Below are positions 1 through 64,000 of a DNA stretch of 64,000 bases, piece after piece (the first letter of the stretch is position 1; every line of letters begins with the position of its first letter). This DNA is from Gelidibacter salicanalis. Lineage in GTDB: Bacteria > Bacteroidota > Bacteroidia > Flavobacteriales > Flavobacteriaceae. The DNA lies in contig NZ_JAEHJZ010000007.1 of the NCBI RefSeq assembly GCF_016469035.1, positions 62,001-126,000 of the forward strand, written 5' to 3'. The notes beneath the pieces were generated by a model. The model saw nothing but the letters and a program-made list of their open reading frames with translations, had not been told where the DNA came from and made no database searches. Made by a program: the position numbers and the translations under genes.

Positions 1-1466
1 TCAATCCAAATCACATCGCGATACTCACTGTCAATCAATGCCAAATCTGGGGTTGCTGACCCATCAAATTTTTCTGAGCCATCTTTTACCGCAGACACCG
101 TTCCTAAGAAAAACATCCGTCTGCGGCCAGCAATATCTTTTATATAAGGTCTGAATTCTACTGGCTTATTAACAGACCAATCATATTCCTTGCGAGACTC
201 AATTATTTTTAACGGCATTGCAGAAACGCCAGCATAACCTTGTTTCTTAGCAGCATGATCATAATAAAACAATTTATTCGTGCCGTCTGCAGGCACAAAT
301 ACACTATAGGTCAAACTGGTGCGCTCGTCTCCGATAGGCTCTAATCCGAACCAATGGTACAATCCGCTATAGGCCTTAGCATCCACCGACGAAAAATCAA
401 AATCGGTAACAAAAGGCTGCTGATTCTGATCTTCTGGCAAATCTGGAATTTTTACAGCGGTTTCCATTTTCCATGGTAACGGATCCGTAAATCCGCCTAA
501 GAATTTTAAGGACTCCGCTTGTAATCTGGATACTTTTTCAGATAGCGTGTTTTGTCTGGTTAAAAATGGATAATTTTTCATATTATCGGGGCTGACATAC
601 GTGCCTTTTCCAATTAAAACCCGCTCCATATAGTCGTTAAAATCGTGCTCGCCACTATCTATAATCATCACACCACCAAAAGTTGGATAAGGGAAAAAGA
701 AACCTTTCCACTTAATTAAGCTCACGACTTCCACCCATTTTCCGGAATCATTTTTCATATAAAAGGTATCGCCCGGCTCCATATTGAAGAGTTGCCAAAT
801 ATTGAAACGCTGCACCACTGCGTTATAGGTGTTTCTGCTAAATTTTAAAGATTCGCCAATAGAAAACGTTACTGGAATACGGTTCTCATTGGAGAATCGA
901 GGAAATGGTGATGTACTGGATACAGCAAAGACTTCCTCTGTATTCTCACTGATTTGCTGCATGGTATATTTCTCGGAAGGCTGGATAGCCATGGTCCATT
1001 TGTTTTCACCATCTACTCTTACCAAATGGGGTAAGGACACATCTTTAGTCTCTCCAACCGATTCGTTGGCCATTGAATAAATATTACGCAACGGTTGAAT
1101 GCGTTCATTTTGGGTAAGCGGCAATTCATTAATTTGAACTTTATTTAAGTTGTTAAATACATTGTAGGTTTTTACATAATCGTACATTTTAAAATGCCCG
1201 CCAATTATATATAACAGTCCAAAGAACAAAATCAACAAAGCTAAAATTCCGATGCGTCGTCCCACGCTGGCTGAGTTCCTAAAGCTTCGCAATCCGAAGA
1301 ACAACACCAAGCTTATCACGAGAATCACGAAAATATATTTCCTCATCCATAATAGAAATGGCTGGTAATCATCCCGAAGAAAAAACAGTAATAGCACCAA
1401 AACCAAGGCGGCAATAATGGTGATTGATTTTTGTCTACTCCCTCTATTCCAATAATTCTTTATCAT
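1..1466 (-). CDS. Large membrane protein of unknown function, partial (C-terminus outside window)
   Basis: The frame is open from an ATG at 1466 to the window edge, giving 488 codons with no stop. The N-terminus has three hydrophobic segments at about residues 14-30, 42-58 and 72-88. A long soluble region follows, rich in aromatic residues and beta-prone, with no motif I can name. After the third segment this region is probably on one face of the membrane. The gene is the last visible member of the minus-strand run that starts at 9001, and it follows the three-helix gene at 1540-2064 by 73 bases. I do not recognise the family. The stop codon and full length lie beyond base 1. Confidence 0.75.
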   Translation of the reverse strand, partial: MIKNYWNRGSRQKSITIIAALVLVLLLFFLRDDYQPFLLWMRKYIFVILVISLVLFFGLRSFRNSASVGRRIGILALLILFFGLLYIIGGHFKMYDYVKTYNVFNNLNKVQINELPLTQNERIQPLRNIYSMANESVGETKDVSLPHLVRVDGENKWTMAIQPSEKYTMQQISENTEEVFAVSSTSPFPRFSNENRIPVTFSIGESLKFSRNTYNAVVQRFNIWQLFNMEPGDTFYMKNDSGKWVEVVSLIKWKGFFFPYPTFGGVMIIDSGEHDFNDYMERVLIGKGTYVSPDNMKNYPFLTRQNTLSEKVSRLQAESLKFLGGFTDPLPWKMETAVKIPDLPEDQNQQPFVTDFDFSSVDAKAYSGLYHWFGLEPIGDERTSLTYSVFVPADGTNKLFYYDHAAKKQGYAGVSAMPLKIIESRKEYDWSVNKPVEFRPYIKDIAGRRRMFFLGTVSAVKDGSEKFDGSATPDLALIDSEYRDVIWI

Positions 1467-1539
1467 AATTACACTGTTCTTTTAATAAACTTAATTAAAA
1501 TATCAAACTCAAACCTCAGTCCTCATACCTCACACCTAT

Positions 1540-2064
1540 CTACATCAACCCTTTATCCTTCAATCGCTCTCTTGCGCTCTTTTTTGGTAAATTAGGATCT
1601 TCCTCTATTTCTTTTTTTGCTTCTTCTACTACTTTTGGCTCTCTAGTGGTAATATCCTGTATAAAATCACGCCCTTGATCGATGGCTTTATCAAATTTTT
1701 CTTCAACGGTATTACTATGCGCGTCGATTACTTTTTCAGATTTTAGCACAAATCCGCCAATATACGTACCTATAAGCGTCCCTACAATACTAGAAGCAAA
1801 GACTGAAATGGTAGCAATATCTATCGGAATTAAAAAACGTGCGACTACTATTCCTATCAAAAAAATCATGGTAATGAATACCAAGCGCAACAGGAATTTT
1901 TGTTGGTATAAGAATCCCTTTGGATCATCGGGCGACATCTGTAGGTTTTTGGAATACATCAACTTATTTAAAAAACGATACAGTCCGTTGCCTGTTGATT
2001 CTCGCCAATACAGCAAGATTCCGAATAAAATTGAACCTATGAAAACGATGATTTCTAGTGTCAT
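1540..2064 (-). CDS. Small three-helix membrane protein, unknown function
   Basis: A 174-residue protein with hydrophobic segments at about residues 4-20, 59-80 and 84-107. The charged C-terminal tail (from about 115) is predicted to be helical and rich in Glu and Lys, and it ends in a basic stretch. The segment between the last two helices is glycine-rich (GTLIGTYIGGF), typical of tight helix packing. It sits in the minus-strand run with the AAA+ ATPase and coiled-coil genes, so it may anchor that complex to the membrane; this is inference. It matches no family I can name. Confidence 0.75.
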   Translation of the reverse strand: MTLEIIVFIGSILFGILLYWRESTGNGLYRFLNKLMYSKNLQMSPDDPKGFLYQQKFLLRLVFITMIFLIGIVVARFLIPIDIATISVFASSIVGTLIGTYIGGFVLKSEKVIDAHSNTVEEKFDKAIDQGRDFIQDITTREPKVVEEAKKEIEEDPNLPKKSARERLKDKGLM

Positions 2065-2104
2065 TATGTTGTGTTTTTAATGCTTAATAGGTTAATAATA
2101 CTAC

Positions 2105-2284
2105 AACCCTTCCGTCTTTAGGCTCTTTCCTGAGCCTAAATCCACCTTCCCTTATTAAGGGAAGGAATTTTTGTGATTGTTACTTTATAATAAGCTTATA
2201 AATTCATAAATAATTAAAGCTTCTCCTCCTTTTTAAGGAGGAGTGGATTCAGTTTCAGTAAAGAAACTGAAGACGAGGTGGTTA
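2105..2284. repeat. Pair of palindromic repeat elements, head to head
   Basis: Two elements of one family lie in opposite orientation, about 2105-2170 (minus) and 2219-2284 (plus). Each reads hairpin, then TGGATT, then a second hairpin, then an AGACG-GGTGGTT-type tail. The hairpins have different sequences but the same architecture: CCTTCCCTT/AAGGGAAGG and TAGGCTC/GAGCCTA in the first copy, TCCTCCTT/AAGGAGGA and AGTTTC/GAAACT in the second. The same pair recurs at 6262-6390 with the other mutual orientation. The layout resembles REP/BIME elements. No transposase is near. Confidence 0.75.
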
Positions 2285-2333
2285 ATTTCCAAAATATAAA
2301 CCTTCCCACTCCCATAAAATTAGTCTATAAAAC

Positions 2334-3569
2334 TTAAATATTGTTACGAATCGTCGCAATAACCCAATCTTTCAATGAATTCTCCCAAGTCTCATAGTTT
2401 TTATAAAACAACTCCTTATCATACCAATACAGAAAAAGGACATCCAATGGCGCGATATTAACTAACAATTTCCAGATTAAATCCTGATGCTTCACGTGTA
2501 ATGATGAATGAGGTTCATTTATTCCTTCAAAAAGTTCAACATCAACAATATCTGCCAGTTTATGCTGATTACTAATTTCCATCTTATCCAGATACAGTTC
2601 AACACCCATTACTTTTTTCCGATCTTCGATTGACAATTTGTTCAAATATCCCTTAAATAACACATTGTCTTCCAAAATATCTATGATAGGATGTGGTGTG
2701 TTTTTTAAATACTTAGCTAACATAAATTTTTTGATCCGGTCATAACGTGGAGTTTTTACAACGGCATCTAAATCATATGCAACAATTAGGTGATCGCGCA
2801 ATTTATCCATCAATTCTGGTTGTGAAATATGATAGATCAACACATCATAAGTTGTATCCATAATCGCTTCCTTATGCCACTTTTCATCTTGAAAAACCAC
2901 GATTGGTGTAATAAAATCGCGCAATACAAAAACACCTCCAAAAGCTTTAGTGTAAAAGGAATCTGTAGTAAAATATAATTCTGGAAGCTCTAGATTGCGA
3001 TGCCTTAAATCGCCATAAGTTTGAGCAGAGTCCAATAATTGTTGATGCAAGCCTTCATCAATAAAATTATGACCCTGTTTGAATTTATCAATTAATTCAA
3101 ATTGCTGCATTTGGACTTTATCCAAATTATTAATCAGCTTGAACGTAATGGAAATATCTCCATATTTTAAGACATCCAAAGGCTCATAAAACGCATCAAT
3201 GTGCTGATCAAAGTGCACACAAATGGCGCAATCTCTAGTAATATCATTAATTTTATCGCCATGAGTTCTAAACACATGCTGCATCATTTCCCGATCGAAT
3301 GTATGAAACGGCACATAGACCGGCTTTCCTTTTTGCAACGGGGTAATGATAATAGCATTCGGATTGGCTTCACCGTTATTCAAATAATGGATTTCCTGCT
3401 TCTCTTCAGCAATTTCAGGGCTCCAACCAATTCCATCGATAGAAAAATTAGTGAGCTTTGTTTCCGTAAACCCTAATATTTTAAGGCACTGATTGTAACG
3501 CTCAACCAATTTCCCGCTGATGGGAATGAGTTCATCTCTATATAAATGTGCTGCTTTTAATTTTTCCAT
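2334..3569 (-). CDS. Conserved-looking soluble protein, unknown function
   Basis: A 411-residue protein without a signal peptide or membrane segment, so probably cytoplasmic. The sequence is acidic, rich in His, Asp and aromatic residues, and mixed alpha/beta, with no P-loop, HTH or other motif I can name. The C-terminal third looks helical. It lies 59 bases downstream of the Nudix gene and upstream of the two membrane protein genes, in the same minus-strand run. It may be a partner of the AAA+ ATPase system, which is inference from position only. The start ATG at 3569 directly precedes a Lys/Ala-rich segment and no better start is visible. Confidence 0.7.
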   Translation of the reverse strand: MEKLKAAHLYRDELIPISGKLVERYNQCLKILGFTETKLTNFSIDGIGWSPEIAEEKQEIHYLNNGEANPNAIIITPLQKGKPVYVPFHTFDREMMQHVFRTHGDKINDITRDCAICVHFDQHIDAFYEPLDVLKYGDISITFKLINNLDKVQMQQFELIDKFKQGHNFIDEGLHQQLLDSAQTYGDLRHRNLELPELYFTTDSFYTKAFGGVFVLRDFITPIVVFQDEKWHKEAIMDTTYDVLIYHISQPELMDKLRDHLIVAYDLDAVVKTPRYDRIKKFMLAKYLKNTPHPIIDILEDNVLFKGYLNKLSIEDRKKVMGVELYLDKMEISNQHKLADIVDVELFEGINEPHSSLHVKHQDLIWKLLVNIAPLDVLFLYWYDKELFYKNYETWENSLKDWVIATIRNNI

Positions 3570-3628
3570 TAAAAAATTTCAATGTAATTATTTTTCCTGT
3601 TGAGTTTCGTTTCTCTATTCTCTTCTCT

Positions 3629-4228
3629 CTATTCTCCATTCTTTTTTCCAAGCAAACTATGTATATGTGCATACTGCAACAACATAATGGTTTTTGCATC
3701 TTGAATTTCTGTCGATTCAATCATTTTTAAAGCTTTAGAGAAGGGTAGCTCCATCACTTCAATTTCTTCGTGTTCACTTGCAATTCCTCCTCCTCCATTG
3801 ACTTTCATGTCGGCGGAATACGGTGCCACAAATAAATACATTTTTTCAGTTAAAGCCCCGGGAGATGTATATGCTTCCATCACCTTTTTAACTTCCTGTA
3901 TTCTGTAACCAACTTCCTCTTCCACCTCTCTTATTATTGTAGATTCTGGCGAATCCTTATCATCAATAGCGCCAGCACAGACTTCAATAGACATACCATC
4001 TTCTTTTTTTGTTTGGTAAATAGGCATCCGAAATTGTCGTGTTAAAATAACTGTACCTTTTTCCGGATTGTACAATAAAATTCCGGTGCCATGGCCACGA
4101 TCATAACTTTCACGAGAGACACGCTTCCATGAGCCGTTTTTAAATTGATAATCATAATTGATTTCTGACAAGGTTGCCCAAGCTTTAGAAAGTGTTTTAA
4201 TATGAATATTTTTTATGTTGTCTAACAT
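3629..4228 (-). CDS. nudK: Nudix hydrolase, NudK-like (GDP-mannose pyrophosphatase type)
   Basis: A 199-residue protein, close to the usual length of about 190 for the NudK family, which hydrolyses GDP-mannose and related nucleotide sugars to GMP and the sugar phosphate. The Nudix box is at about residues 96-118: G-x5-D-x7-REVEEEVGY. The usual first Glu is Asp, while the metal-binding REVEEE core is intact. The family context is also present: YDRGHGTGILLYNP before the box, TRQFRMP, and SPGALTE plus a GGGG loop after it. The gene is 31 bases downstream of the AAA+ ATPase gene and in its run. Whether it serves that system or just shares the transcript is unknown. The symbol is a family assignment. 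Confidence 0.85.
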   Translation of the reverse strand: MLDNIKNIHIKTLSKAWATLSEINYDYQFKNGSWKRVSRESYDRGHGTGILLYNPEKGTVILTRQFRMPIYQTKKEDGMSIEVCAGAIDDKDSPESTIIREVEEEVGYRIQEVKKVMEAYTSPGALTEKMYLFVAPYSADMKVNGGGGIASEHEEIEVMELPFSKALKMIESTEIQDAKTIMLLQYAHIHSLLGKKNGE

Positions 4229-4259
4229 TCTATAAATTTTGTCTGATTAGGTTTTGTTT

Positions 4260-6218
4260 TTAACTATCAAATTTGCGACGTGCTGTCAATTCGATGTTGA
4301 GGTCGTTGACTCTAGATTCCACTTGGCGTTTGAAATCAGTATCTGCAATTGTTGCTACGTTGTCTAAATACCGCACCACTTCCTGACGTCTTATTTCAGA
4401 AAAATCGAGACCTTTCATATTGGCACGCATCAATTCTTGGAGCATATTAAATTTGGTATTATAATCTTGTTTAAAATAAACTTCTGGATTATCAAACCAC
4501 GAGGCTTCCAAATCAAAATCGGTTAGACGCAATGAAATGGCCGATTGGATATTCCGAACGTCCCTCGACGAAAAGAATGGAAACACACGCTGCATTTCCT
4601 TATATAAATTGGCATAAAACTGATGTTCATTGGTTTGGAATTGGCTTTCCACTTGGTCATAAACTGCATGGACACGCTCTTCTGAAGGTTTACCGACAGA
4701 TTTCAGAATCTCTCCCATGTTTTTTGCCAAACCTTGATCTTGGAGATACTGATACTGCTCCGGATTTTTCATGTTTACAAAACCAGGCATCGTGTTTTGT
4801 AACTTACGCCACCATAAATGATCCTGATCTAAAAAGTCGTGTTCCGTCTGTGCGCCATCAATTTTAAATCGGCCTTGAACACGGGAAATCACCGCCTTAT
4901 CCAACATTTCTGGTAAATTGGTAAATAATCCGATGGCACTATTTCCATAATTTACGGCATAGGCCCCTTCGGTATATCTTAAAAACACGCCAATCACTTC
5001 TTTTACACCAGCCGACACACCTTGTGCTGTACGCTCCTGCAAGTTGTTCTCTGCGTCATCAATAGGTGCAAAAATCAGTTTTGTAGGATCTTGCATCGGT
5101 TTCATCCATTCCACCATCTTTTCAGCAGAACCACCTTGAAATGTCGAAATTAAGGTATCTGGCATGGGATGGAATAGAAATGGCAGCTCCAAATGGTCAC
5201 AATATTCTTTTAATCGTGTCGCGATGGCTGCGATGAGCATACTTTTTCCTGTTCCCGGAATTCCATAGCCCATAAAAACTGGCATAAACCCGCCCAACTC
5301 CTGAAACGGATTCTTTTTTGCCGTAAAATCGTAACTCAACATACGCTCAGTCAATCGGCGGGCGAAATGCTTGGCATCTTTATTTCCAACAATCTGCTCA
5401 AACTGAATTTTATTAAACGCGACACTTTTGGCGGCTCCTGCAAACACATTGGTCCAGCCAGAAATCGCAAATTCAGAATGTTCCAACTTATAGGTTCTGT
5501 CCAAAATGGTTTCCTGATGTTCCAAAGTTGATTTCCGCATTTGGATTTCGTCGATCAACGCTTCAAAAAACACGACTGTAAAATCGGCTACATCTTTATC
5601 ACTTTTAATGATATCTGGATGCCCTAAATACTTGTCATAATAAAATAAGATACACGCCACACCTTTTAAGGGCGACAATAAGGAAATCTCAGGAATACCC
5701 GCGAACTTTTGTTTCATAACGCTTAAATCGTCAGAAGCATACGGTTTTAGGTTGTGTAAAATATGATAAGCGACTGAAAACAACATGAACGCAGTTGCCG
5801 TGTGCATTTTGCTTTCGTATTCCCGTTTACCCATACTGTCCAAGGACGCTTTGCGCTCATTTAAGCTGGACAATCCTGACGCATCATAATAACTATCTTT
5901 AATCCACACGCCCAGCGTCAAACCTTCCTGAACAGCGTATAAGGTTTGATTGAGCAACACAGGAATTGCAATAGAATCTGGCAACAAACGTTTTTTAAGC
6001 TCTAAAATAGTTTTGGAAACAGCCGTTGTTTCTGCTACATTAGAACCGTTGTTAGCTCGAGAAAGATACAGGAGAATCGATTCCTCTTTAGCATCCTTAT
6101 CTTTGTTTTTGGCGCGTTGCCCTTGCTCCCATTGGATACTTTTAAGGTACGATGCTGCTTCATCGCGAAGCATATCGAGTTCGTTCTGTTTTATTGGGAA
6201 TGTTGAGTTTTGTTGCAT
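4260..6218 (-). CDS. AAA+ ATPase, divergent, unknown function
   Basis: A 652-residue protein with a helical N-terminal region of about 300 residues, a single AAA+ domain and a helical C-terminus. The Walker A motif is at about 317-326 (GYGIPGTGKS). The Walker B region is at about 381-391 (LIFAPIDDAEN), with Asp-Asp where most AAA+ proteins have Asp-Glu. A sensor-1-like LFTNLPE is at about 431 and a possible arginine finger, ISRVQGRF, at about 444. Such ATPases usually act as hexameric remodellers. Its neighbours are a coiled-coil protein, two unknown soluble proteins, a Nudix hydrolase and two membrane proteins on the same strand. The substrate is unknown. Confidence 0.85.
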   Translation of the reverse strand: MQQNSTFPIKQNELDMLRDEAASYLKSIQWEQGQRAKNKDKDAKEESILLYLSRANNGSNVAETTAVSKTILELKKRLLPDSIAIPVLLNQTLYAVQEGLTLGVWIKDSYYDASGLSSLNERKASLDSMGKREYESKMHTATAFMLFSVAYHILHNLKPYASDDLSVMKQKFAGIPEISLLSPLKGVACILFYYDKYLGHPDIIKSDKDVADFTVVFFEALIDEIQMRKSTLEHQETILDRTYKLEHSEFAISGWTNVFAGAAKSVAFNKIQFEQIVGNKDAKHFARRLTERMLSYDFTAKKNPFQELGGFMPVFMGYGIPGTGKSMLIAAIATRLKEYCDHLELPFLFHPMPDTLISTFQGGSAEKMVEWMKPMQDPTKLIFAPIDDAENNLQERTAQGVSAGVKEVIGVFLRYTEGAYAVNYGNSAIGLFTNLPEMLDKAVISRVQGRFKIDGAQTEHDFLDQDHLWWRKLQNTMPGFVNMKNPEQYQYLQDQGLAKNMGEILKSVGKPSEERVHAVYDQVESQFQTNEHQFYANLYKEMQRVFPFFSSRDVRNIQSAISLRLTDFDLEASWFDNPEVYFKQDYNTKFNMLQELMRANMKGLDFSEIRRQEVVRYLDNVATIADTDFKRQVESRVNDLNIELTARRKFDS

Positions 6219-6261
6219 ATTCTATTATAATGCGAGTTTATACTTTAACGTTCATTACTAA

Positions 6262-6390
6262 TTCTCCTCCTTTTAAAGGAGGAGTGGATTCAGTTTTGGT
6301 AAAAACTGAAGACGAGGTGGTTATTCAACCCTTCCGTCTTAAATTCCTTAACTGGAATTTAATCCACCTTCCCTTTTTAGGGAAGGAATT
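6262..6390. repeat. Pair of palindromic repeat elements, tail to tail
   Basis: A second copy of the two-element repeat described at 2105-2284, with the plus-oriented element at about 6262-6322 and the minus-oriented one at about 6329-6390. The GGTGGTT tails face each other. Hairpins are TCCTCCTT/AAAGGAGGA, CAGTTTT/AAAACTG, AAATTCC/GGAATTT and CTTCCCT/AGGGAAG. Stem sequences differ from the first locus, but both arms have changed together, so base pairing is kept. It fills the gap between the AAA+ gene and the preceding gene. Confidence 0.75.
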
Positions 6391-6391
6391 T

Positions 6392-7453
6392 TTATAGTTT
6401 ACTTATCTGCAAATCCGCAATCTGAATAGGTGGCTTTGCCAATCCATTCATAATTTCCGGTCTTTTGCTATACAATAATTGAATGATACGATGCGGGGCC
6501 AAAACATAACTCTTATTGACGGGTTGATTCCATTTTTGTAAGGTTTGTTTTGAGAAATAACCGCCTTCTGTAAATTCACTTCCGGAAGTCACGTCATCAA
6601 TTTTCAGAGATAAGGCATAGGATTCCAAGGGAACATCTTTTGCTGCGATACTTTCTAGAATAGTATGCGTGATCAGGTTTTCATCTTTGGCAAAAACGTT
6701 ATGGAAAGGCCCTAAATCGATACGTTTGATGTGTTTTGGTTTGACATCTTTTAACTTCCTGTCAATTCCGTAAGCCATAACATCCAAATTCATATCTCTA
6801 TCGGCAGTGGTTTTAAGCACCTCATAAATCATTTCTTTACTGGCGTCTATGGTATGGCCTTCAAAATCGAAATACATATAGCATACAAAAGGTCGGTTGC
6901 AACCCACATCAAAGAAACTCCAGCTGGTCATGAACTCACCTACTGCACCTTCCGGTGCTTTTATTATTTTACCTTGAACAAACCGATTGAAAATAAATTT
7001 TTGTTCAACAGACGTGTAATACACAATGGAAGCCGCTTGAAACAACTTAGTCCTACTAACAGGTCCTTTCTTTCTTAAAAGAGTATCCAAAAACTCTTCT
7101 TGCAGTTCACTGACATCTTTAAGTTTATTGACGTAATTCTCTTTTAAAGACAAGTCGTTAAACAGATAACGGAACTCCAAATAATTAGGAAAACCAGATT
7201 CAGTTAAATCTACTTTCATATGCTCCTCTTCATCATACATGTATTTGACACGCATGGCTTCAATAGAATACAAGAGCAAATCAGCATATTGTTTAAAAAA
7301 AATAATTTCTTGTGTGGTACATAATTGATTGTATTGCGCAGTTACAATTAATTCCTTTAAAGCAAAATCGACCATTTTATGATAGAACACATACTGCGAC
7401 TTGGAATCGAGGTAGGCAGAATCTAATGGTGTTACAATGTGATTAATGGACAC
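6392..7453 (-). CDS. Soluble protein of unknown function in the AAA+ gene run
   Basis: A 353-residue protein with no signal peptide or membrane segment. The N-terminal half is predicted mostly helical (about 20-170), and the C-terminal half mixes strand and helix around a Cys/aromatic-rich stretch near residues 185-200. I see no catalytic signature. It follows the coiled-coil gene by about 200 bases, which hold a separate repeat element, and precedes the AAA+ ATPase. The conserved placement between these two suggests an adaptor, which is inference. The start ATG at 7453 is the first in frame. Confidence 0.7.
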   Translation of the reverse strand: MSINHIVTPLDSAYLDSKSQYVFYHKMVDFALKELIVTAQYNQLCTTQEIIFFKQYADLLLYSIEAMRVKYMYDEEEHMKVDLTESGFPNYLEFRYLFNDLSLKENYVNKLKDVSELQEEFLDTLLRKKGPVSRTKLFQAASIVYYTSVEQKFIFNRFVQGKIIKAPEGAVGEFMTSWSFFDVGCNRPFVCYMYFDFEGHTIDASKEMIYEVLKTTADRDMNLDVMAYGIDRKLKDVKPKHIKRIDLGPFHNVFAKDENLITHTILESIAAKDVPLESYALSLKIDDVTSGSEFTEGGYFSKQTLQKWNQPVNKSYVLAPHRIIQLLYSKRPEIMNGLAKPPIQIADLQISKL

Positions 7454-7514
7454 TTTTATATAGTTAAAATGATTATAGAAGACTTATCAATGAGCACCTA
7501 AACCTTGTTTTGAA

Positions 7515-7625
7515 TCTGTATTTGCGTTAAGGGTTGCAGCGGCATCCTTTTTTCTTTTTCAGAAAAAAGATACAGCGGAAAACCTGACCACGCTTTTTTG
7601 CGTGGGAACGCCCAAATTAAAACAT
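7515..7625. repeat. Intergenic repeat with hairpins
   Basis: A non-coding segment with a perfect 6-bp hairpin CCACGC-TTTTTT-GCGTGG at 7588-7605 and a weaker CTTTTT/AAAAAG hairpin upstream. The wording GCAGCGGCATCC...ACAGCGGAAAACC recalls an intergenic repeat I associate with Flavobacteriaceae, which I could not check. An ORF that spans it is a by-product of this repeat. Confidence 0.45.
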
Positions 7626-7657
7626 CTGAACTTTTAAGCAGATAGATTGATATCCTC

Positions 7658-9001
7658 TTAAGATAACAGTTCGTCACCTGTGTTCTCAGGTTTTGGAGTT
7701 GGTTTGGCAGCCTCAGGAGTTTCTGAAGGTTTGGTGGCATCTGCCTTATAGTAATCTTCAAAAATCTCTTTCATGTCAATGCCATAACGCTCTGCAAAAT
7801 TCTTCTGGATGTCACTGTCTTTAGCACGAATTTCCTGTAAAGCTTCAGCATAACTGCTGTACACGCCTTGCATCACTTTTTCGTGCACTGGAATGTTTTC
7901 CATCATTTCCTGACGCGCTTTGGCACTTGCAGTATGCATTGAGGCTAAAGTTTCGCCAATATGCTCATCAGTCTTCACTCCCAAATGTTCTAAAATAGCT
8001 GCAAATTCCTGGTCTGTACGCGCTTTTAATGCAACCACATACCCGTCATAATACTTCAATCGTTCTTCCGTATCACTTTTTAATTTGGCACGGTGGGTTT
8101 GTAAATTGCTGCGTAAAGAGGTTAAGACTTTAATGGTCAGATTATGTTTGTGTACAAAACTGTCCTTACTCGCCGCCAAAGTGGTGTACGCATTTTTGAG
8201 GCCTTCCAATTCTTCAATTTTTTGCTCTAGCGTGGTCACTTTACCAACAGCTTGTGCATAATTAGCCGATTGCTTGTCTACAATTTCCTCTAACTCCTGA
8301 CGTGCTTGTCTTAAAAGCGCATAATTCTCATCGAGCTTTCCTTCTACCTCTTTCTTCTTTTCTAAAGCTCGCGTATGATTTTTGGTAGCTTCAACAATAG
8401 CCACTTGAAGTTTATCTTCAACTTCTTTGATTTCAACTTCTCGGTTTTTTAAGCGAGAAACTGCTGCTTGACTTTTAAACGACAGTTCGCTTAAGAGGGT
8501 TTGTACATCAGCACTTTCAATACGCTCCTGAAACAAGGCTTTTGCTTTATTATCTGCTCCTGCCCTTATTTTTTCAGCTTCCTTAAATTCTTGCTCCTCT
8601 TTTTTAATTCTGCTCTTACGTCCCCATAGGTTATTCCACCAGGTGTCTGGCTTATTGCGCGCATCTTCCAATTCAATTCGGGCACGTTCCAAGGCTTTTT
8701 GAGCTTCGTCAATAACACGTTGCTCATCGGGATTCAGCGAAGAGAATTTTTCAAATATGATCCCAACTTCATCTTGATAATCGGTCAAATCTTTAATAGC
8801 ATCCAACAAAGTTGTTCTGTCCTTTTCTGCCATATGGACCACATCATCCAATGTGGCATTGAGAATTTTTTGGCGCGATTGCGGATCATCTTCTTGAGCC
8901 AATTTAGATTTCATGGTGTCAATTGCTTTCCCCCAATTGACATCTACTTTTCCTGTTTTTTCGTTGGAATTGGTTTCTAATAAATCAAAATCATCAGACA
9001 T
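7658..9001 (-). CDS. Long coiled-coil protein, first gene of the AAA+ run
   Basis: A 447-residue, highly charged helical protein. Heptad-like coiled coil runs from about residue 75 to 320, with an Arg/Lys- and Trp-containing hinge near 125-145 (DTWWNNLWGRKSRIKKEE). The C-terminus is a low-complexity Pro/Thr/Glu-rich tail (about 420-445). There is no signal peptide. It loosely resembles TelA-like toxic-anion resistance proteins in being an all-helical cytoplasmic protein, but I cannot support that assignment. It is the promoter-proximal gene of the minus-strand run. A structural or scaffold role for the ATPase is possible. Confidence 0.75.
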   Translation of the reverse strand: MSDDFDLLETNSNEKTGKVDVNWGKAIDTMKSKLAQEDDPQSRQKILNATLDDVVHMAEKDRTTLLDAIKDLTDYQDEVGIIFEKFSSLNPDEQRVIDEAQKALERARIELEDARNKPDTWWNNLWGRKSRIKKEEQEFKEAEKIRAGADNKAKALFQERIESADVQTLLSELSFKSQAAVSRLKNREVEIKEVEDKLQVAIVEATKNHTRALEKKKEVEGKLDENYALLRQARQELEEIVDKQSANYAQAVGKVTTLEQKIEELEGLKNAYTTLAASKDSFVHKHNLTIKVLTSLRSNLQTHRAKLKSDTEERLKYYDGYVVALKARTDQEFAAILEHLGVKTDEHIGETLASMHTASAKARQEMMENIPVHEKVMQGVYSSYAEALQEIRAKDSDIQKNFAERYGIDMKEIFEDYYKADATKPSETPEAAKPTPKPENTGDELLS

Positions 9002-9112
9002 ATGGTAATTTTTTTAGTGCGTTGGACATATTTTTAGTGAGTACAATTTCGTTAAAAAATATCGGTTTGAAGATTATTACTCCTTAAATTATTGGTAGTG
9101 ATTTTTACAAAA

Positions 9113-9139
9113 TTGTTACACCCTTCTGTAATATGTTTG
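9113..9139 (+). promoter_or_regulatory. Bacteroidota-type promoter for the MBL-fold lipoprotein gene
   Basis: A -7 element TATGTTTG (matching TAnnTTTG) is at 9132-9139 and a TTG -33 element at 9113-9115. The 16-base spacer is slightly short for the phylum. The start codon is 36 bases downstream. An upstream in-frame start at 9092 would lie before this promoter, so it is rejected. Confidence 0.55.
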
Positions 9140-9175
9140 AAAGTCAGTATCTTTAAGCAAACAAAAACGTATAAA

Positions 9176-9961
9176 ATGAAAGGAGTACTCGCTATTGCAA
9201 CCCTTGGGATCTTACTAATGGTCAGCTGTAAAGACAGCACTGAAAAAGTTGTAGAAATGGTATCAGAAACGGCCAATGACCTGCATAAAACAACAGCTCC
9301 AGATTCTATAGCTGTTATTCCTATCGAGCATGCTACGATGATTTTGACTCATAGAGATGTTGTGATTTATGTAGATCCCGTAGGAGGTGCTGAGGCATTT
9401 GCTGAACAAGAAAAGCCCGGTTATATTCTCATTACAGACATTCACGGCGATCATTTGGATGTAAAAACCTTACAAGCGATGACTTTAGACTCTACCATTC
9501 TTGTGGTACCACAAGCTGTAAAGGATAAATTACCCGAACTAAAGGTGAAAGAATTAGTGGTTATGAACAATGGCGACACCAAAGACTTTGATGCCTATTC
9601 TATAGAAGCCATTCCGATGTACAACTTAAGAAAGGACGCATTAAAGTTTCATGAAAAAGGTAGAGGCAACGGCTATGTGCTGAACTTGGGTGGCCAAAGA
9701 ATCTATATTTCTGGTGATACTGAAGACATCCCTGAAATGAGACAACTTAAAAATATTGATATGGCTTTTGTCTGTATGAACTTACCGTACACGATGACTG
9801 TTGAAAGTGCCGCAAGTGCCGTGCTTGATTTTAAACCCAAAAAAGTATATCCCTATCATTTTAGAGGCACGGAGGGCATGAGTGATGTGAACCAATTTAA
9901 AACGCTTATAAATAAGGAAAATTCGGACATTGAAGTTGTTCAATTAGAGTGGTATCCGTAA
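9176..9961 (+). CDS. Metallo-beta-lactamase-fold lipoprotein
   Basis: A 261-residue protein starting with a lipoprotein signal (MKGVLAIATLGILLMVSC, lipobox MVSC), so it is exported and lipidated. The rest is a metallo-beta-lactamase fold of the UlaG/UPF0173-like class. The metal motif reads TDIHGDHLD at about residues 94-102, in which the usual first His is Asp. It is followed by GDTED near residue 180 and a late YHFRG histidine. Hydrolase activity on an unknown periplasmic substrate is likely but unproven. The gene stands alone, divergent from the coiled-coil gene. The ATG at 9176 was chosen for the signal peptide and the promoter upstream of it. Confidence 0.8.
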   Translation: MKGVLAIATLGILLMVSCKDSTEKVVEMVSETANDLHKTTAPDSIAVIPIEHATMILTHRDVVIYVDPVGGAEAFAEQEKPGYILITDIHGDHLDVKTLQAMTLDSTILVVPQAVKDKLPELKVKELVVMNNGDTKDFDAYSIEAIPMYNLRKDALKFHEKGRGNGYVLNLGGQRIYISGDTEDIPEMRQLKNIDMAFVCMNLPYTMTVESAASAVLDFKPKKVYPYHFRGTEGMSDVNQFKTLINKENSDIEVVQLEWYP

Positions 9962-10048
9962 CGGTTTATCGACAAACATTACAAATTGAGAATTTTTAAA
10001 TTTCATAACTTTTTTATTATGAAACAGTTATGAAATAAATTAAAAGTG

Positions 10049-10056
10049 TATATTTG
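10049..10056 (+). promoter_or_regulatory. -7 promoter element for the small membrane protein
   Basis: TATATTTG is a full match to TAnnTTTG. A TTG start codon at 10054 falls inside this element, which favours the ATG at 10075. No clear TTG -33 element is visible. Confidence 0.5.
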
Positions 10057-10074
10057 AGTTCCAAATCTCAACTC

Positions 10075-10308
10075 ATGATTGCTAATCATTACAATATTAA
10101 TATGCTCTTGCTGGTAAGTACAGAACAACTTACGTTTGTTTTACTTATTACTGCTGCCGTATTTTTATTCTTTATTGCCTTAGCCGTCATTAAAATGTAT
10201 AAATTAAAAGCAGAAAACAAACGCTTAACGGAGAGTGATGCTTTTAAAGCCGAGGTAGATGAGGGGTATAAAGATTTTACTGACGGTCATTTATATGACA
10301 ACAAGTAA
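10075..10308 (+). CDS. Small single-pass membrane protein, unknown function
   Basis: A 77-residue protein with one hydrophobic helix at about residues 16-38, followed by a charged cytoplasmic-type tail that ends in an acidic, Tyr-containing segment. A second possible start is the ATG at 10102. It is followed by a strong rho-independent terminator at 10362-10397, so it is probably transcribed alone. I do not recognise the family. Confidence 0.65.
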   Translation: MIANHYNINMLLLVSTEQLTFVLLITAAVFLFFIALAVIKMYKLKAENKRLTESDAFKAEVDEGYKDFTDGHLYDNK

Positions 10309-10361
10309 GCTCTATAAATAACACTAATTTTGAATACTTAGATAATAAAACATAAAAGAAC

Positions 10362-10397
10362 AAGCCGTCTCAAAACTAATTGAAACGGCTTTTTTTA
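10362..10397 (+). terminator. Rho-independent terminator
   Basis: A 12-bp stem with one mismatch (AAGCCGTCTCAA / TTGAAACGGCTT), a six-base AACTAA-type loop and a run of seven T on the plus strand. It ends the transcript of the small membrane protein gene at 10075-10308. Confidence 0.8.
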
Positions 10398-10494
10398 TGT
10401 TTTTCTCTCGGATAGCTGTCCGAGAATGGTTTTCAAATACTCAACTCTCGGATAGGTTGTATAAGTATTGAGACACACTCTTTTAATTAGCAAA

Positions 10495-12186
10495 TTAGCG
10501 AACTAATTTTTTGTACTTAATTCGTTTCGGGGTCAAATCGCCACCCAATCGTTTTTTCTTATTTTCTTCATATTCACTAAAACTTCCTTCGAAGAAATAG
10601 ACTTGTGAGTCTCCTTCAAATGCTAGGATATGCGTACAAATTCTGTCTAAAAACCATCTGTCGTGACTAATTACTACCGCACAACCGGCGAAGTTTTCAA
10701 GACCTTCCTCCAACGCTCTTAATGTATTGACATCTAAATCATTAGTTGGCTCATCTAAGAGCAACACGTTACCTTCTTCCCTTAGTGTCATGGCTAAGTG
10801 CAACCGGTTACGCTCACCACCAGAAAGCAGTTTTACTTTCTTGTTTTGTTCACTTCCTGAGAAATTAAATCGGCTTAAATACGCTCTAGAATTGACTTGT
10901 TTACCTCCCATCATGACCAACTCCTGTTCATCACTAAAGTTTTGCCAAATTGATTTTTCTGGATCAATGTTAGAGTGTTTTTGATCTACATACGCAATTT
11001 TTGCAGTGTCACCCACCTTAAACTCACCTTTATCTGGAGTTTCCTCACCCATGATCATTTTGAAAATGGTCGTTTTACCTGCACCATTCGGACCAATTAC
11101 ACCAACAATCCCCGCTTGAGGCAAGTTGAAATTTAAATCTTCATAAAGCAGTTTATCATCAAATCCTTTACTCACGCCAACAGCTTCAATAACATTTGTT
11201 CCCAAACGCGGACCATTAGGGATGTAGATCTCTAATTTTTCGTCAAGTTGTTTTTGATCTTGACTCATCAATTTATCGTAGTTGTTCAAACGCGCTTTTT
11301 GTTTGGTCTGACGACCTTTTGCTCCTTGACGCACCCAATCCAACTCACGTTCCAACGTTTTTTGACGTTTGGAAGCGGTTTTGCTTTCTTGAGCCATTCG
11401 GGTCGATTTTTGTTCTAACCAAGACGAGTAATTTCCTTTCCACGGAATCCCTTCACCTCTATCGAGCTCTAAAATCCAACCAGCCACATTATCCAAGAAG
11501 TATCTATCGTGTGTTACGGCAATAATAGTTCCTTTATATTGTGATAAATGGTGCTCTAACCAGTGCACAGACTCCGCATCCAAGTGGTTGGTAGGCTCAT
11601 CCAATAACAACACATCTGGTTCTTGCAATAATAATCTACATAAAGCGACACGGCGACGCTCCCCACCGGAAAGCACACCAATTTTTTTATCGCCATCTGG
11701 AGTTCTTAGCGCATCCATGGCAATTTCTAATTTTGTATCTAATTCCCAAGCATCAGAAGCGTCAATTTTATCCTGTAACTCTGCTTGACGGTTCATCAGC
11801 TTTTCCATCTTGTCGGTATCAGAATACACTTCTTCCAAACCAAACATATCGTTGATCTTATTGTATTCATCAAGGATGGCCACCGTTTCAGCAGCACCTT
11901 CACGCACCACTTCCATCACCGTTTTATCATCATCCAATTGCGGTTCTTGCTCTAAAAACCCCACTGAATAATCTTGAAGAAACGTCACGTCTCCTTGGTA
12001 GTTTTTATCCTGTCCTGCAATAATTTTTAAAAGTGTGGATTTTCCTGAACCGTTAAGGCCTAAAATTCCAATTTTAGCTCCATAGAAGAAACTCAAGTGA
12101 ATATTTTTCAACACAGGTGTATCAGCACCTTTAAAAGTCTTTGTAAGACCTCGCATCGAGAAAATTATTTTTTTGTCGTCGCTCAT
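10495..12186 (-). CDS. ettA: Energy-dependent translational throttle protein EttA (ABC-F)
   Basis: A 563-residue soluble ABC-F protein, close to the 555 of E. coli EttA, which binds the ribosomal E site and couples translation elongation to ATP level. It has two ABC domains: Walker A GLNGSGKS (about 43) with LSGGERRR and DEPTNHLD in the first, and GPNGAGKT with LSGGERNR and DEPTNDLD in the second. The family's inter-domain linker, rich in Arg/Lys and Gln, lies between them at about residues 260-320. There is no transmembrane part, which separates it from ABC transporters. The small membrane protein gene at 12285-12467 is just upstream on the same strand. Confidence 0.95.
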   Translation of the reverse strand: MSDDKKIIFSMRGLTKTFKGADTPVLKNIHLSFFYGAKIGILGLNGSGKSTLLKIIAGQDKNYQGDVTFLQDYSVGFLEQEPQLDDDKTVMEVVREGAAETVAILDEYNKINDMFGLEEVYSDTDKMEKLMNRQAELQDKIDASDAWELDTKLEIAMDALRTPDGDKKIGVLSGGERRRVALCRLLLQEPDVLLLDEPTNHLDAESVHWLEHHLSQYKGTIIAVTHDRYFLDNVAGWILELDRGEGIPWKGNYSSWLEQKSTRMAQESKTASKRQKTLERELDWVRQGAKGRQTKQKARLNNYDKLMSQDQKQLDEKLEIYIPNGPRLGTNVIEAVGVSKGFDDKLLYEDLNFNLPQAGIVGVIGPNGAGKTTIFKMIMGEETPDKGEFKVGDTAKIAYVDQKHSNIDPEKSIWQNFSDEQELVMMGGKQVNSRAYLSRFNFSGSEQNKKVKLLSGGERNRLHLAMTLREEGNVLLLDEPTNDLDVNTLRALEEGLENFAGCAVVISHDRWFLDRICTHILAFEGDSQVYFFEGSFSEYEENKKKRLGGDLTPKRIKYKKLVR

Positions 12187-12284
12187 TTCTAAAATAAGTT
12201 AATTGTTAATATATAATTATGTGATTCAGACTTACAATGAGGCTAAATGCTTGGTATGGACTGAAACTTATAAACCTTTAACCG

Positions 12285-12467
12285 TTATACCCGTCCTTTA
12301 AGTGCGTTGAACACCCAGGCGATGGCGAAGAAGCCAATACCTACAGATGCAAATCCGTACCCAGCTACGTCATCATATCTAAATGCGCCAAGAGCGATTA
12401 ATGCAACTCCAACTATAATCATGATTGTTGTGGCCCAAGCCAACACCGTATTTTTATTCATTGACAT
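12285..12467 (-). CDS. Small two-helix membrane protein (CAL67264-like)
   Basis: A 60-residue protein with two hydrophobic helices (about 8-27 and 36-55) and a glycine-rich turn. From memory it resembles the small flavobacterial family named after CAL67264 of Gramella, which often lies beside an ABC-F gene; I could not check this. The function is unknown. It lies 98 bases upstream of ettA on the same strand. Confidence 0.7.
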   Translation of the reverse strand: MSMNKNTVLAWATTIMIIVGVALIALGAFRYDDVAGYGFASVGIGFFAIAWVFNALKGRV

Positions 12468-12776
12468 AAATCTTCATTTTTTAGGGAATTACAAATATCG
12501 ATTATTTTAACATAAAAACGCTGTTAAAGTGGGTTTTTAAAAGGATTTTTATAATCCAGTTGAGCTAATTACCTGTTCCACTGATTTGAAATTCTCTTTA
12601 GGCTGCAAATTATCATTCCATCAAATTTTGGCGGCATGTATTATAAAATCAATAGTAATCAACCGCAATTTTTAAGAACCCTCAATTTAACTTATTATTT
12701 ACAGAAATACTGCTCCCAATGGTAAGTTAGTCCTTAATTTTGCCGTTTTATTTTTTAGCCTATAATTTAGAAACAA
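12468..12776. other. Intergenic region without a gene
   Basis: A divergent intergenic stretch of 309 bases between the small membrane protein and the MFS exporter. Apart from the -7 element at 12735-12742 I see no gene, repeat or clear hairpin. Confidence 0.6.
12735..12742 (+). promoter_or_regulatory. -7 promoter element for the MFS exporter
   Basis: TAATTTTG matches TAnnTTTG and lies 34 bases before the ATG at 12777. No convincing -33 TTG at normal spacing is visible. Confidence 0.45.
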
Positions 12777-13961
12777 ATGAATAAAGCCTTATTATCATTG
12801 GCCATTGGAGGGTTTGGTATTGGATTGACAGAATTTGTCATCATGGGAATTTTGCCTGATGTGGCCAATGCATTTCAAATTACGATCCCTGAGGCTGGAC
12901 ATTTTATTTCGGCCTATGCTTTAGGCGTTGTAGTTGGCGCTCCCCTACTTACTGGTTTGGGTAGCAAATGGCCTGCCCATAAGGTATTATTGGTGCTGAT
13001 GTTGTGGTTTACGGTGTTTAATACCCTATCTGCATTTGCAACAGGATATAACTCCTTTATGGTCTTGCGCTTTTTATCAGGTTTACCACATGGTGCATTT
13101 TTTGGAATTGGCGCCGTGGTTGCTGGAAAACTCTCGAAAAAAGGAAAAGAAGCAAAGGGTATTGCCATTATGTTTAGCGGACTGACCTTTGCCAATCTTT
13201 TAGGCGTCCCACTAGGGACTTACTTGGGCAAGAATTTTGACTGGAGCATCTCGTTCTTGTTAGTTGGCGTTGTAGGTGTGGCCGCTGTTTTAGGCGTTAA
13301 ATTTTGGATGCCAGTATTGCAAAAATCTTCTGAGACTAAATTTTTAAGCGATTTTAAAATCTTTAAGCGGTTAGAACTTTGGCTGATCATATTATTGACT
13401 ACTATTGGAACCGGCGGATTTTTTGCATGGTACAGTTATATCTCACCATTAATAACGGAAGTGGCAGGACATGCTGAAAATGTTGTGGCTTATGCGATGG
13501 TTTTGGCGGGATTAGGAATGGTAATTGGTAATTTTGTTGGTGCCAAACTTACTGAAAAGTTCTCGCCCTTAAAGACCGTAATGCTCGTTCTTGTTTTAAT
13601 GTCAATTTCTTTATCAATTAATGCTTATTTGGCATCAGACAAAACCATGGTATTGGTGATGACGTTTATTATAGGAATTGTAACGTTTTCAATTTCTACC
13701 CCTATTCAAATGCTGATTATTAAAGCCTCAAAAGGATCGGAAACGCTCGGATCTTCGTTAAATCAGAGTGCGTTTAATATTGGGAATGCTTCCGGCGCTT
13801 ATTTTGCAGGATTACCTATAGCCATGGGCTACGGTTATACATCAGCCGATTGGGTTGGTGCGGCCATGGCGGGGACTGGCGTTTTGATTGCCTTGGGAAT
13901 AATGATGTTGAAGAAAAATCAATCTAAAAAGGTCCGTGCTATCGCCATGGAGAACTCCTAG
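12777..13961 (+). CDS. MFS transporter, DHA1/AraJ-type efflux
   Basis: A 394-residue inner-membrane protein with the twelve-helix pattern of the major facilitator superfamily. The start (LSLAIGGFGIGLTEFVIMG) and the motif around GHFISAYALGVVVGAP are typical of the DHA1 group with AraJ- and YdhP-like arabinose or drug exporters. The substrate cannot be read from the sequence; proton-coupled export of a small molecule is the family expectation. A MarR-type regulator gene lies convergently downstream and may control it, although no operator was found at this promoter. Confidence 0.85.
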   Translation: MNKALLSLAIGGFGIGLTEFVIMGILPDVANAFQITIPEAGHFISAYALGVVVGAPLLTGLGSKWPAHKVLLVLMLWFTVFNTLSAFATGYNSFMVLRFLSGLPHGAFFGIGAVVAGKLSKKGKEAKGIAIMFSGLTFANLLGVPLGTYLGKNFDWSISFLLVGVVGVAAVLGVKFWMPVLQKSSETKFLSDFKIFKRLELWLIILLTTIGTGGFFAWYSYISPLITEVAGHAENVVAYAMVLAGLGMVIGNFVGAKLTEKFSPLKTVMLVLVLMSISLSINAYLASDKTMVLVMTFIIGIVTFSISTPIQMLIIKASKGSETLGSSLNQSAFNIGNASGAYFAGLPIAMGYGYTSADWVGAAMAGTGVLIALGIMMLKKNQSKKVRAIAMENS

Positions 13962-14037
13962 ATCAACACTATACTTTCGCTTCTGTTAGAATCACGCCTT
14001 TAAAAATTGAACTTTTATCCAATAATAACTAAGGATG

Positions 14038-14475
14038 TTAACGCATCTTATCCAATAAATCGCTTAAGAGCTGCGCGTCCCCTTCGGTGAGGTTTTTAAC
14101 CAAATCATCATTAAAATCGGCCGAAATAGAACTTAACAATGTCTTGCCTTTTTCAGTAATTTCAATAAACACGACGCGTCGGTCAGCAGAAGATGGCAAT
14201 CGTTTAATATAGTCTTTGGCATGTAACTTATCCATTAAACGAGTGGCATTTGGGGAGCGGTCAATCATCCGTTCTTTAATAGTCTGCACTTTTAACGGCT
14301 CATTGGCACCATTTAAAATTTTAAGGATATTGAATTGTTGTGGCGAAATTCCGTGTGGTTTAAAGAACTCATTCTGAAAACTTGTAATCCAATTGGCGGT
14401 GTAAAGCACATTAATCATTGCCTTAATTTTGACATTGGCAAATTTAGAATTGATGTCTTTTGATAGATTTCCCAT
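14038..14475 (-). CDS. MarR family transcriptional regulator
   Basis: A 145-residue protein with the winged-helix core of MarR. The recognition region is at about residues 45-95, with SPQQFNILKIL, the helix MIDRSPNATRLMDKL, and the wing DRRVVFIEITEKG. These regulators are usually dimeric repressors released by phenolic or oxidising ligands. It lies 178 bases downstream of the flavin reductase/DoxX pair on the same strand, and that pair has a 22-bp palindrome over its promoter, so it is the likely regulator of that operon. No cysteine is placed as in the OhrR class. Confidence 0.88.
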   Translation of the reverse strand: MGNLSKDINSKFANVKIKAMINVLYTANWITSFQNEFFKPHGISPQQFNILKILNGANEPLKVQTIKERMIDRSPNATRLMDKLHAKDYIKRLPSSADRRVVFIEITEKGKTLLSSISADFNDDLVKNLTEGDAQLLSDLLDKMR

Positions 14476-14653
14476 TTTTCAGTGGCTAAAATTTATTTTA
14501 AAGTTTTTGATTTTAGAACAGCATACCTGAGTATTCTTCCTTTTAAATACCACCTTAGCATACGCACATTGAGTAGTATTGTTGTTTTTTTGGTCAAATG
14601 CCCAATCAGCGATGCGACTTCTGGTTTAGTGTAATTAAGATAGACAAGATGCC

Positions 14654-15220
14654 TTATTTCCTGTCTTCGGAAGGTTCTGTTGCCATAGTTAAAAGCGCTT
14701 GCTGAAATGCCGTCGTGGCAGTTTCCAACTCTGTATTCAAACTGGCGTTAATAAGTTCTCCATCTGCGAAATTTTCATAAAAATTAGGCAAAGAAAACGT
14801 TGCAACAATTTTTGCGTTATGTCTAGGAAAGCGGTCTTTCGCCATAGCCAAAACAGAGGCTCCACCTCTTCCTCCTGGCGAAGCTGCCATCAACAACATC
14901 GGTTTGCCCATAAATGTTTTTTGTTCTGCACGGGACATCCAGTCAAAGATGTTTTTAAATACTGTTGCATAGGCTCCATTATGTTCAGCAAGGGATAAAA
15001 TAATGCCATCTGAGTTTTTTATATGGTTTAGCAATTTCTGAGCGTTTTCAGGAATGCCCTCTTTTTTTTCTAAATCAACCCCAAACACCGGTAACTCAAA
15101 ATCATTTAAATCTAAAATTGTGGATTTGACATCTTCTACTAAACTGGCCGCATAGGTTGACAGCTGCTTGTTGATGGACTTTGAGCTGTTACTTCCTGCA
15201 AATGCTATTATGTGCTTCAT
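14654..15220 (-). CDS. NADPH-dependent FMN reductase family protein
   Basis: A 188-residue flavodoxin-like protein. The FMN phosphate loop is near the N-terminus (IIAFAGSNSSKSINKQL), LAEHNGAYATVFKNIFDW at about residues 77-94 contacts the isoalloxazine ring, and SPGGRGG at about 113 is the family's glycine loop. The expected reaction is NAD(P)H-dependent reduction of FMN, quinones or azo compounds in the cytoplasm. It starts one base after the DoxX stop, so the two form one operon. With the MarR gene this looks like a quinone or electrophile response unit, which is inference. Confidence 0.88.
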   Translation of the reverse strand: MKHIIAFAGSNSSKSINKQLSTYAASLVEDVKSTILDLNDFELPVFGVDLEKKEGIPENAQKLLNHIKNSDGIILSLAEHNGAYATVFKNIFDWMSRAEQKTFMGKPMLLMAASPGGRGGASVLAMAKDRFPRHNAKIVATFSLPNFYENFADGELINASLNTELETATTAFQQALLTMATEPSEDRK

Positions 15221-15221
15221 A

Positions 15222-15578
15222 CTATTGTGTTATTTTTTTGTTGTAAATATAAGAAACCACTAATAAAACTAGCGCAATTAAAGCAGCCATTTGTTCTACA
15301 TCGCCAATCATGTAATGGGCAAAAAATGCCAGGATAAAAGCAAAAAAGTAACCGGCATAAGCCCATTCCTTTAGCACATTAAAACTTAAATTCCAAAGTG
15401 CAATCAAACCTAGAAGTTTCATCACAGCGTATGGATAGATAAGGTAGGTTGGATACCCGAAACTTGTGAACATTTGGGATACTTCGTCGTAATTAAAAAA
15501 ATACATCCCAGCCGAAAAAAGGAGCAATACGGTTAATAATCCTGTTGCTATGTAATACATAATTTTATTGGTCTTCAT
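15222..15578 (-). CDS. DoxX-like membrane protein
   Basis: A 118-residue protein with four hydrophobic helices and a YPYAVMKLLGLIALW segment typical of DoxX-like proteins, which are found with oxidoreductases and thiosulfate or quinone metabolism. The start at 15578 (MKTNKIMYYIA) is preferred. The longer in-frame start at 15605 falls inside the -7 element at 15603-15610. It is the first gene of the operon with the flavin reductase. Confidence 0.8.
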   Translation of the reverse strand: MKTNKIMYYIATGLLTVLLLFSAGMYFFNYDEVSQMFTSFGYPTYLIYPYAVMKLLGLIALWNLSFNVLKEWAYAGYFFAFILAFFAHYMIGDVEQMAALIALVLLVVSYIYNKKITQ

Positions 15579-15602
15579 AAACGGTGTTATAATTTTAGTG
15601 GA

Positions 15603-15643
15603 CAAATATAGTTTAAAATAAATTATATTCCTAGGAATATAAT
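15603..15643 (-). promoter_or_regulatory. Promoter with 22-bp palindromic operator
   Basis: On the minus strand a TATATTTG -7 element lies at 15603-15610. Just upstream, 15622-15643 is a perfect 22-bp palindrome centred on CCTAGG with ATTATATT arms. It sits where the -33 element would be, a classic place for a repressor, and no TTG is found there. The MarR gene of the same cluster is the obvious candidate to bind it. Confidence 0.7.
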
Positions 15644-15743
15644 CCCAAGGTAAATTATTCTAAAAATAAATCGTCATATCCCAATGTCCTTCTTTTGTAT
15701 AACTTTTAAAGTTCGTATTTTAGCGTCAACTAAAACATTTGTA

Positions 15744-17372
15744 ATGGACCTTAACTTCAATAAAAACGAAGATCACAATAAACTTTTGCTTTCTGCTTTA
15801 CGTCAACGCCTTGCCCAAGTAAAATTGGGTGGCGGACAAAAAGGAATCGATAAACATCACGCTAAAGGCAAAATGACGGCACGTGAGCGCATCAATTACC
15901 TATTAGATCCTAAAGCAAAATCTATTGAAATTGCCGCTTTTGCAGGTGAAGGCATGTATGAAGAACATGGTGGCTGTCCTTCTGGAGGTGTGGTCATAAA
16001 AATAGGGTATGTGAGAGGCAAACAGTGTATGGTGGTGGCCAATGATGCTACAGTTAAGGCGGGCGCTTGGTTTCCAATTACCGCAAAAAAGAATTTAAGA
16101 GCCCAGGAAATTGCGATAGAAAATAGATTGCCAATAATATATTTAGTGGATTCTGCAGGAGTTTACCTCCCAATGCAAGATGAAATTTTTCCGGACAAAG
16201 AACATTTTGGACGTATTTTTAGAAACAATGCCATTATGAGCAGTATGGGGATTACTCAAATTGCTGCGGTAATGGGAAGTTGTGTTGCTGGTGGCGCCTA
16301 TTTACCGATTATGAGTGATGAAGCACTGATAGTCGATAAAACTGGAAGCATTTTTCTTGCTGGAAGTTATTTAGTAAAGGCGGCGATTGGTGAAACGATT
16401 GACAACGAAACTTTAGGAGGTGCTACCACACACTGCGAAATCTCTGGCGTTACAGATTATAAAGCGAAAGATGACAAGGATGCCTTGGATACCATCAAAA
16501 ATATTATAGATAAAATTGGCGATTATGACAAAGCTGGATACAATCGTGCAAAAGCCGTAAAACCAAAGGAAAATCCAGAAGATATTTATGGCATTATTCC
16601 AAAAAGTCGCGCGGAACAGTATGATATGTATGAGATTATCAAACGTTTGGTGGATAATTCGGAATATGATGAATATAAAGCTGGCTACGGACAAACCATC
16701 ATTACCGCGTATGCAAGAATTGACGGCTGGGCGGTTGGAATTGTTGCCAATCAGCGACAATTGGTGAAAACCGCAAAAGGCGAAATGCAATTTGGTGGCG
16801 TGATTTATAACGATTCCGCCGATAAATCAACCCGCTTTATAGCCAATTGTAATCAGAAAAAAATCCCCTTAGTCTTTTTACAGGATGTGACCGGATTTAT
16901 GGTTGGCAGTAAAAGTGAACACGGTGGCATTATTAAAGATGGCGCTAAAATGGTAAATGCAGTGAGCAACTCTGTAGTGCCAAAATTCACCATTATAATC
17001 GGCAACAGTTACGGGGCTGGAAACTATGCGATGTGTGGAAAAGCCTATGACCCTCGCTTGATCGTCGCATGGCCAAGTGCTGAGTTAGCGGTTATGAGCG
17101 GGAATAGTGCCGCAAAAGTACTCCTTCAAATTGAAACCGCTTCTCTCAAAAAGAAAGGGAAAACCATCACCAAAGAACAGGAAGACGAACTTTTTAAAAA
17201 AATCAAAGACCGTTATGATGATCAAGTGTCGCCCTATTATGCAGCAGCACGCATTTGGACCGACGGTATTATCGATCCGTTAGATACGAGAACTTGGATC
17301 AGTATGGGTATTGAGGCGGCTAACCACGCTCCTATTGAGAAGAAATTCAATATGGGGGTGCTGCAGGTGTAA
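15744..17372 (+). CDS. Acyl-CoA carboxylase, carboxyltransferase (beta) subunit
   Basis: A 542-residue carboxyltransferase of the propionyl-/methylcrotonyl-CoA carboxylase beta family. It transfers carboxyl from carboxybiotin to an acyl-CoA. Both crotonase-like halves are present: the N-terminal half has KGKMTARERINYLLD and VDSAGVYLPMQ, and the C-terminal half has FLQDVTGFMVG, GNSYGAGNYAMCG and SAELAVMSG. The length and the VYLPMQDEIFPD segment favour methylcrotonyl-CoA carboxylase (leucine breakdown). No biotin carboxylase alpha subunit is beside it. The ATG at 15744 aligns with the family start; the 15684 start would add an unrelated 20 residues. Its stop overlaps the start of the MFS gene. 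Confidence 0.88.
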   Translation: MDLNFNKNEDHNKLLLSALRQRLAQVKLGGGQKGIDKHHAKGKMTARERINYLLDPKAKSIEIAAFAGEGMYEEHGGCPSGGVVIKIGYVRGKQCMVVANDATVKAGAWFPITAKKNLRAQEIAIENRLPIIYLVDSAGVYLPMQDEIFPDKEHFGRIFRNNAIMSSMGITQIAAVMGSCVAGGAYLPIMSDEALIVDKTGSIFLAGSYLVKAAIGETIDNETLGGATTHCEISGVTDYKAKDDKDALDTIKNIIDKIGDYDKAGYNRAKAVKPKENPEDIYGIIPKSRAEQYDMYEIIKRLVDNSEYDEYKAGYGQTIITAYARIDGWAVGIVANQRQLVKTAKGEMQFGGVIYNDSADKSTRFIANCNQKKIPLVFLQDVTGFMVGSKSEHGGIIKDGAKMVNAVSNSVVPKFTIIIGNSYGAGNYAMCGKAYDPRLIVAWPSAELAVMSGNSAAKVLLQIETASLKKKGKTITKEQEDELFKKIKDRYDDQVSPYYAAARIWTDGIIDPLDTRTWISMGIEAANHAPIEKKFNMGVLQV

Positions 17373-18652
17373 TGGACGCTACAAAACCAAAACAGTCTAT
17401 ATATATCATCCTATTGTTAATTTTGGCAGGGGAAGCAATTTTTGTGCTTCCCTTTGTCTTGGCACGAATTTTCAGACCTACATTTTTAGAGGTTTTTAAG
17501 ATCAATAACTTTGAGTTAGGTAGTTGTTTTTCAGTTTATGGGGTGGTAGCCTTGCTCTCCTACTTTTTTGGTGGGTCGTTAGCAGATAAATATGCGCCAA
17601 GAACCTTAATGGCCGTTGCACTGTTTATGACCGCATTAGGTGGTTTTTATATGGCGACCTTCCCCTCTTATACAGCATTAAAAATATTGTTTGGCTATTA
17701 TGGGTTTACCACCATTTTTTTGTTTTGGGCACCTATGATTAAAGCCACAAGAGTTTGGGGCGGACAAAACAAACAAGGACTTGCCTTCGGATTTTTAGAT
17801 GGTGGTAGAGGCCTCGTAGCGGCGAGTTTTGGCTCTCTAGGCGTGTTGGTTTTTTCCTATATGCTCACCGTTGATGTTTCAGCTGCATCGCTGTTAGAAC
17901 GGCAAGACGCCTTTAAATATGTGGTTTGGATCTCTTCCGGAGTGGTTGTGTTAATCGGAATTCTGGTGTTTTATTTCCTTAAGCCATTATCTGATAGCGC
18001 CGAAACAATAACCCAACAAAGTAAAGTATATACGCTCGAAAATTTTAAAGCTGTTTTGAAATATCCATCGGTTTGGCTGATGATGCTTATTATTTTGTGT
18101 GCTTATGTTGGCTATAAAATCACTGATATCTTTAGTTTGTACGCCAAGGATGTGTTAAAATTTGACGCCATCAAATCTGCCGAGATTGGTACATATCTCC
18201 TTTATGCACGGCCTGTAACCGGCATTACCATTGGGTTTCTGGCAGATAGAACACGGGCTTCCTTATGGATTATTATTGGCTTTGTTATCATGTTGCTCAG
18301 CAGTTTGCTTTTTGCCTCAGGAATTATTTCGGACAACACTATTGGTCTCTTTGTCATTTCTATAATATTCATGGCCATTGGAGTATATGCTACGCGTGTT
18401 CTTTATTTTGCAATTATGGAAGAGGCAACTTTACCATTGGCCATTACGGGAACAGCTATCGGATTTATTTCTGTGGTAGGGTACACCCCTGACATTTTTG
18501 CGGGTCCTTTAATAGGATTGCTTTTAGACAATTCGCCTGGTGAACTAGGGCATCAACATGTGTTTTTAGGAATGGCTGCTTTCTCAGTTATTGGATTTGC
18601 AGCAGCATTTACATTCTCAATACTTACAAAAAAGAAGATTAGAACGTCTTGA
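17372..18652 (+). CDS. MFS transporter coupled to acyl-CoA carboxylase
   Basis: A 426-residue MFS protein with twelve predicted helices and an MFS loop 2-3 motif near GGSLADKYAPRTLM. Its ATG shares one base with the carboxylase stop (TAATG), so translation is probably coupled. The family includes organic-anion and sugar-phosphate transporters, and the substrate cannot be assigned. The coupling suggests uptake or export of a carboxylic acid linked to branched-chain acyl-CoA metabolism, which is inference. Confidence 0.83.
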   Translation: MDATKPKQSIYIILLLILAGEAIFVLPFVLARIFRPTFLEVFKINNFELGSCFSVYGVVALLSYFFGGSLADKYAPRTLMAVALFMTALGGFYMATFPSYTALKILFGYYGFTTIFLFWAPMIKATRVWGGQNKQGLAFGFLDGGRGLVAASFGSLGVLVFSYMLTVDVSAASLLERQDAFKYVVWISSGVVVLIGILVFYFLKPLSDSAETITQQSKVYTLENFKAVLKYPSVWLMMLIILCAYVGYKITDIFSLYAKDVLKFDAIKSAEIGTYLLYARPVTGITIGFLADRTRASLWIIIGFVIMLLSSLLFASGIISDNTIGLFVISIIFMAIGVYATRVLYFAIMEEATLPLAITGTAIGFISVVGYTPDIFAGPLIGLLLDNSPGELGHQHVFLGMAAFSVIGFAAAFTFSILTKKKIRTS

Positions 18653-18703
18653 TGACCACTGCACATTTTTTGGGGTCAATTAAAAAATCACCTGGTATTG
18701 GAA

Positions 18704-18745
18704 ATAAAAAAGGAGCAAAAACCCAATGGCTTCCACTCCTTTTCT
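18704..18745 (-). terminator. Rho-independent terminator, bidirectional
   Basis: A stem AAAAGGAG/CTCCTTTT with a loop of about 20 bases. The minus strand has the T-rich tail, 42 bases after the menE stop, and the plus strand has a shorter one. It serves menE and probably also the MFS gene, which converges on it. Confidence 0.65.
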
Positions 18746-18785
18746 AATTAAGTTTCTCAACAGCCTTTATGACTGATGGTATATT

Positions 18786-19856
18786 TTAGTGAATGTTCTT
18801 TCCTAATAATTTAAGAGTGTCCTTACGCTGAATTTTTCCGGTAGCGGTTTCTTTAAATTTTGGGATATTATAAATGTCCTTAGGCACTTCAAACTTATCC
18901 AAATCAGCAAAAGCTGAGTTGTCAACTGTGTTTTTATCGCTTTCCACAACAAGAATTAGTTTTTCACCTAAATCTACATCCAGTTGAGAAGCAATAATAA
19001 AACGCTCTTTAATTTTACCGGCAAGCTTGGCTTCAATCTGTTCTGGGAATAATTTAACACCACCAGAATTGATGATGTTATCAGCACGTCCAATCAGTTC
19101 AAATTCTGTAGGAGAATGTATGTTAACCACATCAGTAGTCACCAGCTGTTCTAAAGCTACTTTAGGGGCATCAATAACCAAGCAACCTCTACCGTCTTGA
19201 GAAATACTAACATCAGGGAATACCGTAAAATACTTCATCCTATGTTCTCCATTCATGGCTTTTACCGCCACATGACTTACAGTTTCCGTCATGCCGTAAG
19301 TAGCAAAAATTTTAGTTTCTAAACCTTGAATAGCATCTTCTAAGGGTTGTGAGATGGTGGCACCTCCAATAATCAAGGTTTTGATATTGTAAATATAATC
19401 CACGGTATTTTTTAATTGCAGTGGAATCATGGCACAAAAATCATAAGTCTGCCCATAATCAAAGACAGGTTGCGAGGTTGGATCTACAAAATCGAGTTCC
19501 AAACCTAACACCATGGCTCTTACCAACATCATTTTGCCGGCAATATAATGGGTAGGCAAACAAAGTAGCGCTTTTTGTCCGGGTTCCATATTAAAATAGT
19601 TACCGGTGGCAATTGCTGAATTGACCATAGCCTGCTTGCTGACCTTCATCAACTTTGGTTTTCCAGTAGAGCCAGAAGTCCTTACATTAATATAATCTTT
19701 AGCATCTAACCAATCCATTAGGAAATCGCCCATTACTTTTTCATAGGGTGCTCCTTCCTTTACTAAGCTATAAGCCACTTCATTAAGGTCTTCAACATTG
19801 TAGGAGTTCCCGTTTAACTTAAATTTTAAATGAATTTTATCAAATGTTGGCGTCAT
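18786..19856 (-). CDS. menE: o-Succinylbenzoate-CoA ligase MenE
   Basis: A 356-residue member of the AMP-binding (adenylate-forming) family, short like other Bacteroidota MenE proteins. It activates o-succinylbenzoate to its CoA ester in menaquinone synthesis. The P-loop-like motif is RTSGSTGKPKLMKVS (about 59-73), the adenine region is ATYGMTET (about 190), and the C-terminal GKIQRKDTLKLL carries the adenylation lysine. It is the last gene of the menC-CPBP-menE run, 98 bases after the protease, and is followed by a terminator. Confidence 0.92.
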   Translation of the reverse strand: MTPTFDKIHLKFKLNGNSYNVEDLNEVAYSLVKEGAPYEKVMGDFLMDWLDAKDYINVRTSGSTGKPKLMKVSKQAMVNSAIATGNYFNMEPGQKALLCLPTHYIAGKMMLVRAMVLGLELDFVDPTSQPVFDYGQTYDFCAMIPLQLKNTVDYIYNIKTLIIGGATISQPLEDAIQGLETKIFATYGMTETVSHVAVKAMNGEHRMKYFTVFPDVSISQDGRGCLVIDAPKVALEQLVTTDVVNIHSPTEFELIGRADNIINSGGVKLFPEQIEAKLAGKIKERFIIASQLDVDLGEKLILVVESDKNTVDNSAFADLDKFEVPKDIYNIPKFKETATGKIQRKDTLKLLGKNIH

Positions 19857-19954
19857 TTTTTATGTTTTTACAGTATAATTATCTAAACGTTATTAGAGAC
19901 CCAAGGTAGAAGTTTCTTGGTTAACCAAGGTGCCTTAAGGAAAAAAATTAGCAC

Positions 19955-20938
19955 TTATTCAATACCAATAGTATCAATTTCCTCTTGTACTTTAAATTTA
20001 TGATTTGGTTCTACCACCTTACCAAATAACTTGCCTTTCCAATCGGTCCAATTATACATTTTTGACAAGATAAATAGGATGATAGGAAACATGATAAATA
20101 CTGGCACAATAATAACTGTTACTCCAGCAGTTTGCGGGTCAGAAATGTCTTTTAAAACGGAATGCGTTTGGAATGCGGTCCAGTCTGCAGTAACCAATAA
20201 GGCGGTAAATAAATTGTTGGCAGCATGAAAACCTAAAGCTAACTCTAACCCGTCATCCATCAAAGTCATAATTCCTAAAAATAATCCTGTACCTATATAA
20301 TACACCATAATTATGGGACCAAGCTTGTCTACTTCAGGGTTTGCCATATGCAACAATCCGAAAACTATAGAGGTAAAGATTAATGGCACCACTTTATACC
20401 GTGTAACCACACCAAGCCCTTGCATGATATAACCTCTAAACAAATACTCCTCAAAACTGGTCTGTAATGGCACCAAAATAATAGCGATAACACAGAGGAT
20501 CAAAAATGGTTGCAGATTAAAATTAAAGACATAATCTTCAGGGGACATATAGTAATCTATCAGCACTAAACTGGAGGATAAAATTCCCCAAAAGAAAAAG
20601 ATGACCCAAAAACGTTTCCAATCTATTTTTGGTCGGGCTGTGGTAAGCGATGTAAACGACTGTTTATGCAGCCACTTTACGGCACCAAGTAAAAACAGCA
20701 AGCCACCAACAAAAGGAAGCAGAATAAATACAAGATTTAAATTAGGTTCAAACAACCCCATTAAATACGCTGTATCACCCATTTTAGACTGGTCAATAGA
20801 ACCGCCTCGCATGGTTTTGAGAAACACACCCAATGCATGCGGAATTGAAAATATGACCAATCCTACCAGTGCTATAATTATACCAATTATATAACGCCAC
20901 CAATCATGTAATCCTTTAAACGCCTGAGCTATATACAT
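19955..20938 (-). CDS. CPBP family intramembrane metalloprotease
   Basis: A 327-residue protein with about eight hydrophobic segments. The CPBP (Abi/CAAX protease-like) motifs are present: FEEYLFRGYIMQGL at about 163-176 (EExxxR), LLHMANP at about 196 and GFHAANNLF at about 237. These are the usual metal ligands and catalytic glutamates of Rce1-type glutamic proteases. It lies between menC (6 bases) and menE (98 bases) on the same strand, so it is probably co-transcribed. A role in menaquinone synthesis is not known. Confidence 0.88.
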   Translation of the reverse strand: MYIAQAFKGLHDWWRYIIGIIIALVGLVIFSIPHALGVFLKTMRGGSIDQSKMGDTAYLMGLFEPNLNLVFILLPFVGGLLFLLGAVKWLHKQSFTSLTTARPKIDWKRFWVIFFFWGILSSSLVLIDYYMSPEDYVFNFNLQPFLILCVIAIILVPLQTSFEEYLFRGYIMQGLGVVTRYKVVPLIFTSIVFGLLHMANPEVDKLGPIIMVYYIGTGLFLGIMTLMDDGLELALGFHAANNLFTALLVTADWTAFQTHSVLKDISDPQTAGVTVIIVPVFIMFPIILFILSKMYNWTDWKGKLFGKVVEPNHKFKVQEEIDTIGIE

Positions 20939-20944
20939 ATCTAT

Positions 20945-21979
20945 TTATAAATTAAAATTCCAATTAATTCTTTTATCGTAGTGCAATCCACCATGTTCTA
21001 CCACTAACGGACTGGCAATATTATTTGTAAACAAACTTCCAGTTCCAAGGCCTTGAGGGCGGTTATTTTCTAAAGTATAGGTCCATTGGGCAATAGCATT
21101 CAATCCTACATTGCTCTCTAGCGCGCTAGTTATCCAATAGCCAATACTGTTGGCATGGGCAGCTTCAATCCATTCGGTACTGCCTTGAAAACCGCCCACC
21201 AACGTTGGTTTCAAAATAATGTATTGTGGGTTTATAGTTTCTAATAAGTGCTGTTTATCTGAAAGGTCCAAAACCCCAATCAGTTCTTCATCTAAGGCGA
21301 TGTCCAACGGGGTTATGTCGCAGAGTTTAGCCATCTCCTCCACTTGCCCCTGTTTTATAGGCTGCTCTATGGAATGCAACTGGTAGTCTGATAATCGTTT
21401 TAGTTTTTCTAAAGCATCATTTGGAGTAAATGCACCGTTGGCATCCACACGCAGTTCGATATCAGTTGCCGAAAAATGAGTCCTGATCGATTTCAGAAGC
21501 TCTAATTCAGCTTGAAAATCGATAGCCCCAATTTTTAGTTTGATGCAATTAAATCCAGCGTCAATTTTAGATTTGATCTGCTCCTTCATAAAAGCTTCCG
21601 TCCCCATCCAGATCAATCCATTGATGGGAATAGCTGCTTCACCTTCGGTAAATTTAGACGGAAATAATTCAAAAGATGTTTTGGATTCTAAATCTAGAAA
21701 CGCCATTTCAAGTCCAAATTGAATGCTCGGAAACGCTTTCAGTTTAGAAATCAGCACTTCTTTGCCTAAAAAAATATTCTTACAGGTCCAACTTAGAACG
21801 GATCCAAAATCAGGACGGTCGTCAATAGACAAGCCTCTAAACATGCCACATTCCCCAACGCCTTTTTTACCGTTAGATTCAATGATAACGAACCAAGTAT
21901 CCTTAGTTTTTAAGACACCACGAGAGGTGCCACTAGGTTGTTTAAAATTGAGGGTGTATGTTTGGTAGGTTGCCGTCAT
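20945..21979 (-). CDS. menC: o-Succinylbenzoate synthase MenC
   Basis: A 344-residue member of the enolase superfamily. It dehydrates SHCHC to o-succinylbenzoate. The catalytic set is visible: KLKIG (Lys base), RVDANGAF (metal Asp), SIEQP (metal Glu), ALDEEL (metal Asp/Glu) and ILKPTLVGG (second Lys). The start at 21979 is preferred because a CAAAAATA (TATTTTTG on this strand) -7 element sits at 21988-21995. The longer frame to 22045 would start before the promoter. It leads an operon with the CPBP protease and menE. Confidence 0.93.
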   Translation of the reverse strand: MTATYQTYTLNFKQPSGTSRGVLKTKDTWFVIIESNGKKGVGECGMFRGLSIDDRPDFGSVLSWTCKNIFLGKEVLISKLKAFPSIQFGLEMAFLDLESKTSFELFPSKFTEGEAAIPINGLIWMGTEAFMKEQIKSKIDAGFNCIKLKIGAIDFQAELELLKSIRTHFSATDIELRVDANGAFTPNDALEKLKRLSDYQLHSIEQPIKQGQVEEMAKLCDITPLDIALDEELIGVLDLSDKQHLLETINPQYIILKPTLVGGFQGSTEWIEAAHANSIGYWITSALESNVGLNAIAQWTYTLENNRPQGLGTGSLFTNNIASPLVVEHGGLHYDKRINWNFNL

Positions 21980-21987
21980 AATCTGGT

Positions 21988-21995
21988 CAAAAATA
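21988..21995 (-). promoter_or_regulatory. -7 promoter element for menC operon
   Basis: TATTTTTG on the minus strand, a match to TAnnTTTG, 8 bases before the ATG at 21979. It implies a very short leader and decides the menC start. No -33 TTG at normal spacing was seen. Confidence 0.5.
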
Positions 21996-22117
21996 GTCAA
22001 AAAATGTTGTATTTTTAAGAAATGGAAGGGCGGTATTCCTATCATTTGTTTTCATTAACAAAAAACATCGTACTTTAGGTAAACTCTAAAAAAACAACAC
22101 TGGTTTAGAACATCTAC

Positions 22118-23065
22118 ATGAACATGCCTGAATTTCCAAATATCATTCTTTATGCCATTCCTTTTTTCGTTATTTCGATTGGGTTAGAGCTCTACGGTAG
22201 CATTAAAGAGAACAAGAAATCGTATGAAACAAAAGATGCGGTTACCTCAATTACCATGGGCTTAGGGAATGTGTTGTTGGGATTTATCAGCAAGGGCATG
22301 GTATTGGTAGCGTTTATGATGATTTATGACAATTTCAGAATTTTCACTATTCCATTTGCGTGGTGGAGTTTTATACTGCTATTGTTTGCTGACGATTTTG
22401 CTTACTATTGGTTCCATCGCATCTCTCATCAAAACCGTTTATTTTGGGCATCACATGTGGTGCACCACTCTTCACAGCACTATAATTTAAGCACCGCTTT
22501 ACGTCAAACTTGGTCTGGCGGATTTTACACCTTTATATTTTGGTTGTGGTTGCCGTTGATTGGTTTTCATCCGGGAATGATTCTATTACAAATGTCGGTG
22601 AGTTTACTTTATCAATTTTGGATTCACACCGAAGCGATTGATAAAATGCCCAAATGGTTTGAAGCCATTATGAACACACCATCGCACCACCGAGTTCATC
22701 ACGGTAGCAATCCGCTCTATCTCGATAGAAACCATGCTGGAATTTTTATTATCTGGGATAAACTTTTCGGAACATTTCAGCCAGAGCTTAAAGAGGAAAA
22801 GGTAGTGTACGGATTGGTAACCAATATCAACACCCATAATCCCATAACAGTGGCCTTTCACGAATGGGTTGCCATGGGCAGAGATGTGTTTTCTGGAAAA
22901 AAATCATTAGGTGATCGTATCAAATACATAGTCAAACCTCCTGGATGGAAACATGACGGAACGGGTAAGTCCAGTACTGATTTGCGGAATGAGTGGCAGG
23001 AGTCAGTTGGTAGGAGTCAGTCGGCAGTTGGCAGTAGTCAGTCGGCAGTTGGAAATGAGTTGTGA
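22118..23065 (+). CDS. Sterol desaturase / fatty acid hydroxylase family protein
   Basis: A 315-residue membrane di-iron enzyme. Histidine clusters are HRISH (about 107), ASHVVHHS (about 118) and HRVHHGSNPLYLDRNH (about 191), which is the full set of the fatty acid hydroxylase superfamily. Four to six hydrophobic helices surround them. The substrate is unknown. The last 21 residues (SVGRSQSAVGSSQSAVG-type) are not family sequence: they are encoded by an intergenic repeat at 22985-23055, so the original C-terminus was probably at about residue 290. A truncated SDR gene follows on the same strand, a common neighbour of such hydroxylases. Confidence 0.88.
   Translation: MNMPEFPNIILYAIPFFVISIGLELYGSIKENKKSYETKDAVTSITMGLGNVLLGFISKGMVLVAFMMIYDNFRIFTIPFAWWSFILLLFADDFAYYWFHRISHQNRLFWASHVVHHSSQHYNLSTALRQTWSGGFYTFIFWLWLPLIGFHPGMILLQMSVSLLYQFWIHTEAIDKMPKWFEAIMNTPSHHRVHHGSNPLYLDRNHAGIFIIWDKLFGTFQPELKEEKVVYGLVTNINTHNPITVAFHEWVAMGRDVFSGKKSLGDRIKYIVKPPGWKHDGTGKSSTDLRNEWQESVGRSQSAVGSSQSAVGNEL
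22985..23055. repeat. CAGTTGGCAGT-type repeat inside the 3' end of the desaturase gene
   Basis: Several near copies of CAGTCGGCAGTTGG in direct order. Related copies lie at 38562-38635 inside menF and at 56215-56275 upstream of the pseudouridine synthase gene. This copy is translated as part of the desaturase C-terminus. Confidence 0.75.
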
Positions 23066-23101
23066 CGGTTTAATAAGTACAATTTATTTCAGTTCATTAG
23101 T

Positions 23102-23163
23102 GTCAATTTCAATTTCATCATTAACTTCAATTTCATCTTCATCTTCAACTTCATCTTCAATTT
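23102..23163 (+). repeat. Pyrimidine-rich simple repeat
   Basis: A run of TCAATTTCATCT-like units (6-12 base period) directly before the ATG of the SDR fragment. It may be slippage-prone, and it replaces any recognisable promoter. Confidence 0.7.
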
Positions 23164-23169
23164 CCCCCC

Positions 23170-23418
23170 ATGAATTTCAACACTAAAGTTATTTGGATTA
23201 CGGGAGCTTCGAGCGGCATTGGAAAAGCCTTGTCCATAGCGCTGTCACAAGAAAACTGCCAACTCATCCTATCCTCTCGACGTGAAAACGCGCTTGAAGC
23301 CGTTAAAAGCCAATGCAAAAACCCAGAACAGGTTGCGCTGCTGCCCTTTGATTTAGCGAATTTTTACCAGATGAAATCAGTGGCTCTTGAGGAAGAATCA
23401 AGACCGCTTCGCTGTTAG
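23170..23418 (+). pseudogene. Truncated short-chain dehydrogenase (SDR) fragment
   Basis: The frame encodes 82 residues. The first 70 are the N-terminal Rossmann part of a classical SDR: the cofactor motif TGASSGIGKA at about 12-21, the SSRRENALE segment, and LLPFDLAN near 60. The usual protein is about 250-270 residues. The active-site Tyr-x3-Lys and all of the rest are missing. The last 13 residues come from a sequence (GAGGAAGAATCAAGACCGC...) that looks like an intergenic repeat, so a repeat-associated deletion or insertion is likely. No remaining SDR sequence was found downstream. Confidence 0.8.
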
Positions 23419-23930
23419 AACCAAGATTTCAACCGTTAAGCCCTAAAAACATAGGCATTAAGATTTATAATTATCAGGAATTATAGTGTTTGTTAACATC
23501 TTCAAAGAAGATAAACCACTGTGGACTGGAAGTCCAAAATTTTGAACAAAAGAATGAAATTCTTTTTTAAGAATAGTTTGTCATTCCGAATGAGGCACGA
23601 AGAGGAATCTCATTATGATAAGATTTCTTGTTGCTCGTTCCTCGCTCTTTCGAAATGACAAAAATGCTATTAAAACTTTATAGAAACTAAAATAACGACA
23701 ATGGAATTGAAGGGTTTTAACCCCTAACTAGATAATAAAAAATGTGGACATAAACGCCCAAAACTTTGAAAAACCTTTATCAGTCTATATTCTTAGAAGA
23801 TGGATGGCATTTTAATCGGACAACAATAGTGTTTTTTATTAGGAAATAATAAGGTCTCAAAATTTTGCAAAATTGCTCCATGGGTCTAAGGTCAGAGTTA
23901 ACTGGACTTAAATTTGATTTCCTAATCTTT
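23419..23930. other. Intergenic region with repeats, no gene
   Basis: No coding frame is convincing in these 512 bases. It contains a small AAGAAT/ATTCTT hairpin at about 23549-23570 and the TTTGTCATT...AATGACAAA palindromic element at 23578-23662. The rest is AT-rich sequence without recognisable content. Confidence 0.6.
23578..23662. repeat. TTTGTCATT palindromic element, single copy
   Basis: Ends are inverted repeats TTTGTCATT and AATGACAAA. The interior has GAGGAATCTCAT and CTCGTTCCTCG stretches that also tend to pair. It belongs to the same general family as the tandem array at 57150-58205. Confidence 0.7.
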
Positions 23931-25052
23931 TTACATTAATGTCAATATATATCCCCCAATTGCTCCGCCCAAAACGACAAAGGCACTATTCATTTTTTTG
24001 AAAATAAAAACCATAATCAAACTTGCAATAACTATTAAAATTGTTCGCCAATCTGTTAAAGTATCCTTTACCATTTCTACACAAACGGCAATTATCAATG
24101 CAACCGAAGCGACATTTACCGCATCTAAAACGGCACCTATAATTTTTGATTTCCGCATTTTCGGTATCAACGGATTTAATATTAATACGAAAAGGAACGA
24201 CGGAATAAAAATACCAAGAGTTGCAGCAATTGCTCCCGCAATTCCGTTCATTTGCCAACCTATAAAAGTTGCAGTGGATAACACTGGTCCTGGCGTTATT
24301 TGTCCAATAGCAACTGCGTCAATCAGTGCCTGTCTGGTCAACCATCCGTTTGCAACTAATTCTGAGTCAAGAAATGCAAACAAAACATAGCCACTGCCAT
24401 AAAGTATTGCGCCAACTTTTAAAAAAATTAAGAATATTTTAAGAATTTCTATCTTTGAAGGGTCGGCAACCTGAAAAAGGATAAGTGGGATAAAACTATG
24501 TAAACTGCCAGCATTTTTTTTTAAAAAATAGATAGCGAACCCAAGCAAACCGCATCCAAAAAGAGCTATTATTTCGTTAACTCCTAATAAGCAAGCCACT
24601 AAAGTAATAATGCCCAAAATAGCAAGTTCCTTATTTTTTACTGCCTTTTTACCAAGTCGGAAAGCTGCCATAATGATTATTGCAATAACTGCTGGCTTAA
24701 TGCCATAGATAAAAGGCTCTACTTCTGGTAACTGACCATATTGTTGATAGAGCCAGGCAAAAACAGAAGTGATGACGACCGCAGGAAAAATGAAGCAAAA
24801 TCCAGCAACAAACAGACCTTTCCAACCTGCACGTTCGTGTCCGCAATGCATAGTCATTTCAGTCGAATTCGGACCTGGAATTAAATTGGTAGCACCAACA
24901 AGGTCGAGAAAGTGTTCTTGGGTCATCCACTTTCTTTTTTTGACAATTTCATCCTCCATCATTGCGATATGTGCGGCAGGACCGCCAAAAGCAATGCTTC
25001 CCAACTTCAAAAACAGTAAGGCTAGCTCTTTTAATCTATTTTTTTCTTGCAT
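23931..25052 (-). CDS. chrA: Chromate transporter ChrA
   Basis: A 373-residue two-domain CHR family protein, near the usual 370-400 length. Each half carries the family motif: FLKLGSIAFGGPAAH at about 13-27 with LIPGPNSTEM, and FLKVGAILYGSGYV with QITPGPVLSTAT in the second. About ten hydrophobic segments are seen. ChrA exports chromate across the inner membrane in resistance systems, although many CHR homologues are untested. No chrB is beside it. It is the first gene after the disrupted SDR gene and lies 4 bases from the broken gene at 25057-25817. Confidence 0.92.
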   Translation of the reverse strand: MQEKNRLKELALLFLKLGSIAFGGPAAHIAMMEDEIVKKRKWMTQEHFLDLVGATNLIPGPNSTEMTMHCGHERAGWKGLFVAGFCFIFPAVVITSVFAWLYQQYGQLPEVEPFIYGIKPAVIAIIIMAAFRLGKKAVKNKELAILGIITLVACLLGVNEIIALFGCGLLGFAIYFLKKNAGSLHSFIPLILFQVADPSKIEILKIFLIFLKVGAILYGSGYVLFAFLDSELVANGWLTRQALIDAVAIGQITPGPVLSTATFIGWQMNGIAGAIAATLGIFIPSFLFVLILNPLIPKMRKSKIIGAVLDAVNVASVALIIAVCVEMVKDTLTDWRTILIVIASLIMVFIFKKMNSAFVVLGGAIGGYILTLM

Positions 25053-25056
25053 TGTT

Positions 25057-25817
25057 TTATCGCAATTTCATTTCATCTATTAGGTTTAAAATATCCGGAT
25101 TATAAACTTTCATTGTAATGTTGTCTGCGTCAACATAAAAAAGACATAGGGTATTTTCAACACTGAAGGATTGGGTATGCTTGCTCCACGAAAGAATTTC
25201 CTGGCCGTAGTACGGATCTCCAGCAGCGCCATTGTTAATTTGAAAAATTGAACGAGAAACATTCAGTTTTTTATGTACATAATTTTCTGGATAAATAGCT
25301 ATTTGGGGGGGTAGCTTGAGCCAATTGTTATTATGCTCGTCATCAGTAAGAATGCCCACTACTTTTTTACTATCATTAATCAAAATATTTAAGTATTCAT
25401 TTCGTCTTTCAATCATGCCTTTGTCAACAGGTGTTGTTGCTAATATAGGGTCTTTTGTCGCATCACAAATGGAGGGTACTACTTTAAATGGGCCTTCTCC
25501 CTGTAAGGCAATAATACCATCAAATAGCAACATTCCTTTTTCATCAGCCAATCGATAGCCTATGTTTACATAGCCTTTTCTTTCCAATCAACAAAGTGTC
25601 AACCTGTTTCTGTTCCTCTTGCGCTGCCTAAAAACTGTTTTATGGTATAGGGAGCACTAACTTTTTCTGCAAAATATTTTTGCCCGTCGCTTTCAAAATA
25701 TAATGTTCCGTTGGCATCATAAGCTAAATTGCTATAGGACGCGGGTATGCGAGCTTGTTGAGCCAAGGATATGGTCATTAACAAGGAGGCAAGAGCTGTA
25801 AAAAAAGACGTTTTCAT
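25057..25817 (-). pseudogene. Secreted protein gene broken by a stop and frameshift
   Basis: Two fragments appear to be one gene. The N-terminal part (25817-25599, 72 residues) has a signal peptide ending near LAQQ. The C-terminal part (25587-25057, 176 residues) has no ATG, starts at a TTG right after a TGA in its own frame, and is in another frame. The bases between still read as coding (HFVDWKEK). A TGA at 25599-25601 and a one- or two-base shift near 25575-25590 would explain it, giving about 258 residues. LTDDEHN and INNGAAGDPYY recall metallophosphoesterase C-termini, but this is weak. Sequencing error cannot be excluded. Confidence 0.6.
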
Positions 25818-25876
25818 TTAATTTTTTTTTATTGAAATCTAATGTGTTGATGCTAAAAGTATTTCTTGAATGATTG

Positions 25877-26335
25877 TTAACAGGAGCGTCTATTGTTGCT
25901 CAACAGTTTATCAATAGACCAGTTTCCGGCCCCTTCAACAAGTAAAAATAAACTACCCAAAAACATCGCCCAATCAGTTCGACCAGCATGCATCATTGCC
26001 CAAAATCCGTCAGCGTCCAATATTTCTAATTTTGTAGTTGCAATGGCAACCAACATAATAATGAGTGTTGGAATACTCGCCAATCTTGTTAGTAAGCCAA
26101 GTAAAATAAATGTACCACAAACAATCTCAACCGTACCGACAAATGCACCGAGAAATTCTGGTGATGGAAGTCCAATTTTTTCAAATCGTCCCGCACCCCG
26201 AAGGGCAGGAAATAAAAATTTTTGAATGCCTTCTGAAAGGAAAACGGCACCGACCAGTAAGCGAATGATAATGGTGGTTTTGGAATTGTCGGAAGTGATA
26301 ATTTTTTGGAACATCTTAAGGATTTTTTTTATCAA
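25877..26335 (-). CDS. DoxX family membrane protein
   Basis: A 152-residue protein with four hydrophobic helices. The DoxX core is visible: IIRLLVGAVFLSEGIQKFLFP at about 23-43, FVGTVEIVCGTFILLGLLTR at about 65-84, and the C-terminal LFLLVEGAGNWSIDKLL. Family members associate with membrane redox proteins, and this one has no clear partner. Internal starts exist (Met 8), but the first ATG is kept. A cytochrome c fragment lies upstream. Confidence 0.85.
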   Translation of the reverse strand: MIKKILKMFQKIITSDNSKTTIIIRLLVGAVFLSEGIQKFLFPALRGAGRFEKIGLPSPEFLGAFVGTVEIVCGTFILLGLLTRLASIPTLIIMLVAIATTKLEILDADGFWAMMHAGRTDWAMFLGSLFLLVEGAGNWSIDKLLSNNRRSC

Positions 26336-26394
26336 ATAAAATCAAATATTTTATATAGTGATAAATTCTATCATTATTTTCTAATTGGTGATTG

Positions 26395-26640
26395 TCAATA
26401 TAGTGGTTTCTTCATGGTAAAATATGGCTCTTTTTGTGTTGCGTGGCAACTGCTACAACTGTTTGTTAGGATTTTGAACTCTTTATGGAATACGATTGAA
26501 TCTCTGTTTTTAATTACTTTTTCCATATCTGGAAGCGCCACCGTTAAAAAGTGTTCTTCAGATTTTGCACATTTGAGTCTTCGTTCACATCCGTTCTCAA
26601 TGGTTTTTTTTCTATTTTTGTCCCTTAATAATCGGCTATT
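26395..26640 (-). pseudogene. C-terminal fragment of a c-type cytochrome-like protein
   Basis: The minus frame open from 26640 to the TGA at 26395-26397 encodes about 81 residues. Near its end is a haem-binding CSSCH within KILTNSCSSCHATQKEPYF. The layout of helix, F-x3-F, CxxCH and a short tail matches a small Bacteroidota cytochrome c family. A stop at 26641-26643 and the lack of an ATG at the 5' end mean the N-terminus and signal peptide are missing. An internal ATG at 26526 could give 43 residues. A plus-strand ORF over the same bases looks spurious. Confidence 0.5.
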
Positions 26641-26703
26641 TTATGTTGTAAAATTATACAACATAACTATGAAACTATGGTCTATTTGAAAAAATAATGG
26701 TGT

Positions 26704-27528
26704 TTAGTTTGACTGATCCCGAAATGCCGTAGGTGTATTTCCGGTATATTTCTTAAAGTATTTTGTGAAGTGGGAATTGTCGCTAAAGTTAAGTTTAAAA
26801 GATATTTCCGAAATGTTCAAGGTCGTGTAGAGCAACAACCGTTTTGCTTCGTTGATCGTATATTCCGAAATCACTTCGGCAGCCGATTGATTATTTTCTT
26901 TACGGCAACTTGCATTGAGGTTTTGGGGAGAAGTATTCAAAATATCGGCATAATGCGAAACTTTATTAATGAGATTTTTTTCTTGGGCAAGCAGGTATCT
27001 CAATTGTTGATACCAAGTTTGGGCTGTTGGTGTAAATGGGCTTTCAAAGCCTGATTCTTGTAGCATTTTTGCCAATAAGGCCTTTAATAAGCCTTCAATG
27101 ACTATTGTTTTATTTGAATGGACTGTTTTGTATTCTTCTGAAAGCAGTTGAAACAATTGTGATACACTGGTAGTATCTTTTGGAAAGAGGCAGCTATATG
27201 AGCTGATATTTGCGATAAGCTGTTTGATTTCATTGTCCAGACAGGTCATTGCAAATTCTTTTTTAATGATGGCAACAAAGCCGTCAGGCTCTGACGTAAT
27301 CTCCCAACAATGTACTTGTTCGGTGCGTACGATAAAAACAACAGGTACGTTGATTGTAAATTTCCGGTCGTCAATTATATGATGCCCGCTACCTTGGGTC
27401 AGATATATTATTTCTAAATACTTGTTGTGTTTGTGCGGGGAAGTGGTTCGCACCTCTTTTCTGAAAGGTTCAATTTTTATGGAGTTTTGTTCTTTAGCCT
27501 CGTCTTTTACTTTAATATTGGAATTCAT
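26704..27528 (-). CDS. AraC family transcriptional regulator
   Basis: A 274-residue protein (293 if the ATG at 27585 is used). The N-terminal cupin-like sensor domain has HKHNKYLEIIYLTQGSG, and the C-terminal AraC domain spans about residues 180-274 with two HTH motifs, ending in the signature FSDNSHFTKYFKKYTGNTP. The ligand is unknown. The promoter was not identified. The start at 27528 (MNSNIKV) is a guess among three Met residues. It may control the DoxX/cytochrome remnant or the chrA block on the same strand. Confidence 0.87.
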   Translation of the reverse strand: MNSNIKVKDEAKEQNSIKIEPFRKEVRTTSPHKHNKYLEIIYLTQGSGHHIIDDRKFTINVPVVFIVRTEQVHCWEITSEPDGFVAIIKKEFAMTCLDNEIKQLIANISSYSCLFPKDTTSVSQLFQLLSEEYKTVHSNKTIVIEGLLKALLAKMLQESGFESPFTPTAQTWYQQLRYLLAQEKNLINKVSHYADILNTSPQNLNASCRKENNQSAAEVISEYTINEAKRLLLYTTLNISEISFKLNFSDNSHFTKYFKKYTGNTPTAFRDQSN

Positions 27529-27729
27529 TGTTATTGCGATGGACATTTTATCTGTTTTGGTTGTTAAAACATGGGTATTGTGCAACGGGTAAAACCAAAT
27601 GTGCTAAAATGAAGGGTGTCTTTCTCAGTTCAGGTTTTATAGTTAACATTTTTTTGGGCAGCAATCCATCCTTAAACTATGCACTAAATATAAATAATAT
27701 CCAGATAATTTAATGCGGATAAAGCTATA

Positions 27730-28090
27730 ATATTGAGCGCTTAACAAAATCCGCTTCTCTAAAACCGCCCGTGGTTCATCATCAATCATCTCCAAATTTA
27801 CTTCATAATCCGTTTGATAAATTGCTTCGATGCTTGTGGTGACTTTCTTGGAATGTTGCCAAATTTGAATTGCAGCTTCCTATCCTATATAGCCACATCA
27901 ATTATAAACTCGCCCTGGTTCAGTCTAAAAAAGAAATCTTCCCTAATTTTTAAAATTTCTTTCTTTCCATTCTTTAGCTCAGTTTTCGCGCTAAATCAAA
28001 TTCTCTCCACTTAGTCCCATAGGTCAATTTTTCAAAGCATATAATAGGCTTTGAAAAATAGTGAAATTTCAACTTCCTTAGTGTACAGGA
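27730..28090 (-). pseudogene. Decayed coding remnant, several frames
   Basis: Read on the minus strand from 28090 down, three frames in turn give protein-like sequence. The first contains FEKLTYGTKWREFDLARKLS, the second KKEILKIREDFFFRLNQGEF, and the third EAIYQTDYEVNLEMIDDEP. Each ends at a stop close to where the next begins. This is the pattern of a gene with at least two frameshifts. I do not recognise the protein. The rest of 27529-28168 holds only the terminator at 28099-28136. Confidence 0.45.
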
Positions 28091-28098
28091 GCAACAAA

Positions 28099-28136
28099 TA
28101 AAAATGCCCCTTACAGAAATCGTGTAAAGGGCATTC
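28099..28136 (-). terminator. Rho-independent terminator
   Basis: Stem AATGCCC/GGGCATT with extra inner pairs (TTACA/TGTAA) and a T-rich stretch on the minus strand. It lies 33 bases after the lipoprotein stop and ends the receptor operon. Confidence 0.75.
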
Positions 28137-28168
28137 CTTTGGGCAAAAAAAATATGATCAATTCAAAT

Positions 28169-28723
28169 TTATTGTACCGTTACGTTAAATGTAGCTGCAA
28201 TATCCGTCTCTCCACCTGCATCACCAAGACCTGTATTTGGTTTTGTAGGCAAATGACGTAGCGTAAACGTAAGTGTTCCAGAACTGGCCGTAGTCGCGGT
28301 TAACGTAAATTCCGTTCCGAGCGGATTTCCGTCGCCATCAAAATTACTAGGTTCTGTGGTTACATCAAGTCCGCTCCCTATGGTATAGAAAAATTGATGG
28401 TCTTTCGCTTCTTCTTCCACTTCTTCGGTAATGTTTTCTGGTGGGCTTACCGTTTCATTGAGCAGCACAATGACGCCATTGTAAATTGCTCCTACCGTAA
28501 GGTTTCCAGATACCGTAACCTCTGGTGCGTTAGGTCCGTCGCCATCCAAATCCTTTGTTTGAAGCATTATTGGCGTTCCGCCTGCCTGTGGGGTTAAGGT
28601 GACCGTCATTGTAGTAAGAACTTCTTCTTCATTAACCGGTTCCGGATTATCGTCATCTTTGGAACATGCCGTAAATAAAAGGGTTGCTAATACTACTGTA
28701 CTTAAAAATTTTACTTTTTTCAT
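28169..28723 (-). CDS. Lipoprotein partner of TonB receptor
   Basis: A 184-residue lipoprotein with signal MKKVKFLSTVVLATLLFTAC and an acidic SKDDDNPEPVNEEE linker. The beta-rich domain that follows has DLDGDGPN and NFDGDGNP segments that look like Ca-binding Asp/Gly loops. It sits 19 bases after the TonB receptor stop. From memory such proteins are called type 1 periplasmic binding fold superfamily, but I cannot see that fold in the sequence. A surface ligand-binding or capping role with the receptor is likely. Confidence 0.8.
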   Translation of the reverse strand: MKKVKFLSTVVLATLLFTACSKDDDNPEPVNEEEVLTTMTVTLTPQAGGTPIMLQTKDLDGDGPNAPEVTVSGNLTVGAIYNGVIVLLNETVSPPENITEEVEEEAKDHQFFYTIGSGLDVTTEPSNFDGDGNPLGTEFTLTATTASSGTLTFTLRHLPTKPNTGLGDAGGETDIAATFNVTVQ

Positions 28724-28742
28724 TTTGATTTGATTTTAAAAA

Positions 28743-31142
28743 TTAATAATTGATTTTAAAGTTTAATAAAAAGTTTCTGCCTAAATCGTCTGCATAATAC
28801 CGCAGACGGTTCAGGTAATTTCGATAGGAAGTATTCAATAGGTTGGTAATTTTAAAACCTACTGTAAGGATTGCTTTCTCAGTGGCCCTAAAATCGATAC
28901 TTGAGTTAAAATTGAACAAATGGTACGCATCTGTTGGGGTGCTTAGGTCCACGACTTCCATTGTTTGTGTTTCTGGAATGAATACTTCAAAATTATTATT
29001 GGGATATTCATTTTGTCTAAAGTTATATTCGCTCTGCAATGACAAGCGGATATTCTTAAATTGTGGATTCTGATAAACGATTTCATTTTGGGTATTTACG
29101 GGGGGCAAACTAATCAAGGGCTCATCCCTGGTGCGGTCATACCCCTTTACCAAAGAAAACTGATGGGTAAATTTTAAATTTTCAGCAAAAGCATAGGACG
29201 CGTCCACATCTACCCCCAGCAATTGTGCATTGGTTTGACGGTATTCCCAAACTTGAAAATTGCCCCGTACCGTTTGCTGAATTTCAGTAGGCTCAATAAC
29301 GATAAAGTCTGAAATTGTGTTGACATAGGGATTTATTGAGAAACTGAAGATATCATTATCCCGTTGAAATGTTAGCGATGCCTTATGTCCAATTTCTGAA
29401 TTAAAGCTTAAATCACCCAGCTCAATTCGGGAAGCGGAATGGTGCAAGCCTTCACTAAAAAGTTCTGAAGGATTTGGCGCTCGTGAAGCAATTGAATAGT
29501 TGACAAATAATTTATAATCCGCGCCAAAAGAGTAGGTCGCTCCCAGTGTTCCTGAACCGTTATAAAAATTAAGTTGCGGATTGGTCAAAACCTGATTGTC
29601 CAGTACCTGGACCACTATTTCTGGAAACAGGTTGTCATAATTACGTGCTTCCCAAAAAGAAGTACGGTAAAATTTAAAAACGTCCATAGAGGTATAATCA
29701 ATACGCCCTCCTACTTCAAAAAGCCATTGATCGTTCAATCGGTAATCTGCTACGGCGTAGATTCCCAAGTCGTATTTGTCATAATCGGGTATCAATCTGC
29801 GCACGCCAGTTGTCGGATCGGCAAAGTTGTTTTGATATTTTGCCGTGACACCAGTTTTCAGGGTTATTATATCTGTTAAATGGGAGTCCAAATCCAATAA
29901 CAGTGTATGGGTGTCCAATTGCAAATCTACTGAGGCGTTATCTTTATTCGCACCACGCCTAATATCAAATTCAAGGCGATTGTTTCTTTGGAAATCATAT
30001 TGTAGGCTCAATTTTCCTAAGTTTTCAAATCGTTTAAAACCTTTTATCCGAGCTAAATGATGGGTTACATTTTGTCTTGGGGCATTGATTTGATATGTAA
30101 AATCGTCAATGATTAAAGGCCTATCGCTATTTATTGCTCGAATTTGGTCTTGCGCACCGCCCACGTGTGAAGCCCTCAATATTCCGATTTCATTTTTAAA
30201 GAGTGAATAATATGCCTCGATACCATAGTCGAACCGATTTAGCCCCACATTTAAAGAAGCGTTGCGTTCAAAAATGCCGGTGTTGCTCAAAACATAATCT
30301 GGTGCTTCAAAATCGCCAAAGCGTTTTAATGTTCCCTGAACAGATGCATACCAACCGTTTTGATTACTTTTGGTCAATTGCGATGTCAGGGAAGAACCGC
30401 GCCCATTGCTTGCCGCTGCAAATTGGGTTTTGCCGTAGAGGCTATCTTTTACAGGAACTTTTGAAGCTTCCACGACAATTACACCACCAACGGCATCGCC
30501 ACTGTACTGCAACGCCCCCGCCCCTTTTATTAAGGTAAGGTTGCCTACAGAATTAATATCGATGCTTGGGGCATGTTCGGCTCCCCATTCTTGGTCTTCC
30601 ATCCGAACACCATTATTTATAATGACTACCCGACTGCTGTGAAGACCATTAATGAGCGGTTTTATAACCGTGTTTCCAGTATTTAGGGAAGAAACACCAC
30701 TCAAACTATTTAGGGCATCCCCAAGTGAACCACTACTGAAACGCTCCAATTCTTCTTTTGAAATAGTGTTTTCAAGGATTGTTTTGGACTTGATGCTGTA
30801 GGCTTTTCCTTCAACCGTAATTTGGTTGAGTTCTTCTAAGTGATGCTCCAGTTTAAAGGATTTGGTGGTATTGCCAGATATTTTAACGGTAAACCCTTTA
30901 GTCAAACAATAGGGATGCGACACCTGAATGGAATAGGTACCATTACATAAGTTTGGAATGATAAATTTTCCATCAAAATCTGTCTGCACAGCTTGTTCAG
31001 TACCAGCAACTATGAGAGTTGCCCCTATAAGCAATGAGCCGTCGTGAAGGTCTGTTACCGTGCCAGAAAGTGTGTTGTCACAATTTTGTGAAATAGATGA
31101 AATACTACTGAATAGCAGTATCAAAAACGCATAGTTCCGCAT
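28743..31142 (-). CDS. TonB-dependent outer-membrane receptor
   Basis: A 799-residue receptor. After a signal peptide (about 1-18) comes a CarboxypepD_reg-like domain (about 22-95), then a plug domain (about 105-230) with NTVIKPLINGLHSSRVVI, then a 22-strand barrel ending in an aromatic residue (FLLNFKINY). The plug's EDQEWGAEHAP stretch is shared with ZnuD-like receptors for zinc and similar metals. It is preceded by a His/Cys-rich small protein and followed by a lipoprotein, all on one strand. The substrate is inferred to be a metal or metal chelate and is not proved. Confidence 0.9.
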   Translation of the reverse strand: MRNYAFLILLFSSISSISQNCDNTLSGTVTDLHDGSLLIGATLIVAGTEQAVQTDFDGKFIIPNLCNGTYSIQVSHPYCLTKGFTVKISGNTTKSFKLEHHLEELNQITVEGKAYSIKSKTILENTISKEELERFSSGSLGDALNSLSGVSSLNTGNTVIKPLINGLHSSRVVIINNGVRMEDQEWGAEHAPSIDINSVGNLTLIKGAGALQYSGDAVGGVIVVEASKVPVKDSLYGKTQFAAASNGRGSSLTSQLTKSNQNGWYASVQGTLKRFGDFEAPDYVLSNTGIFERNASLNVGLNRFDYGIEAYYSLFKNEIGILRASHVGGAQDQIRAINSDRPLIIDDFTYQINAPRQNVTHHLARIKGFKRFENLGKLSLQYDFQRNNRLEFDIRRGANKDNASVDLQLDTHTLLLDLDSHLTDIITLKTGVTAKYQNNFADPTTGVRRLIPDYDKYDLGIYAVADYRLNDQWLFEVGGRIDYTSMDVFKFYRTSFWEARNYDNLFPEIVVQVLDNQVLTNPQLNFYNGSGTLGATYSFGADYKLFVNYSIASRAPNPSELFSEGLHHSASRIELGDLSFNSEIGHKASLTFQRDNDIFSFSINPYVNTISDFIVIEPTEIQQTVRGNFQVWEYRQTNAQLLGVDVDASYAFAENLKFTHQFSLVKGYDRTRDEPLISLPPVNTQNEIVYQNPQFKNIRLSLQSEYNFRQNEYPNNNFEVFIPETQTMEVVDLSTPTDAYHLFNFNSSIDFRATEKAILTVGFKITNLLNTSYRNYLNRLRYYADDLGRNFLLNFKINY

Positions 31143-31183
31143 AGAAATTCTTAATTAACATTTAAATAAATATTTGTTGTTTA

Positions 31184-31513
31184 TTAAGAAAATACAGGGG
31201 GTGCGCGTAACTGGGTATTGGTTATTTTAAAGGAATGGAATTGTAAGGAAGCAAAGTCGGCTTCAACCTTTAAAGGAATTGCTGATAGAAATAATTCAGG
31301 GTATTCAGCGATATCGTAGTTGAAAGATACCAAGTAATAATGGCCTATCTCACATTTAACATCGGAGTTATGAAGGTGGGTGACCTGATCTGTGCAAGAA
31401 ATATGTTCGTGCCCTTCAAAAATATGAAGAAACTGAATGGCAGTAGGAAGCATTAAAGCTACAAAGAGCAACAATGCTACTATATTTTTACCAATCTGTT
31501 TTTTGTACTCCAT
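31184..31513 (-). CDS. Small secreted or membrane-anchored His/Cys-rich protein
   Basis: A 109-residue protein with an N-terminal hydrophobic segment (about 10-30) followed by a cluster of possible metal ligands. HIFEGHEHISC, HLHNSD and CEIGHY lie within about 35 residues, giving six His and two Cys. The rest is beta-prone. It is the first gene of the three-gene operon with the TonB receptor (41 bases) and the lipoprotein. The cluster points to metal binding in the periplasm. No family was recognised. Confidence 0.75.
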   Translation of the reverse strand: MEYKKQIGKNIVALLLFVALMLPTAIQFLHIFEGHEHISCTDQVTHLHNSDVKCEIGHYYLVSFNYDIAEYPELFLSAIPLKVEADFASLQFHSFKITNTQLRAPPVFS

Positions 31514-31547
31514 TGTTCTTCTATAATACTAATATAACACTAAAACG

Positions 31548-31555
31548 CAAAAGTA
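31548..31555 (-). promoter_or_regulatory. -7 promoter element for receptor operon
   Basis: TACTTTTG on the minus strand matches TAnnTTTG, 34 bases before the ATG at 31513. No clear -33 TTG. An AT-rich TGTTATATTAGTATTATA stretch between it and the start could be an operator, but its symmetry is poor. Confidence 0.5.
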
Positions 31556-31579
31556 AAGAATTATTGTGGTAGTTGGATA

Positions 31580-31725
31580 ATAAAATTATTGTAATATATC
31601 TGCGATGCATTTAAAGGTCTCAATTTCAGTATTATCCGAAATTTTGGGCGGAAAAAGAACAGCTTTCTTATTTCTTTCGGCGTTGGCGGTTTTTTTAGCT
31701 AATTGTTTAATACTAGTTCAGTTTT
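31580..31725 (-). pseudogene. C-terminal remnant of an unknown protein
   Basis: The minus frame ending at about 31580 reads a coherent tail (about 44 residues, including KKTANAERNKKAVLFPP and TFKCIADILQ) with no start. I do not recognise it. The rest of 31514-32228 holds a promoter, palindromic repeats and a short plus-strand segment near 31756-31922 that also looks coding but is broken. Confidence 0.35.
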
Positions 31726-31904
31726 TTTAAGGATAAAGGTCTTTTAATTGGCTCTTACGTCGCAAATTGATTATTATCTGGTTTTTCGGTTTAAAAATCG
31801 GACTAAACGTTCGGTCACGAAGACCATGTTTTCGGAATATATTGGATGGCGCACCACAGAAAAAATGAGATTAACGCTAATAAAGAATTTTTTGAAACCA
31901 ACTA

Positions 31905-32060
31905 TCCTCGAGGCAGAGCCATAGAGGTATTTCGCCGGTTTCATTTAGACCTGAAAAAGGTCAAAAACCAAAATTCTGTATTTAGATTCCCGTTTTCACG
32001 GGAATGACTCCCGATAATTATCGGGATCAACGGAAACCCCGAGGCAGAGCCTCGAGGAAT
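31905..32060. repeat. Palindromic repeats (GAGGCAGAGCC and CCCGTTTTCACGGG types)
   Basis: Contains the motif CTCGAGGCAGAGCC twice, at about 31909 and 32039, the second within the palindrome CGAGGCAGAGCCTCG. Two hairpins lie between them: TTCCCGTTTTCACGGGAA near 31988 and CCCGATAATTATCGGG near 32010. Similar wording is found at 44935-44985 (CGACGCAGAGCGTCG). Confidence 0.65.
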
Positions 32061-32228
32061 CTTTTACGATTAAATAAAGACTGAGAAAACACCTGTAATA
32101 ATCGTATGATATGTCTTTATTTTGACCATTTCAGTGTGAGACGTTTTCAGTCTTTCAATGATTAAAGCAACGCTATACTAGGGTTTACATAGATAGCACC
32201 GTTAGTTGATTGATCCAAAAGTATAATA

Positions 32229-32906
32229 TCACAATTCAATATTCTCACCAATTTCCAGCAACATCAAATCTTTGTTCTTGTCAAAAAACTTGCGCTTCGC
32301 TTCTTCGTGGTCAATTTCTATATACCCAAAAGTGTCATAATGATAGCCCATAATTTTGTCGCATTGAATAAAATCACTGGCAATAATGGCATCCTCAATA
32401 CCCATGGTGAAATTATCGCCAATTGGTAAAATTGCCAAGTCAAGCTTCACGTACATAGGGATCAGTTTCATATCCATAGTCAACGCGGTATCTCCAGCAA
32501 TATAGATATTTTTATGTTCACCTTCAATTACGAAACCGCCCGGTTGTCCGCCGTATTTACCATCAGGAAAAGACGACGTATGGATAGCGTTCACGTATTT
32601 GACATTGCCAAATTCAAAATCCCAGGATCCTCCATGATTCATCGGGTGCACTTCAAAACCCAGTTCTTCAAAATGACTGGCGATTTCAAAATTAGATACA
32701 ATCATTGCATTTGTACGTTTGGCAATGGCTTCCACATCTAAAATATGATCTTGATGTGCATGTGTCAGCAGAATATAATCTGCTTTTAAGGTATTGATAT
32801 CAATATCTGAGGCTTTTTCGTTAGCAGAAATAAAAGGATCAACCAAGATGTTAACCTCATTAACTTCTATACCTAAGCTTGCGTGACCGTAATATGTGAT
32901 TTTCAT
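32229..32906 (-). CDS. UPF0173 metal-dependent hydrolase
   Basis: A 225-residue metallo-beta-lactamase-fold protein of the YtkL/UPF0173 family. The metal motif is THAHQDHILD (about 48-57), followed by NAIHTSSFPDGKYGGQPGG at about 107 and AGDTA at about 137. The late YHYDTFG supplies the last ligand. No signal peptide, so cytoplasmic. The cellular substrate is not known. It is 130 bases downstream of menA on the same strand, and the family is often found near men genes in this phylum in my memory. Confidence 0.9.
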   Translation of the reverse strand: MKITYYGHASLGIEVNEVNILVDPFISANEKASDIDINTLKADYILLTHAHQDHILDVEAIAKRTNAMIVSNFEIASHFEELGFEVHPMNHGGSWDFEFGNVKYVNAIHTSSFPDGKYGGQPGGFVIEGEHKNIYIAGDTALTMDMKLIPMYVKLDLAILPIGDNFTMGIEDAIIASDFIQCDKIMGYHYDTFGYIEIDHEEAKRKFFDKNKDLMLLEIGENIEL

Positions 32907-33036
32907 GTGATTGGAAATTTTGACGTATTAATTTTTGAACGACTTAAATATATTCAAAATATTTTGGTGTACCCTATTTGAACACCACTAAAATGGGAAG
33001 AATTACTACAAAATGTACGTTTAATTATTTTGATGG

Positions 33037-33939
33037 TCATAAAAGATAGCCCACACCCAACAATAAGGAAAAGAGGAACGTTGACAAAGCCAGCACTTTC
33101 AATTGGGAATCAAAATCAGAAGACTGTTCTGCTTTACTGATTTTGATAATATGAATGGTTAGTGGGATATAAGATAACAAAAAGATCAAATTCCAAAGTG
33201 AGGTATAGTATAACATCGCAAAGACGATCCCTAGGACCATAGCAGATATCACTAAAAACAAATGATATTGTTTTGTTTTTTCTTTCCCTAATTTTACCGC
33301 CATTGTGATTTTATTAGAGAGGGTATCAGATTCAATATCTCTAATATTATTCAGGTTAAGAACACCAACACTCAACAAGCCTACTGCTATAGATGGTAGT
33401 GCTACAATATGATCCAATTGTTTCGCAAAAAGGAAATAACTGCCCACAACACTGACGAGTCCGAAGAACACAAATACAAAAATATCGCCTAAGCCGCGGT
33501 AACCATAAGCCGATTCGCCCATGGTATATTTAAGTGCCGCATAAACTGAAAGGCCTCCCAACACAAAAAAGAACAAAGAATAAAAAAAATAACCCTGACC
33601 AAAAGCGAAATAAATGAGCAATACGGTCAATAAAATTACAATGAGAACATTGACTTTTAGCCCTTTAAACATTTGCGTTGGGGTGATTTTGCCACTTTGA
33701 ATAGCGCGCATTGGCCCGACCCGATTTTCATTATCTGTTCCTTTCACGCCATCGCCATAATCATTGGCTAAATTGGATAGAACTTGTAAAGCAACCGTAA
33801 CCAATAACGCTAGGGCGAATACAAGAGCATCGAAAAAACCATTGTAGGCCGCAAAACATCCTCCTAAGATAATTCCAGAAACAGATAATGGCAGCGTCCG
33901 TAACCTGAACGCCGATAACCAAGGTTTAATGTTGTTCAT
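33037..33939 (-). CDS. menA: 1,4-Dihydroxy-2-naphthoate octaprenyltransferase MenA
   Basis: A 300-residue UbiA-family integral membrane prenyltransferase with about nine hydrophobic helices. The first Asp-rich motif is NLANDYGDGVKGTDNENRVG at about 56-75. The second, NNIRDIESD, is near residue 193. Both bind the Mg-diphosphate of the prenyl donor. It attaches the isoprenoid chain to DHNA to give demethylmenaquinone. It is 18 bases downstream of menB. Confidence 0.95.
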   Translation of the reverse strand: MNNIKPWLSAFRLRTLPLSVSGIILGGCFAAYNGFFDALVFALALLVTVALQVLSNLANDYGDGVKGTDNENRVGPMRAIQSGKITPTQMFKGLKVNVLIVILLTVLLIYFAFGQGYFFYSLFFFVLGGLSVYAALKYTMGESAYGYRGLGDIFVFVFFGLVSVVGSYFLFAKQLDHIVALPSIAVGLLSVGVLNLNNIRDIESDTLSNKITMAVKLGKEKTKQYHLFLVISAMVLGIVFAMLYYTSLWNLIFLLSYIPLTIHIIKISKAEQSSDFDSQLKVLALSTFLFSLLLGVGYLL

Positions 33940-33957
33940 TCTAAAGTTCTGATTGGA

Positions 33958-34797
33958 TTAAGGAATCCATTTTTTCTCGAAGTTAGGTTTCCGTTTTTCC
34001 AAAAAGGCATTACGTCCTTCAGTGGCTTCATCGGTCATATAGGCCAAACGCGTTGCTTCTCCTGCAAAAACCTGCTGCCCAACCATGCCATCATCGGTCA
34101 TGTTCATAGCAAATTTTAACATTTTTATGGAGGTAGGTGATTTTGCCAATATTTCCTGGGCCCACTCATAAGCGGTATCTTCTAACTCAGCATGTGGAAT
34201 GACTGCGTTCACCATCCCCATTTCAAAAGCGTCTTGTGCGGAATAATTTCTTCCTAAGAAAAAGATTTCCCGTGCTTTTTTCTGACCCACCATTTTCGCC
34301 AAATATGCAGACCCGTAGCCACCGTCAAAACTGGTTACATCAGCATCGGTTTGTTTAAAAATAGCATGTTCTTTACTTGCCAAGGTCAAATCGCACACTA
34401 CATGCAAACTGTGTCCACCGCCAACTGCCCATCCCGGAACTACCGCGATTACTGCTTTTGGCATAAATCTGATCAAACGTTGGACTTCCAAGATATTTAA
34501 TCTGTGGTAGCCATCTTCGCCTACATAACCTTGGTGGCCTCTGGCTTTTTGATCGCCACCACTGCAAAATGAATACACACCGTCTTTAGATGAGGGACCT
34601 TCAGCAGATAATAGTACCACGCCAATATTTACATCTTCATTGGCATTGTAAAGCGCATCGTATAATTCGCTAGTGGTTTTTGGTCTAAATGCATTTCTAA
34701 CCTCAGGTCGGTTAAACGCTATTCGGGCAACGCCGTTACATTTTTTATAGGTGATATCTTGGTATTCCTTTACAGTTTCCCACTTAATTTGACTCAT
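33958..34797 (-). CDS. menB: 1,4-Dihydroxy-2-naphthoyl-CoA synthase MenB
   Basis: A 279-residue crotonase-fold enzyme that closes the ring of o-succinylbenzoyl-CoA to DHNA-CoA. Typical segments are RIAFNRPEVRNAFRPKT, SFCSGGDQKARG (oxyanion loop), AVGGGHSLHVVCDLTLAS and FDGGYGSAYLA. The length matches the family (about 270-285). It follows the CvfB-like gene by 20 bases and precedes menA by 18, in one minus-strand operon. Confidence 0.96.
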   Translation of the reverse strand: MSQIKWETVKEYQDITYKKCNGVARIAFNRPEVRNAFRPKTTSELYDALYNANEDVNIGVVLLSAEGPSSKDGVYSFCSGGDQKARGHQGYVGEDGYHRLNILEVQRLIRFMPKAVIAVVPGWAVGGGHSLHVVCDLTLASKEHAIFKQTDADVTSFDGGYGSAYLAKMVGQKKAREIFFLGRNYSAQDAFEMGMVNAVIPHAELEDTAYEWAQEILAKSPTSIKMLKFAMNMTDDGMVGQQVFAGEATRLAYMTDEATEGRNAFLEKRKPNFEKKWIP

Positions 34798-34817
34798 ATA
34801 GTGTGTTTTTATACGGA

Positions 34818-35648
34818 TTAAATAAGATAGATCCCGTCTTCCTTAATTTCTATTAACCGTTGTTTATATAAAGTACCGATGGCTTTTTTAAAGGTTTTTT
34901 TACTCATTTGTAAAACCGTTTTAATATCCTCAGGGTTTGATTTATCTGTTAAGTTGAGATACCCCCCATTGTCTTCCAACTCATACATAATTGCATCTGC
35001 ATTTGGTTCTATTTTTCTATAACCAATCTGCTCTAGGGTGATATCCAATTTATTGTCAGGTCTTATTTTCTTAACGACACCTTTCATACGGTCGCCAACA
35101 CTCAATTCCTTATAAATATCATCTTGAAAGATCAATCCTGCATGTTTATTATTGACAATAACGTTCATACCAATTTCTGAAGGATGAGAAATAATAACAT
35201 CAACCTCTTCAAATTGGGTTACAGTCAGTTCTTTATTATCAAGAAAATGATTGGTTTTACTGGATGCTGCCAAACGGCCCGTTTTTTCATCCAAATAACA
35301 ATGCACCAAATACCAACCACCAGCTTTCATTTTAAAAGCTTGTTCTTTAAACGGACAAAATAACTCCTTAACCATGCCCCAATCTAAAAACGCACCATGA
35401 TTGGTAACTTGATTACAGCGCAACATGGCAAATTCGCCACGTATTATATATGGACGATCTGTTACGGCAACAAGACGTTCCTCATTGTCTAAATACACAA
35501 ATACTTCAATTTTTTCCCAAATTTGAAAGGTTTCAGGAACATATCTATTGGGCAGCAAGACTTCATTGCCTTCATTGTCTGCAATATATAGGCCTTGCTC
35601 GGCTTCGCGTAGTATTTCTAGGGTGTTGAACTCTCCAATATGTATCAT
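34818..35648 (-). CDS. cvfB: CvfB-like S1 RNA-binding protein
   Basis: A 276-residue protein with tandem S1-like domains followed by a C-terminal winged helix, the layout of CvfB (YitL). Markers are GAFLDWGMVKELFCPFKEQ at about 87-105, GLIFQDDIYKELSVGDR at about 165 and the end KKTFKKAIGTLYKQRLIEI. CvfB proteins bind RNA and affect virulence factor expression in Staphylococcus; the role here is unknown. It is the first gene of the run to menB and menA. Its promoter suggests a leaderless transcript. Confidence 0.88.
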   Translation of the reverse strand: MIHIGEFNTLEILREAEQGLYIADNEGNEVLLPNRYVPETFQIWEKIEVFVYLDNEERLVAVTDRPYIIRGEFAMLRCNQVTNHGAFLDWGMVKELFCPFKEQAFKMKAGGWYLVHCYLDEKTGRLAASSKTNHFLDNKELTVTQFEEVDVIISHPSEIGMNVIVNNKHAGLIFQDDIYKELSVGDRMKGVVKKIRPDNKLDITLEQIGYRKIEPNADAIMYELEDNGGYLNLTDKSNPEDIKTVLQMSKKTFKKAIGTLYKQRLIEIKEDGIYLI

Positions 35649-35652
35649 GGTG

Positions 35653-35660
35653 CAAAGGTA
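35653..35660 (-). promoter_or_regulatory. -7 promoter element for cvfB-menB-menA, possibly leaderless
   Basis: TACCTTTG on the minus strand (TAnnTTTG) ends 4 bases before the ATG at 35648. The expected transcription start, 5-7 bases downstream, falls on the start codon, which predicts a leaderless or nearly leaderless mRNA. Confidence 0.5.
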
Positions 35661-35682
35661 AGAATATTAGTGTTTATCCAAT

Positions 35683-35724
35683 AAAAAAAAGCGATACAGT
35701 TCTGGGGTTACAGAGGTATCGCTT
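35683..35724 (-). terminator. Rho-independent terminator after DUF2853 gene
   Basis: Stem AAGCGATAC/GTATCGCTT with an 18-base loop, followed on the minus strand by a run of eight or more T. It ends the DUF2853 transcript and separates it from the cvfB promoter. Confidence 0.85.
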
Positions 35725-35746
35725 CTTGAATTTATGTGTTATAGTC

Positions 35747-36088
35747 TTATTTGTATACCGCTTCCTTTTTAAAGTGCTTTGTCAATAAATAATACACTAC
35801 TGCTCTGTATTTATTTCTATTGGATTTACCATAGGTTTCAATAACTGAATCGATGCCTTTATCTAACTCTTCTCCATCTTTCAATCCTAGTTTTTTGATC
35901 AAAAAGTTGTTTTTTACCGTTGCCAATTCAGCAGCGTCAGAACCGGAAACGGTTGCAGCATCTGCATTGTAAATTGAAGGACCACAACCAATAACTACTT
36001 TGGTCAATAAATCCATATCAGCATTTACACCGCATTTTTCTTTTAAATCTGCCGCGTATTTTGTGATTAATTCATCTCTTTTGCTCAT
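35747..36088 (-). CDS. DUF2853 family protein
   Basis: A 113-residue helical protein matching DUF2853: MSKRDELITKYAADLKEK at the start, an internal KVVIGCGPSIYNADAATV and a Lys/Tyr-rich C-terminal helix. Function is unknown. No signal peptide. It stands alone between menD (upstream, 84 bases) and a terminator. Confidence 0.85.
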   Translation of the reverse strand: MSKRDELITKYAADLKEKCGVNADMDLLTKVVIGCGPSIYNADAATVSGSDAAELATVKNNFLIKKLGLKDGEELDKGIDSVIETYGKSNRNKYRAVVYYLLTKHFKKEAVYK

Positions 36089-36172
36089 TTCTCATATTTT
36101 ATAGTTAATTATTTATCAAGCTTCAAGATAACAAAATTTGAGATACTTCCACAGGAATATTAAAATAATTCG

Positions 36173-37930
36173 CTACTTCACATGTTTGAAGTAATTAAGC
36201 AATATATCGTCATTAGGCTGACCCACAGTATTAATTTCCAAAATCTTTGGTTGGTTGCTTTCTTTGAAAAACGAATTCAGCGCATTGGTTAAATCAGTTT
36301 GACTAGACACCCTTTTATATTTGAAATTGTACATTTCTGCCAAATGCTGTGCGGTCAAGGCGTGTTTGGTTTCAAAGAACGTATCAAAATTTTCAGTGTC
36401 CTTATGCCCTGGCAGAATTCTAAAAATACCGCCGCCGCCATTATTAATAATAATAATTCTAAAAGACGCAGGAATATAATTGTTCCAAAGGGCATTACTG
36501 TCATAGAAGAAGCTTAAATCGCCGGTTATAAAATTGGTCTGACGTTTATGCGCCACTGCACAACCTATGGCGGTAGCCGTGCTACCGTCAATACCACTGG
36601 TGCCTCTGTTACAAAAAACTTCTATAGATTTATGAATGTCGAACAATTGCGCATACCTGATGGCTGAACTGTTGCCCACCTGCAATATGGTATCATTTGG
36701 TAAATTTTTAATGAGGATGTCGAAGGCTTTAAAATCAGAAAATGGAAGATTTTCTACATAACTCAAATGCTTTTTAGCGCGGTCCAATTTAATTCCTGTC
36801 CAATAATTCTTATAGGAAGTTTTTACTTGTTTTGCTTTTGGCAAAAACTCACTAAAAAAGTAATTGGGTGTTTCCTTAATATGTTGGGTCAGGCAGAAAA
36901 AGGTATCGTAGGCTCTGGTTTCACTGATATGCCAATGTTCTTTAGGTTGGTATTCCCTTAAAAATGCTTTGATCTTTTTAGAAACGATCATCCCGCCAAA
37001 TGTGATGAGAATTTCAGGTTGTAATTTTAAGAAATCATCTTTTTTCAATGGGGCAATCAACTTATCAATACTCGTGATAAATGAGCCATGATCTAAATTA
37101 GAAGTGGTTTCTGTCAGCACAATCACACTCTCATCTTTAGCCAATAAATTTAACCACTTTTGCTCTATTTTGTTAGGGGCAAATTCTCCTACCAATATCA
37201 TTTTTCGCTTCGCTTTTCGCCAATCGTTTAAACATTGATCCAAGATATAAGTATCCATTTTTGGCTCCTCAACCTCTATCGGAATGTTTTTTGGTGCCAC
37301 CTTTAAAGCATCAACCATGTCATATAAAGGTTCATCAAAAGGCACGTTAATGTGTACTGGTCCTTTTTTAATGACCGCTTTGTTGAGGGCATCGTTTAAC
37401 TCTTGCTCGTTATGTTTCTGAATATCTTTTTGCAACCCTAATAAGCGTTCCAACTTGTCCTCAATATTCTTAAAAATAGGAATGTCTTCTGTAACAGGAA
37501 TGTTGAGTTCGTCTTTTAGGTCCAACTTTAAATTGGCCGAATGCAGAATATGGTTCTCAAACACATGTTTCTGATTAATGGTCTGTCCGTCCCCAATATT
37601 TTGCAGATGTTTAGGTCGGTCTGCCGATAAAACAATTAACGGAATCTCACTGTAAAACGCTTCAGCCACCGCCGGATAATAGTTGAGCAATGCACTCCCG
37701 GAGGTACAGGCTACCAACACGGGCAATTTAATTTGTTGGGCAATTCCTAAAGCAAAAAAAGCGGCACAACGCTCATCTACAATACTGTAGCATTTAAAAA
37801 ACGGATCATTGGTAAAGCCGATGGTCAGCGGTGCGTTTCTACTTCCAGGGGAAATAACAATATGTTTGATATTTTTTGCTTTACAAAGCTGAATAACGGT
37901 TTGTGCAAGGGGAATTTTAGGATATTTCAT
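36173..37930 (-). CDS. menD: SEPHCHC synthase MenD
   Basis: A 585-residue ThDP-dependent enzyme that adds the succinyl unit from 2-oxoglutarate to isochorismate. The N-terminal SPGSRNAPLTIGF (about 28) binds the substrate, the ThDP glutamate is in SIVDERCAAFFALG (about 50), and the diphosphate/Mg part is GTSGIDGSTATAIGCA...TGDLSFFYDSNALW (about 440-485). A -7 element lies at 37949-37956. It is 166 bases downstream of menF on the same strand. Confidence 0.95.
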   Translation of the reverse strand: MKYPKIPLAQTVIQLCKAKNIKHIVISPGSRNAPLTIGFTNDPFFKCYSIVDERCAAFFALGIAQQIKLPVLVACTSGSALLNYYPAVAEAFYSEIPLIVLSADRPKHLQNIGDGQTINQKHVFENHILHSANLKLDLKDELNIPVTEDIPIFKNIEDKLERLLGLQKDIQKHNEQELNDALNKAVIKKGPVHINVPFDEPLYDMVDALKVAPKNIPIEVEEPKMDTYILDQCLNDWRKAKRKMILVGEFAPNKIEQKWLNLLAKDESVIVLTETTSNLDHGSFITSIDKLIAPLKKDDFLKLQPEILITFGGMIVSKKIKAFLREYQPKEHWHISETRAYDTFFCLTQHIKETPNYFFSEFLPKAKQVKTSYKNYWTGIKLDRAKKHLSYVENLPFSDFKAFDILIKNLPNDTILQVGNSSAIRYAQLFDIHKSIEVFCNRGTSGIDGSTATAIGCAVAHKRQTNFITGDLSFFYDSNALWNNYIPASFRIIIINNGGGGIFRILPGHKDTENFDTFFETKHALTAQHLAEMYNFKYKRVSSQTDLTNALNSFFKESNQPKILEINTVGQPNDDILLNYFKHVK

Positions 37931-37948
37931 TCATAGCTAATCTTGTAA

Positions 37949-37956
37949 CAAAAATA
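37949..37956 (-). promoter_or_regulatory. -7 promoter element for menD
   Basis: TATTTTTG on the minus strand matches TAnnTTTG, 18 bases before the ATG at 37930. No -33 TTG at normal spacing. Confidence 0.45.
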
Positions 37957-38096
37957 CAAAATTAGGTCAGCTAAATACCGTTATTTGGACTGAAAAAATA
38001 ATGATTTGAAGTGAAAACAAGTACTAGTAGGGTGTTTCATGACAGAATGCCGTAAAGTATTATTGCGGTCTGAATTGCTCAAAACTATAATTGTGA

Positions 38097-39281
38097 CTAA
38101 ATAAGCACCCGCTTTATAATTTGAGATTTATGAACCGTTTCTTCCCATTCCAATTCAGCATCAGAATCTTTAGTAATGCCACCACCAACGTAAATTTGAA
38201 CGGTGTCGTTTTTGATTTGCATACAGCGTAAATTGACATAGAGATTAGAAACCGTTTTTGACACCCCGTATGCATTGTTTTCAACGTTGCGCCTGTTGGT
38301 ATTTCTGGTCCGGGATTCCTTCAGATTTAATTCGCCTAAAAATCCAGCATAAAATTCTCGCGGATAGCCCTCATGTTCTATAATGAAATTTTTGGCCCTG
38401 TGTTTTGGAAATCCACAAACCGCAGGTGTTGGATGTAAAGCGTCCAAAATGGGCTTTAAAGCTTTAGTTCCTGATGTTAATTGGAGTTCGATGTCAGTTT
38501 TTAAGTGCAACAAATTCCCAGCCCTTACGGTATGTTGTTCTGACACTTCTATCTTTAAATCACTAGAATGAACGCTTGCAACTGAAGACTGAAGACTGCC
38601 AACTGAATACTGAGACCTGCCCACTGACTCACGCAGATTTTCTATAATAAAATCAGTAACAATTTGCTGTTCTTCTCGCTCTTTTTCTTTCCAAACCACA
38701 TCGGTCGCACCTTCAAAAGCTTGTGTACCTGCAAGAGCCATGGTTTTAAGACGATTCCCACGAATGCTTAATAAGGTTTCCGGAGTCGCCCCCAACCACA
38801 ATCCCACTTTTGGATGGTACCAACAATATACAAAAGCTGTTGGGTAGGTGTCCAACAACCTTTTAAATAAATTGATAGGGTTGGTATCAGAAGTTTCTAC
38901 GGCTTCACATCGGGAAAGCACCACCTTTTTAAAACTGCCTTGGTTAATGGCCTCTATACCTTTTTGAACGAGATCGATATGAAATTCCTTTTGTTCATTC
39001 TTAGAATGATCTATATGATTGGAGGGCCCATTGCTGTTGCCTTTTACAAAATCATGCGTAATTATGGAAGCGTTTTCAAATGGCAGTAAAAAGGTGTCGT
39101 TTTCAGAATCAAAAGGTGCAAAGACAAATCCACTTTCGGTAAAGTCCAAGCTATAATGCAATTGATCATCCTCTTGAAGTAGTCCTTTTATTACTGTTGT
39201 ATCTGGTTTTTTAAAGGCAACAAAAGGCAATTGATGGTCAAATTGTACTTGGAGTTGCTCAAAAAAATAATCCGATAGCAT
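38097..39281 (-). CDS. menF: Isochorismate synthase MenF, with repeat-encoded insertion
   Basis: A 394-residue chorismate-binding enzyme, converting chorismate to isochorismate. Catalytic features include KVVLSR (about 119), WLGATPETLL (about 162), ALAGTQAF (about 182), HTVRAGNLLHLKT (about 250), HPTPAVCGFPK (about 283) and YVGGGITKDSD (about 363). Residues about 218-240 (ESVGRSQYSVGSLQSSVAS region) are low-complexity and encoded by an intergenic repeat, inserted between IVTDFIIENL and the next family segment without a frame break. The enzyme may still work if this is a surface loop. The thioesterase gene is one base upstream. Confidence 0.93.
   Translation of the reverse strand: MLSDYFFEQLQVQFDHQLPFVAFKKPDTTVIKGLLQEDDQLHYSLDFTESGFVFAPFDSENDTFLLPFENASIITHDFVKGNSNGPSNHIDHSKNEQKEFHIDLVQKGIEAINQGSFKKVVLSRCEAVETSDTNPINLFKRLLDTYPTAFVYCWYHPKVGLWLGATPETLLSIRGNRLKTMALAGTQAFEGATDVVWKEKEREEQQIVTDFIIENLRESVGRSQYSVGSLQSSVASVHSSDLKIEVSEQHTVRAGNLLHLKTDIELQLTSGTKALKPILDALHPTPAVCGFPKHRAKNFIIEHEGYPREFYAGFLGELNLKESRTRNTNRRNVENNAYGVSKTVSNLYVNLRCMQIKNDTVQIYVGGGITKDSDAELEWEETVHKSQIIKRVLI
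38562..38635. repeat. CAGTTGGCAGT-type repeat inside menF
   Basis: Reading the minus strand, the core GTTGGCAGTCTTCAGTCTT nearly equals the copy at about 56236-56262 (GTTGGCAGTCTTCAGTCTG). It is translated within menF. The same peptide beginning (ESVGRSQ) appears in the desaturase tail at 22985-23055. Confidence 0.8.
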
Positions 39282-39282
39282 G

Positions 39283-39708
39283 CTACTTGTTTTTAGGTAA
39301 GGTGATGGTAGATAACCTACAGATGGACACTAAATTATCATGGTCGTCCGTAATTCTGATATCCAAAAGTTGTGTGGTACGGCCTTTATGAAGAAAGGTT
39401 GCTTTGGCATACACATGGCCGTCTTTTACAGATTTTAAATGGTTGGCCGTAATTTCAAGTCCGCGCACAAACAGATGTTCCGTATCTAAGAAAATATGGG
39501 ATGCAAAACTTCCAACGCTTTCCGCTAGAGCAGCTGTGGCACCACCATGGAGCACTCCATCTGGTTGATAAACGCGCGTATTGACTGGCATTTTAGCGAC
39601 TAAAAAATCGGGACCATAGTCAATCATTTCAATATTAAGCGTTTCCATTAGGGTGTTTTTACTGGCCGCATTTGCCTTGGCCAATAGGTCTTCTTTAGTT
39701 AATTGCAT
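39283..39708 (-). CDS. menI: Hotdog thioesterase, probable DHNA-CoA thioesterase MenI
   Basis: A 141-residue hotdog-fold protein of the PaaI/YdiI type. GVLHGGATAALAESVGS carries the expected catalytic Glu and aligns in my memory with GLLHGGASVVLAESIGS of E. coli MenI (YdiI); LEITANHLKS follows. MenI releases DHNA from DHNA-CoA after MenB, and the location one base before menF supports this over a PaaI role. The ATG at 39708 is preferred because a -7 element lies at 39731-39738; the longer frame to 39747 would begin before it. Confidence 0.82.
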   Translation of the reverse strand: MQLTKEDLLAKANAASKNTLMETLNIEMIDYGPDFLVAKMPVNTRVYQPDGVLHGGATAALAESVGSFASHIFLDTEHLFVRGLEITANHLKSVKDGHVYAKATFLHKGRTTQLLDIRITDDHDNLVSICRLSTITLPKNK

Positions 39709-39730
39709 AGATGTGCTGTGTTTTTTAAAC

Positions 39731-39738
39731 CAAAAGTA
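39731..39738 (-). promoter_or_regulatory. -7 promoter element for the menI-menF pair
   Basis: TACTTTTG on the minus strand matches TAnnTTTG, 22 bases before the ATG at 39708. It decides the start of the thioesterase. Confidence 0.5.
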
Positions 39739-39860
39739 AAGGTACAAAACAATATCTGATGAGAACAGTTTTTGAGGGCTGGCTCACTGTCTTTTTTGGA
39801 ATCCAGAATTATGGAGATGTCATTAATATCTCATTACCTTTACCCTCTATATCCATAAGT

Positions 39861-40514
39861 ATGATGAATTCGAACGAAAAAGACATCTCCTATCAAACCA
39901 CAAACACCTACTCCACTTTAAATCAATTGTCTGAGAACACCAAGACCATTTGGTTTGTGTGCCACGGTATGGGCTACTTGAGTCGGTATTTTTTAAAGTA
40001 TTTTAGCGATTTAAATCCGGAGGAAAACTACATTGTTGCCCCACAGGCACAAAGTAAATATTACACACCTCCAAAATTCAGACATGTGGGAGCAAGTTGG
40101 TTAACCAAAGAGAATACGCTTAAAGAAACAGAAAATGTCTTGCGGTATTTTGATGCTGTCTTTGAAGCGGAAGAGATTCCCAACAATGTAAATTTAATTG
40201 TTTTAGGATATTCACAAGGCGTATCTGTTGCCTTACGATACATTGCCAAAAGACAGCTGGTATGCGCTCAAATTGTGATGATGTCAGGAGGCATCCCCAA
40301 AGAATTGGTGGCTGGCGATTTTCAATTTCTTAATCCCAACACAAAAGTTTCCTTGATTTATGGAAACTCTGATGAGTATCTCGATGAAGACCGTCTGGTC
40401 TCAGAAAAAAATAGAGCTTTTGAATTGTTTGGACATTGCAATCTGCGCATCATTCCCTTTGTAGGCGGACATGAAGTAAAAAAGGAATTGTTGTTGGATT
40501 TAATTATTGATTAG
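39861..40514 (+). CDS. Alpha/beta hydrolase, carboxylesterase-like
   Basis: A 217-residue alpha/beta hydrolase of the phospholipase/carboxylesterase type. The nucleophile motif is LGYSQGVSVALR (about 112), the acid is in YGNSDEY and the histidine in FVGGHEV near the C-terminus. HGMGY at about 35 looks like the oxyanion loop. The substrate is unknown. It is divergent from the menI-menF pair. Because menH (also alpha/beta hydrolase) is missing from the locus it is tempting to assign it, but the motifs do not match MenH well. The ATG at 39861 is chosen over upstream frames that overlap the menI promoter. Confidence 0.8.
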   Translation: MMNSNEKDISYQTTNTYSTLNQLSENTKTIWFVCHGMGYLSRYFLKYFSDLNPEENYIVAPQAQSKYYTPPKFRHVGASWLTKENTLKETENVLRYFDAVFEAEEIPNNVNLIVLGYSQGVSVALRYIAKRQLVCAQIVMMSGGIPKELVAGDFQFLNPNTKVSLIYGNSDEYLDEDRLVSEKNRAFELFGHCNLRIIPFVGGHEVKKELLLDLIID

Positions 40515-40564
40515 TCAACAAACGCCTTTAAATTTCTATACTCCGCACATTATTAAGACACACA

Positions 40565-41770
40565 TTACCTTCCAAATTTAAAATATTCTGAAAGTTCATG
40601 AGGTTGGTCTTTAAGCATTGCAGACACCATATCCATCCCTATAGCCGAAAAAGTAATGCCGTTGCCACCAAACCCTAATACAAAATAGGCGTTTTTAAAC
40701 TCAGGGTGTTTGCCAATATACGGCAGCCCATCTTTGGTTTCTCCAAACGTTCCGGCCCAGCCAAAATCGACTCTAAAATTATATTTTGGAAGGATTTTTT
40801 CTACAACTTTTTCCAACTTGGCCGACTTCTTTTTAAGGAGCGCATCTCGTTTATCAGCATTTACAAAATCTTCATCTTCTCCACCAATCAACAAGCGCTT
40901 ATCATCAGTAGTTCTCATATAATTGTAGGGATCGGCCGTATTCCAGAACAAGGTGTTTTCAATGTGGGATTGATCATCTTCATTTTGTTCGCCCACAACG
41001 GCATAAGTAGATAAGAGGTTAACAATTTTTTCTGGAATAATTTCAGTGCTTTCAAAACCATTACAAAAAATCACCTTTTTCGCTTTTATAGTATTGTCAA
41101 ATTCAGTGTGGATGACCACATCTTTACTGCGATACTTTATATCAACCACATCGGTTTTATCGAAAATTTGTAAACCTTTTTTATGGTTATAGTGCAACAA
41201 ATCATGTGCCATTTGAAATGCATCTATGCTCCCGCCTTGGTCTGAAAGAATGCCTCCGTGGGCGCTTTCAAGCTGATACGCGTTCTTAATGGCAGCCCCG
41301 TCTAACCACTTTACAGGAAAGCCGTGTTTTTGGCGTGCTTCGAACTCTTTTTTCAACCAAGCAACATCTTTTTTTCGAGACGCAAAGTATAGGGATTCTT
41401 TTTTTGTAAATCCGCAAGTCGATTTTATAGATTTTGAAAGGGATTGAAGTTGATCTATAGAATCAAAACAGGCCTTATAGCTAAGTACTGCGCCTTCTTC
41501 ACCAATTAAATTAATCAGCTCATATAAGGGTTTATCAATCTCGTATTGCAACATTGAAGTTGTTGCGGATGTACTGCCGTGGCATACTTCACGTTTATCT
41601 ATAATGACGGTTTTATAACCATCGGCTATACATTGGTGTGCAATTAAACTGCCAGTTATGCCAGCACCTATAATGACAATATCCGTTTCAATATTTCGAT
41701 CTAACGAAGGGTAAGAATGAATGATACCATTTTTAACCAGCCAAAAAGGTTCAGAAGAAGTTAAGCGCAT
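40565..41770 (-). CDS. FAD-dependent oxidoreductase, DAO family
   Basis: A 401-residue flavoprotein of the D-amino-acid oxidase (DadA/GlpO-like) family. The dinucleotide-binding motif IVIIGAGITGSLIAHQC is near residues 31-47, the substrate/FAD core follows, and FVLGFGGNGITFSAIG near the C-terminus is the second FAD contact. The substrate is unknown. The ATG at 41770 is favoured: the frame from 41794 begins with TTG inside the -7 element at 41792-41799. It is probably transcribed alone. Confidence 0.88.
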   Translation of the reverse strand: MRLTSSEPFWLVKNGIIHSYPSLDRNIETDIVIIGAGITGSLIAHQCIADGYKTVIIDKREVCHGSTSATTSMLQYEIDKPLYELINLIGEEGAVLSYKACFDSIDQLQSLSKSIKSTCGFTKKESLYFASRKKDVAWLKKEFEARQKHGFPVKWLDGAAIKNAYQLESAHGGILSDQGGSIDAFQMAHDLLHYNHKKGLQIFDKTDVVDIKYRSKDVVIHTEFDNTIKAKKVIFCNGFESTEIIPEKIVNLLSTYAVVGEQNEDDQSHIENTLFWNTADPYNYMRTTDDKRLLIGGEDEDFVNADKRDALLKKKSAKLEKVVEKILPKYNFRVDFGWAGTFGETKDGLPYIGKHPEFKNAYFVLGFGGNGITFSAIGMDMVSAMLKDQPHELSEYFKFGR

Positions 41771-41791
41771 AAGATCATATTTAGAAAAAGC

Positions 41792-41799
41792 CAAAATTA
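41792..41799 (-). promoter_or_regulatory. -7 promoter element for the DAO family gene
   Basis: TAATTTTG on the minus strand matches TAnnTTTG, 21 bases before the ATG at 41770. It overlaps the alternative TTG start and so excludes it. Confidence 0.5.
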
Positions 41800-41849
41800 G
41801 ACGATTTTACGCCATCATTTGCTTAAAACATTAACCCAATCCCAATTGT

Positions 41850-42815
41850 TTAAACTGTCAAATTTTGAATAATTTCTTTAACGGGAAGAATTCCTGTTGT
41901 ATGTTCAATACTTGGCCCTGCAACCCAAACGGTTTTATATGTGGCTTCTGTAGCAGCTTTTTCCGTAGCTTTCATACCAATTGAGAACCGCATCATTTTT
42001 ATCCATTTTTTGAGCTTTTTATTTTTGTTGAGCATAGATTCTATCCAAGATTCTTTGGTTCCTATTCTCTGAACATAGGGCGTATTGATGACCGTACAGG
42101 GTGTACCCGAAATACGTTGCGTCATCACAATATCTTTTGCACCATAGTCTACGCAGGCCTGTTTATACGCGTCTGTTACACCCGCTTCCACTGATGCGAT
42201 AAACGGACTGCCTATGGAAACCCCATCAGCACCATAACGCAACATGTTGTCTAAATCTTCTTTAGTACCCACACCTCCTGCCGAAATAACCGGAATGTTA
42301 CAATTGCTTTTTAAGAGTTCAATCAAATCCTTTGGAGAAATTTCACCACGATGTCCACCTGCTTCATTATTGACCGCAATAATAGCGTCAGCCCCTAAGG
42401 CTTCCACTTTTTGGGCGAATTTTAGATCAGTCACGTCGCAAAACACTTTAATGCCTACTTTGTGCGCTTCATTAATGGTGTCTTCAGGACTTCCTAAAGA
42501 CGTAATTATAAAATCACACCCTTCTTCACACAGCACCCGCAACTGCTCTCTGTATTTGATGTTCGATTTATTCACAATCAAATTGAACCCAAAAGCACCG
42601 CCCTGCCCGTCCGGCAGTCGGGCTTCTACCTTTGCCGATTGCAACTCATGAATAGCCGTTTTTAGCTCTGGCAAGGTTCTATAATTTAATGCAGGAATAC
42701 ATCCCGCAATACCGCCTTTCATAGCTTCAATAACCATGGCGGTATTGGAAACCAGAAACATTGGTGCTTGAATGATAGGATATTTGAGGTTGAGAAGTTG
42801 GTTGAGTTTTGGCAT
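41850..42815 (-). CDS. Nitronate monooxygenase family protein
   Basis: A 321-residue FMN-binding TIM-barrel protein of the nitronate monooxygenase (2-nitropropane dioxygenase) family. FMN-binding parts are YPIIQAPMFLVSN at the start, NNEAGGHRGE (about 148, with the catalytic His), ISAGGVGTKEDLDNMLRYGADGVSIGSPFIAS (about 179-210). The reaction is oxidative denitrification of nitroalkanes or a related enoyl reduction. The ATG at 42815 is favoured by the -7 element at 42836-42843. Confidence 0.87.
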   Translation of the reverse strand: MPKLNQLLNLKYPIIQAPMFLVSNTAMVIEAMKGGIAGCIPALNYRTLPELKTAIHELQSAKVEARLPDGQGGAFGFNLIVNKSNIKYREQLRVLCEEGCDFIITSLGSPEDTINEAHKVGIKVFCDVTDLKFAQKVEALGADAIIAVNNEAGGHRGEISPKDLIELLKSNCNIPVISAGGVGTKEDLDNMLRYGADGVSIGSPFIASVEAGVTDAYKQACVDYGAKDIVMTQRISGTPCTVINTPYVQRIGTKESWIESMLNKNKKLKKWIKMMRFSIGMKATEKAATEATYKTVWVAGPSIEHTTGILPVKEIIQNLTV

Positions 42816-42835
42816 TGTAATACGATCAGTTTTTA

Positions 42836-42843
42836 CAAATATA
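42836..42843 (-). promoter_or_regulatory. -7 promoter element for the nitronate monooxygenase gene
   Basis: TATATTTG on the minus strand, 21 bases before the ATG at 42815; TAnnTTTG match. Confidence 0.5.
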
Positions 42844-42976
42844 AGAATTATTATGCATGCATAGTATTTCAAATTAAACTATAAACATGCTTTTTATTCA
42901 CATTAAAAACGTAATTTTAATAGCGTTTAAAAAAAACCACCCCTCATACTATGGGCCGCTTACACAACTATTTAAG

Positions 42977-43687
42977 ATGGCGGCAGACCAAAATAATTCT
43001 GATTTCTATACGCACCTCTTAAGAAGCAATTCAATTTTTGAAACTACTACCAAACAGTCCATTTCAAGGTTGGTAGCTGATTGCACTTTGAAACATCTTC
43101 TGAAAGGCGAGCATACTATTGATAAAGAAAATAATTTCTACAAATTTCACTTTATCATTAAAGGCAAAATTAAAGTCTATAATCTCAACCAATCGGATAA
43201 GCATTTTACATTATTTATACTTTCTGAAAATGACGTCTTCGACGTTTTTACACTCATTAATACCGTACAACATGATGTGTGTTATGAAATATTGGAAGAT
43301 TTGGAACTTTTGGTAATCTCCACGGATATTATGAGAACATGGCTAAAAAACAATCCGGATACCTTAAGTGCCTTTTTTAAATATACCATCCAAAAATTTA
43401 AATTACTCGAATCCCAAATTTTGGATATCGGCACAAATACGATTACTGCACGATTGGCAAATTTATTATTGAAATACTATAATGTAAAAACCTGTAAAAT
43501 TGAAGATATTGATAATTTGACTCACGATGAATTGGCACAATTGATTGGCACATCAAGGGCAGTATTTAATCGGCACATCCAACGATTAAAAAAACAGGGC
43601 ATTATAGACGTTAGTCGTAAACATATTGAAATACTCAATCTTCCATTGTTGCAAAAACAAAGTCATACAAAAGATCCCTATACCTAG
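42977..43687 (+). CDS. Crp/Fnr family transcriptional regulator
   Basis: A 236-residue protein with an N-terminal cyclic-nucleotide-binding-like beta-barrel (about 30-140) and a C-terminal Crp HTH (about 165-225). The HTH is LTHDELAQLIGTSRAVFNRHIQRLKKQGII at about 180-209, read here in parts: LTHDELAQLIG then TSRAVFNRHIQ. The Fnr iron-sulfur cysteines are absent, so it is not an Fnr-type oxygen sensor. The ligand is unknown. The ATG at 42977 (MAADQNNS) is preferred over the upstream extension. It is divergent from the nitronate monooxygenase gene. Confidence 0.85.
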   Translation: MAADQNNSDFYTHLLRSNSIFETTTKQSISRLVADCTLKHLLKGEHTIDKENNFYKFHFIIKGKIKVYNLNQSDKHFTLFILSENDVFDVFTLINTVQHDVCYEILEDLELLVISTDIMRTWLKNNPDTLSAFFKYTIQKFKLLESQILDIGTNTITARLANLLLKYYNVKTCKIEDIDNLTHDELAQLIGTSRAVFNRHIQRLKKQGIIDVSRKHIEILNLPLLQKQSHTKDPYT

Positions 43688-43983
43688 GGTTAAAAAAAAG
43701 TTAAAAAAAACGGAATGCTATTCTAGTAGCAAAACTCTCTTCAAGATTCCCTTACCTTTACCCCAATATTCTTCCCCACGCATTCCAAATTATAATATAT
43801 TCCCTATTAAGAATCATCATAGCCAATTTTAAATTTAGTAAGCTACGTCGCATTTTATGTGTCAAGGCTCCAACATTATAATGCCCCAATTTTGCATTGA
43901 ACTGTTGACTAATGAGCGTTAATCTATGAGTTGCGCTGAGATTCTTTCTCATTTTAAACTACCTGCTTTTAAATAAATATATT

Positions 43984-44517
43984 ATGAAAGCAATTATGAT
44001 TGGTCTTTTTCTAGGTCTGACCAGCCTAATGAACTCCCAAAGTTTTACCTCACAGGTAGACCAAGTGGCATTAAACGAGGTAGTAGTATCTCCTTTTAAA
44101 AACCCTAGTTACATGGATGCAGTATATGAACCAAATGCACCCACTCAAGCCAAAATGTTAGAATCAGAAGTTGGTAAATACGACATTACAAGTGCAACCG
44201 TATATTCAAAAAACCATATGAATTATGATGTGTTATTTGAATGTGCTTATGGAAATATTTTGGCGTCATTTAACGCTGACGGAGAGTTGTTAAATTCTTA
44301 TGAAAAATTTGAAGGCATTCGATTACCTGAAACGGTAAGAATTGCGCTTCGAGACAGCTACCCAGATTGGAAACTTAACACTACTGAATACCGTGTAAAA
44401 TACAATATGAACAAGGATGTCAAAAGGGTGTACGAAGTGCAGTTAATAAAAGACAACAAAAAAATGAACTTGAAAATTGATTGTAAAGGGGTTATTTTAA
44501 ATCCAAAAAAAGGCTAA
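43984..44517 (+). CDS. Secreted PepSY-like protein, copy 1 of 3
   Basis: A 177-residue protein with a signal peptide (about 1-19, ending NSQSF). Then comes a conserved N-terminal motif LNEVVVSPFKN, a YDAVY-like segment, and a C-terminal region with DGELLNSYEKFEGIRLPETV and YPDWKLN, which fits the PepSY-like/BLIP-like beta fold. Function is unknown. Two paralogues follow on the same strand, at 44557 and 45500. Confidence 0.78.
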   Translation: MKAIMIGLFLGLTSLMNSQSFTSQVDQVALNEVVVSPFKNPSYMDAVYEPNAPTQAKMLESEVGKYDITSATVYSKNHMNYDVLFECAYGNILASFNADGELLNSYEKFEGIRLPETVRIALRDSYPDWKLNTTEYRVKYNMNKDVKRVYEVQLIKDNKKMNLKIDCKGVILNPKKG

Positions 44518-44556
44518 ATACCAAAGGCCATACGTCACTTTCAAAACCTGGAAATT

Positions 44557-44916
44557 ATGAAAACACTATTAATAGGTATAGCTCTTTTAGGCCTTACCAT
44601 CCTAGTGAATTCTCAGAGCCTTGCGCCTTATATAGCACACGTAAATTTAAAAGAAGTCATAGTGTCTCCAATTAAACACATAAGTTATTATGATGCTGTT
44701 CATCATTCATACGCAGCAAAAGGAATAAGAAACTGGGACACTATTGATACCAAATATGACATCTCTACCTCTGAATTGTACGGGAGATTTGACTCTTATA
44801 TATTTATGTTCTTAATCATGTGGGTAAAATTATTACTAGATATGATAAAAATGATGAACTACTAAAATCAGTAGTAAAAATGAACAACCTCGACCCAAGG
44901 GCACGAGGTATCAAGT
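44557..44916 (+). pseudogene. Frameshifted and truncated PepSY-like paralogue, copy 2 of 3
   Basis: The frame from 44557 gives 102 residues and matches copies 1 and 3 through the signal peptide, LKEVIVSPIKH and DISTSELYG. It then goes out of frame near 44812. The next frame resumes the family sequence (NHVGKIITRYDKNDELLKSVVK), which ends at a stop after MNNL. The C-terminal third (about 60 residues, including the LPE-V and YP-W motifs) is missing and replaced by repeat sequence at 44885-44990. It is a pseudogene unless a short product has a role. Confidence 0.82.
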
Positions 44917-44990
44917 AGAAGTTCCTTTTTTATTTCGACGCAGAGCGTCGGGGAATAAAACCCAAGGATCCCGCTAAAAAGCGGGATTAG
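44885..44990. repeat. Palindromic repeat at the end of the middle paralogue
   Basis: Contains CGACGCAGAGCGTCG (about 44938), GATCCCGCTAAAAAGCGGGAT (hairpin about 44969-44988) and CACGAGGTATCAAG (about 44902). The first resembles the palindrome at about 32040. The paralogue's homology stops where this repeat begins. Confidence 0.7.
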
Positions 44991-45499
44991 TTCAACTAAC
45001 AATTTTTAATTCATTGCTTCGCAACTTTTAAAAATTGAGTTTCACTAATTTAAAAATTAAATACGAAAGTTTTGTTTTAAATTCATAAGACAGCTGAGAA
45101 TTAAAGTTCATAATTAATCTTTAAAAAAAAACGTAATCTTATTAAAAGGTTGCGTTTTATTGTTGCCCTTTAGCGCTAGTGGTCCCCAATTAAATAGATG
45201 TACACGCCATTCACGCAGTGTGAGGCAACTAAAAGCCAAACGTATTCTATTTCAACTAAATGCTCTCAACTTTAATCCCCTCTTATAAGAACAAATACCT
45301 TTAAAATTTAGTGTTAAATATGCATTTAATGCTACAAAAGTAGCACGGTCAGTTTTGATTTTCCATTAATTTTAGAGGTGTTTTATTACTGGCACTCCAA
45401 AATTATCACCCACCCATCTTCCCCTAAAAATAAGCTTAATTCACGGAGTGTTTGTGGTTTGCATCCTAGATAATATCAACAATTAAATACATAGAAATC
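44917..45499. other. Intergenic region, no gene
   Basis: Apart from the repeat at its start and the terminator at 45130-45158 I see no coding frame, remnant or clear promoter in these 583 bases. Confidence 0.6.
45130..45158 (+). terminator. Terminator-like hairpin
   Basis: Stem AACGTAATCTT/AAGGTTGCGTT with two G-T pairs, a loop of about five bases (ATTAA), and a T-rich tail on the plus strand. Nearly the same stem is found at 46315-46340. Confidence 0.6.
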
Positions 45500-46045
45500 A
45501 TGAAAAAAATGTTAATCGGTGTAGTTATTTTAGGTCTTACCAACCTAGTTCAGTCTCAGAGTACTGAAACTTCTATATCGCGCGTAAAATTGAAAGAGGT
45601 CCTCATCTCTCCAATTAAGAATACCAGTTATTATGATGCTGTTTATGATCCATATGCAGCAAAAGAAGTAAGAGATTTAGAAACCGTAGTTGCCAAATAC
45701 GACATCTCCGTATCTGAAATATCTGGGAAAAAATTTAACTCTTATACCGTTATGTTCTCCAATAATATTGGTAAAATCATTACTATTTATGACAAAGATG
45801 GTGTACTCCTAAAATCTGTAGAGAAATTTAAAAATGTTCGATTGCCGGAAAAAGTGAGAGTATCACTTTCAAGCAAATATCCGGGTTGGAGACTTGACCA
45901 AACGGTGTTCCGAGTAAAGTATGCCAACAATAAAGGTGTTGACAGAGCGTATCATTTACAAATTAAAAAAGGTAAAGAAAAATTGAATTTAAAAGTGACT
46001 TGCGAAGGTCATATTTTAAAATCAAGTGATTACGCTGCATTATAA
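45500..46045 (+). CDS. Secreted PepSY-like protein, copy 3 of 3
   Basis: A 181-residue full-length paralogue of the protein at 43984-44517. It has a signal peptide (about 1-20, NLVQSQ), LKEVLISPIKN, YYDAVYDPYA, YDKDGVLLKSVEKFKNVRLP and YPGWRLDQTVFRVKY. The domain layout is the same as in copy 1. It is closest to the degenerate copy 2. The role is unknown; the signal peptide points to the periplasm or surface. Confidence 0.8.
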   Translation: MKKMLIGVVILGLTNLVQSQSTETSISRVKLKEVLISPIKNTSYYDAVYDPYAAKEVRDLETVVAKYDISVSEISGKKFNSYTVMFSNNIGKIITIYDKDGVLLKSVEKFKNVRLPEKVRVSLSSKYPGWRLDQTVFRVKYANNKGVDRAYHLQIKKGKEKLNLKVTCEGHILKSSDYAAL

Positions 46046-46417
46046 TTCATGAGCGTCCGGTAAAACAAGTAAAAAGTTTACAAAGCCCATTAAAGTAAGA
46101 CCTGGTAAGAGATATTAAAAATGGTTCCTTGCTTTTTGAAACCAATTTCACTTAGAGTGATTTGGCAAATTTGATTTAGAATAACGATTGTTTATCAGTC
46201 AGTTATAATCAAATCTCTGTTCTTTTCCCGATAGCTATCGGGACTATAAGCGCAGCGATCTTTATTCTTTATCGGACAATAATGATTATAATTTATAGAC
46301 GTACAAAACAAAAAAACGCAACCATATACATGATTGCGTTCTTTAATTGATATCCCAAGCTAAGCTTGGCATTAGCTATTAACACATTCCGATGATCTAT
46401 CGGGATGAATTGTTAGC
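46046..46417. other. Intergenic region, no gene
   Basis: Contains a CCCGATAGCTATCGGG palindrome near 46229 and the terminator at 46311-46342. No coding frame was seen. Confidence 0.55.
46311..46342 (-). terminator. Rho-independent terminator of dnaK
   Basis: Stem AACGCAA/TTGCGTT with a loop of about 12 bases, and seven T on the minus strand after it. It lies about 75 bases downstream of the dnaK stop. Confidence 0.75.
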
Positions 46418-48328
46418 TTATTTTACTTCTTCAAAATCTACGTCCTCAACATCACTGCCTTCATTAGGCTGTCCGTTTTGGTTAGCTCCCGCGTCAGGAC
46501 CTGGTTGTGCACCACCCTGAGCATCTGCTTGCGCTTTGTACATTTCTTCACTTGCAACTTTCCATGCTTCATTGATTTTCTCAAGAGCTGGATCAATTAC
46601 AGCGATATCTTTAGATTCAAAAGCTGTTTTTAATTCTTCAAGCGCATCTTCAATTGGCTTTTTCTTATCATCAGATAATTTTTCACCAAATTCTTTCAAC
46701 TGACTTTCTGTTTGGAAAATCATTGCATCAGCAGCATTTAATTTGTCTGCTTTTTCTTTCGCTAGTTTATCAGCTTCAGCATTTGCTTCAGCATCAGCTC
46801 TCATTCTTTTGATTTCTTCTTCAGTTAATCCAGAAGACGCTTCGATACGAATGTCTTGTGTTTTTCCTGTTGCTTTATCTCCAGCCGTTACGTGAATGAT
46901 ACCATTGGCATCAATATCAAACGTTACTTCAATTTGAGGTGTTCCACGTTGTGCTGGTGGAATACCATCTAAATGGAAACGTCCAATAGTTTTGTTATCG
47001 GCTGCCATAGCACGCTCACCTTGTAATACGTGAATTTCTACTGATGGCTGATTATCTGCCGCTGTTGAGAATACTTGAGATTTCTTAGTAGGAATCGTAG
47101 TATTGGCCTCAATCAACTTCGTCATCACATTCCCCATTGTTTCAATACCAAGAGATAACGGTGTGACATCAAGAAGTAATACATCTTTTACATCTCCTGT
47201 TAACACACCACCTTGGATTGCAGCACCTACTGCAACAACTTCATCAGCGTTTACACCTTTGCTAGGTTTTTTACCAAAGAATTTCTCAACGGCTTCCTGT
47301 ACTGCTGGGATACGCGTTGATCCACCAACCAAGATAACTTCATTAATATCTTCTTTTGAAAGACCTGCAGCTTTCATTGCATTTTGACATGGCTCAATGG
47401 TACGTTTTACCAAATCGTCAATCAATTGCTCAAATTTAGCTCTACTCAACGTTCTTACCAAGTGTTTTGGTCCGCTAGCTGTAGCTGTAACATAAGGTAA
47501 ATTGATTTCAGTTTGTGCTGAAGAAGACAATTCTATTTTTGCTTTCTCTGAGGCTTCTTTTAAACGTTGAAGCGCCATAGGATCTTGACGTAAATCAATA
47601 TCTTCTTCCTTTTTAAATTCGTCAGCCAACCAATCGATGATTTTCTCATCTACGTCATCACCACCTAAATGGGTATCTCCTTCTGTTGACAATACTTCAA
47701 AAACGCCATCACCTAATTCAAGGATTGAGACATCATGCGTTCCACCACCAAAATCAAAAACTACAATTTTTTGGTCTACTCCTTTTTTATCCAACCCGTA
47801 AGCTAAAGCTGCTGCAGTTGGTTCGTTAATGATACGACGCACCTTTAAACCGGCAATTTCTCCTGCTTCTTTTGTAGCTTGACGTTGTGAGTCATTAAAG
47901 TAAGCCGGTACTGTAATAACAGCTTCCGTTACTGTTTGACCTAAATAATCTTCAGCAGTTTTCTTCATTTTTTGAAGAATCATTGCTGATAATTCTTGTG
48001 GTGTGTATAAACGACCGTCAATATCTACTCTTGGCGTGTCATTGTCTCCTTTTACCACTTTATACGGTACGCGTTCTGCTTCTTTTTTAGACTCAGAATA
48101 CTTGTTACCCATAAAACGTTTGATGGAAGAAACCGTTTTTGTAGGGTTTGTTACCGCTTGACGTTTTGCTGGATCACCAACTTTAATTTCACCACCTTCT
48201 ACGAAAGCAATGACAGATGGTGTAGTTCTTTTACCTTCTGCATTAGGAATTACAACTGGCTCGTTACCTTCCATTACCGAAACGCAAGAGTTGGTTGTAC
48301 CTAAATCGATTCCAATTATTTTACTCAT
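46418..48328 (-). CDS. dnaK: Molecular chaperone DnaK (Hsp70)
   Basis: A 636-residue Hsp70. Starting motif [17 protein letters not shown], actin-fold phosphates around [14 protein letters not shown] and [14 protein letters not shown], linker [16 protein letters not shown], substrate-binding domain, and a Gly/Gln-rich tail ending with the conserved EDVDFEEVK. Only the start at 48328 ([10 protein letters not shown]) fits the family; the 18-residue upstream extension does not. The gene stands alone without grpE or dnaJ nearby. A TGACA-rich segment in the divergent promoter region could be regulatory. Confidence 0.98.
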
Positions 48329-48376
48329 AATATATGTTTTGTGTTGAATTATTAATTTTTTATTTCTCTTTGTATA

Positions 48377-48439
48377 TGTCAATCATTGTGCCATGACATA
48401 AAATATGACAAGGTGTCATTTATATAAAATATTTTGACA
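48377..48439. promoter_or_regulatory. TGACA/TGTCA repeats between dnaK and a lipoprotein gene
   Basis: Five copies of TGACA or its complement TGTCA at 48377, 48394, 48406, 48414 and 48435. Two form the palindrome ATGACA-AGG-TGTCAT at 48405-48419. Between divergent genes this could be an operator. No CIRCE sequence (the usual dnaK control element) is seen. Confidence 0.45.
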
Positions 48440-48501
48440 TCGTTATACCACTATATAGCGATACGATTTGTAATTTTACAAATAACCTAAAACGAAATCG
48501 C

Positions 48502-49002
48502 ATGAAAAAGATCGCAACCTTATTATTTGTATTGGCACTTACCTTAACTGCTTGCACCGGCGACCAAGGCCCAGCAGGACCTCCAGGACTTGACGGGGCT
48601 GATGGCGGCATCATTACCTCATCTGCCTTTGAAATTGATATCAATTTTAATGCTGCCAATAATTTTTCGCATAAAGAAGATTATGGCTTTGAAGTTTTTC
48701 CTTCTGACGTTACCCTAGTTTATATTTTATGGGAAATTGATAACGGAACAGATGTGTGGCGTTTATTACCGCAAAGCGCAAATTTTGATGACGGCACTTT
48801 GGTGTACAACTTCGCTTTTACCCAAACTGATGTGCGTTTCTTTTTAGAAGGCACCACCAATTTGAATACATTAGATGCTAAATGGACACAAAAAGCCTTT
48901 AGAGTAGTTGTCATTCCTGCAGATAATGTAGATGGTGTTGACATTTCCGATCTCAACCTCGTCATGAAGGCTAACAATATTGAACATTTTGAACTCAAAT
49001 AG
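48502..49002 (+). CDS. Lipoprotein with short collagen-like segment
   Basis: A 166-residue protein with a lipoprotein signal (KKIATLLFVLALTLTAC), then six Gly-x-y triplets (GDQGPAGPPGLDGADGG) at about 20-36. The remaining 130 residues are a beta-rich domain I cannot name. Such Gly-x-y stretches after the lipidated Cys act as stalks. It is divergent from dnaK. Confidence 0.8.
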   Translation: MKKIATLLFVLALTLTACTGDQGPAGPPGLDGADGGIITSSAFEIDINFNAANNFSHKEDYGFEVFPSDVTLVYILWEIDNGTDVWRLLPQSANFDDGTLVYNFAFTQTDVRFFLEGTTNLNTLDAKWTQKAFRVVVIPADNVDGVDISDLNLVMKANNIEHFELK

Positions 49003-49311
49003 ATTCGAGAAGCGTCTATAATTTTTCTCAGAGATGTTTATGACATCCCTTTTACTTCTTGTGTTTGCCGTCAATTTACCATAGGCCTAAACCCTTAATT
49101 CAGATGACCCTCCATGTTATAAAGTAGGACTGCTTCTCTTTCATGCTTTATAGTAGTTTCTTCAAACACTTCATCTCAACATTTTTTGACAATAAATCCA
49201 CCTAATTTATACAGTCTCAATAAGATAAATTGACAATTCATTTCTCCTTCTTATCAATTCTATTTTGACATAAAAAGAGGCTATATTTGCACCTCTAAAT
49301 CGTTTTCGTCA
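49003..49311. other. Intergenic region with promoter, no gene
   Basis: A 309-base stretch with only a promoter at its 3' end. TTTGACA at 49263 looks like a -35 but is only 14 bases from the -7 element. Confidence 0.55.
49282..49289 (+). promoter_or_regulatory. -7 promoter element for L-serine dehydratase
   Basis: TATATTTG matches TAnnTTTG, 22 bases before the ATG at 49312. A TTG is 14 bases upstream, shorter than usual spacing. Confidence 0.55.
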
Positions 49312-50736
49312 ATGGAGTGTATTTCTGTATTTGATATGTTAAAGATTGGCGTTGGCCCATCAAGTTCCCATACCCTAGGGCCTTGGCGTGCCGCTGAACG
49401 CTGGATTAAAGAATTAAAGGACAGCAATAAATTTGATAAGGTTGAAAGTATCACCGTAGATCTGTATGGTTCCTTATCGCTAACCGGGAAAGGCCATGCT
49501 ACTGATTATGCCATTATATTAGGGCTTTATGGTGCAGATCCTGAAAGAATTCCTATTGACTCTCTTGAAGCCATCATTGCTACCGTTAAAAGCACACATA
49601 CTTTGTTGTTTAACAATGAAATGTCTATTGCATTTGATCCTAAAACAGACATTGTCTTTAATAGAAAATTCTTGCCCTTTCACGCCAATGGTATGAAATT
49701 TACAGCAATGATTGACGGCAGGAAATCCAGTTCGACCTTTTATTCTATTGGCGGCGGATTTGTGGTTAAAGAAGAACGAAAGGTGTCCAAAAAGAATGTT
49801 AAAATTTTCGAAAACACCTTCCCTTACCCTATTCGATTAGGAACGGAACTACTCGCTTATTGCAAGGCATTAGACTTACCTATTTCAAGTGTGGTTTTGG
49901 AAAATGAGAAATCGATCAGGGATATGGAGACGATCGATTTTGAACTCAAACGGATTTGGGATACGATGTTGGAATGTATGTACACAGGCTGTCATACCGA
50001 AGGTAATCTGCCTGGTGGATTAAATGTCAGACGTCGCGCCTATGACATGCACCAAAACTTAAAAGGTGATCTCCCTTATAGCAATCCGCAGGAATGGCTG
50101 GAAACCATCAGACAAACAGAGGTTAAATTTAGGCAAATTTTAAAGTGGGTCAGCTGTTTTGCACTTGGCGTTAATGAAGTCAACGCTGCCTTAGGCCGTG
50201 TAGTTACAGCACCTACCAATGGAAGTGCGGGTGTTATCCCATCTGTATTAATGTACTATTTAGTAATAGAAAACCATGAGGCTGATTTTGAACACATCAA
50301 AAAATTTCTTTTAGTGGCTGGAGAAATTGGCAGTATTTTTAAAAAAAATGCCACTATTTCAGCAGCTATGGGTGGCTGTCAGGCAGAAATTGGCGTGTCT
50401 TCTGCAATGGCCGCCGCCGCCCTTTGCGAACTTTTAGGAGGGTCTCCTGATCAGGTTTTAATTGCTGCGGAGATTGCGATGGAGCATCATTTGGGAATGA
50501 CTTGCGACCCTATTGGCGGTCTGGTCCAAATACCGTGTATAGAACGCAACGCCATGGGGGCTTTAAAGGCTATCAATGCCGCAGAATTGGCATTAAATAC
50601 AGATCCGAAAAACGTTAAGGTTCCTTTAGATAAAGTTGTTCAGACCATGTGGGAGACTGCCAAGGATATGAATACCAAGTATAAAGAGACCTCAACAGGA
50701 GGGTTAGCAGTAGGCGTACATCTTTCGGATTGTTAA
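49312..50736 (+). CDS. sdaA: L-serine ammonia-lyase (iron-sulfur dependent)
   Basis: A 474-residue single-chain L-serine dehydratase, near the 454 of E. coli SdaA. The reaction is L-serine to pyruvate and ammonia using a [4Fe-4S] cluster. The N-terminal beta domain has [17 protein letters not shown], and the alpha domain has [17 protein letters not shown] (about 353), [14 protein letters not shown] (about 395) and the C-terminal LSDC, which supply the cluster and tail cysteines. The neighbour is an O-acetylation operon in the same direction, with no clear link. Confidence 0.95.
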
Positions 50737-50858
50737 TAGTGCAACTGCTATTTTTAATACTATTTGCTGAATGTGTATGCCGTTGTTCTATGAGTTGGTA
50801 ACTATTTTTATATTATATTTCAAGCTTAAAAAAAACAAGGTTTACCTAACTATAGTTC

Positions 50859-52331
50859 ATGAGCTATTCGCCTTTTAAAATAGTAGTATATATTGTTGCT
50901 ACTTTATTGGTATTATTTGGAGTGACGTATCTAAGTTCTTCCAAAATACTCGATAATGGTAAAACTCAAGAGGGCTTTTTTATTGGTAATATCAATATTA
51001 AGTACCCCACACACACGAGTTTTCTTCAAAACCAAGGGCAGGATCGCTCTAATATTAAGAGTTTGGATAGTATTGTAACCAATATTGAAGGTCTGGTAAA
51101 AGACCTTGACAACAACACTACCGAAACAAAATCCAGTATTCCCAATTTCAAAAAAATTGACACCTCAAAGGTGCATCGCATTTTATATCCTGACAACCGA
51201 TTGAATTTTATTACCCAATTGAGGGAAAATTTAACGAACGGGCGTTCCCGCATTATCCATTATGGCGATTCGCAATTGGAGGGCGACAGAATTTCAGGAT
51301 ATCTGAGAAATCGGTTGCAAAGCCTCTACGGTGGCAGTGGACCTGGATTTGTTCCCATTGTTCAAGTATATGAGCAAATCAGTGCCAATGTTACCCATTC
51401 TGACAACTGGATCCGACACGCTTATTTTGATCCCACACAAGAAAAGTTTTCACATAAAAAATACGGCGTTTATGCCTCTTTATCACGCTTTACAGAAGCA
51501 TATAGCCTTGCGGATAGTCTGCTCCTAGATTCACTTAAAACAAGAAAAGCCACAATCACCATTGGGATTCCAACAAAATCCTATAGTCTTTTAAGAACCT
51601 TTACCAGTATTGGATTACATTATGGCAACACTGTGGCACCTACATCTGTAAAGGTTTACAATGACGGTGCATTAATCTCCTCTGAGAATTTAATTGTTGA
51701 TGGGGCTTATCATAAGTTCAGCATAGAGCTTTCCTCGACGCCTTCCAATCTCAAAATAGAATTGGAGAGTAAGATGAGTCCAGATTTTTACGGACTTACC
51801 TTAGATGGGAAAAGCGGAATATCATTAGATAACGTGGCTATGAGAGGGTCTTCAGGAACTGTTTTCGCGGGTACTGATAGCGGCAATTTTCAAAGCATGG
51901 CACAACAGTTACAACCAAAAGTATTGATCTTTCAATATGGGGGCAACTCCGTACCTTATCTTAAAGATTCGTTACAAGTAAATGAATACGCAGGATATTT
52001 AAAAAACCACATCAACTGGGTAAAACGTAAAACCCCTAATGCCAATGTTATTTTTATTGGGCCGTCAGACATGACCACTACTGAAAATGGGCAGATGAAA
52101 ACCTATCCTTTACTACCTTATCTCAACCAGACCTTAAAAGAGATATGTACAACAAACGGCATCGCGTTTTGGAGTATGTACGATGCCATGGGAGGAAAAA
52201 ACGCCATGCAACATTGGGTTGATGAGGGTTTGGCCGCAAATGACTACACCCATTTTTCACCTTCCGGCACTAAAATTATATCAGAATTGTTCTTTCTGGC
52301 TTTGTACTTAGATTTAAATGATCATAAATGA
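50859..52331 (+). CDS. Membrane-anchored SGNH hydrolase-like protein (O-acetylation)
   Basis: A 490-residue protein with an N-terminal signal anchor (about 8-28) and an exported domain. The SGNH blocks are IHYGDSQLEGDR at about 131-142 (GDS), FQYGGNS at about 363 (block III, Gly-x-Asn) and DYTHFSPSG at about 468 (DxxH). These esterase or acetyltransferase domains work with MBOAT proteins on glycan O-acetylation. It overlaps the next gene by 4 bases (ATGA). The glycan is unknown. Confidence 0.82.
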   Translation: MSYSPFKIVVYIVATLLVLFGVTYLSSSKILDNGKTQEGFFIGNINIKYPTHTSFLQNQGQDRSNIKSLDSIVTNIEGLVKDLDNNTTETKSSIPNFKKIDTSKVHRILYPDNRLNFITQLRENLTNGRSRIIHYGDSQLEGDRISGYLRNRLQSLYGGSGPGFVPIVQVYEQISANVTHSDNWIRHAYFDPTQEKFSHKKYGVYASLSRFTEAYSLADSLLLDSLKTRKATITIGIPTKSYSLLRTFTSIGLHYGNTVAPTSVKVYNDGALISSENLIVDGAYHKFSIELSSTPSNLKIELESKMSPDFYGLTLDGKSGISLDNVAMRGSSGTVFAGTDSGNFQSMAQQLQPKVLIFQYGGNSVPYLKDSLQVNEYAGYLKNHINWVKRKTPNANVIFIGPSDMTTTENGQMKTYPLLPYLNQTLKEICTTNGIAFWSMYDAMGGKNAMQHWVDEGLAANDYTHFSPSGTKIISELFFLALYLDLNDHK

Positions 52332-53623
52332 AATATACAGTAGTAGCACTTTTTATAGCATGTACCACGACGTTTTTCGGACAGCATTATGTATTGGACA
52401 GTCTTACACCTAAATTTGGACATCTGATTAATTTTGAAGAGAATACGTTTAAGATGGCGGAAAACGCTCCAACATTCCATCAGTTTTTCGCTAAAATGGA
52501 TTCCATTTACACAGGTAAAAAACAAAAGCTACATATTTTTCATATCGGCGGCTCCCATATCCAAGCGGATATTTATTCCAACAAAATTAGAACCTATCTT
52601 CAAAACACTAATACCGTTTCTCAAGGCCAACGTGGTTTTGTGTTTCCGTATCATCTGGCACACACCAACAATCCGACCAATTATCAAATAAAGGCCACTA
52701 AATCAAAATGGCAAGGCTACCGCTCTTCAGTAAGAAAAGACAGCATTGCTTGGGGATTATCTGGTATTACCGCAGCCTTCAGAGAGCAGTCAGATACTAT
52801 TTATGTAAAATCCAACTACAGGAACTATACCAACCAGCCTTACGAATTTAATAAACTAAGAGTATTCTATAATACCTGGAAATCAGATTATAACTTGACG
52901 GTCCTAAATCCTGACCTCGTCATCTCTGATACTTTAAATCTCGATAACATGTATCGGGAGTTTCGTTTTAATAAATTAATAGACGAAGTTACTTTTTGTT
53001 TGCAATTAAAAGATTCCACTATAACAGATCCTGAATTTGCATTGATGGGCATGGAGTTTATGAATGATGACGACGGCATAGAATATACGAGCATTGGGGT
53101 TAACGGTGGGAGTTTTGCCTATTTTAACCGTGCTGCGTACTTTGAAAAACAACTGCAACTTTACACACCTGACTTGTTTATCATCTCCATTGGTACCAAC
53201 GATGGTTATATGCCAAAAAGCGAATTTGATGCCGAGCAATTTCGAAACTATTACGAAGCGTTTATAAGGATGATTCAACGCGTAAATCCTGATTGCGCCA
53301 TCTTATTGACGGTTCCTAATGACGATTATTACAAACGGAAAATTCCCAACCCAAACACCGCCACCCAACAAAAAGTTATTATGGAGTTGACTAAAAAATA
53401 TCATATGGCTGTTTGGGATTTATACGCTATCATGGGCGGACTTGGGTCTTCCAACAAATGGTATCAACATAAATTAATGCCCAGAGACCGCATCCATTTT
53501 ACATCATTGGGCTATAGCATAAAAGCCGATTTATTTATGGATGCCTTTATAGATGCTTGGGTCCAATCTACCCATAGAAATAAGGAGGAATTATTGAAGC
53601 ACTATAAAACGTTAAATGAATAG
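52328..53623 (+). CDS. Secreted SGNH hydrolase-like protein (O-acetylation), second
   Basis: A 431-residue protein with a signal peptide (about 1-20) and the SGNH pattern. Block I is altered: FHIGGSHIQAD (about 72) where GDS is usual, so the residue after Gly is Gly. Block III is SIGTNDGY (about 298) and block V is PRDRIHFTSLG near 394, with the DxxH dyad kept. It overlaps the first SGNH gene by 4 bases and the MBOAT gene by 8, so the three are translated as a unit. It may bind the substrate or transfer acetyl from the MBOAT partner. Confidence 0.82.
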   Translation: MKYTVVALFIACTTTFFGQHYVLDSLTPKFGHLINFEENTFKMAENAPTFHQFFAKMDSIYTGKKQKLHIFHIGGSHIQADIYSNKIRTYLQNTNTVSQGQRGFVFPYHLAHTNNPTNYQIKATKSKWQGYRSSVRKDSIAWGLSGITAAFREQSDTIYVKSNYRNYTNQPYEFNKLRVFYNTWKSDYNLTVLNPDLVISDTLNLDNMYREFRFNKLIDEVTFCLQLKDSTITDPEFALMGMEFMNDDDGIEYTSIGVNGGSFAYFNRAAYFEKQLQLYTPDLFIISIGTNDGYMPKSEFDAEQFRNYYEAFIRMIQRVNPDCAILLTVPNDDYYKRKIPNPNTATQQKVIMELTKKYHMAVWDLYAIMGGLGSSNKWYQHKLMPRDRIHFTSLGYSIKADLFMDAFIDAWVQSTHRNKEELLKHYKTLNE

Positions 53624-55274
53624 GCTCCAGGATATTTTTACGTTTACGGAAGACTTTCCGCTCATCTTTACCCAAGCAAATTTTTGGATCTTTTTTGCGG
53701 TCGCCTATTTTTTGTTCGCTCTTGTGCACAAGAAAATAAAGCTACGGAACATTTTTCTCTTTCTGATTTCGCTTTTCTTTTATTACAAGACTAGCGGATT
53801 GTTTATTGGTATTCTGATTTTTAGTACGCTGGTAGACTACAGCATTGGGCGAAGCATCTATAAAAGTGAACATCAAACCAAACGCTATATTCTGGTTAGT
53901 TTAAGTGTCATCATCAACTTAACGGTATTGTGTTATTTTAAGTACGCTTATTTTTTTACAGATTCCTTTAACATGTTGTTCCATACCAATTTTGAAGTGG
54001 TCAATTGGTTGGCGCACTGGGGCAATAGTTTTAACGATCAGAATTATTTCAGCATAGATAAAATTATTTTACCTGTGGGAATTTCGTTCTACACCTTTCA
54101 AACCATAAGCTATAGTGTGGATATTTATAGAAGAAAATTAGTTCCTTTAAAATCGATTCTCGATTTTGGATTCTATGTCAGTTTCTTTCCGCAATTAGTC
54201 GCTGGGCCAATAGTTAGAGCAGAGAATTTTGTTCCTCAAATCTCCCAACCTACTGTCATTACAAAAGCTGATTTTGATGCTGGCACGTTTATGATTTTAA
54301 AAGGGTTGATCAAGAAAATGATTTTTGCTGATTTTATTGCCATGCATTTTCTAGATCGGGTGTTTGATGCCCCCGAAATGTTTTCCGGATTTGCTAATGT
54401 AATGGCCATGATTGGCTATTCCTTGCAAATTTATGGCGATTTTTCAGGCTATACAGATATTGCTATTGGATTGGCTTTATTGATGGGTTTCAAGCTGCCA
54501 ATCAACTTTAATTCGCCCTATAAAGCTACCAATGCGGGCGATTTTTGGAAACGTTGGCACATCTCACTTTCTACTTGGTTGCGGGATTATTTATACATCC
54601 CATTAGGCGGTAATCGCAAAGGCACAACAGCCTCCTATATTATTTTGAGTATTATATTGTTTGGAGTGCTCTATGCCTATCAAGACCTATTGGTCATCTC
54701 CATAGTTTTAGCCACTGTACTCCTTCTGTATGTGCTGTCTCTTTTTAATATGACGGTAAAGACACAAATCAACACCAATATCAACTTGATGCTCACCATG
54801 CTTATTGGCGGACTTTGGCATGGCGCTTCATGGAAGTTTGCTATTTGGGGTGGACTCAACGGCTTGGGTATTGTGGTCTACAAGTTTTGGCGAAAGGTCA
54901 GTCCGTATGAAGCCAGTACACAATGGTATGCTCGCTGGTGGAAAATTTTAGTAACCTTAACGTTTATCACCTTTACCCGTATTTATTTTAGAGGTGAAAG
55001 CATGGATCATATTGCAAGATGGTACAATCAAGTAGCCTACCATATGGATTGGCATTATGCTTTGGATATTTTGGCACATTACCAAATGGTGTTTTGGGTC
55101 ATGCTGTTGGGTTATGTGACCCACTGGTTGCCAGAATCCACCAAAACAAAGATTGAAAAATTATATGCCAAAAGTCCTGGGGTTGCCAAAGTCATGATAG
55201 CAACCGGTGTAGGAATTATCTGTTATCAGGCATTTTCTACGGATTTTCAACCGTTCATCTATTTTCAGTTTTAA
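53616..55274 (+). CDS. MBOAT family O-acyltransferase (AlgI/DltB-like)
   Basis: A 552-residue integral membrane protein with about twelve hydrophobic helices. The family core is AGDFWKRWHISLSTWLRDYL (about 308-327), and the catalytic His is in MLIGGLWHGASWKFAIWG (about 394-411). MBOAT proteins of this kind carry acetyl groups across the inner membrane to a glycan. The two SGNH proteins encoded just upstream are the expected partners, as AlgJ/AlgX with AlgI. The 8-base overlap supports co-translation. Confidence 0.92.
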   Translation: MNRLQDIFTFTEDFPLIFTQANFWIFFAVAYFLFALVHKKIKLRNIFLFLISLFFYYKTSGLFIGILIFSTLVDYSIGRSIYKSEHQTKRYILVSLSVIINLTVLCYFKYAYFFTDSFNMLFHTNFEVVNWLAHWGNSFNDQNYFSIDKIILPVGISFYTFQTISYSVDIYRRKLVPLKSILDFGFYVSFFPQLVAGPIVRAENFVPQISQPTVITKADFDAGTFMILKGLIKKMIFADFIAMHFLDRVFDAPEMFSGFANVMAMIGYSLQIYGDFSGYTDIAIGLALLMGFKLPINFNSPYKATNAGDFWKRWHISLSTWLRDYLYIPLGGNRKGTTASYIILSIILFGVLYAYQDLLVISIVLATVLLLYVLSLFNMTVKTQINTNINLMLTMLIGGLWHGASWKFAIWGGLNGLGIVVYKFWRKVSPYEASTQWYARWWKILVTLTFITFTRIYFRGESMDHIARWYNQVAYHMDWHYALDILAHYQMVFWVMLLGYVTHWLPESTKTKIEKLYAKSPGVAKVMIATGVGIICYQAFSTDFQPFIYFQF

Positions 55275-55396
55275 ATTTCAGTAACTCTTTTTATAGGCGC
55301 ATAATGGCTGCCTCGTGACTTCATTGGGGATTTCCTGTCTAAATCTGATTTCATTTAAATAATCTCACTATTTTTACAGCAACAAAACAAAATACT

Positions 55397-56215
55397 ATGT
55401 CTGTAGCAAAAAAAGACTATAAAAGGATCACCGTGAAAACCTTGGTGGACATGAAAGCCAATGGCGAAAAAATATCCATGCTTACTGCCTACGATTATAC
55501 TATGGCTAAAATTGTGGATGGTGCTGGAGTAGATGTGATTTTGGTAGGTGATTCTGCAAGTAATGTTATGGCCGGTCATGAAACCACCTTGCCTATTACG
55601 TTGGATCAAATGATTTATCATGCTGCAGGTGTTGTACGTGCCATTGAACGTTCTTTAGTAGTGGTCGATTTGCCTTTTGGAAGTTATCAAAGTGATCCAA
55701 AAGAGGCGTTGCGTTCTGCGATTAGAATTATGAAAGAAAGCGGCGGTCACGCCGTAAAATTAGAAGGTGGTAAGGAAGTCAAGGAATCCATCAAACGGAT
55801 TTTAAATGCGGGGATTCCGGTGATGGGACATTTAGGACTTACGCCACAATCCATTTATAAATTTGGAACGTACACCGTAAGAGCTAAGGAAGAAGAAGAA
55901 GCTGATAAACTTAAGGAAGACGCATTGATGCTTGAGCGCATCGGTTGTTTTGCTATTGTATTAGAAAAAATTCCTGCAAAATTGGCGAAGGAAGTTGCTG
56001 AAAGTATTTCCATTCCTGTTATTGGCATTGGTGCTGGTAATGGTGTAGACGGACAAGTGCTTGTTTTGCACGATATGTTAGGAATGACCCATGAATTCCA
56101 TCCACGCTTTTTACGTCGTTATATGAATTTGTACGAAGACATGACCAGCTCCATTTCGCAATATGTAAAAGACGTGAAGGCTGTTGACTTCCCTAATGAC
56201 GAGGAACAGTATTAG
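55397..56215 (+). CDS. panB: 3-Methyl-2-oxobutanoate hydroxymethyltransferase PanB
   Basis: A 272-residue TIM-barrel enzyme, of normal length, for the first step of pantothenate synthesis: 2-oxoisovalerate plus methylene-THF to ketopantoate. Motifs are [19 protein letters not shown] (about 29), [19 protein letters not shown] (about 51-69, Mg and substrate site), VKLEGGKEV (about 118) and [19 protein letters not shown] (about 211). No panC or panD is near. Confidence 0.97.
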
Positions 56216-56275
56216 TTGGCAGTTTTTTTCAGTAGGCAGTTGGCAGTCTTCAGTCTGCAGTTGACCACATCAGTA
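56215..56275. repeat. CAGTTGGCAGT-type repeat, intergenic copy
   Basis: CAGTAGGCAGTTGGCAGTCTTCAGTC... at about 56229 shares the core with the copies in menF (38562-38635) and the desaturase 3' end (22985-23055). It lies between panB and the pseudouridine synthase gene. Confidence 0.75.
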
Positions 56276-56306
56276 ATTCGGCACCTTTGTAAAATTAGTA
56301 TCATTC

Positions 56307-57029
56307 GTGTTCAAAAATCAATCTACAAATTCCGTGGCTAAAGTGCTTTCAAATAAAGACAATTTACAAGTTTTATACGAAGACAATCACCTTATCATCA
56401 TTAACAAACGTGCTGGTGATATTGTGCAAGGCGATAAAACCGGAGACAAACCTTTAAGCGAGGTGGTTAAGTCTTATCTAAAAGAGAAATATGACAAACC
56501 GGGCAATGTGTATTTGGGCGTGGCGCATCGGTTAGACCGCCCCACTACAGGCGTTATTGTATTTTCAAAAACCAGCAAGGCCTTACCGCGTCTTAATAAA
56601 CTATTCGCTGAAAAGGACGCCAAAAAGACCTACTGGGCACTTGTAAAACAGATGCCTCCAAAAACGGAAGATACGCTGATCCATTGGCTGAAAAAAAATC
56701 CAAAAAACAACAAATCTACCGCCCATACAAAGGAAATTTCTGATGGTAAAAAAGCCATTCTTCATTATAAAGTTCTTAAGAATCTTGATAATTATTACTT
56801 GATTGAAGTGGCTTTAGAAACGGGGAGGCACCATCAAATCCGTTCGCAATTATCAAGTATTGGCTCCCCGATAAAAGGCGATTTGAAATACGGTTTTGAC
56901 CGCAGCAATCCAGATGCGAGCATTTCTTTACATGCCAGAACTTTATCTTTTGTACATCCAGTTTCTAATGAATCTATTCATGTTGAAGCACCTTTACCTA
57001 AAGATCCACTTTGGGATGCATGCTTGTGA
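56307..57029 (+). CDS. RluA-family pseudouridine synthase
   Basis: A 240-residue protein with no N-terminal S4 domain, typical of the short RluA/RluC group. The catalytic Asp is in LGVAHRLDRPTTGVIVFSKT (about 70-89), and the later LIEVALETGRHHQIRSQLSS is the RxHQIR motif. The target RNA is unknown. The start is a GTG at 56307, with no ATG upstream or near. It is followed by a long palindromic repeat array. Confidence 0.9.
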   Translation: MFKNQSTNSVAKVLSNKDNLQVLYEDNHLIIINKRAGDIVQGDKTGDKPLSEVVKSYLKEKYDKPGNVYLGVAHRLDRPTTGVIVFSKTSKALPRLNKLFAEKDAKKTYWALVKQMPPKTEDTLIHWLKKNPKNNKSTAHTKEISDGKKAILHYKVLKNLDNYYLIEVALETGRHHQIRSQLSSIGSPIKGDLKYGFDRSNPDASISLHARTLSFVHPVSNESIHVEAPLPKDPLWDACL

Positions 57030-57149
57030 ATTTTGATAGATTGTTTTGATGAATGGAGGCTTTAGAAGAGAGAGAAGGGAGTAGAGAGAAGAGAAAAATG
57101 TTATGGATTCCTCCTTAGGTCGGAATGACAAAGTGCAACAGGAATGACA

Positions 57150-58205
57150 CGGGTACTGTTTGTCATGTCGAATGGAATGAGACATCTCATAACAGCAGTC
57201 TTAACAAGTATTACTGTATGGGATTCCTCCTAACGTCGGAATGACAAAGTAGAGAGGGGATGACCAATACACTGTTTGTCATGTCGAATGGAATGAGACA
57301 TCTCATAACAGAAGTCTTACCAAGGATTACTGTATGGGATTCCTCCTTAGGTCGGAATGACAAAGTGAAGAGGGGATGACAAAGTCGAGATGGAACGACA
57401 AAATCAAGACGGAATGATCAATACACCGTTTCTCATGTCGAATGGAATGAGACATCTCATAACAGAAGTCTTAACAAGTATTACTGTATGGGATTCCTCC
57501 TTAGGTCGGAATGACAAAGTGAAGAGGGGATGGCAAAGTAGAGAAGGGATGACAAAGTGGAGAAGGAACGACAAAATTAAAACGGAATGATCAATACACC
57601 GTTTGTCATGTCGAATGGAATGAGACATCTCATAACAGAAGTCTTAACAAGTATTACTGTATGGGATTCCTCCTTAGGTCGGAATGACAAAGTAGAGAAG
57701 GGATGACAAAGTGGAGAAGGAACGACAAAATCAAGACGGAATGATCAATACACCGTTTGTCATGTCGAATGGAATGAGACATCTCATAATATTAAGCCGA
57801 GTGTGTAGACTGGAATAGGATTCCTCCTTAGGTCGGAATGACAAAGTAGAGAGGGGATGACAAAGTGGAGAAGGAACGACAAAATCAAGACGGAATGACC
57901 AATACACCATTTGTCATGTCGAATGGAATGAGACATCTCATAACAGTAGTCTAACCAAGAATTACTGTATGGGATTCCTCCTAACGTCGGAATGACAAAG
58001 TGCAACAGGAATGACACGGGTACGGTTTGTCATGCCCAATGCAATGAGACATCTCATAACAGCAGTTTTACCGAAGATTACTGTATGGGATTCCTCCTTA
58101 GGTCGGAATGACAAATTGCAACAGGAATGACACGGGCATGGTTTGTCATGTCGAATGCAATGAGTCATCACATAACAGCAGTTTTACCAAGGATTACTGT
58201 AGAGA
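57150..58205. repeat. Tandem array of palindromic repeats, eight units
   Basis: Eight units each start with TTTGTCATGTCGAATG (or a close variant) and continue with GAGACATCTCAT, GGATTCCTCC and a GGTCGGAATGACAAA end that mirrors the start. Unit starts are near 57159, 57275, 57429, 57602, 57756, 57910, 58025 and 58142, so spacing is about 115, 154 or 173 bases. The 39-base difference is an extra GACAAAGT-type segment. ORFs here are repeat-derived. The array lies between convergent genes. Confidence 0.9.
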
Positions 58206-58285
58206 AAATAAAAAAATTATTTCTTAAATTTAGAAAAGTTGGTTAAAAAAATCATCCTACTCATTTTCTTTTCTCGCGTTATAGC

Positions 58286-59113
58286 TTACATCACATCTAT
58301 AATTCTTTCAGCACGTTTTGAAATTGGGTAAATAATTGATAATTGAGAGCCCTGATCAGGTTGAGAGGTCATTTTAAAAATGGATTCTACAAGCTCTGCC
58401 CTACTCTTCATGTTTAGTAAACCAGAACTGACTTTAATTTCATCCATTAAAAATCCGAGGCCATTATCCTTTGCTTCTATCAGTAACTGGTTTGGTTTAA
58501 AATCTAATGAAATTATAAGTTCACTTGCTTTGGAATGTTTTATGGTATTGGAAATAAATTCTTGTAAAATCCGAAATATGATGATGCTGTCAGAAGCTTC
58601 AAAAGCTACAACCTCGCCACTAATTACAAGATCGGCAGCAATCAACTTCATGCGATTGAGCCGTTTAATTTCATACTTAATAGATTCTACGAATCCTCTC
58701 TGTTGGATGACTTCAGTATTTAAAGATTTAGATAGCGCCCTTACTTCTCCTAAACTTTCTTTGATGATTTTTTGAGTTTCAACATACGGTTCTTTTATAT
58801 CTGCTCCTATTTTTGTGCCAAGCATTCCCAGCTGCATACTGGCAAGAGAGAGTAACTGGCCAATATTATCATGAAGTTCCTGCCCTATATATTTAAGGGT
58901 TTGCTCTTGAATCTCTTCTTTAGTTTTGGCTACTGTTTCTTCAAATTGCTTTTGCTGCTTTATTTTATCTAATAAGAGCTTGTTTTTCCGCTCTTGAAAT
59001 ACAATAAAAAAGACAATAATAAGCACCGTTACAATTACTAACACAGCAATCATATACATCAACAAATACCTCTGGGCATCTGTACTAATCAGGCGTTCTC
59101 CGGTTTGCACCAT
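58286..59113 (-). CDS. Sensor histidine kinase (HisKA_3/NarL type)
   Basis: A 275-residue membrane kinase. One N-terminal helix (about 18-38), then a coiled linker, then the dimerisation domain with the phospho-His in YIGQELHDNIGQLLSLASMQ (about 76-95), and a HATPase_c domain with KDNGLGF near 215 (N/G boxes). The start at 59113 (MVQTGERL) is favoured over 59194, although it overlaps the preceding gene by 25 bases. No response regulator is present in the window. The sensor part of the protein is small, and the seven-helix protein upstream may supply it. Confidence 0.87.
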   Translation of the reverse strand: MVQTGERLISTDAQRYLLMYMIAVLVIVTVLIIVFFIVFQERKNKLLLDKIKQQKQFEETVAKTKEEIQEQTLKYIGQELHDNIGQLLSLASMQLGMLGTKIGADIKEPYVETQKIIKESLGEVRALSKSLNTEVIQQRGFVESIKYEIKRLNRMKLIAADLVISGEVVAFEASDSIIIFRILQEFISNTIKHSKASELIISLDFKPNQLLIEAKDNGLGFLMDEIKVSSGLLNMKSRAELVESIFKMTSQPDQGSQLSIIYPISKRAERIIDVM

Positions 59114-59793
59114 AATAAAGCAAAAGTAAAGGATAAATACATAAACATATTGGCTGCCAAATAAATCTGCCATTTTAAGAATACAAAATTCCAATCAGCA
59201 GTAGAAAAATAGATTTCGTAAAACAATAAGGGTGTTGTAATCAAAAACCAAATTAAAATTACTGAACTGATCCAGAAATATATTGATTTATAAAAGGTCA
59301 ATACCTTGTCACTTTCTAAAATCTCAATAAAATAGAAACAAACACTCAACAATATGAGGAGAGAACCAAAGACAAAAATAATAATGCGATATTCAGAGCT
59401 CGAGGAATGGAGATTAAAAAATATATGACATCCTGCACCAATCAAAAATAAAATAGCCGCATAGCGTAAAAAACGTTTTCTACCCTTATTATTCAAAATC
59501 TTCCTATAAAAAAACGTATAGAACAATGCACTTCCAATACCCCAAAAAACAGTAAAATACAAATAGTTCTTTTCGAAAATTGAATTTTCGATAAGTTCAA
59601 ACCTGTTGAGCCGTTTGAGAAAAACAGGATAGCTTCCAAAATAGTCAACAATTGTTGCATAAATCAGAAACAAAATAAAATATTTTACTCCCGTTTTTTT
59701 ATATTTATTGAAACAAATTATGCCCGTAGCCGCTCCTAACACTTCAACAGAATGGGTTAACGTATTATAATTTTGTCTTAAAAACTCATCCAT
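59089..59793 (-). CDS. Seven-helix membrane protein, possible sensor partner
   Basis: A 234-residue protein with six or seven hydrophobic helices and short charged loops, without a soluble domain. The pattern (aromatic, Tyr/Phe-rich helices) resembles 7TM sensor modules that are often fused to kinases. Its end overlaps the histidine kinase gene by 25 bases. The function is inferred from this context; I know no named family. Confidence 0.75.
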   Translation of the reverse strand: MDEFLRQNYNTLTHSVEVLGAATGIICFNKYKKTGVKYFILFLIYATIVDYFGSYPVFLKRLNRFELIENSIFEKNYLYFTVFWGIGSALFYTFFYRKILNNKGRKRFLRYAAILFLIGAGCHIFFNLHSSSSEYRIIIFVFGSLLILLSVCFYFIEILESDKVLTFYKSIYFWISSVILIWFLITTPLLFYEIYFSTADWNFVFLKWQIYLAANMFMYLSFTFALLWCKPENA

Positions 59794-59801
59794 CTTTGAG
59801 C

Positions 59802-60305
59802 CTATTGAGGATAACTAGCGCTCGGCGGCCTTCCATCTGTACCCATATTCAACCCCTCAGCATCAGGAATGTCACCTCCATCTTCTTGCAAGGAGAAATT
59901 AAACATGGACGCATCTGCCGTATGTGGTATTCCGGTTGGAATAAAAAACATAGTCGTATTGCCGGCTTTTCCATTGTGATTAGGGTGGGCACCCAAATAA
60001 ATACGGACCCCGTTCATAGTATAACCTAATTCTTTAGCTTGGTTCTCAGCATAGATAAGATAATCCCGCACTTGACCCAATGCATACCAAGACGAACGGT
60101 TATCACCACCTTGCATGGTCACTATAGAGTCGCTGATTAATTTGTACCTAGGGTTGTAAGCCTCGTCCAAAATTTTAGCCTGTTCAGGCGTAATGAGTCC
60201 TTTGGGAGGCGTTATTGTGAGATCTGCATCAGGTTTAGAAAAATAGAAAAACGAGATTAATGCGCCAATGAGTATTCCTAAAATGAGTAGTAAAAAATTT
60301 TTCAT
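59802..60305 (-). CDS. Small membrane-anchored protein, unknown function
   Basis: A 167-residue protein with an N-terminal signal anchor (about 3-22) and a soluble, probably periplasmic, domain. It has LITPEQAKILDEAYNPRY, GVRIYLGAHPNHNG and a C-terminal disordered stretch ending in PPSASYPQ. It is first in the three-gene run with the seven-helix protein (8 bases) and the histidine kinase. A ligand-binding or modifying role is possible. Not recognised. Confidence 0.75.
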   Translation of the reverse strand: MKNFLLLILGILIGALISFFYFSKPDADLTITPPKGLITPEQAKILDEAYNPRYKLISDSIVTMQGGDNRSSWYALGQVRDYLIYAENQAKELGYTMNGVRIYLGAHPNHNGKAGNTTMFFIPTGIPHTADASMFNFSLQEDGGDIPDAEGLNMGTDGRPPSASYPQ

Positions 60306-60395
60306 ATCTGCTTGGTTTAAGTTAATTAGACACTGAAAATTAAATGAAAATCTAATATCAACCTCTAAACTATCAAGATTTACGCTTTAATCCTA

Positions 60396-61244
60396 TTAAT
60401 GCGCAATTTTTAATGTAAATTTTTCACTTGGCGCTTTTTGAGATAACTGATTTATGGCCATTTCTGTAAGCTGTATTATCCTTGGATAGCCACCGGTTGT
60501 CTGACAATCGCGCATCAATACAATCAATTGCCCTGAAGGTGTTAATTGCACAGTTCCCGGTAAAACAGGACCTGTTATTATGGCATCCAATGAATTGTTT
60601 AAAATCCCGTCTAGTGGATAAGCCATTCTGTTACTATCTTTTGATACTGTAAATTCTTGTTGAAACAAAGCTTCTTGTTGGTTTTTGGAAAGCCTACCGA
60701 ATTCAACCCCCTTAAATACGTTGAGTATATCAGTCTCAAAATGCGAAATCGGAGTTTTAACATGAGCATTTGAACAGATGTAAGGTAAGGATTGTTCTAG
60801 AATTTTTAATTGATCATGTTTTTTAATACGATGTTCATAAGTTATATGTTGATACATGCTCCTACTTCCCATAAGGTTTTCGGATTGAAACCCACCTAAA
60901 ACCGCAATATAGCCTCTACATCCTAAAATTCTTTGACCAAATGATAGCACGTCATGTGGTTTGATATTGATGACGGAATTTGTTTCAATTGACTGTCCGT
61001 TTAATTGAGCATTACTCTGCATTCCTGTGATGCAAATAGCAGTACCAATATGAAATTTTAAGGTGGGGCCTAATAATGTAAATTCCAATGCTGCGGCATT
61101 GTCTTGATTTCCTAATATGGAATTTGCCAATGTAAAAGCGTACTGATCCATGGCTCCTGAAGTAGGCACTCCCAAATGTTGAAACCCAAAACGTCCTAAA
61201 TCTTGAATGCTATCATATAAACCCGTTTTTAAAACCTCAACCAT
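60396..61244 (-). CDS. pxpC: 5-Oxoprolinase subunit PxpC
   Basis: A 282-residue biotin-dependent carboxyltransferase-like protein (KipA/AHS2). Family marks are GLYDSIQDLGRFGFQHLGVP and SGAMDQYAFTLANSILGN at the start, and the C-terminal LIVLMRDCQTTGGYPRI. With PxpA and PxpB it opens 5-oxoproline to glutamate using ATP. The ATG at 61244 is chosen for the family start (MVEVLKTG). It overlaps pxpB by 8 bases. Confidence 0.93.
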   Translation of the reverse strand: MVEVLKTGLYDSIQDLGRFGFQHLGVPTSGAMDQYAFTLANSILGNQDNAAALEFTLLGPTLKFHIGTAICITGMQSNAQLNGQSIETNSVINIKPHDVLSFGQRILGCRGYIAVLGGFQSENLMGSRSMYQHITYEHRIKKHDQLKILEQSLPYICSNAHVKTPISHFETDILNVFKGVEFGRLSKNQQEALFQQEFTVSKDSNRMAYPLDGILNNSLDAIITGPVLPGTVQLTPSGQLIVLMRDCQTTGGYPRIIQLTEMAINQLSQKAPSEKFTLKIAH

Positions 61245-61971
61245 CACACACCTCACTTTCTAACACGTAATTACGATTTTCAATCTTTTCTAATATTATA
61301 CGATGCATATCCAAATTTATAGGTACAAACTGAATGCTATCTCCAGCAGTTGCGAAACATGGATTTTGTCTCTCAGAATCAAAAAATGAAATTGGCGAAT
61401 TCCCTATAATATTCCAACCTCCTGGACTTGCGTTTGGATAAATACCAGTTTGTTCGCCCCCAATGCCAACCGCTCCTTTTTTTATATGATGCCTCGGACT
61501 ATTCCGTCTTGGAATTATTAGGCGCTTATCTAAACCTCCCAAATATAAGAATCCAGGAAGAAACCCTATAAAATAAACTTTGTATCGTGCTGCAGTATGC
61601 CATTTAATAAGATCTGAAGTTGAGATGTTTTTCACTGTTGCCAAATACTCTAAATCTAATCCAAAATGGGCATCATAACAGACGGGAATCTTCCAGAGTT
61701 GATGTTGAGACGGCTTTACGTCCATGATTAAAGTATTGACGGATTTTAAACGTGTAATCTCTTTTTTAAAGTCAAAATCGCTAGTGTCATAAGTAACCAG
61801 TAACGTGTTATACGTGTTGATAACCTGAACACGAAATCGAGTGGTACTCTTCAGAATTTTTTCTTTGTAAAAAAGTAGGTCTTCTAGAATCTCTGGATCA
61901 ATTTTTTCTGGCCATTGTATCAAGATGGACTTTTCTGAAAAACGCGTATATGTGAGTTTATAAGGGCTCAA
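61237..61971 (-). CDS. pxpB: 5-Oxoprolinase subunit PxpB
   Basis: A 244-residue protein of the KipI/AHS1 family. The signature is FLPGFLYLGGLD followed by IPRRNSPR and VGIGGEQTGIYPNASPGGW at about 160-200. It forms the PxpBC subcomplex that carries out ATP-dependent steps on 5-oxoproline. It lies 3 bases after pxpA and overlaps pxpC. Confidence 0.94.
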   Translation of the reverse strand: MSPYKLTYTRFSEKSILIQWPEKIDPEILEDLLFYKEKILKSTTRFRVQVINTYNTLLVTYDTSDFDFKKEITRLKSVNTLIMDVKPSQHQLWKIPVCYDAHFGLDLEYLATVKNISTSDLIKWHTAARYKVYFIGFLPGFLYLGGLDKRLIIPRRNSPRHHIKKGAVGIGGEQTGIYPNASPGGWNIIGNSPISFFDSERQNPCFATAGDSIQFVPINLDMHRIILEKIENRNYVLESEVCDG

Positions 61972-61974
61972 AAT

Positions 61975-62712
61975 CTACAAAATAGTGATGTGGTTGCGGG
62001 TTAAACATTCCGTGAGCTTTTTTAAGTGGGCCTCAGCTTTAGGATGATCGCCATGAATACATACGGTCTCAGCTTTTATGGAAACTGTTTTACCGGTTAC
62101 GGTTTTAACCTGATCGTGCCGTACCATATTAAGCACATGATCGCAAACCTGATTTGAATCAGTAATTAGTGCACCATTGACGGGTCGTGGTACTAAGGTT
62201 AAATCTTCATTATAAGCTCTATCTGCAAAGGCTTCAAAAACTACATTAATGCCTTCTTGAGAGGCTATTTCGGCAACACGCGATTGGTAAGGCGCATAAA
62301 GTTTGATGCTTGCACCAAAGTGCTTCATCAACGCCGCCACCACTTTTGCATAGCGATCGTCTATATTGGCTAAATTATAAAGCGCTCCGTGAGGTTTTAT
62401 GTGGTGTAATATTTCCTTTTCAACTTCAAGATGCTTTAAAAGCTCTTTAACTTGGTGTTTTAATGATTCTAAAAGTGTGCTGTCATCCAAGTCCATAGTT
62501 TTCCTTCCAAAATTTTCTTTGTCAGGAAATGAAGGATGTGCCCCAATTTTCACCTTGTGCTGTTTGGCGAGATTAATTACTGACTGCATTGTAGGTTCAT
62601 CACCCGCATGACCACCGCAAGCAATATTACATGAAGACAGGAATGGCATAAGTGCTTCATTATTAAAGCCTTCCCCTACATCAGCGTTTATATCTATGGA
62701 GTGTGTATGCAT
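61975..62712 (-). CDS. pxpA: 5-Oxoprolinase subunit PxpA (LamB/YcsF family)
   Basis: A 245-residue protein of the LamB/YcsF family with DINADVGEGFN at the start, SCNIACGGHAGDEPTM at about 25 and KIGAHPSFPDKENFGRK at about 53. Conserved Asp and His residues of the fold are in these segments. It is the first pxp gene, starting 303 bases after the NRAMP gene end. The ATG at 62712 (MHTHSIDINA) fits the family; the ATG at 62733 adds seven residues. Confidence 0.95.
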   Translation of the reverse strand: MHTHSIDINADVGEGFNNEALMPFLSSCNIACGGHAGDEPTMQSVINLAKQHKVKIGAHPSFPDKENFGRKTMDLDDSTLLESLKHQVKELLKHLEVEKEILHHIKPHGALYNLANIDDRYAKVVAALMKHFGASIKLYAPYQSRVAEIASQEGINVVFEAFADRAYNEDLTLVPRPVNGALITDSNQVCDHVLNMVRHDQVKTVTGKTVSIKAETVCIHGDHPKAEAHLKKLTECLTRNHITIL

Positions 62713-63015
62713 TATATCGGATACTAATTTCACTAATTTAAATTTATAGTCCTTTGTAACTTAAGTATTGATTTGATATTTCAAAACGTTTTCCAAAGAA
62801 TTGTTTATCTGTTTTCTCATACTACTAAAAAATCCCCAGACATCTCCGTAATCAGCGGGAAACAAAAATAAGCATATGAAAAAATTAGCCCGCAGATCTC
62901 GCAGATTTACGCTAAACGACAACACATATTTGTTATTTTTTTGATGAGTTAACAGGTTATTATAATGCTGTTTTACTGACCTACAAGTCTAAAAATTGTG
63001 ACATCTCAAATTCTT
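62713..63015. other. Intergenic region between NRAMP gene and pxpA
   Basis: A 303-base region on the same strand. A CCCGCAGATCTCGCAGATTTACG segment near 62891 (given in part) looks like a flavobacterial repeat. No clear terminator or -7 element was found, so pxpA could share the NRAMP transcript or have its own promoter. Confidence 0.5.
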
Positions 63016-64000
63016 CTAAATAATCTCAAAAACTTTTAAAATACTCTTTGCCCCTAAAAACACCGCCAATCCTAAAATGATATAGCCAATAATATTCTGT
63101 ACAACTGTATTTTTATAAGCTCCTAAAATACTTGATTTGTTCATGACCCACAACAGAAAGGCCGCAATAATTGGTAACAATAAACCATTGGTAATTTGGG
63201 CAAATTTGATGATTTCAATCGATTTGAATCCAATGGAAGAAAACAAAACGCCCAGACCCAAGATACTGATCCAAACGGTCTTAAATTGTTTTGATTTCAT
63301 ATTTGTGGACCATCCCAAACAACCTGTCGTTACATAAGCTGCTGCCAAAGGCGCTGTAATGGCACTGGTTATCCCTGCTGCAAACAGTCCGATGGCCAAA
63401 AAATACTTGGCAAACCGACCAAACAGAGGCTCTAAGCCTTTTGCTAAATCAGCTGCACTTGTTATGTTTTGGGCATCAATGGCGGCAGCTGAAATGATGA
63501 TACACATAGATACAATACCACCCAATACTACAGCCACTATGGTATCTTTTCTTGCATATTTTAAATCGGTTTCATGATGCCATTTCTCTTTAACCAAAGA
63601 GGCATGCAAAAAAAGGTTATAAGGCACAACCGTGGTGCCAATCAACCCTATAATCGTTAGTAAGTTATCTTCTGTCACTTTGGGGACAAAAAGTCCTTTG
63701 AAAATAGCCGACACATCCGGTTTTGTTATGATGGCAGTTAGCAAGAACGCTACACTCATCAAAATAACCAAAGACACTAATACCCTTTCCAAAACTTTAT
63801 AATTTCCTATATAAAGCACTAAAAACGCGATACCACCAATAACTAGACTTAAAACATTTAAATTAAAATTGCCAATGGCCATTGATGGATTGCCTACAAT
63901 GGTTTCCAACCCTAAAACGCCACCACTGATATTTCCTGCCTCATACGCTGCATTACCTATAACAATGGCCGAAAGAATTAAGAGTATAGTGAGTCCTCTA
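63016..64000 (-). CDS. NRAMP-family transporter, partial (N-terminus outside window), YcsG-like
   Basis: The frame is open from the window edge to the stop at 63016, with 327 codons visible. It has about nine hydrophobic helices. GNAAYEAGNISGGVLGLET and GLIGTTVVPYNLFLHASLV are NRAMP helix motifs. At the second, canonical manganese NRAMP proteins have a Met-Pro-His; here it reads Val-Pro-Tyr, so the metal-site Met is missing. The neighbour pxpABC matches the arrangement of the Bacillus ycsF-ycsG locus. The transported substrate may not be manganese. The TM1 DPGN motif lies outside the window. Confidence 0.82.
   Translation of the reverse strand, partial: RGLTILLILSAIVIGNAAYEAGNISGGVLGLETIVGNPSMAIGNFNLNVLSLVIGGIAFLVLYIGNYKVLERVLVSLVILMSVAFLLTAIITKPDVSAIFKGLFVPKVTEDNLLTIIGLIGTTVVPYNLFLHASLVKEKWHHETDLKYARKDTIVAVVLGGIVSMCIIISAAAIDAQNITSAADLAKGLEPLFGRFAKYFLAIGLFAAGITSAITAPLAAAYVTTGCLGWSTNMKSKQFKTVWISILGLGVLFSSIGFKSIEIIKFAQITNGLLLPIIAAFLLWVMNKSSILGAYKNTVVQNIIGYIILGLAVFLGAKSILKVFEII

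Follow-up and report, generated by a model that had tools for sequence, protein, structure and literature searches.

A co-inherited unit of AAA+ ATPase, coiled-coil and membrane protein genes in Gelidibacter salicanalis and other Bacteroidia

Six genes of Gelidibacter salicanalis, encoding a coiled-coil protein (CC447), a 353-residue protein (U353), a AAA+ ATPase (AAA652), a DUF6638 protein and two proteins with hydrophobic segments (TM174 and MEM565), form a constant core unit. That this ATPase/coiled-coil/membrane unit is co-inherited is strongly supported: it is present all-or-none in 87 of the 299 sampled genomes of the family, and it recurs in full in three further families and with some of its genes in Alpha- and Gammaproteobacteria. 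Our best explanation, which we consider about evenly balanced between right and wrong, is that the core gene products together make up a single membrane-linked AAA+ machine for protein remodelling, whose most likely job would be envelope maintenance or stress repair. Because the co-inheritance is tight, the function of the unit is directly testable by gene deletion.

Gene order and co-inheritance within Bacteroidia

The window is a 64,000-nucleotide stretch of contig NZ_JAEHJZ010000007.1, and a check of ORFs and translations over its first 9 kb placed all seven ORFs of the locus on the minus strand, in agreement with the initial annotation (Table 1). MEM565 is 565 amino acids long in the assembly, its gene ending 232 bases before the first base of the window.

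Table 1 Features of the locus, in window coordinates
Feature	Position	Strand	Basis or remark
CC447, coiled-coil protein, unit gene no. 1	7658..9001	-	ORF and co-occurrence with AAA652
U353, no named family, GTG start	6392..7453	-	ORF, Pfam, hhalign
AAA652, AAA+ ATPase, Walker B Asp-Asp	4260..6218	-	PF00004, E 1.7e-8
Nudix hydrolase, YffH/AdpP subfamily, optional member	3629..4228	-	TIGR00052
DUF6638 protein, 411 aa	2334..3569	-	PF20343, E 9.4e-31
TM174, three hydrophobic segments; basic tail KSARERLKDKG conserved at the C terminus	1540..2064	-	
MEM565, three hydrophobic segments, then large conserved domain	1..1466, runs past window	-	whole gene L009:9769-11466
15-base element TTTTTAACGAAATTG	9044..9058	-	57 bases upstream of CC447 start codon

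A neighborhood analysis had been proposed to establish whether the seven genes are co-conserved, and six of them are. The complete six-gene order was found at 79 of 82 loci, the remaining three being interrupted by sequence ends; the genome-contig loci (n = 80) were the top-ranking ones of 277 confirmed stretches. The order was also complete at 17 of 20 divergent loci, chosen by hand among the least similar of the 87 AAA652 matches, and the unit recurs in the same order, at 23–43% identity, in four genomes from three other families of the class. The exception is the Nudix gene, present at 62 of 82 loci and at none of the 20 divergent ones, and since it is missing from 20 loci of the first set and from every divergent locus, a nucleotide-sugar step, as first suggested, is not supported as a core function of the unit. 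The Nudix protein itself scores 157.2 bits with TIGR00052, the model of the YffH/AdpP subfamily, well above the cut-off of 79.55. Its description as NudK-like is apt insofar as NudK is the nearest resemblance, but the score against the NudK equivalog NF011585 (GDP-mannose pyrophosphatase) is 193 bits, below the cut-off of 234.

Among the 299 family genomes, AAA652 and CC447 occur in the same 87, the two sets of carriers having been compared by eye on the lists, and DUF6638 occurs in 86, every one an AAA652 carrier. Each carrier genome has one AAA652 match. The system is not essential to the family, since 212 of the 299 genomes are without it. Where the genes have been dispersed, they are retained: the single-contig genome G282 has the unit genes split over three distant sites with every gene present, and G464 retains MEM565 on a separate contig. 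An ABC-F gene neighbors the unit at 66 of 100 loci. Correlations between distance matrices ranged from 0.61 to 0.85 among the six core genes, tending above those of pairs with ABC-F (0.40–0.68), a comparison of little weight since it includes no species-tree control.

Protein alignments were made from the window protein together with 26 of 78–79 loci, taken as every third by identity (alignments A1, A2 and A3), with 20 of 78 loci (A4), or with 25 of 79 loci (A5), locus L121 being left out of the last for its in-frame stop.

Predicted properties of the encoded proteins

By its PF00004 profile (35.4 bits against a curated cut-off of 21.2, E 1.7e-8) and its motifs, AAA652 is recognized as a classical AAA ATPase. 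Walker A, the aromatic pore loop, Walker B, sensor 1, two arginines and the sensor-2 arginine are invariant in 108 of 108 AAA652 sequences, and the Asp-Asp Walker B noted initially, with Asp where Glu is usual, is borne out; this substitution counts against the machine proposed below. The best PDB sequence matches are a VCP-like ATPase and Vps4, both weak (E 6e-4 to 2e-3, Vps4 at about 2e-3). AAA652 appears to share with these ATPases the AAA core carrying Walker A, sensor 1, arginine fingers and an aromatic pore loop, and differs from them in its own N-terminal region of ~265 residues, its Asp-Asp Walker B and its partners.

Profile searches placed four of the unit proteins in no family and another in a DUF only. 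This last is the 411-residue protein, previously listed as an unknown, which belongs to DUF6638 (PF20343; 107.6 bits, cut-off 27). Members of the U353 family gave nothing better than E 0.033 in Pfam, and a comparison of U353 and DUF6638 with each other and with AAA652 showed no relationship. Profiles of MEM565, DUF6638, CC447 and U353 found no sequence match in the PDB. Three hydrophobic segments were identified in TM174 and likewise in MEM565, and the strict pattern of the TM174 tail is found in 88 of 99 sequences. In Pfam, 26 of 27 MEM565 members match DUF4199 (best E 1.1e-6); in the window protein this match lies on the hydrophobic part and is below the cut-off.

With tellurite in view, CC447 was also compared with the toxic-anion resistance family TelA (PF05816), which is, like CC447, a long helical protein encoded in a gene run. 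No Pfam match was found up to E 10, and hhalign against four TelA proteins gave a probability of 0.1%, so that TelA was rejected as a relative.

Counterparts in Proteobacteria

Homologues of CC447, U353, AAA652 and DUF6638 are found in the same order on plasmid records of Vibrio and Rhizobiaceae (ten records with the run found, six opened), and Sinorhizobium meliloti, a species that is readily handled in the laboratory, has a counterpart of the unit. hhalign linked CC447 and U353 to their proteobacterial homologues at E 9e-15 and E 6e-20, respectively. Matches confined to the ATPase core were left uncounted, namely five of the eight AAA matches from the phylum-level search (E 3e-4 to 8e-4) and 20 Burkholderia plasmid matches (E 1e-3). 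The initial statement that the run has no known counterpart thus gives way for four genes, one of them a Pfam DUF, but stands in the sense that no published characterization of these counterparts or of the unit was found in the literature searched by family name; searches on the names DUF6638/PF20343 and PF10095 likewise returned no papers.

The Sinorhizobium run reads CC-U-AAA-DUF6638-DUF2333, with a DUF2333 membrane protein where the Gelidibacter unit has TM174 and MEM565, whereas the Vibrio run reads CC-U-AAA-DUF6638 and, unlike the Gelidibacter unit, has no adjoining membrane gene; neither includes a Nudix gene. In the S. meliloti locus L157, the AAA and DUF6638 genes are separated by an endonuclease-domain gene and a transposase. 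hhalign of DUF2333 (PF10095) with MEM565 and TM174 gave probabilities of 0.1–0.4%, from a shallow DUF2333 profile of six sequences, and DUF2333 was not retained as their homologue. No relatives of MEM565 were found in plasmids. As the membrane partners are non-homologous between Bacteroidia and Rhizobiaceae, and none lies next to the Vibrio run, anchoring to the membrane may not be a shared property of all these runs. In the record of Rhizobium leguminosarum pSK03 the CC gene adjoins DUF2333 without the other three genes; the pairing favors a membrane-linked machine, but with the ATPase missing from that record CC may also act alone.

In the two other contexts of DUF2333 that were opened, genes for ECF sigma and anti-sigma factors are close by (2/2), which lends indirect support to an envelope role. 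PMC3687685 lists, for S. meliloti, a ChvI-bound fragment inside SMc02733, and PMC8343143 equates shmR with SMc02726; counting genes from the receptor taken for shmR, SMc02733 would fall in the S. meliloti L157 operon.

Possible functions of the unit

The machine proposed for the six genes probably serves the envelope, as judged from genomic context. We infer that the proteins of the unit bind each other and form a complex, in which a ring of AAA652 would pull its substrate through the pore, with CC447 as an elongated partner, either scaffold or client, and with U353 and DUF6638 as putative dedicated adaptors or cofactors. TM174, via its conserved tail, and MEM565 would tie this complex to the inner membrane, in a predicted topology that puts the large conserved domain of MEM565 on the far side. 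AAA+ machines with helical and membrane partners, such as Vps4, FtsH-HflKC and RavA-ViaA, perform basic cell maintenance. Of the membrane-linked remodelling complex first proposed, the co-inherited ATPase, coiled coil and membrane proteins are kept, and the Nudix nucleotide-sugar step is dropped from the core.

A more specific alternative is a Vps4/ESCRT-like system, in which CC447 polymerizes on the inner membrane and AAA652 disassembles the polymer. The PDB matches of AAA652 point this way, as do the strong conservation of CC447 along its length within the family (mean column identity 91%) and the lack of PspA in the G. salicanalis genome and six sampled family members, PspA/IM30 being, like CC447, a coiled-coil protein linked to membrane genes. 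However, the likeness to Vps4 is limited to the AAA core, and CC447 falls to 26–27% identity at greater distance, where it is less conserved than MEM565. CC447 has no ESCRT-III match in Pfam, and as a PspA/IM30 protein (PF04012) it was rejected, with no Pfam match and hhalign values of 3.8% against 12 PspA proteins and 3.9% with a wider profile. We regard this alternative as unlikely, and hold the same doubt about its full form, a bacterial ESCRT/Vps4 counterpart in which a CC447 membrane polymer, recruited by TM174 and MEM565, would be disassembled by AAA652 through the adaptors U353 and DUF6638, for inner-membrane repair without PspA, in a manner partly shared with Vibrio and rhizobia.

Defense had also been entertained; in a system directed at phages or plasmids AAA652 would be the sensor or the effector, and the patchy presence of the unit in the family would fit such a role. 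PADLOC gave an IetA-like match to the AAA652 core (E 1.8e-5, ATPase only) and weaker ones, all above 0.001, of CC447 to JetC (0.0031), U353 to PDC-M19A (0.024) and TM174 to a 2TM effector (0.025), but the second component of any such system is absent. For the anti-phage system IetAS, whose AAA core is weakly like that of AAA652, the NCBIfam IteA model scored 16.2 bits against a cut-off of 510, and IetS, a protease, was not recognized among the neighbors. The single AAA652 match per carrier, the stable neighborhood with its ABC-F gene, and a strong conservation, where defense genes usually diverge fast, all argue against defense. No relative of AAA652 was found in phage records, nor any of CC447 and DUF6638 in viral contigs by scans that reach close relatives only. 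Overall, we consider a defense role improbable.

The C-terminal domain of U353 is at most T-fold-like, according to a fold comparison via the VIA list, in which unlisted folds are not read as absent. If U353 were a T-fold enzyme, a class that includes uricase, QueD and GTP cyclohydrolase, the ATPase could be its activase and the Nudix protein an accessory of a purine or pterin metabolic complex, a proposal we hold to be improbable. Finally, that these are unrelated housekeeping genes, neighbors by chance, would accommodate the gaps, as long as 8 kb and holding inserted genes, seen at some loci, but is already contradicted by the shared AAA652 carriers of CC447 (87) and DUF6638 (86). As the gene order also persists between families and, in part, between phyla, and the genes are retained after dispersal, the probability of this explanation is close to negligible.

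Repeats and upstream element

Repeats near positions 2105 and 6262 had been raised as possible marks of unrelated transcripts. Both are dispersed genome repeats, the 9-kb stretch having at least 67 matches in its own genome, itself included (40 of 111 candidates scored), and gene order in relatives is the same with or without inserts in the gaps.

Upstream of CC447, the Bacteroidota promoter box TAnnTTTG was found in 18 of 99 flanks compared with ~11% of shuffles, which is hardly informative. The element TTTTTAACGAAATTG has a single exact match across the G. salicanalis genome, and it is present within three mismatches in 94 of 99 flanks of relatives' loci, exactly so in 56.

Conservation and gene order of the unit

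We searched 82 loci of the family Flavobacteriaceae (the best 80 of 277 confirmed, together with two further loci) with all seven proteins of the run. All seven genes were found in the same order in 61 of these (60, plus L025 on the other strand), and a further 18 contained six genes, the Nudix gene being missing; in the remaining three (L023, L092, and L095), the run was interrupted by the end of the sequence. Of the seven-gene run described in the initial annotation, a six-gene core thus had its complete order in 79 of the 82 loci, and the Nudix gene was present in 62. In addition, 17 of 20 divergent loci from the same family (AAA identity of 67–76%) carried the six core genes as one run, the exceptions being L137, L139, and L144, and none of the 20 included a Nudix gene. 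The best named matches to AAA652 came from Gelidibacter (92–96%), so a Gelidibacter relative is the probable source of the window. In a survey of AAA652, CC447, and DUF6638 across 299 family genomes, the same 87 genomes had both AAA652 and CC447, and 86 of them also had DUF6638; the one carrier without DUF6638 (G338) is a 73% complete genome in which the AAA match is limited to residues 1–323.

Genes of the run and associated features
Feature	Position in window	Strand	Family or remark
MEM565	start 1466; end 232 bases before window	-	565 aa in assembly; window opens inside gene
TM174	2064-1540	-	three hydrophobic segments
DUF6638 protein	3569-2334	-	411 aa; PF20343 (Pfam/NCBIfam)
Nudix gene	4228-3629	-	TIGR00052 subfamily (Pfam/NCBIfam)
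AAA652	6218-4260	-	PF00004 (Pfam/NCBIfam)
U353	7453-6392	-	reading frame
CC447	9001-7658	-	first gene of run
Metallo-beta-lactamase-fold gene	start 9092		divergent from run
15-base element TTTTTAACGAAATTG	9044-9058		5' flank of CC447
Flavo-1 RNA	7519-7593	+	RF01705; between CC447 and U353
Intergenic repeats	2101-2289; 3607-3649; 6322-6394; 7507-7617		dispersed genome repeats

The strongest indication that these proteins work together, and do not merely travel together, comes from genomes in which the parts are retained despite loss of the operon. In G282, a single 2.95-Mb contig, CC447, U353, and AAA652 are located at 1.83 Mb. DUF6638 and TM174 lie at 2.58 Mb, where they share 4 bases, and MEM565 is found at 2.68 Mb. 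Among draft assemblies, MEM565 and the CC-U-AAA-DUF6638 genes are on different contigs in G464, as are CC447 and the AAA-DUF6638-TM174-MEM565 genes in G412. Overall, MEM565 was found in five of six genomes searched, the sixth being the incomplete G338. In some loci, the core gaps hold inserted genes, up to 8 kb. Small inserted genes recur in the gaps of L056, L057, L072, L083, L105, and others, as if such elements favored these positions; their products resemble GIY-YIG proteins and four-helix-bundle proteins of the type encoded by 23S rRNA intervening sequences.

Distribution beyond the family

DUF6638 was detected in 3 of 198 phylum, 4 of 196 order, and 5 of 247 class genomes sampled. Four of the five class matches fall in three other families, where the six core genes occur in the same order and mostly touch or overlap, the largest gap being 646 bases (L198). 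Identity to the window proteins in these four loci was 41–43% for AAA652, 34–39% for MEM565, 29–32% for DUF6638, 27–29% for U353, 26–27% for CC447, and 23–25% for TM174. No Nudix gene lies inside any of these four runs; a single weak match (E 8e-4) in L199 is outside the run and on the opposite strand.

Plasmids recorded for Vibrio, Sinorhizobium, Shinella, and Rhizobium also carry homologues of CC, U, AAA, and DUF6638 in that order, as established from six of ten such records. Profile comparisons between the window families and their proteobacterial counterparts gave E-values of 1.9e-54 for AAA, 1e-35 for DUF6638, 6e-20 for U, and 7e-10 for CC (9e-15 with a wider profile). The same ten records hold AAA, DUF6638, and U, and CC is found in these ten and one more. 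The gene next after the run is mfd in Vibrio and DUF2333 in Sinorhizobium and Shinella, the latter encoding a membrane protein for which no similarity to either MEM565 or TM174 was detected; no DUF2333 match was obtained in the R. leguminosarum TP16 record. Within the eleventh record, R. leguminosarum plasmid pSK03, CC and DUF2333 stand alone, side by side (L190:5989-8343), in the same surroundings as the whole run of S. meliloti, i.e., choline transporter genes, thymidine kinase, and formate-THF ligase.

Protein features and possible role

CC447, U353, TM174, and MEM565 of the window fell below every Pfam and NCBIfam family cut-off, and MEM565, DUF6638, CC447, and U353 had no match in PDB sequence searches. 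AAA652 matched AAA cores only, the best being a VCP-like ATPase and Vps4 (E 6e-4 to 2e-3). Annotated records examined give the unit's genes generic names only (hypothetical protein, ATP-binding protein, DUF6638, DUF2333), and no paper naming DUF6638 (PF20343) was found in the literature searched, although others, or papers under other names, may exist. We classed the unit among AAA+ remodelling machines, a known kind, with partners of no known kind.

Across 108 AAA652 sequences, Walker A (GxPGTGK), Walker B (IDD), sensor-1 Asn434, Arg446, Arg450, an aromatic residue in the pore loop (position 360, F or Y, then QG), and Arg552 at the sensor-2 position are invariant, with motif names assigned by position. 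These motifs are also kept in the four genomes of other families, and their retention would be expected of an AAA+ enzyme that actively threads substrate. TM174 and MEM565 each contain three hydrophobic segments; none were found in CC447, U353, AAA652, DUF6638, or the Nudix protein. MEM565 has 122 positions that are conserved in 95% or more of 103 sequences and also in three or more of the four distant ones; by the positive-inside rule, its large domain should face away from the cytoplasm. TM174 ends in a basic tail, KSARERLKDKG, which may serve as a docking peptide: 88 of 99 sequences fit a strict pattern for it, and the remaining 11 carry close variants. In the four other-family loci the tail differs, yet is common to them (DDDWRKG).

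Taken together, we give roughly even chances to the unit being an AAA+ remodelling complex that is anchored in the membrane and serves the envelope. Three indirect hints point toward the envelope: the two conserved membrane proteins; the DUF2333 membrane gene of the Sinorhizobium run, which lies near genes for ECF sigma and anti-sigma factors in both other contexts examined (Skermanella and a Rhodobacteraceae plasmid; L191:2821-7487, L192:4256-6747); and a ChvI-bound fragment within SMc02733 of S. meliloti, reported in PMC3687685, provided that SMc02733 belongs to the counterpart operon, where counting genes from shmR (PMC8343143) would place it. An ESCRT/Vps4-like polymer machine is a bolder and improbable reading. 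PspA/IM30 (PF04012), present in 29 of 80 phylum genomes, is missing from the own genome and from six other family genomes sampled, which would fit such a machine, but sequence profiles lend it no support.

Upstream element and repeats

Comparison of the sequences flanking the first gene on its 5' side identified a 15-base element, TTTTTAACGAAATTG, found within three mismatches in 94 of 99 flanks (within two in 91, exact in 56); 66 of these 94 have it 55–58 bases from the start codon. Of 4950 shuffled flanks, 13 contained it with two mismatches or fewer. It is missing from five of the 99 flanks (L082, L112, L118, L136, and L147), from the proteobacterial loci, and from the flanks of the four other-family loci. 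In the own genome, the sole exact match is the one ahead of CC447, along with three one-mismatch matches, a reversed control pattern also giving three. In G282, the element precedes CC447 (one mismatch), and not the split-off pieces. Most likely, TTTTTAACGAAATTG is an operon-specific promoter or regulator site in this family.

The Flavo-1 RNA (51 bits, gathering threshold 42) lies on the opposite strand to the operon, and its stretch is present again at other places of the own genome. Four intergenic stretches of the run consist of dispersed genome repeats (67 matches to the 9-kb run, one of which is the run itself).
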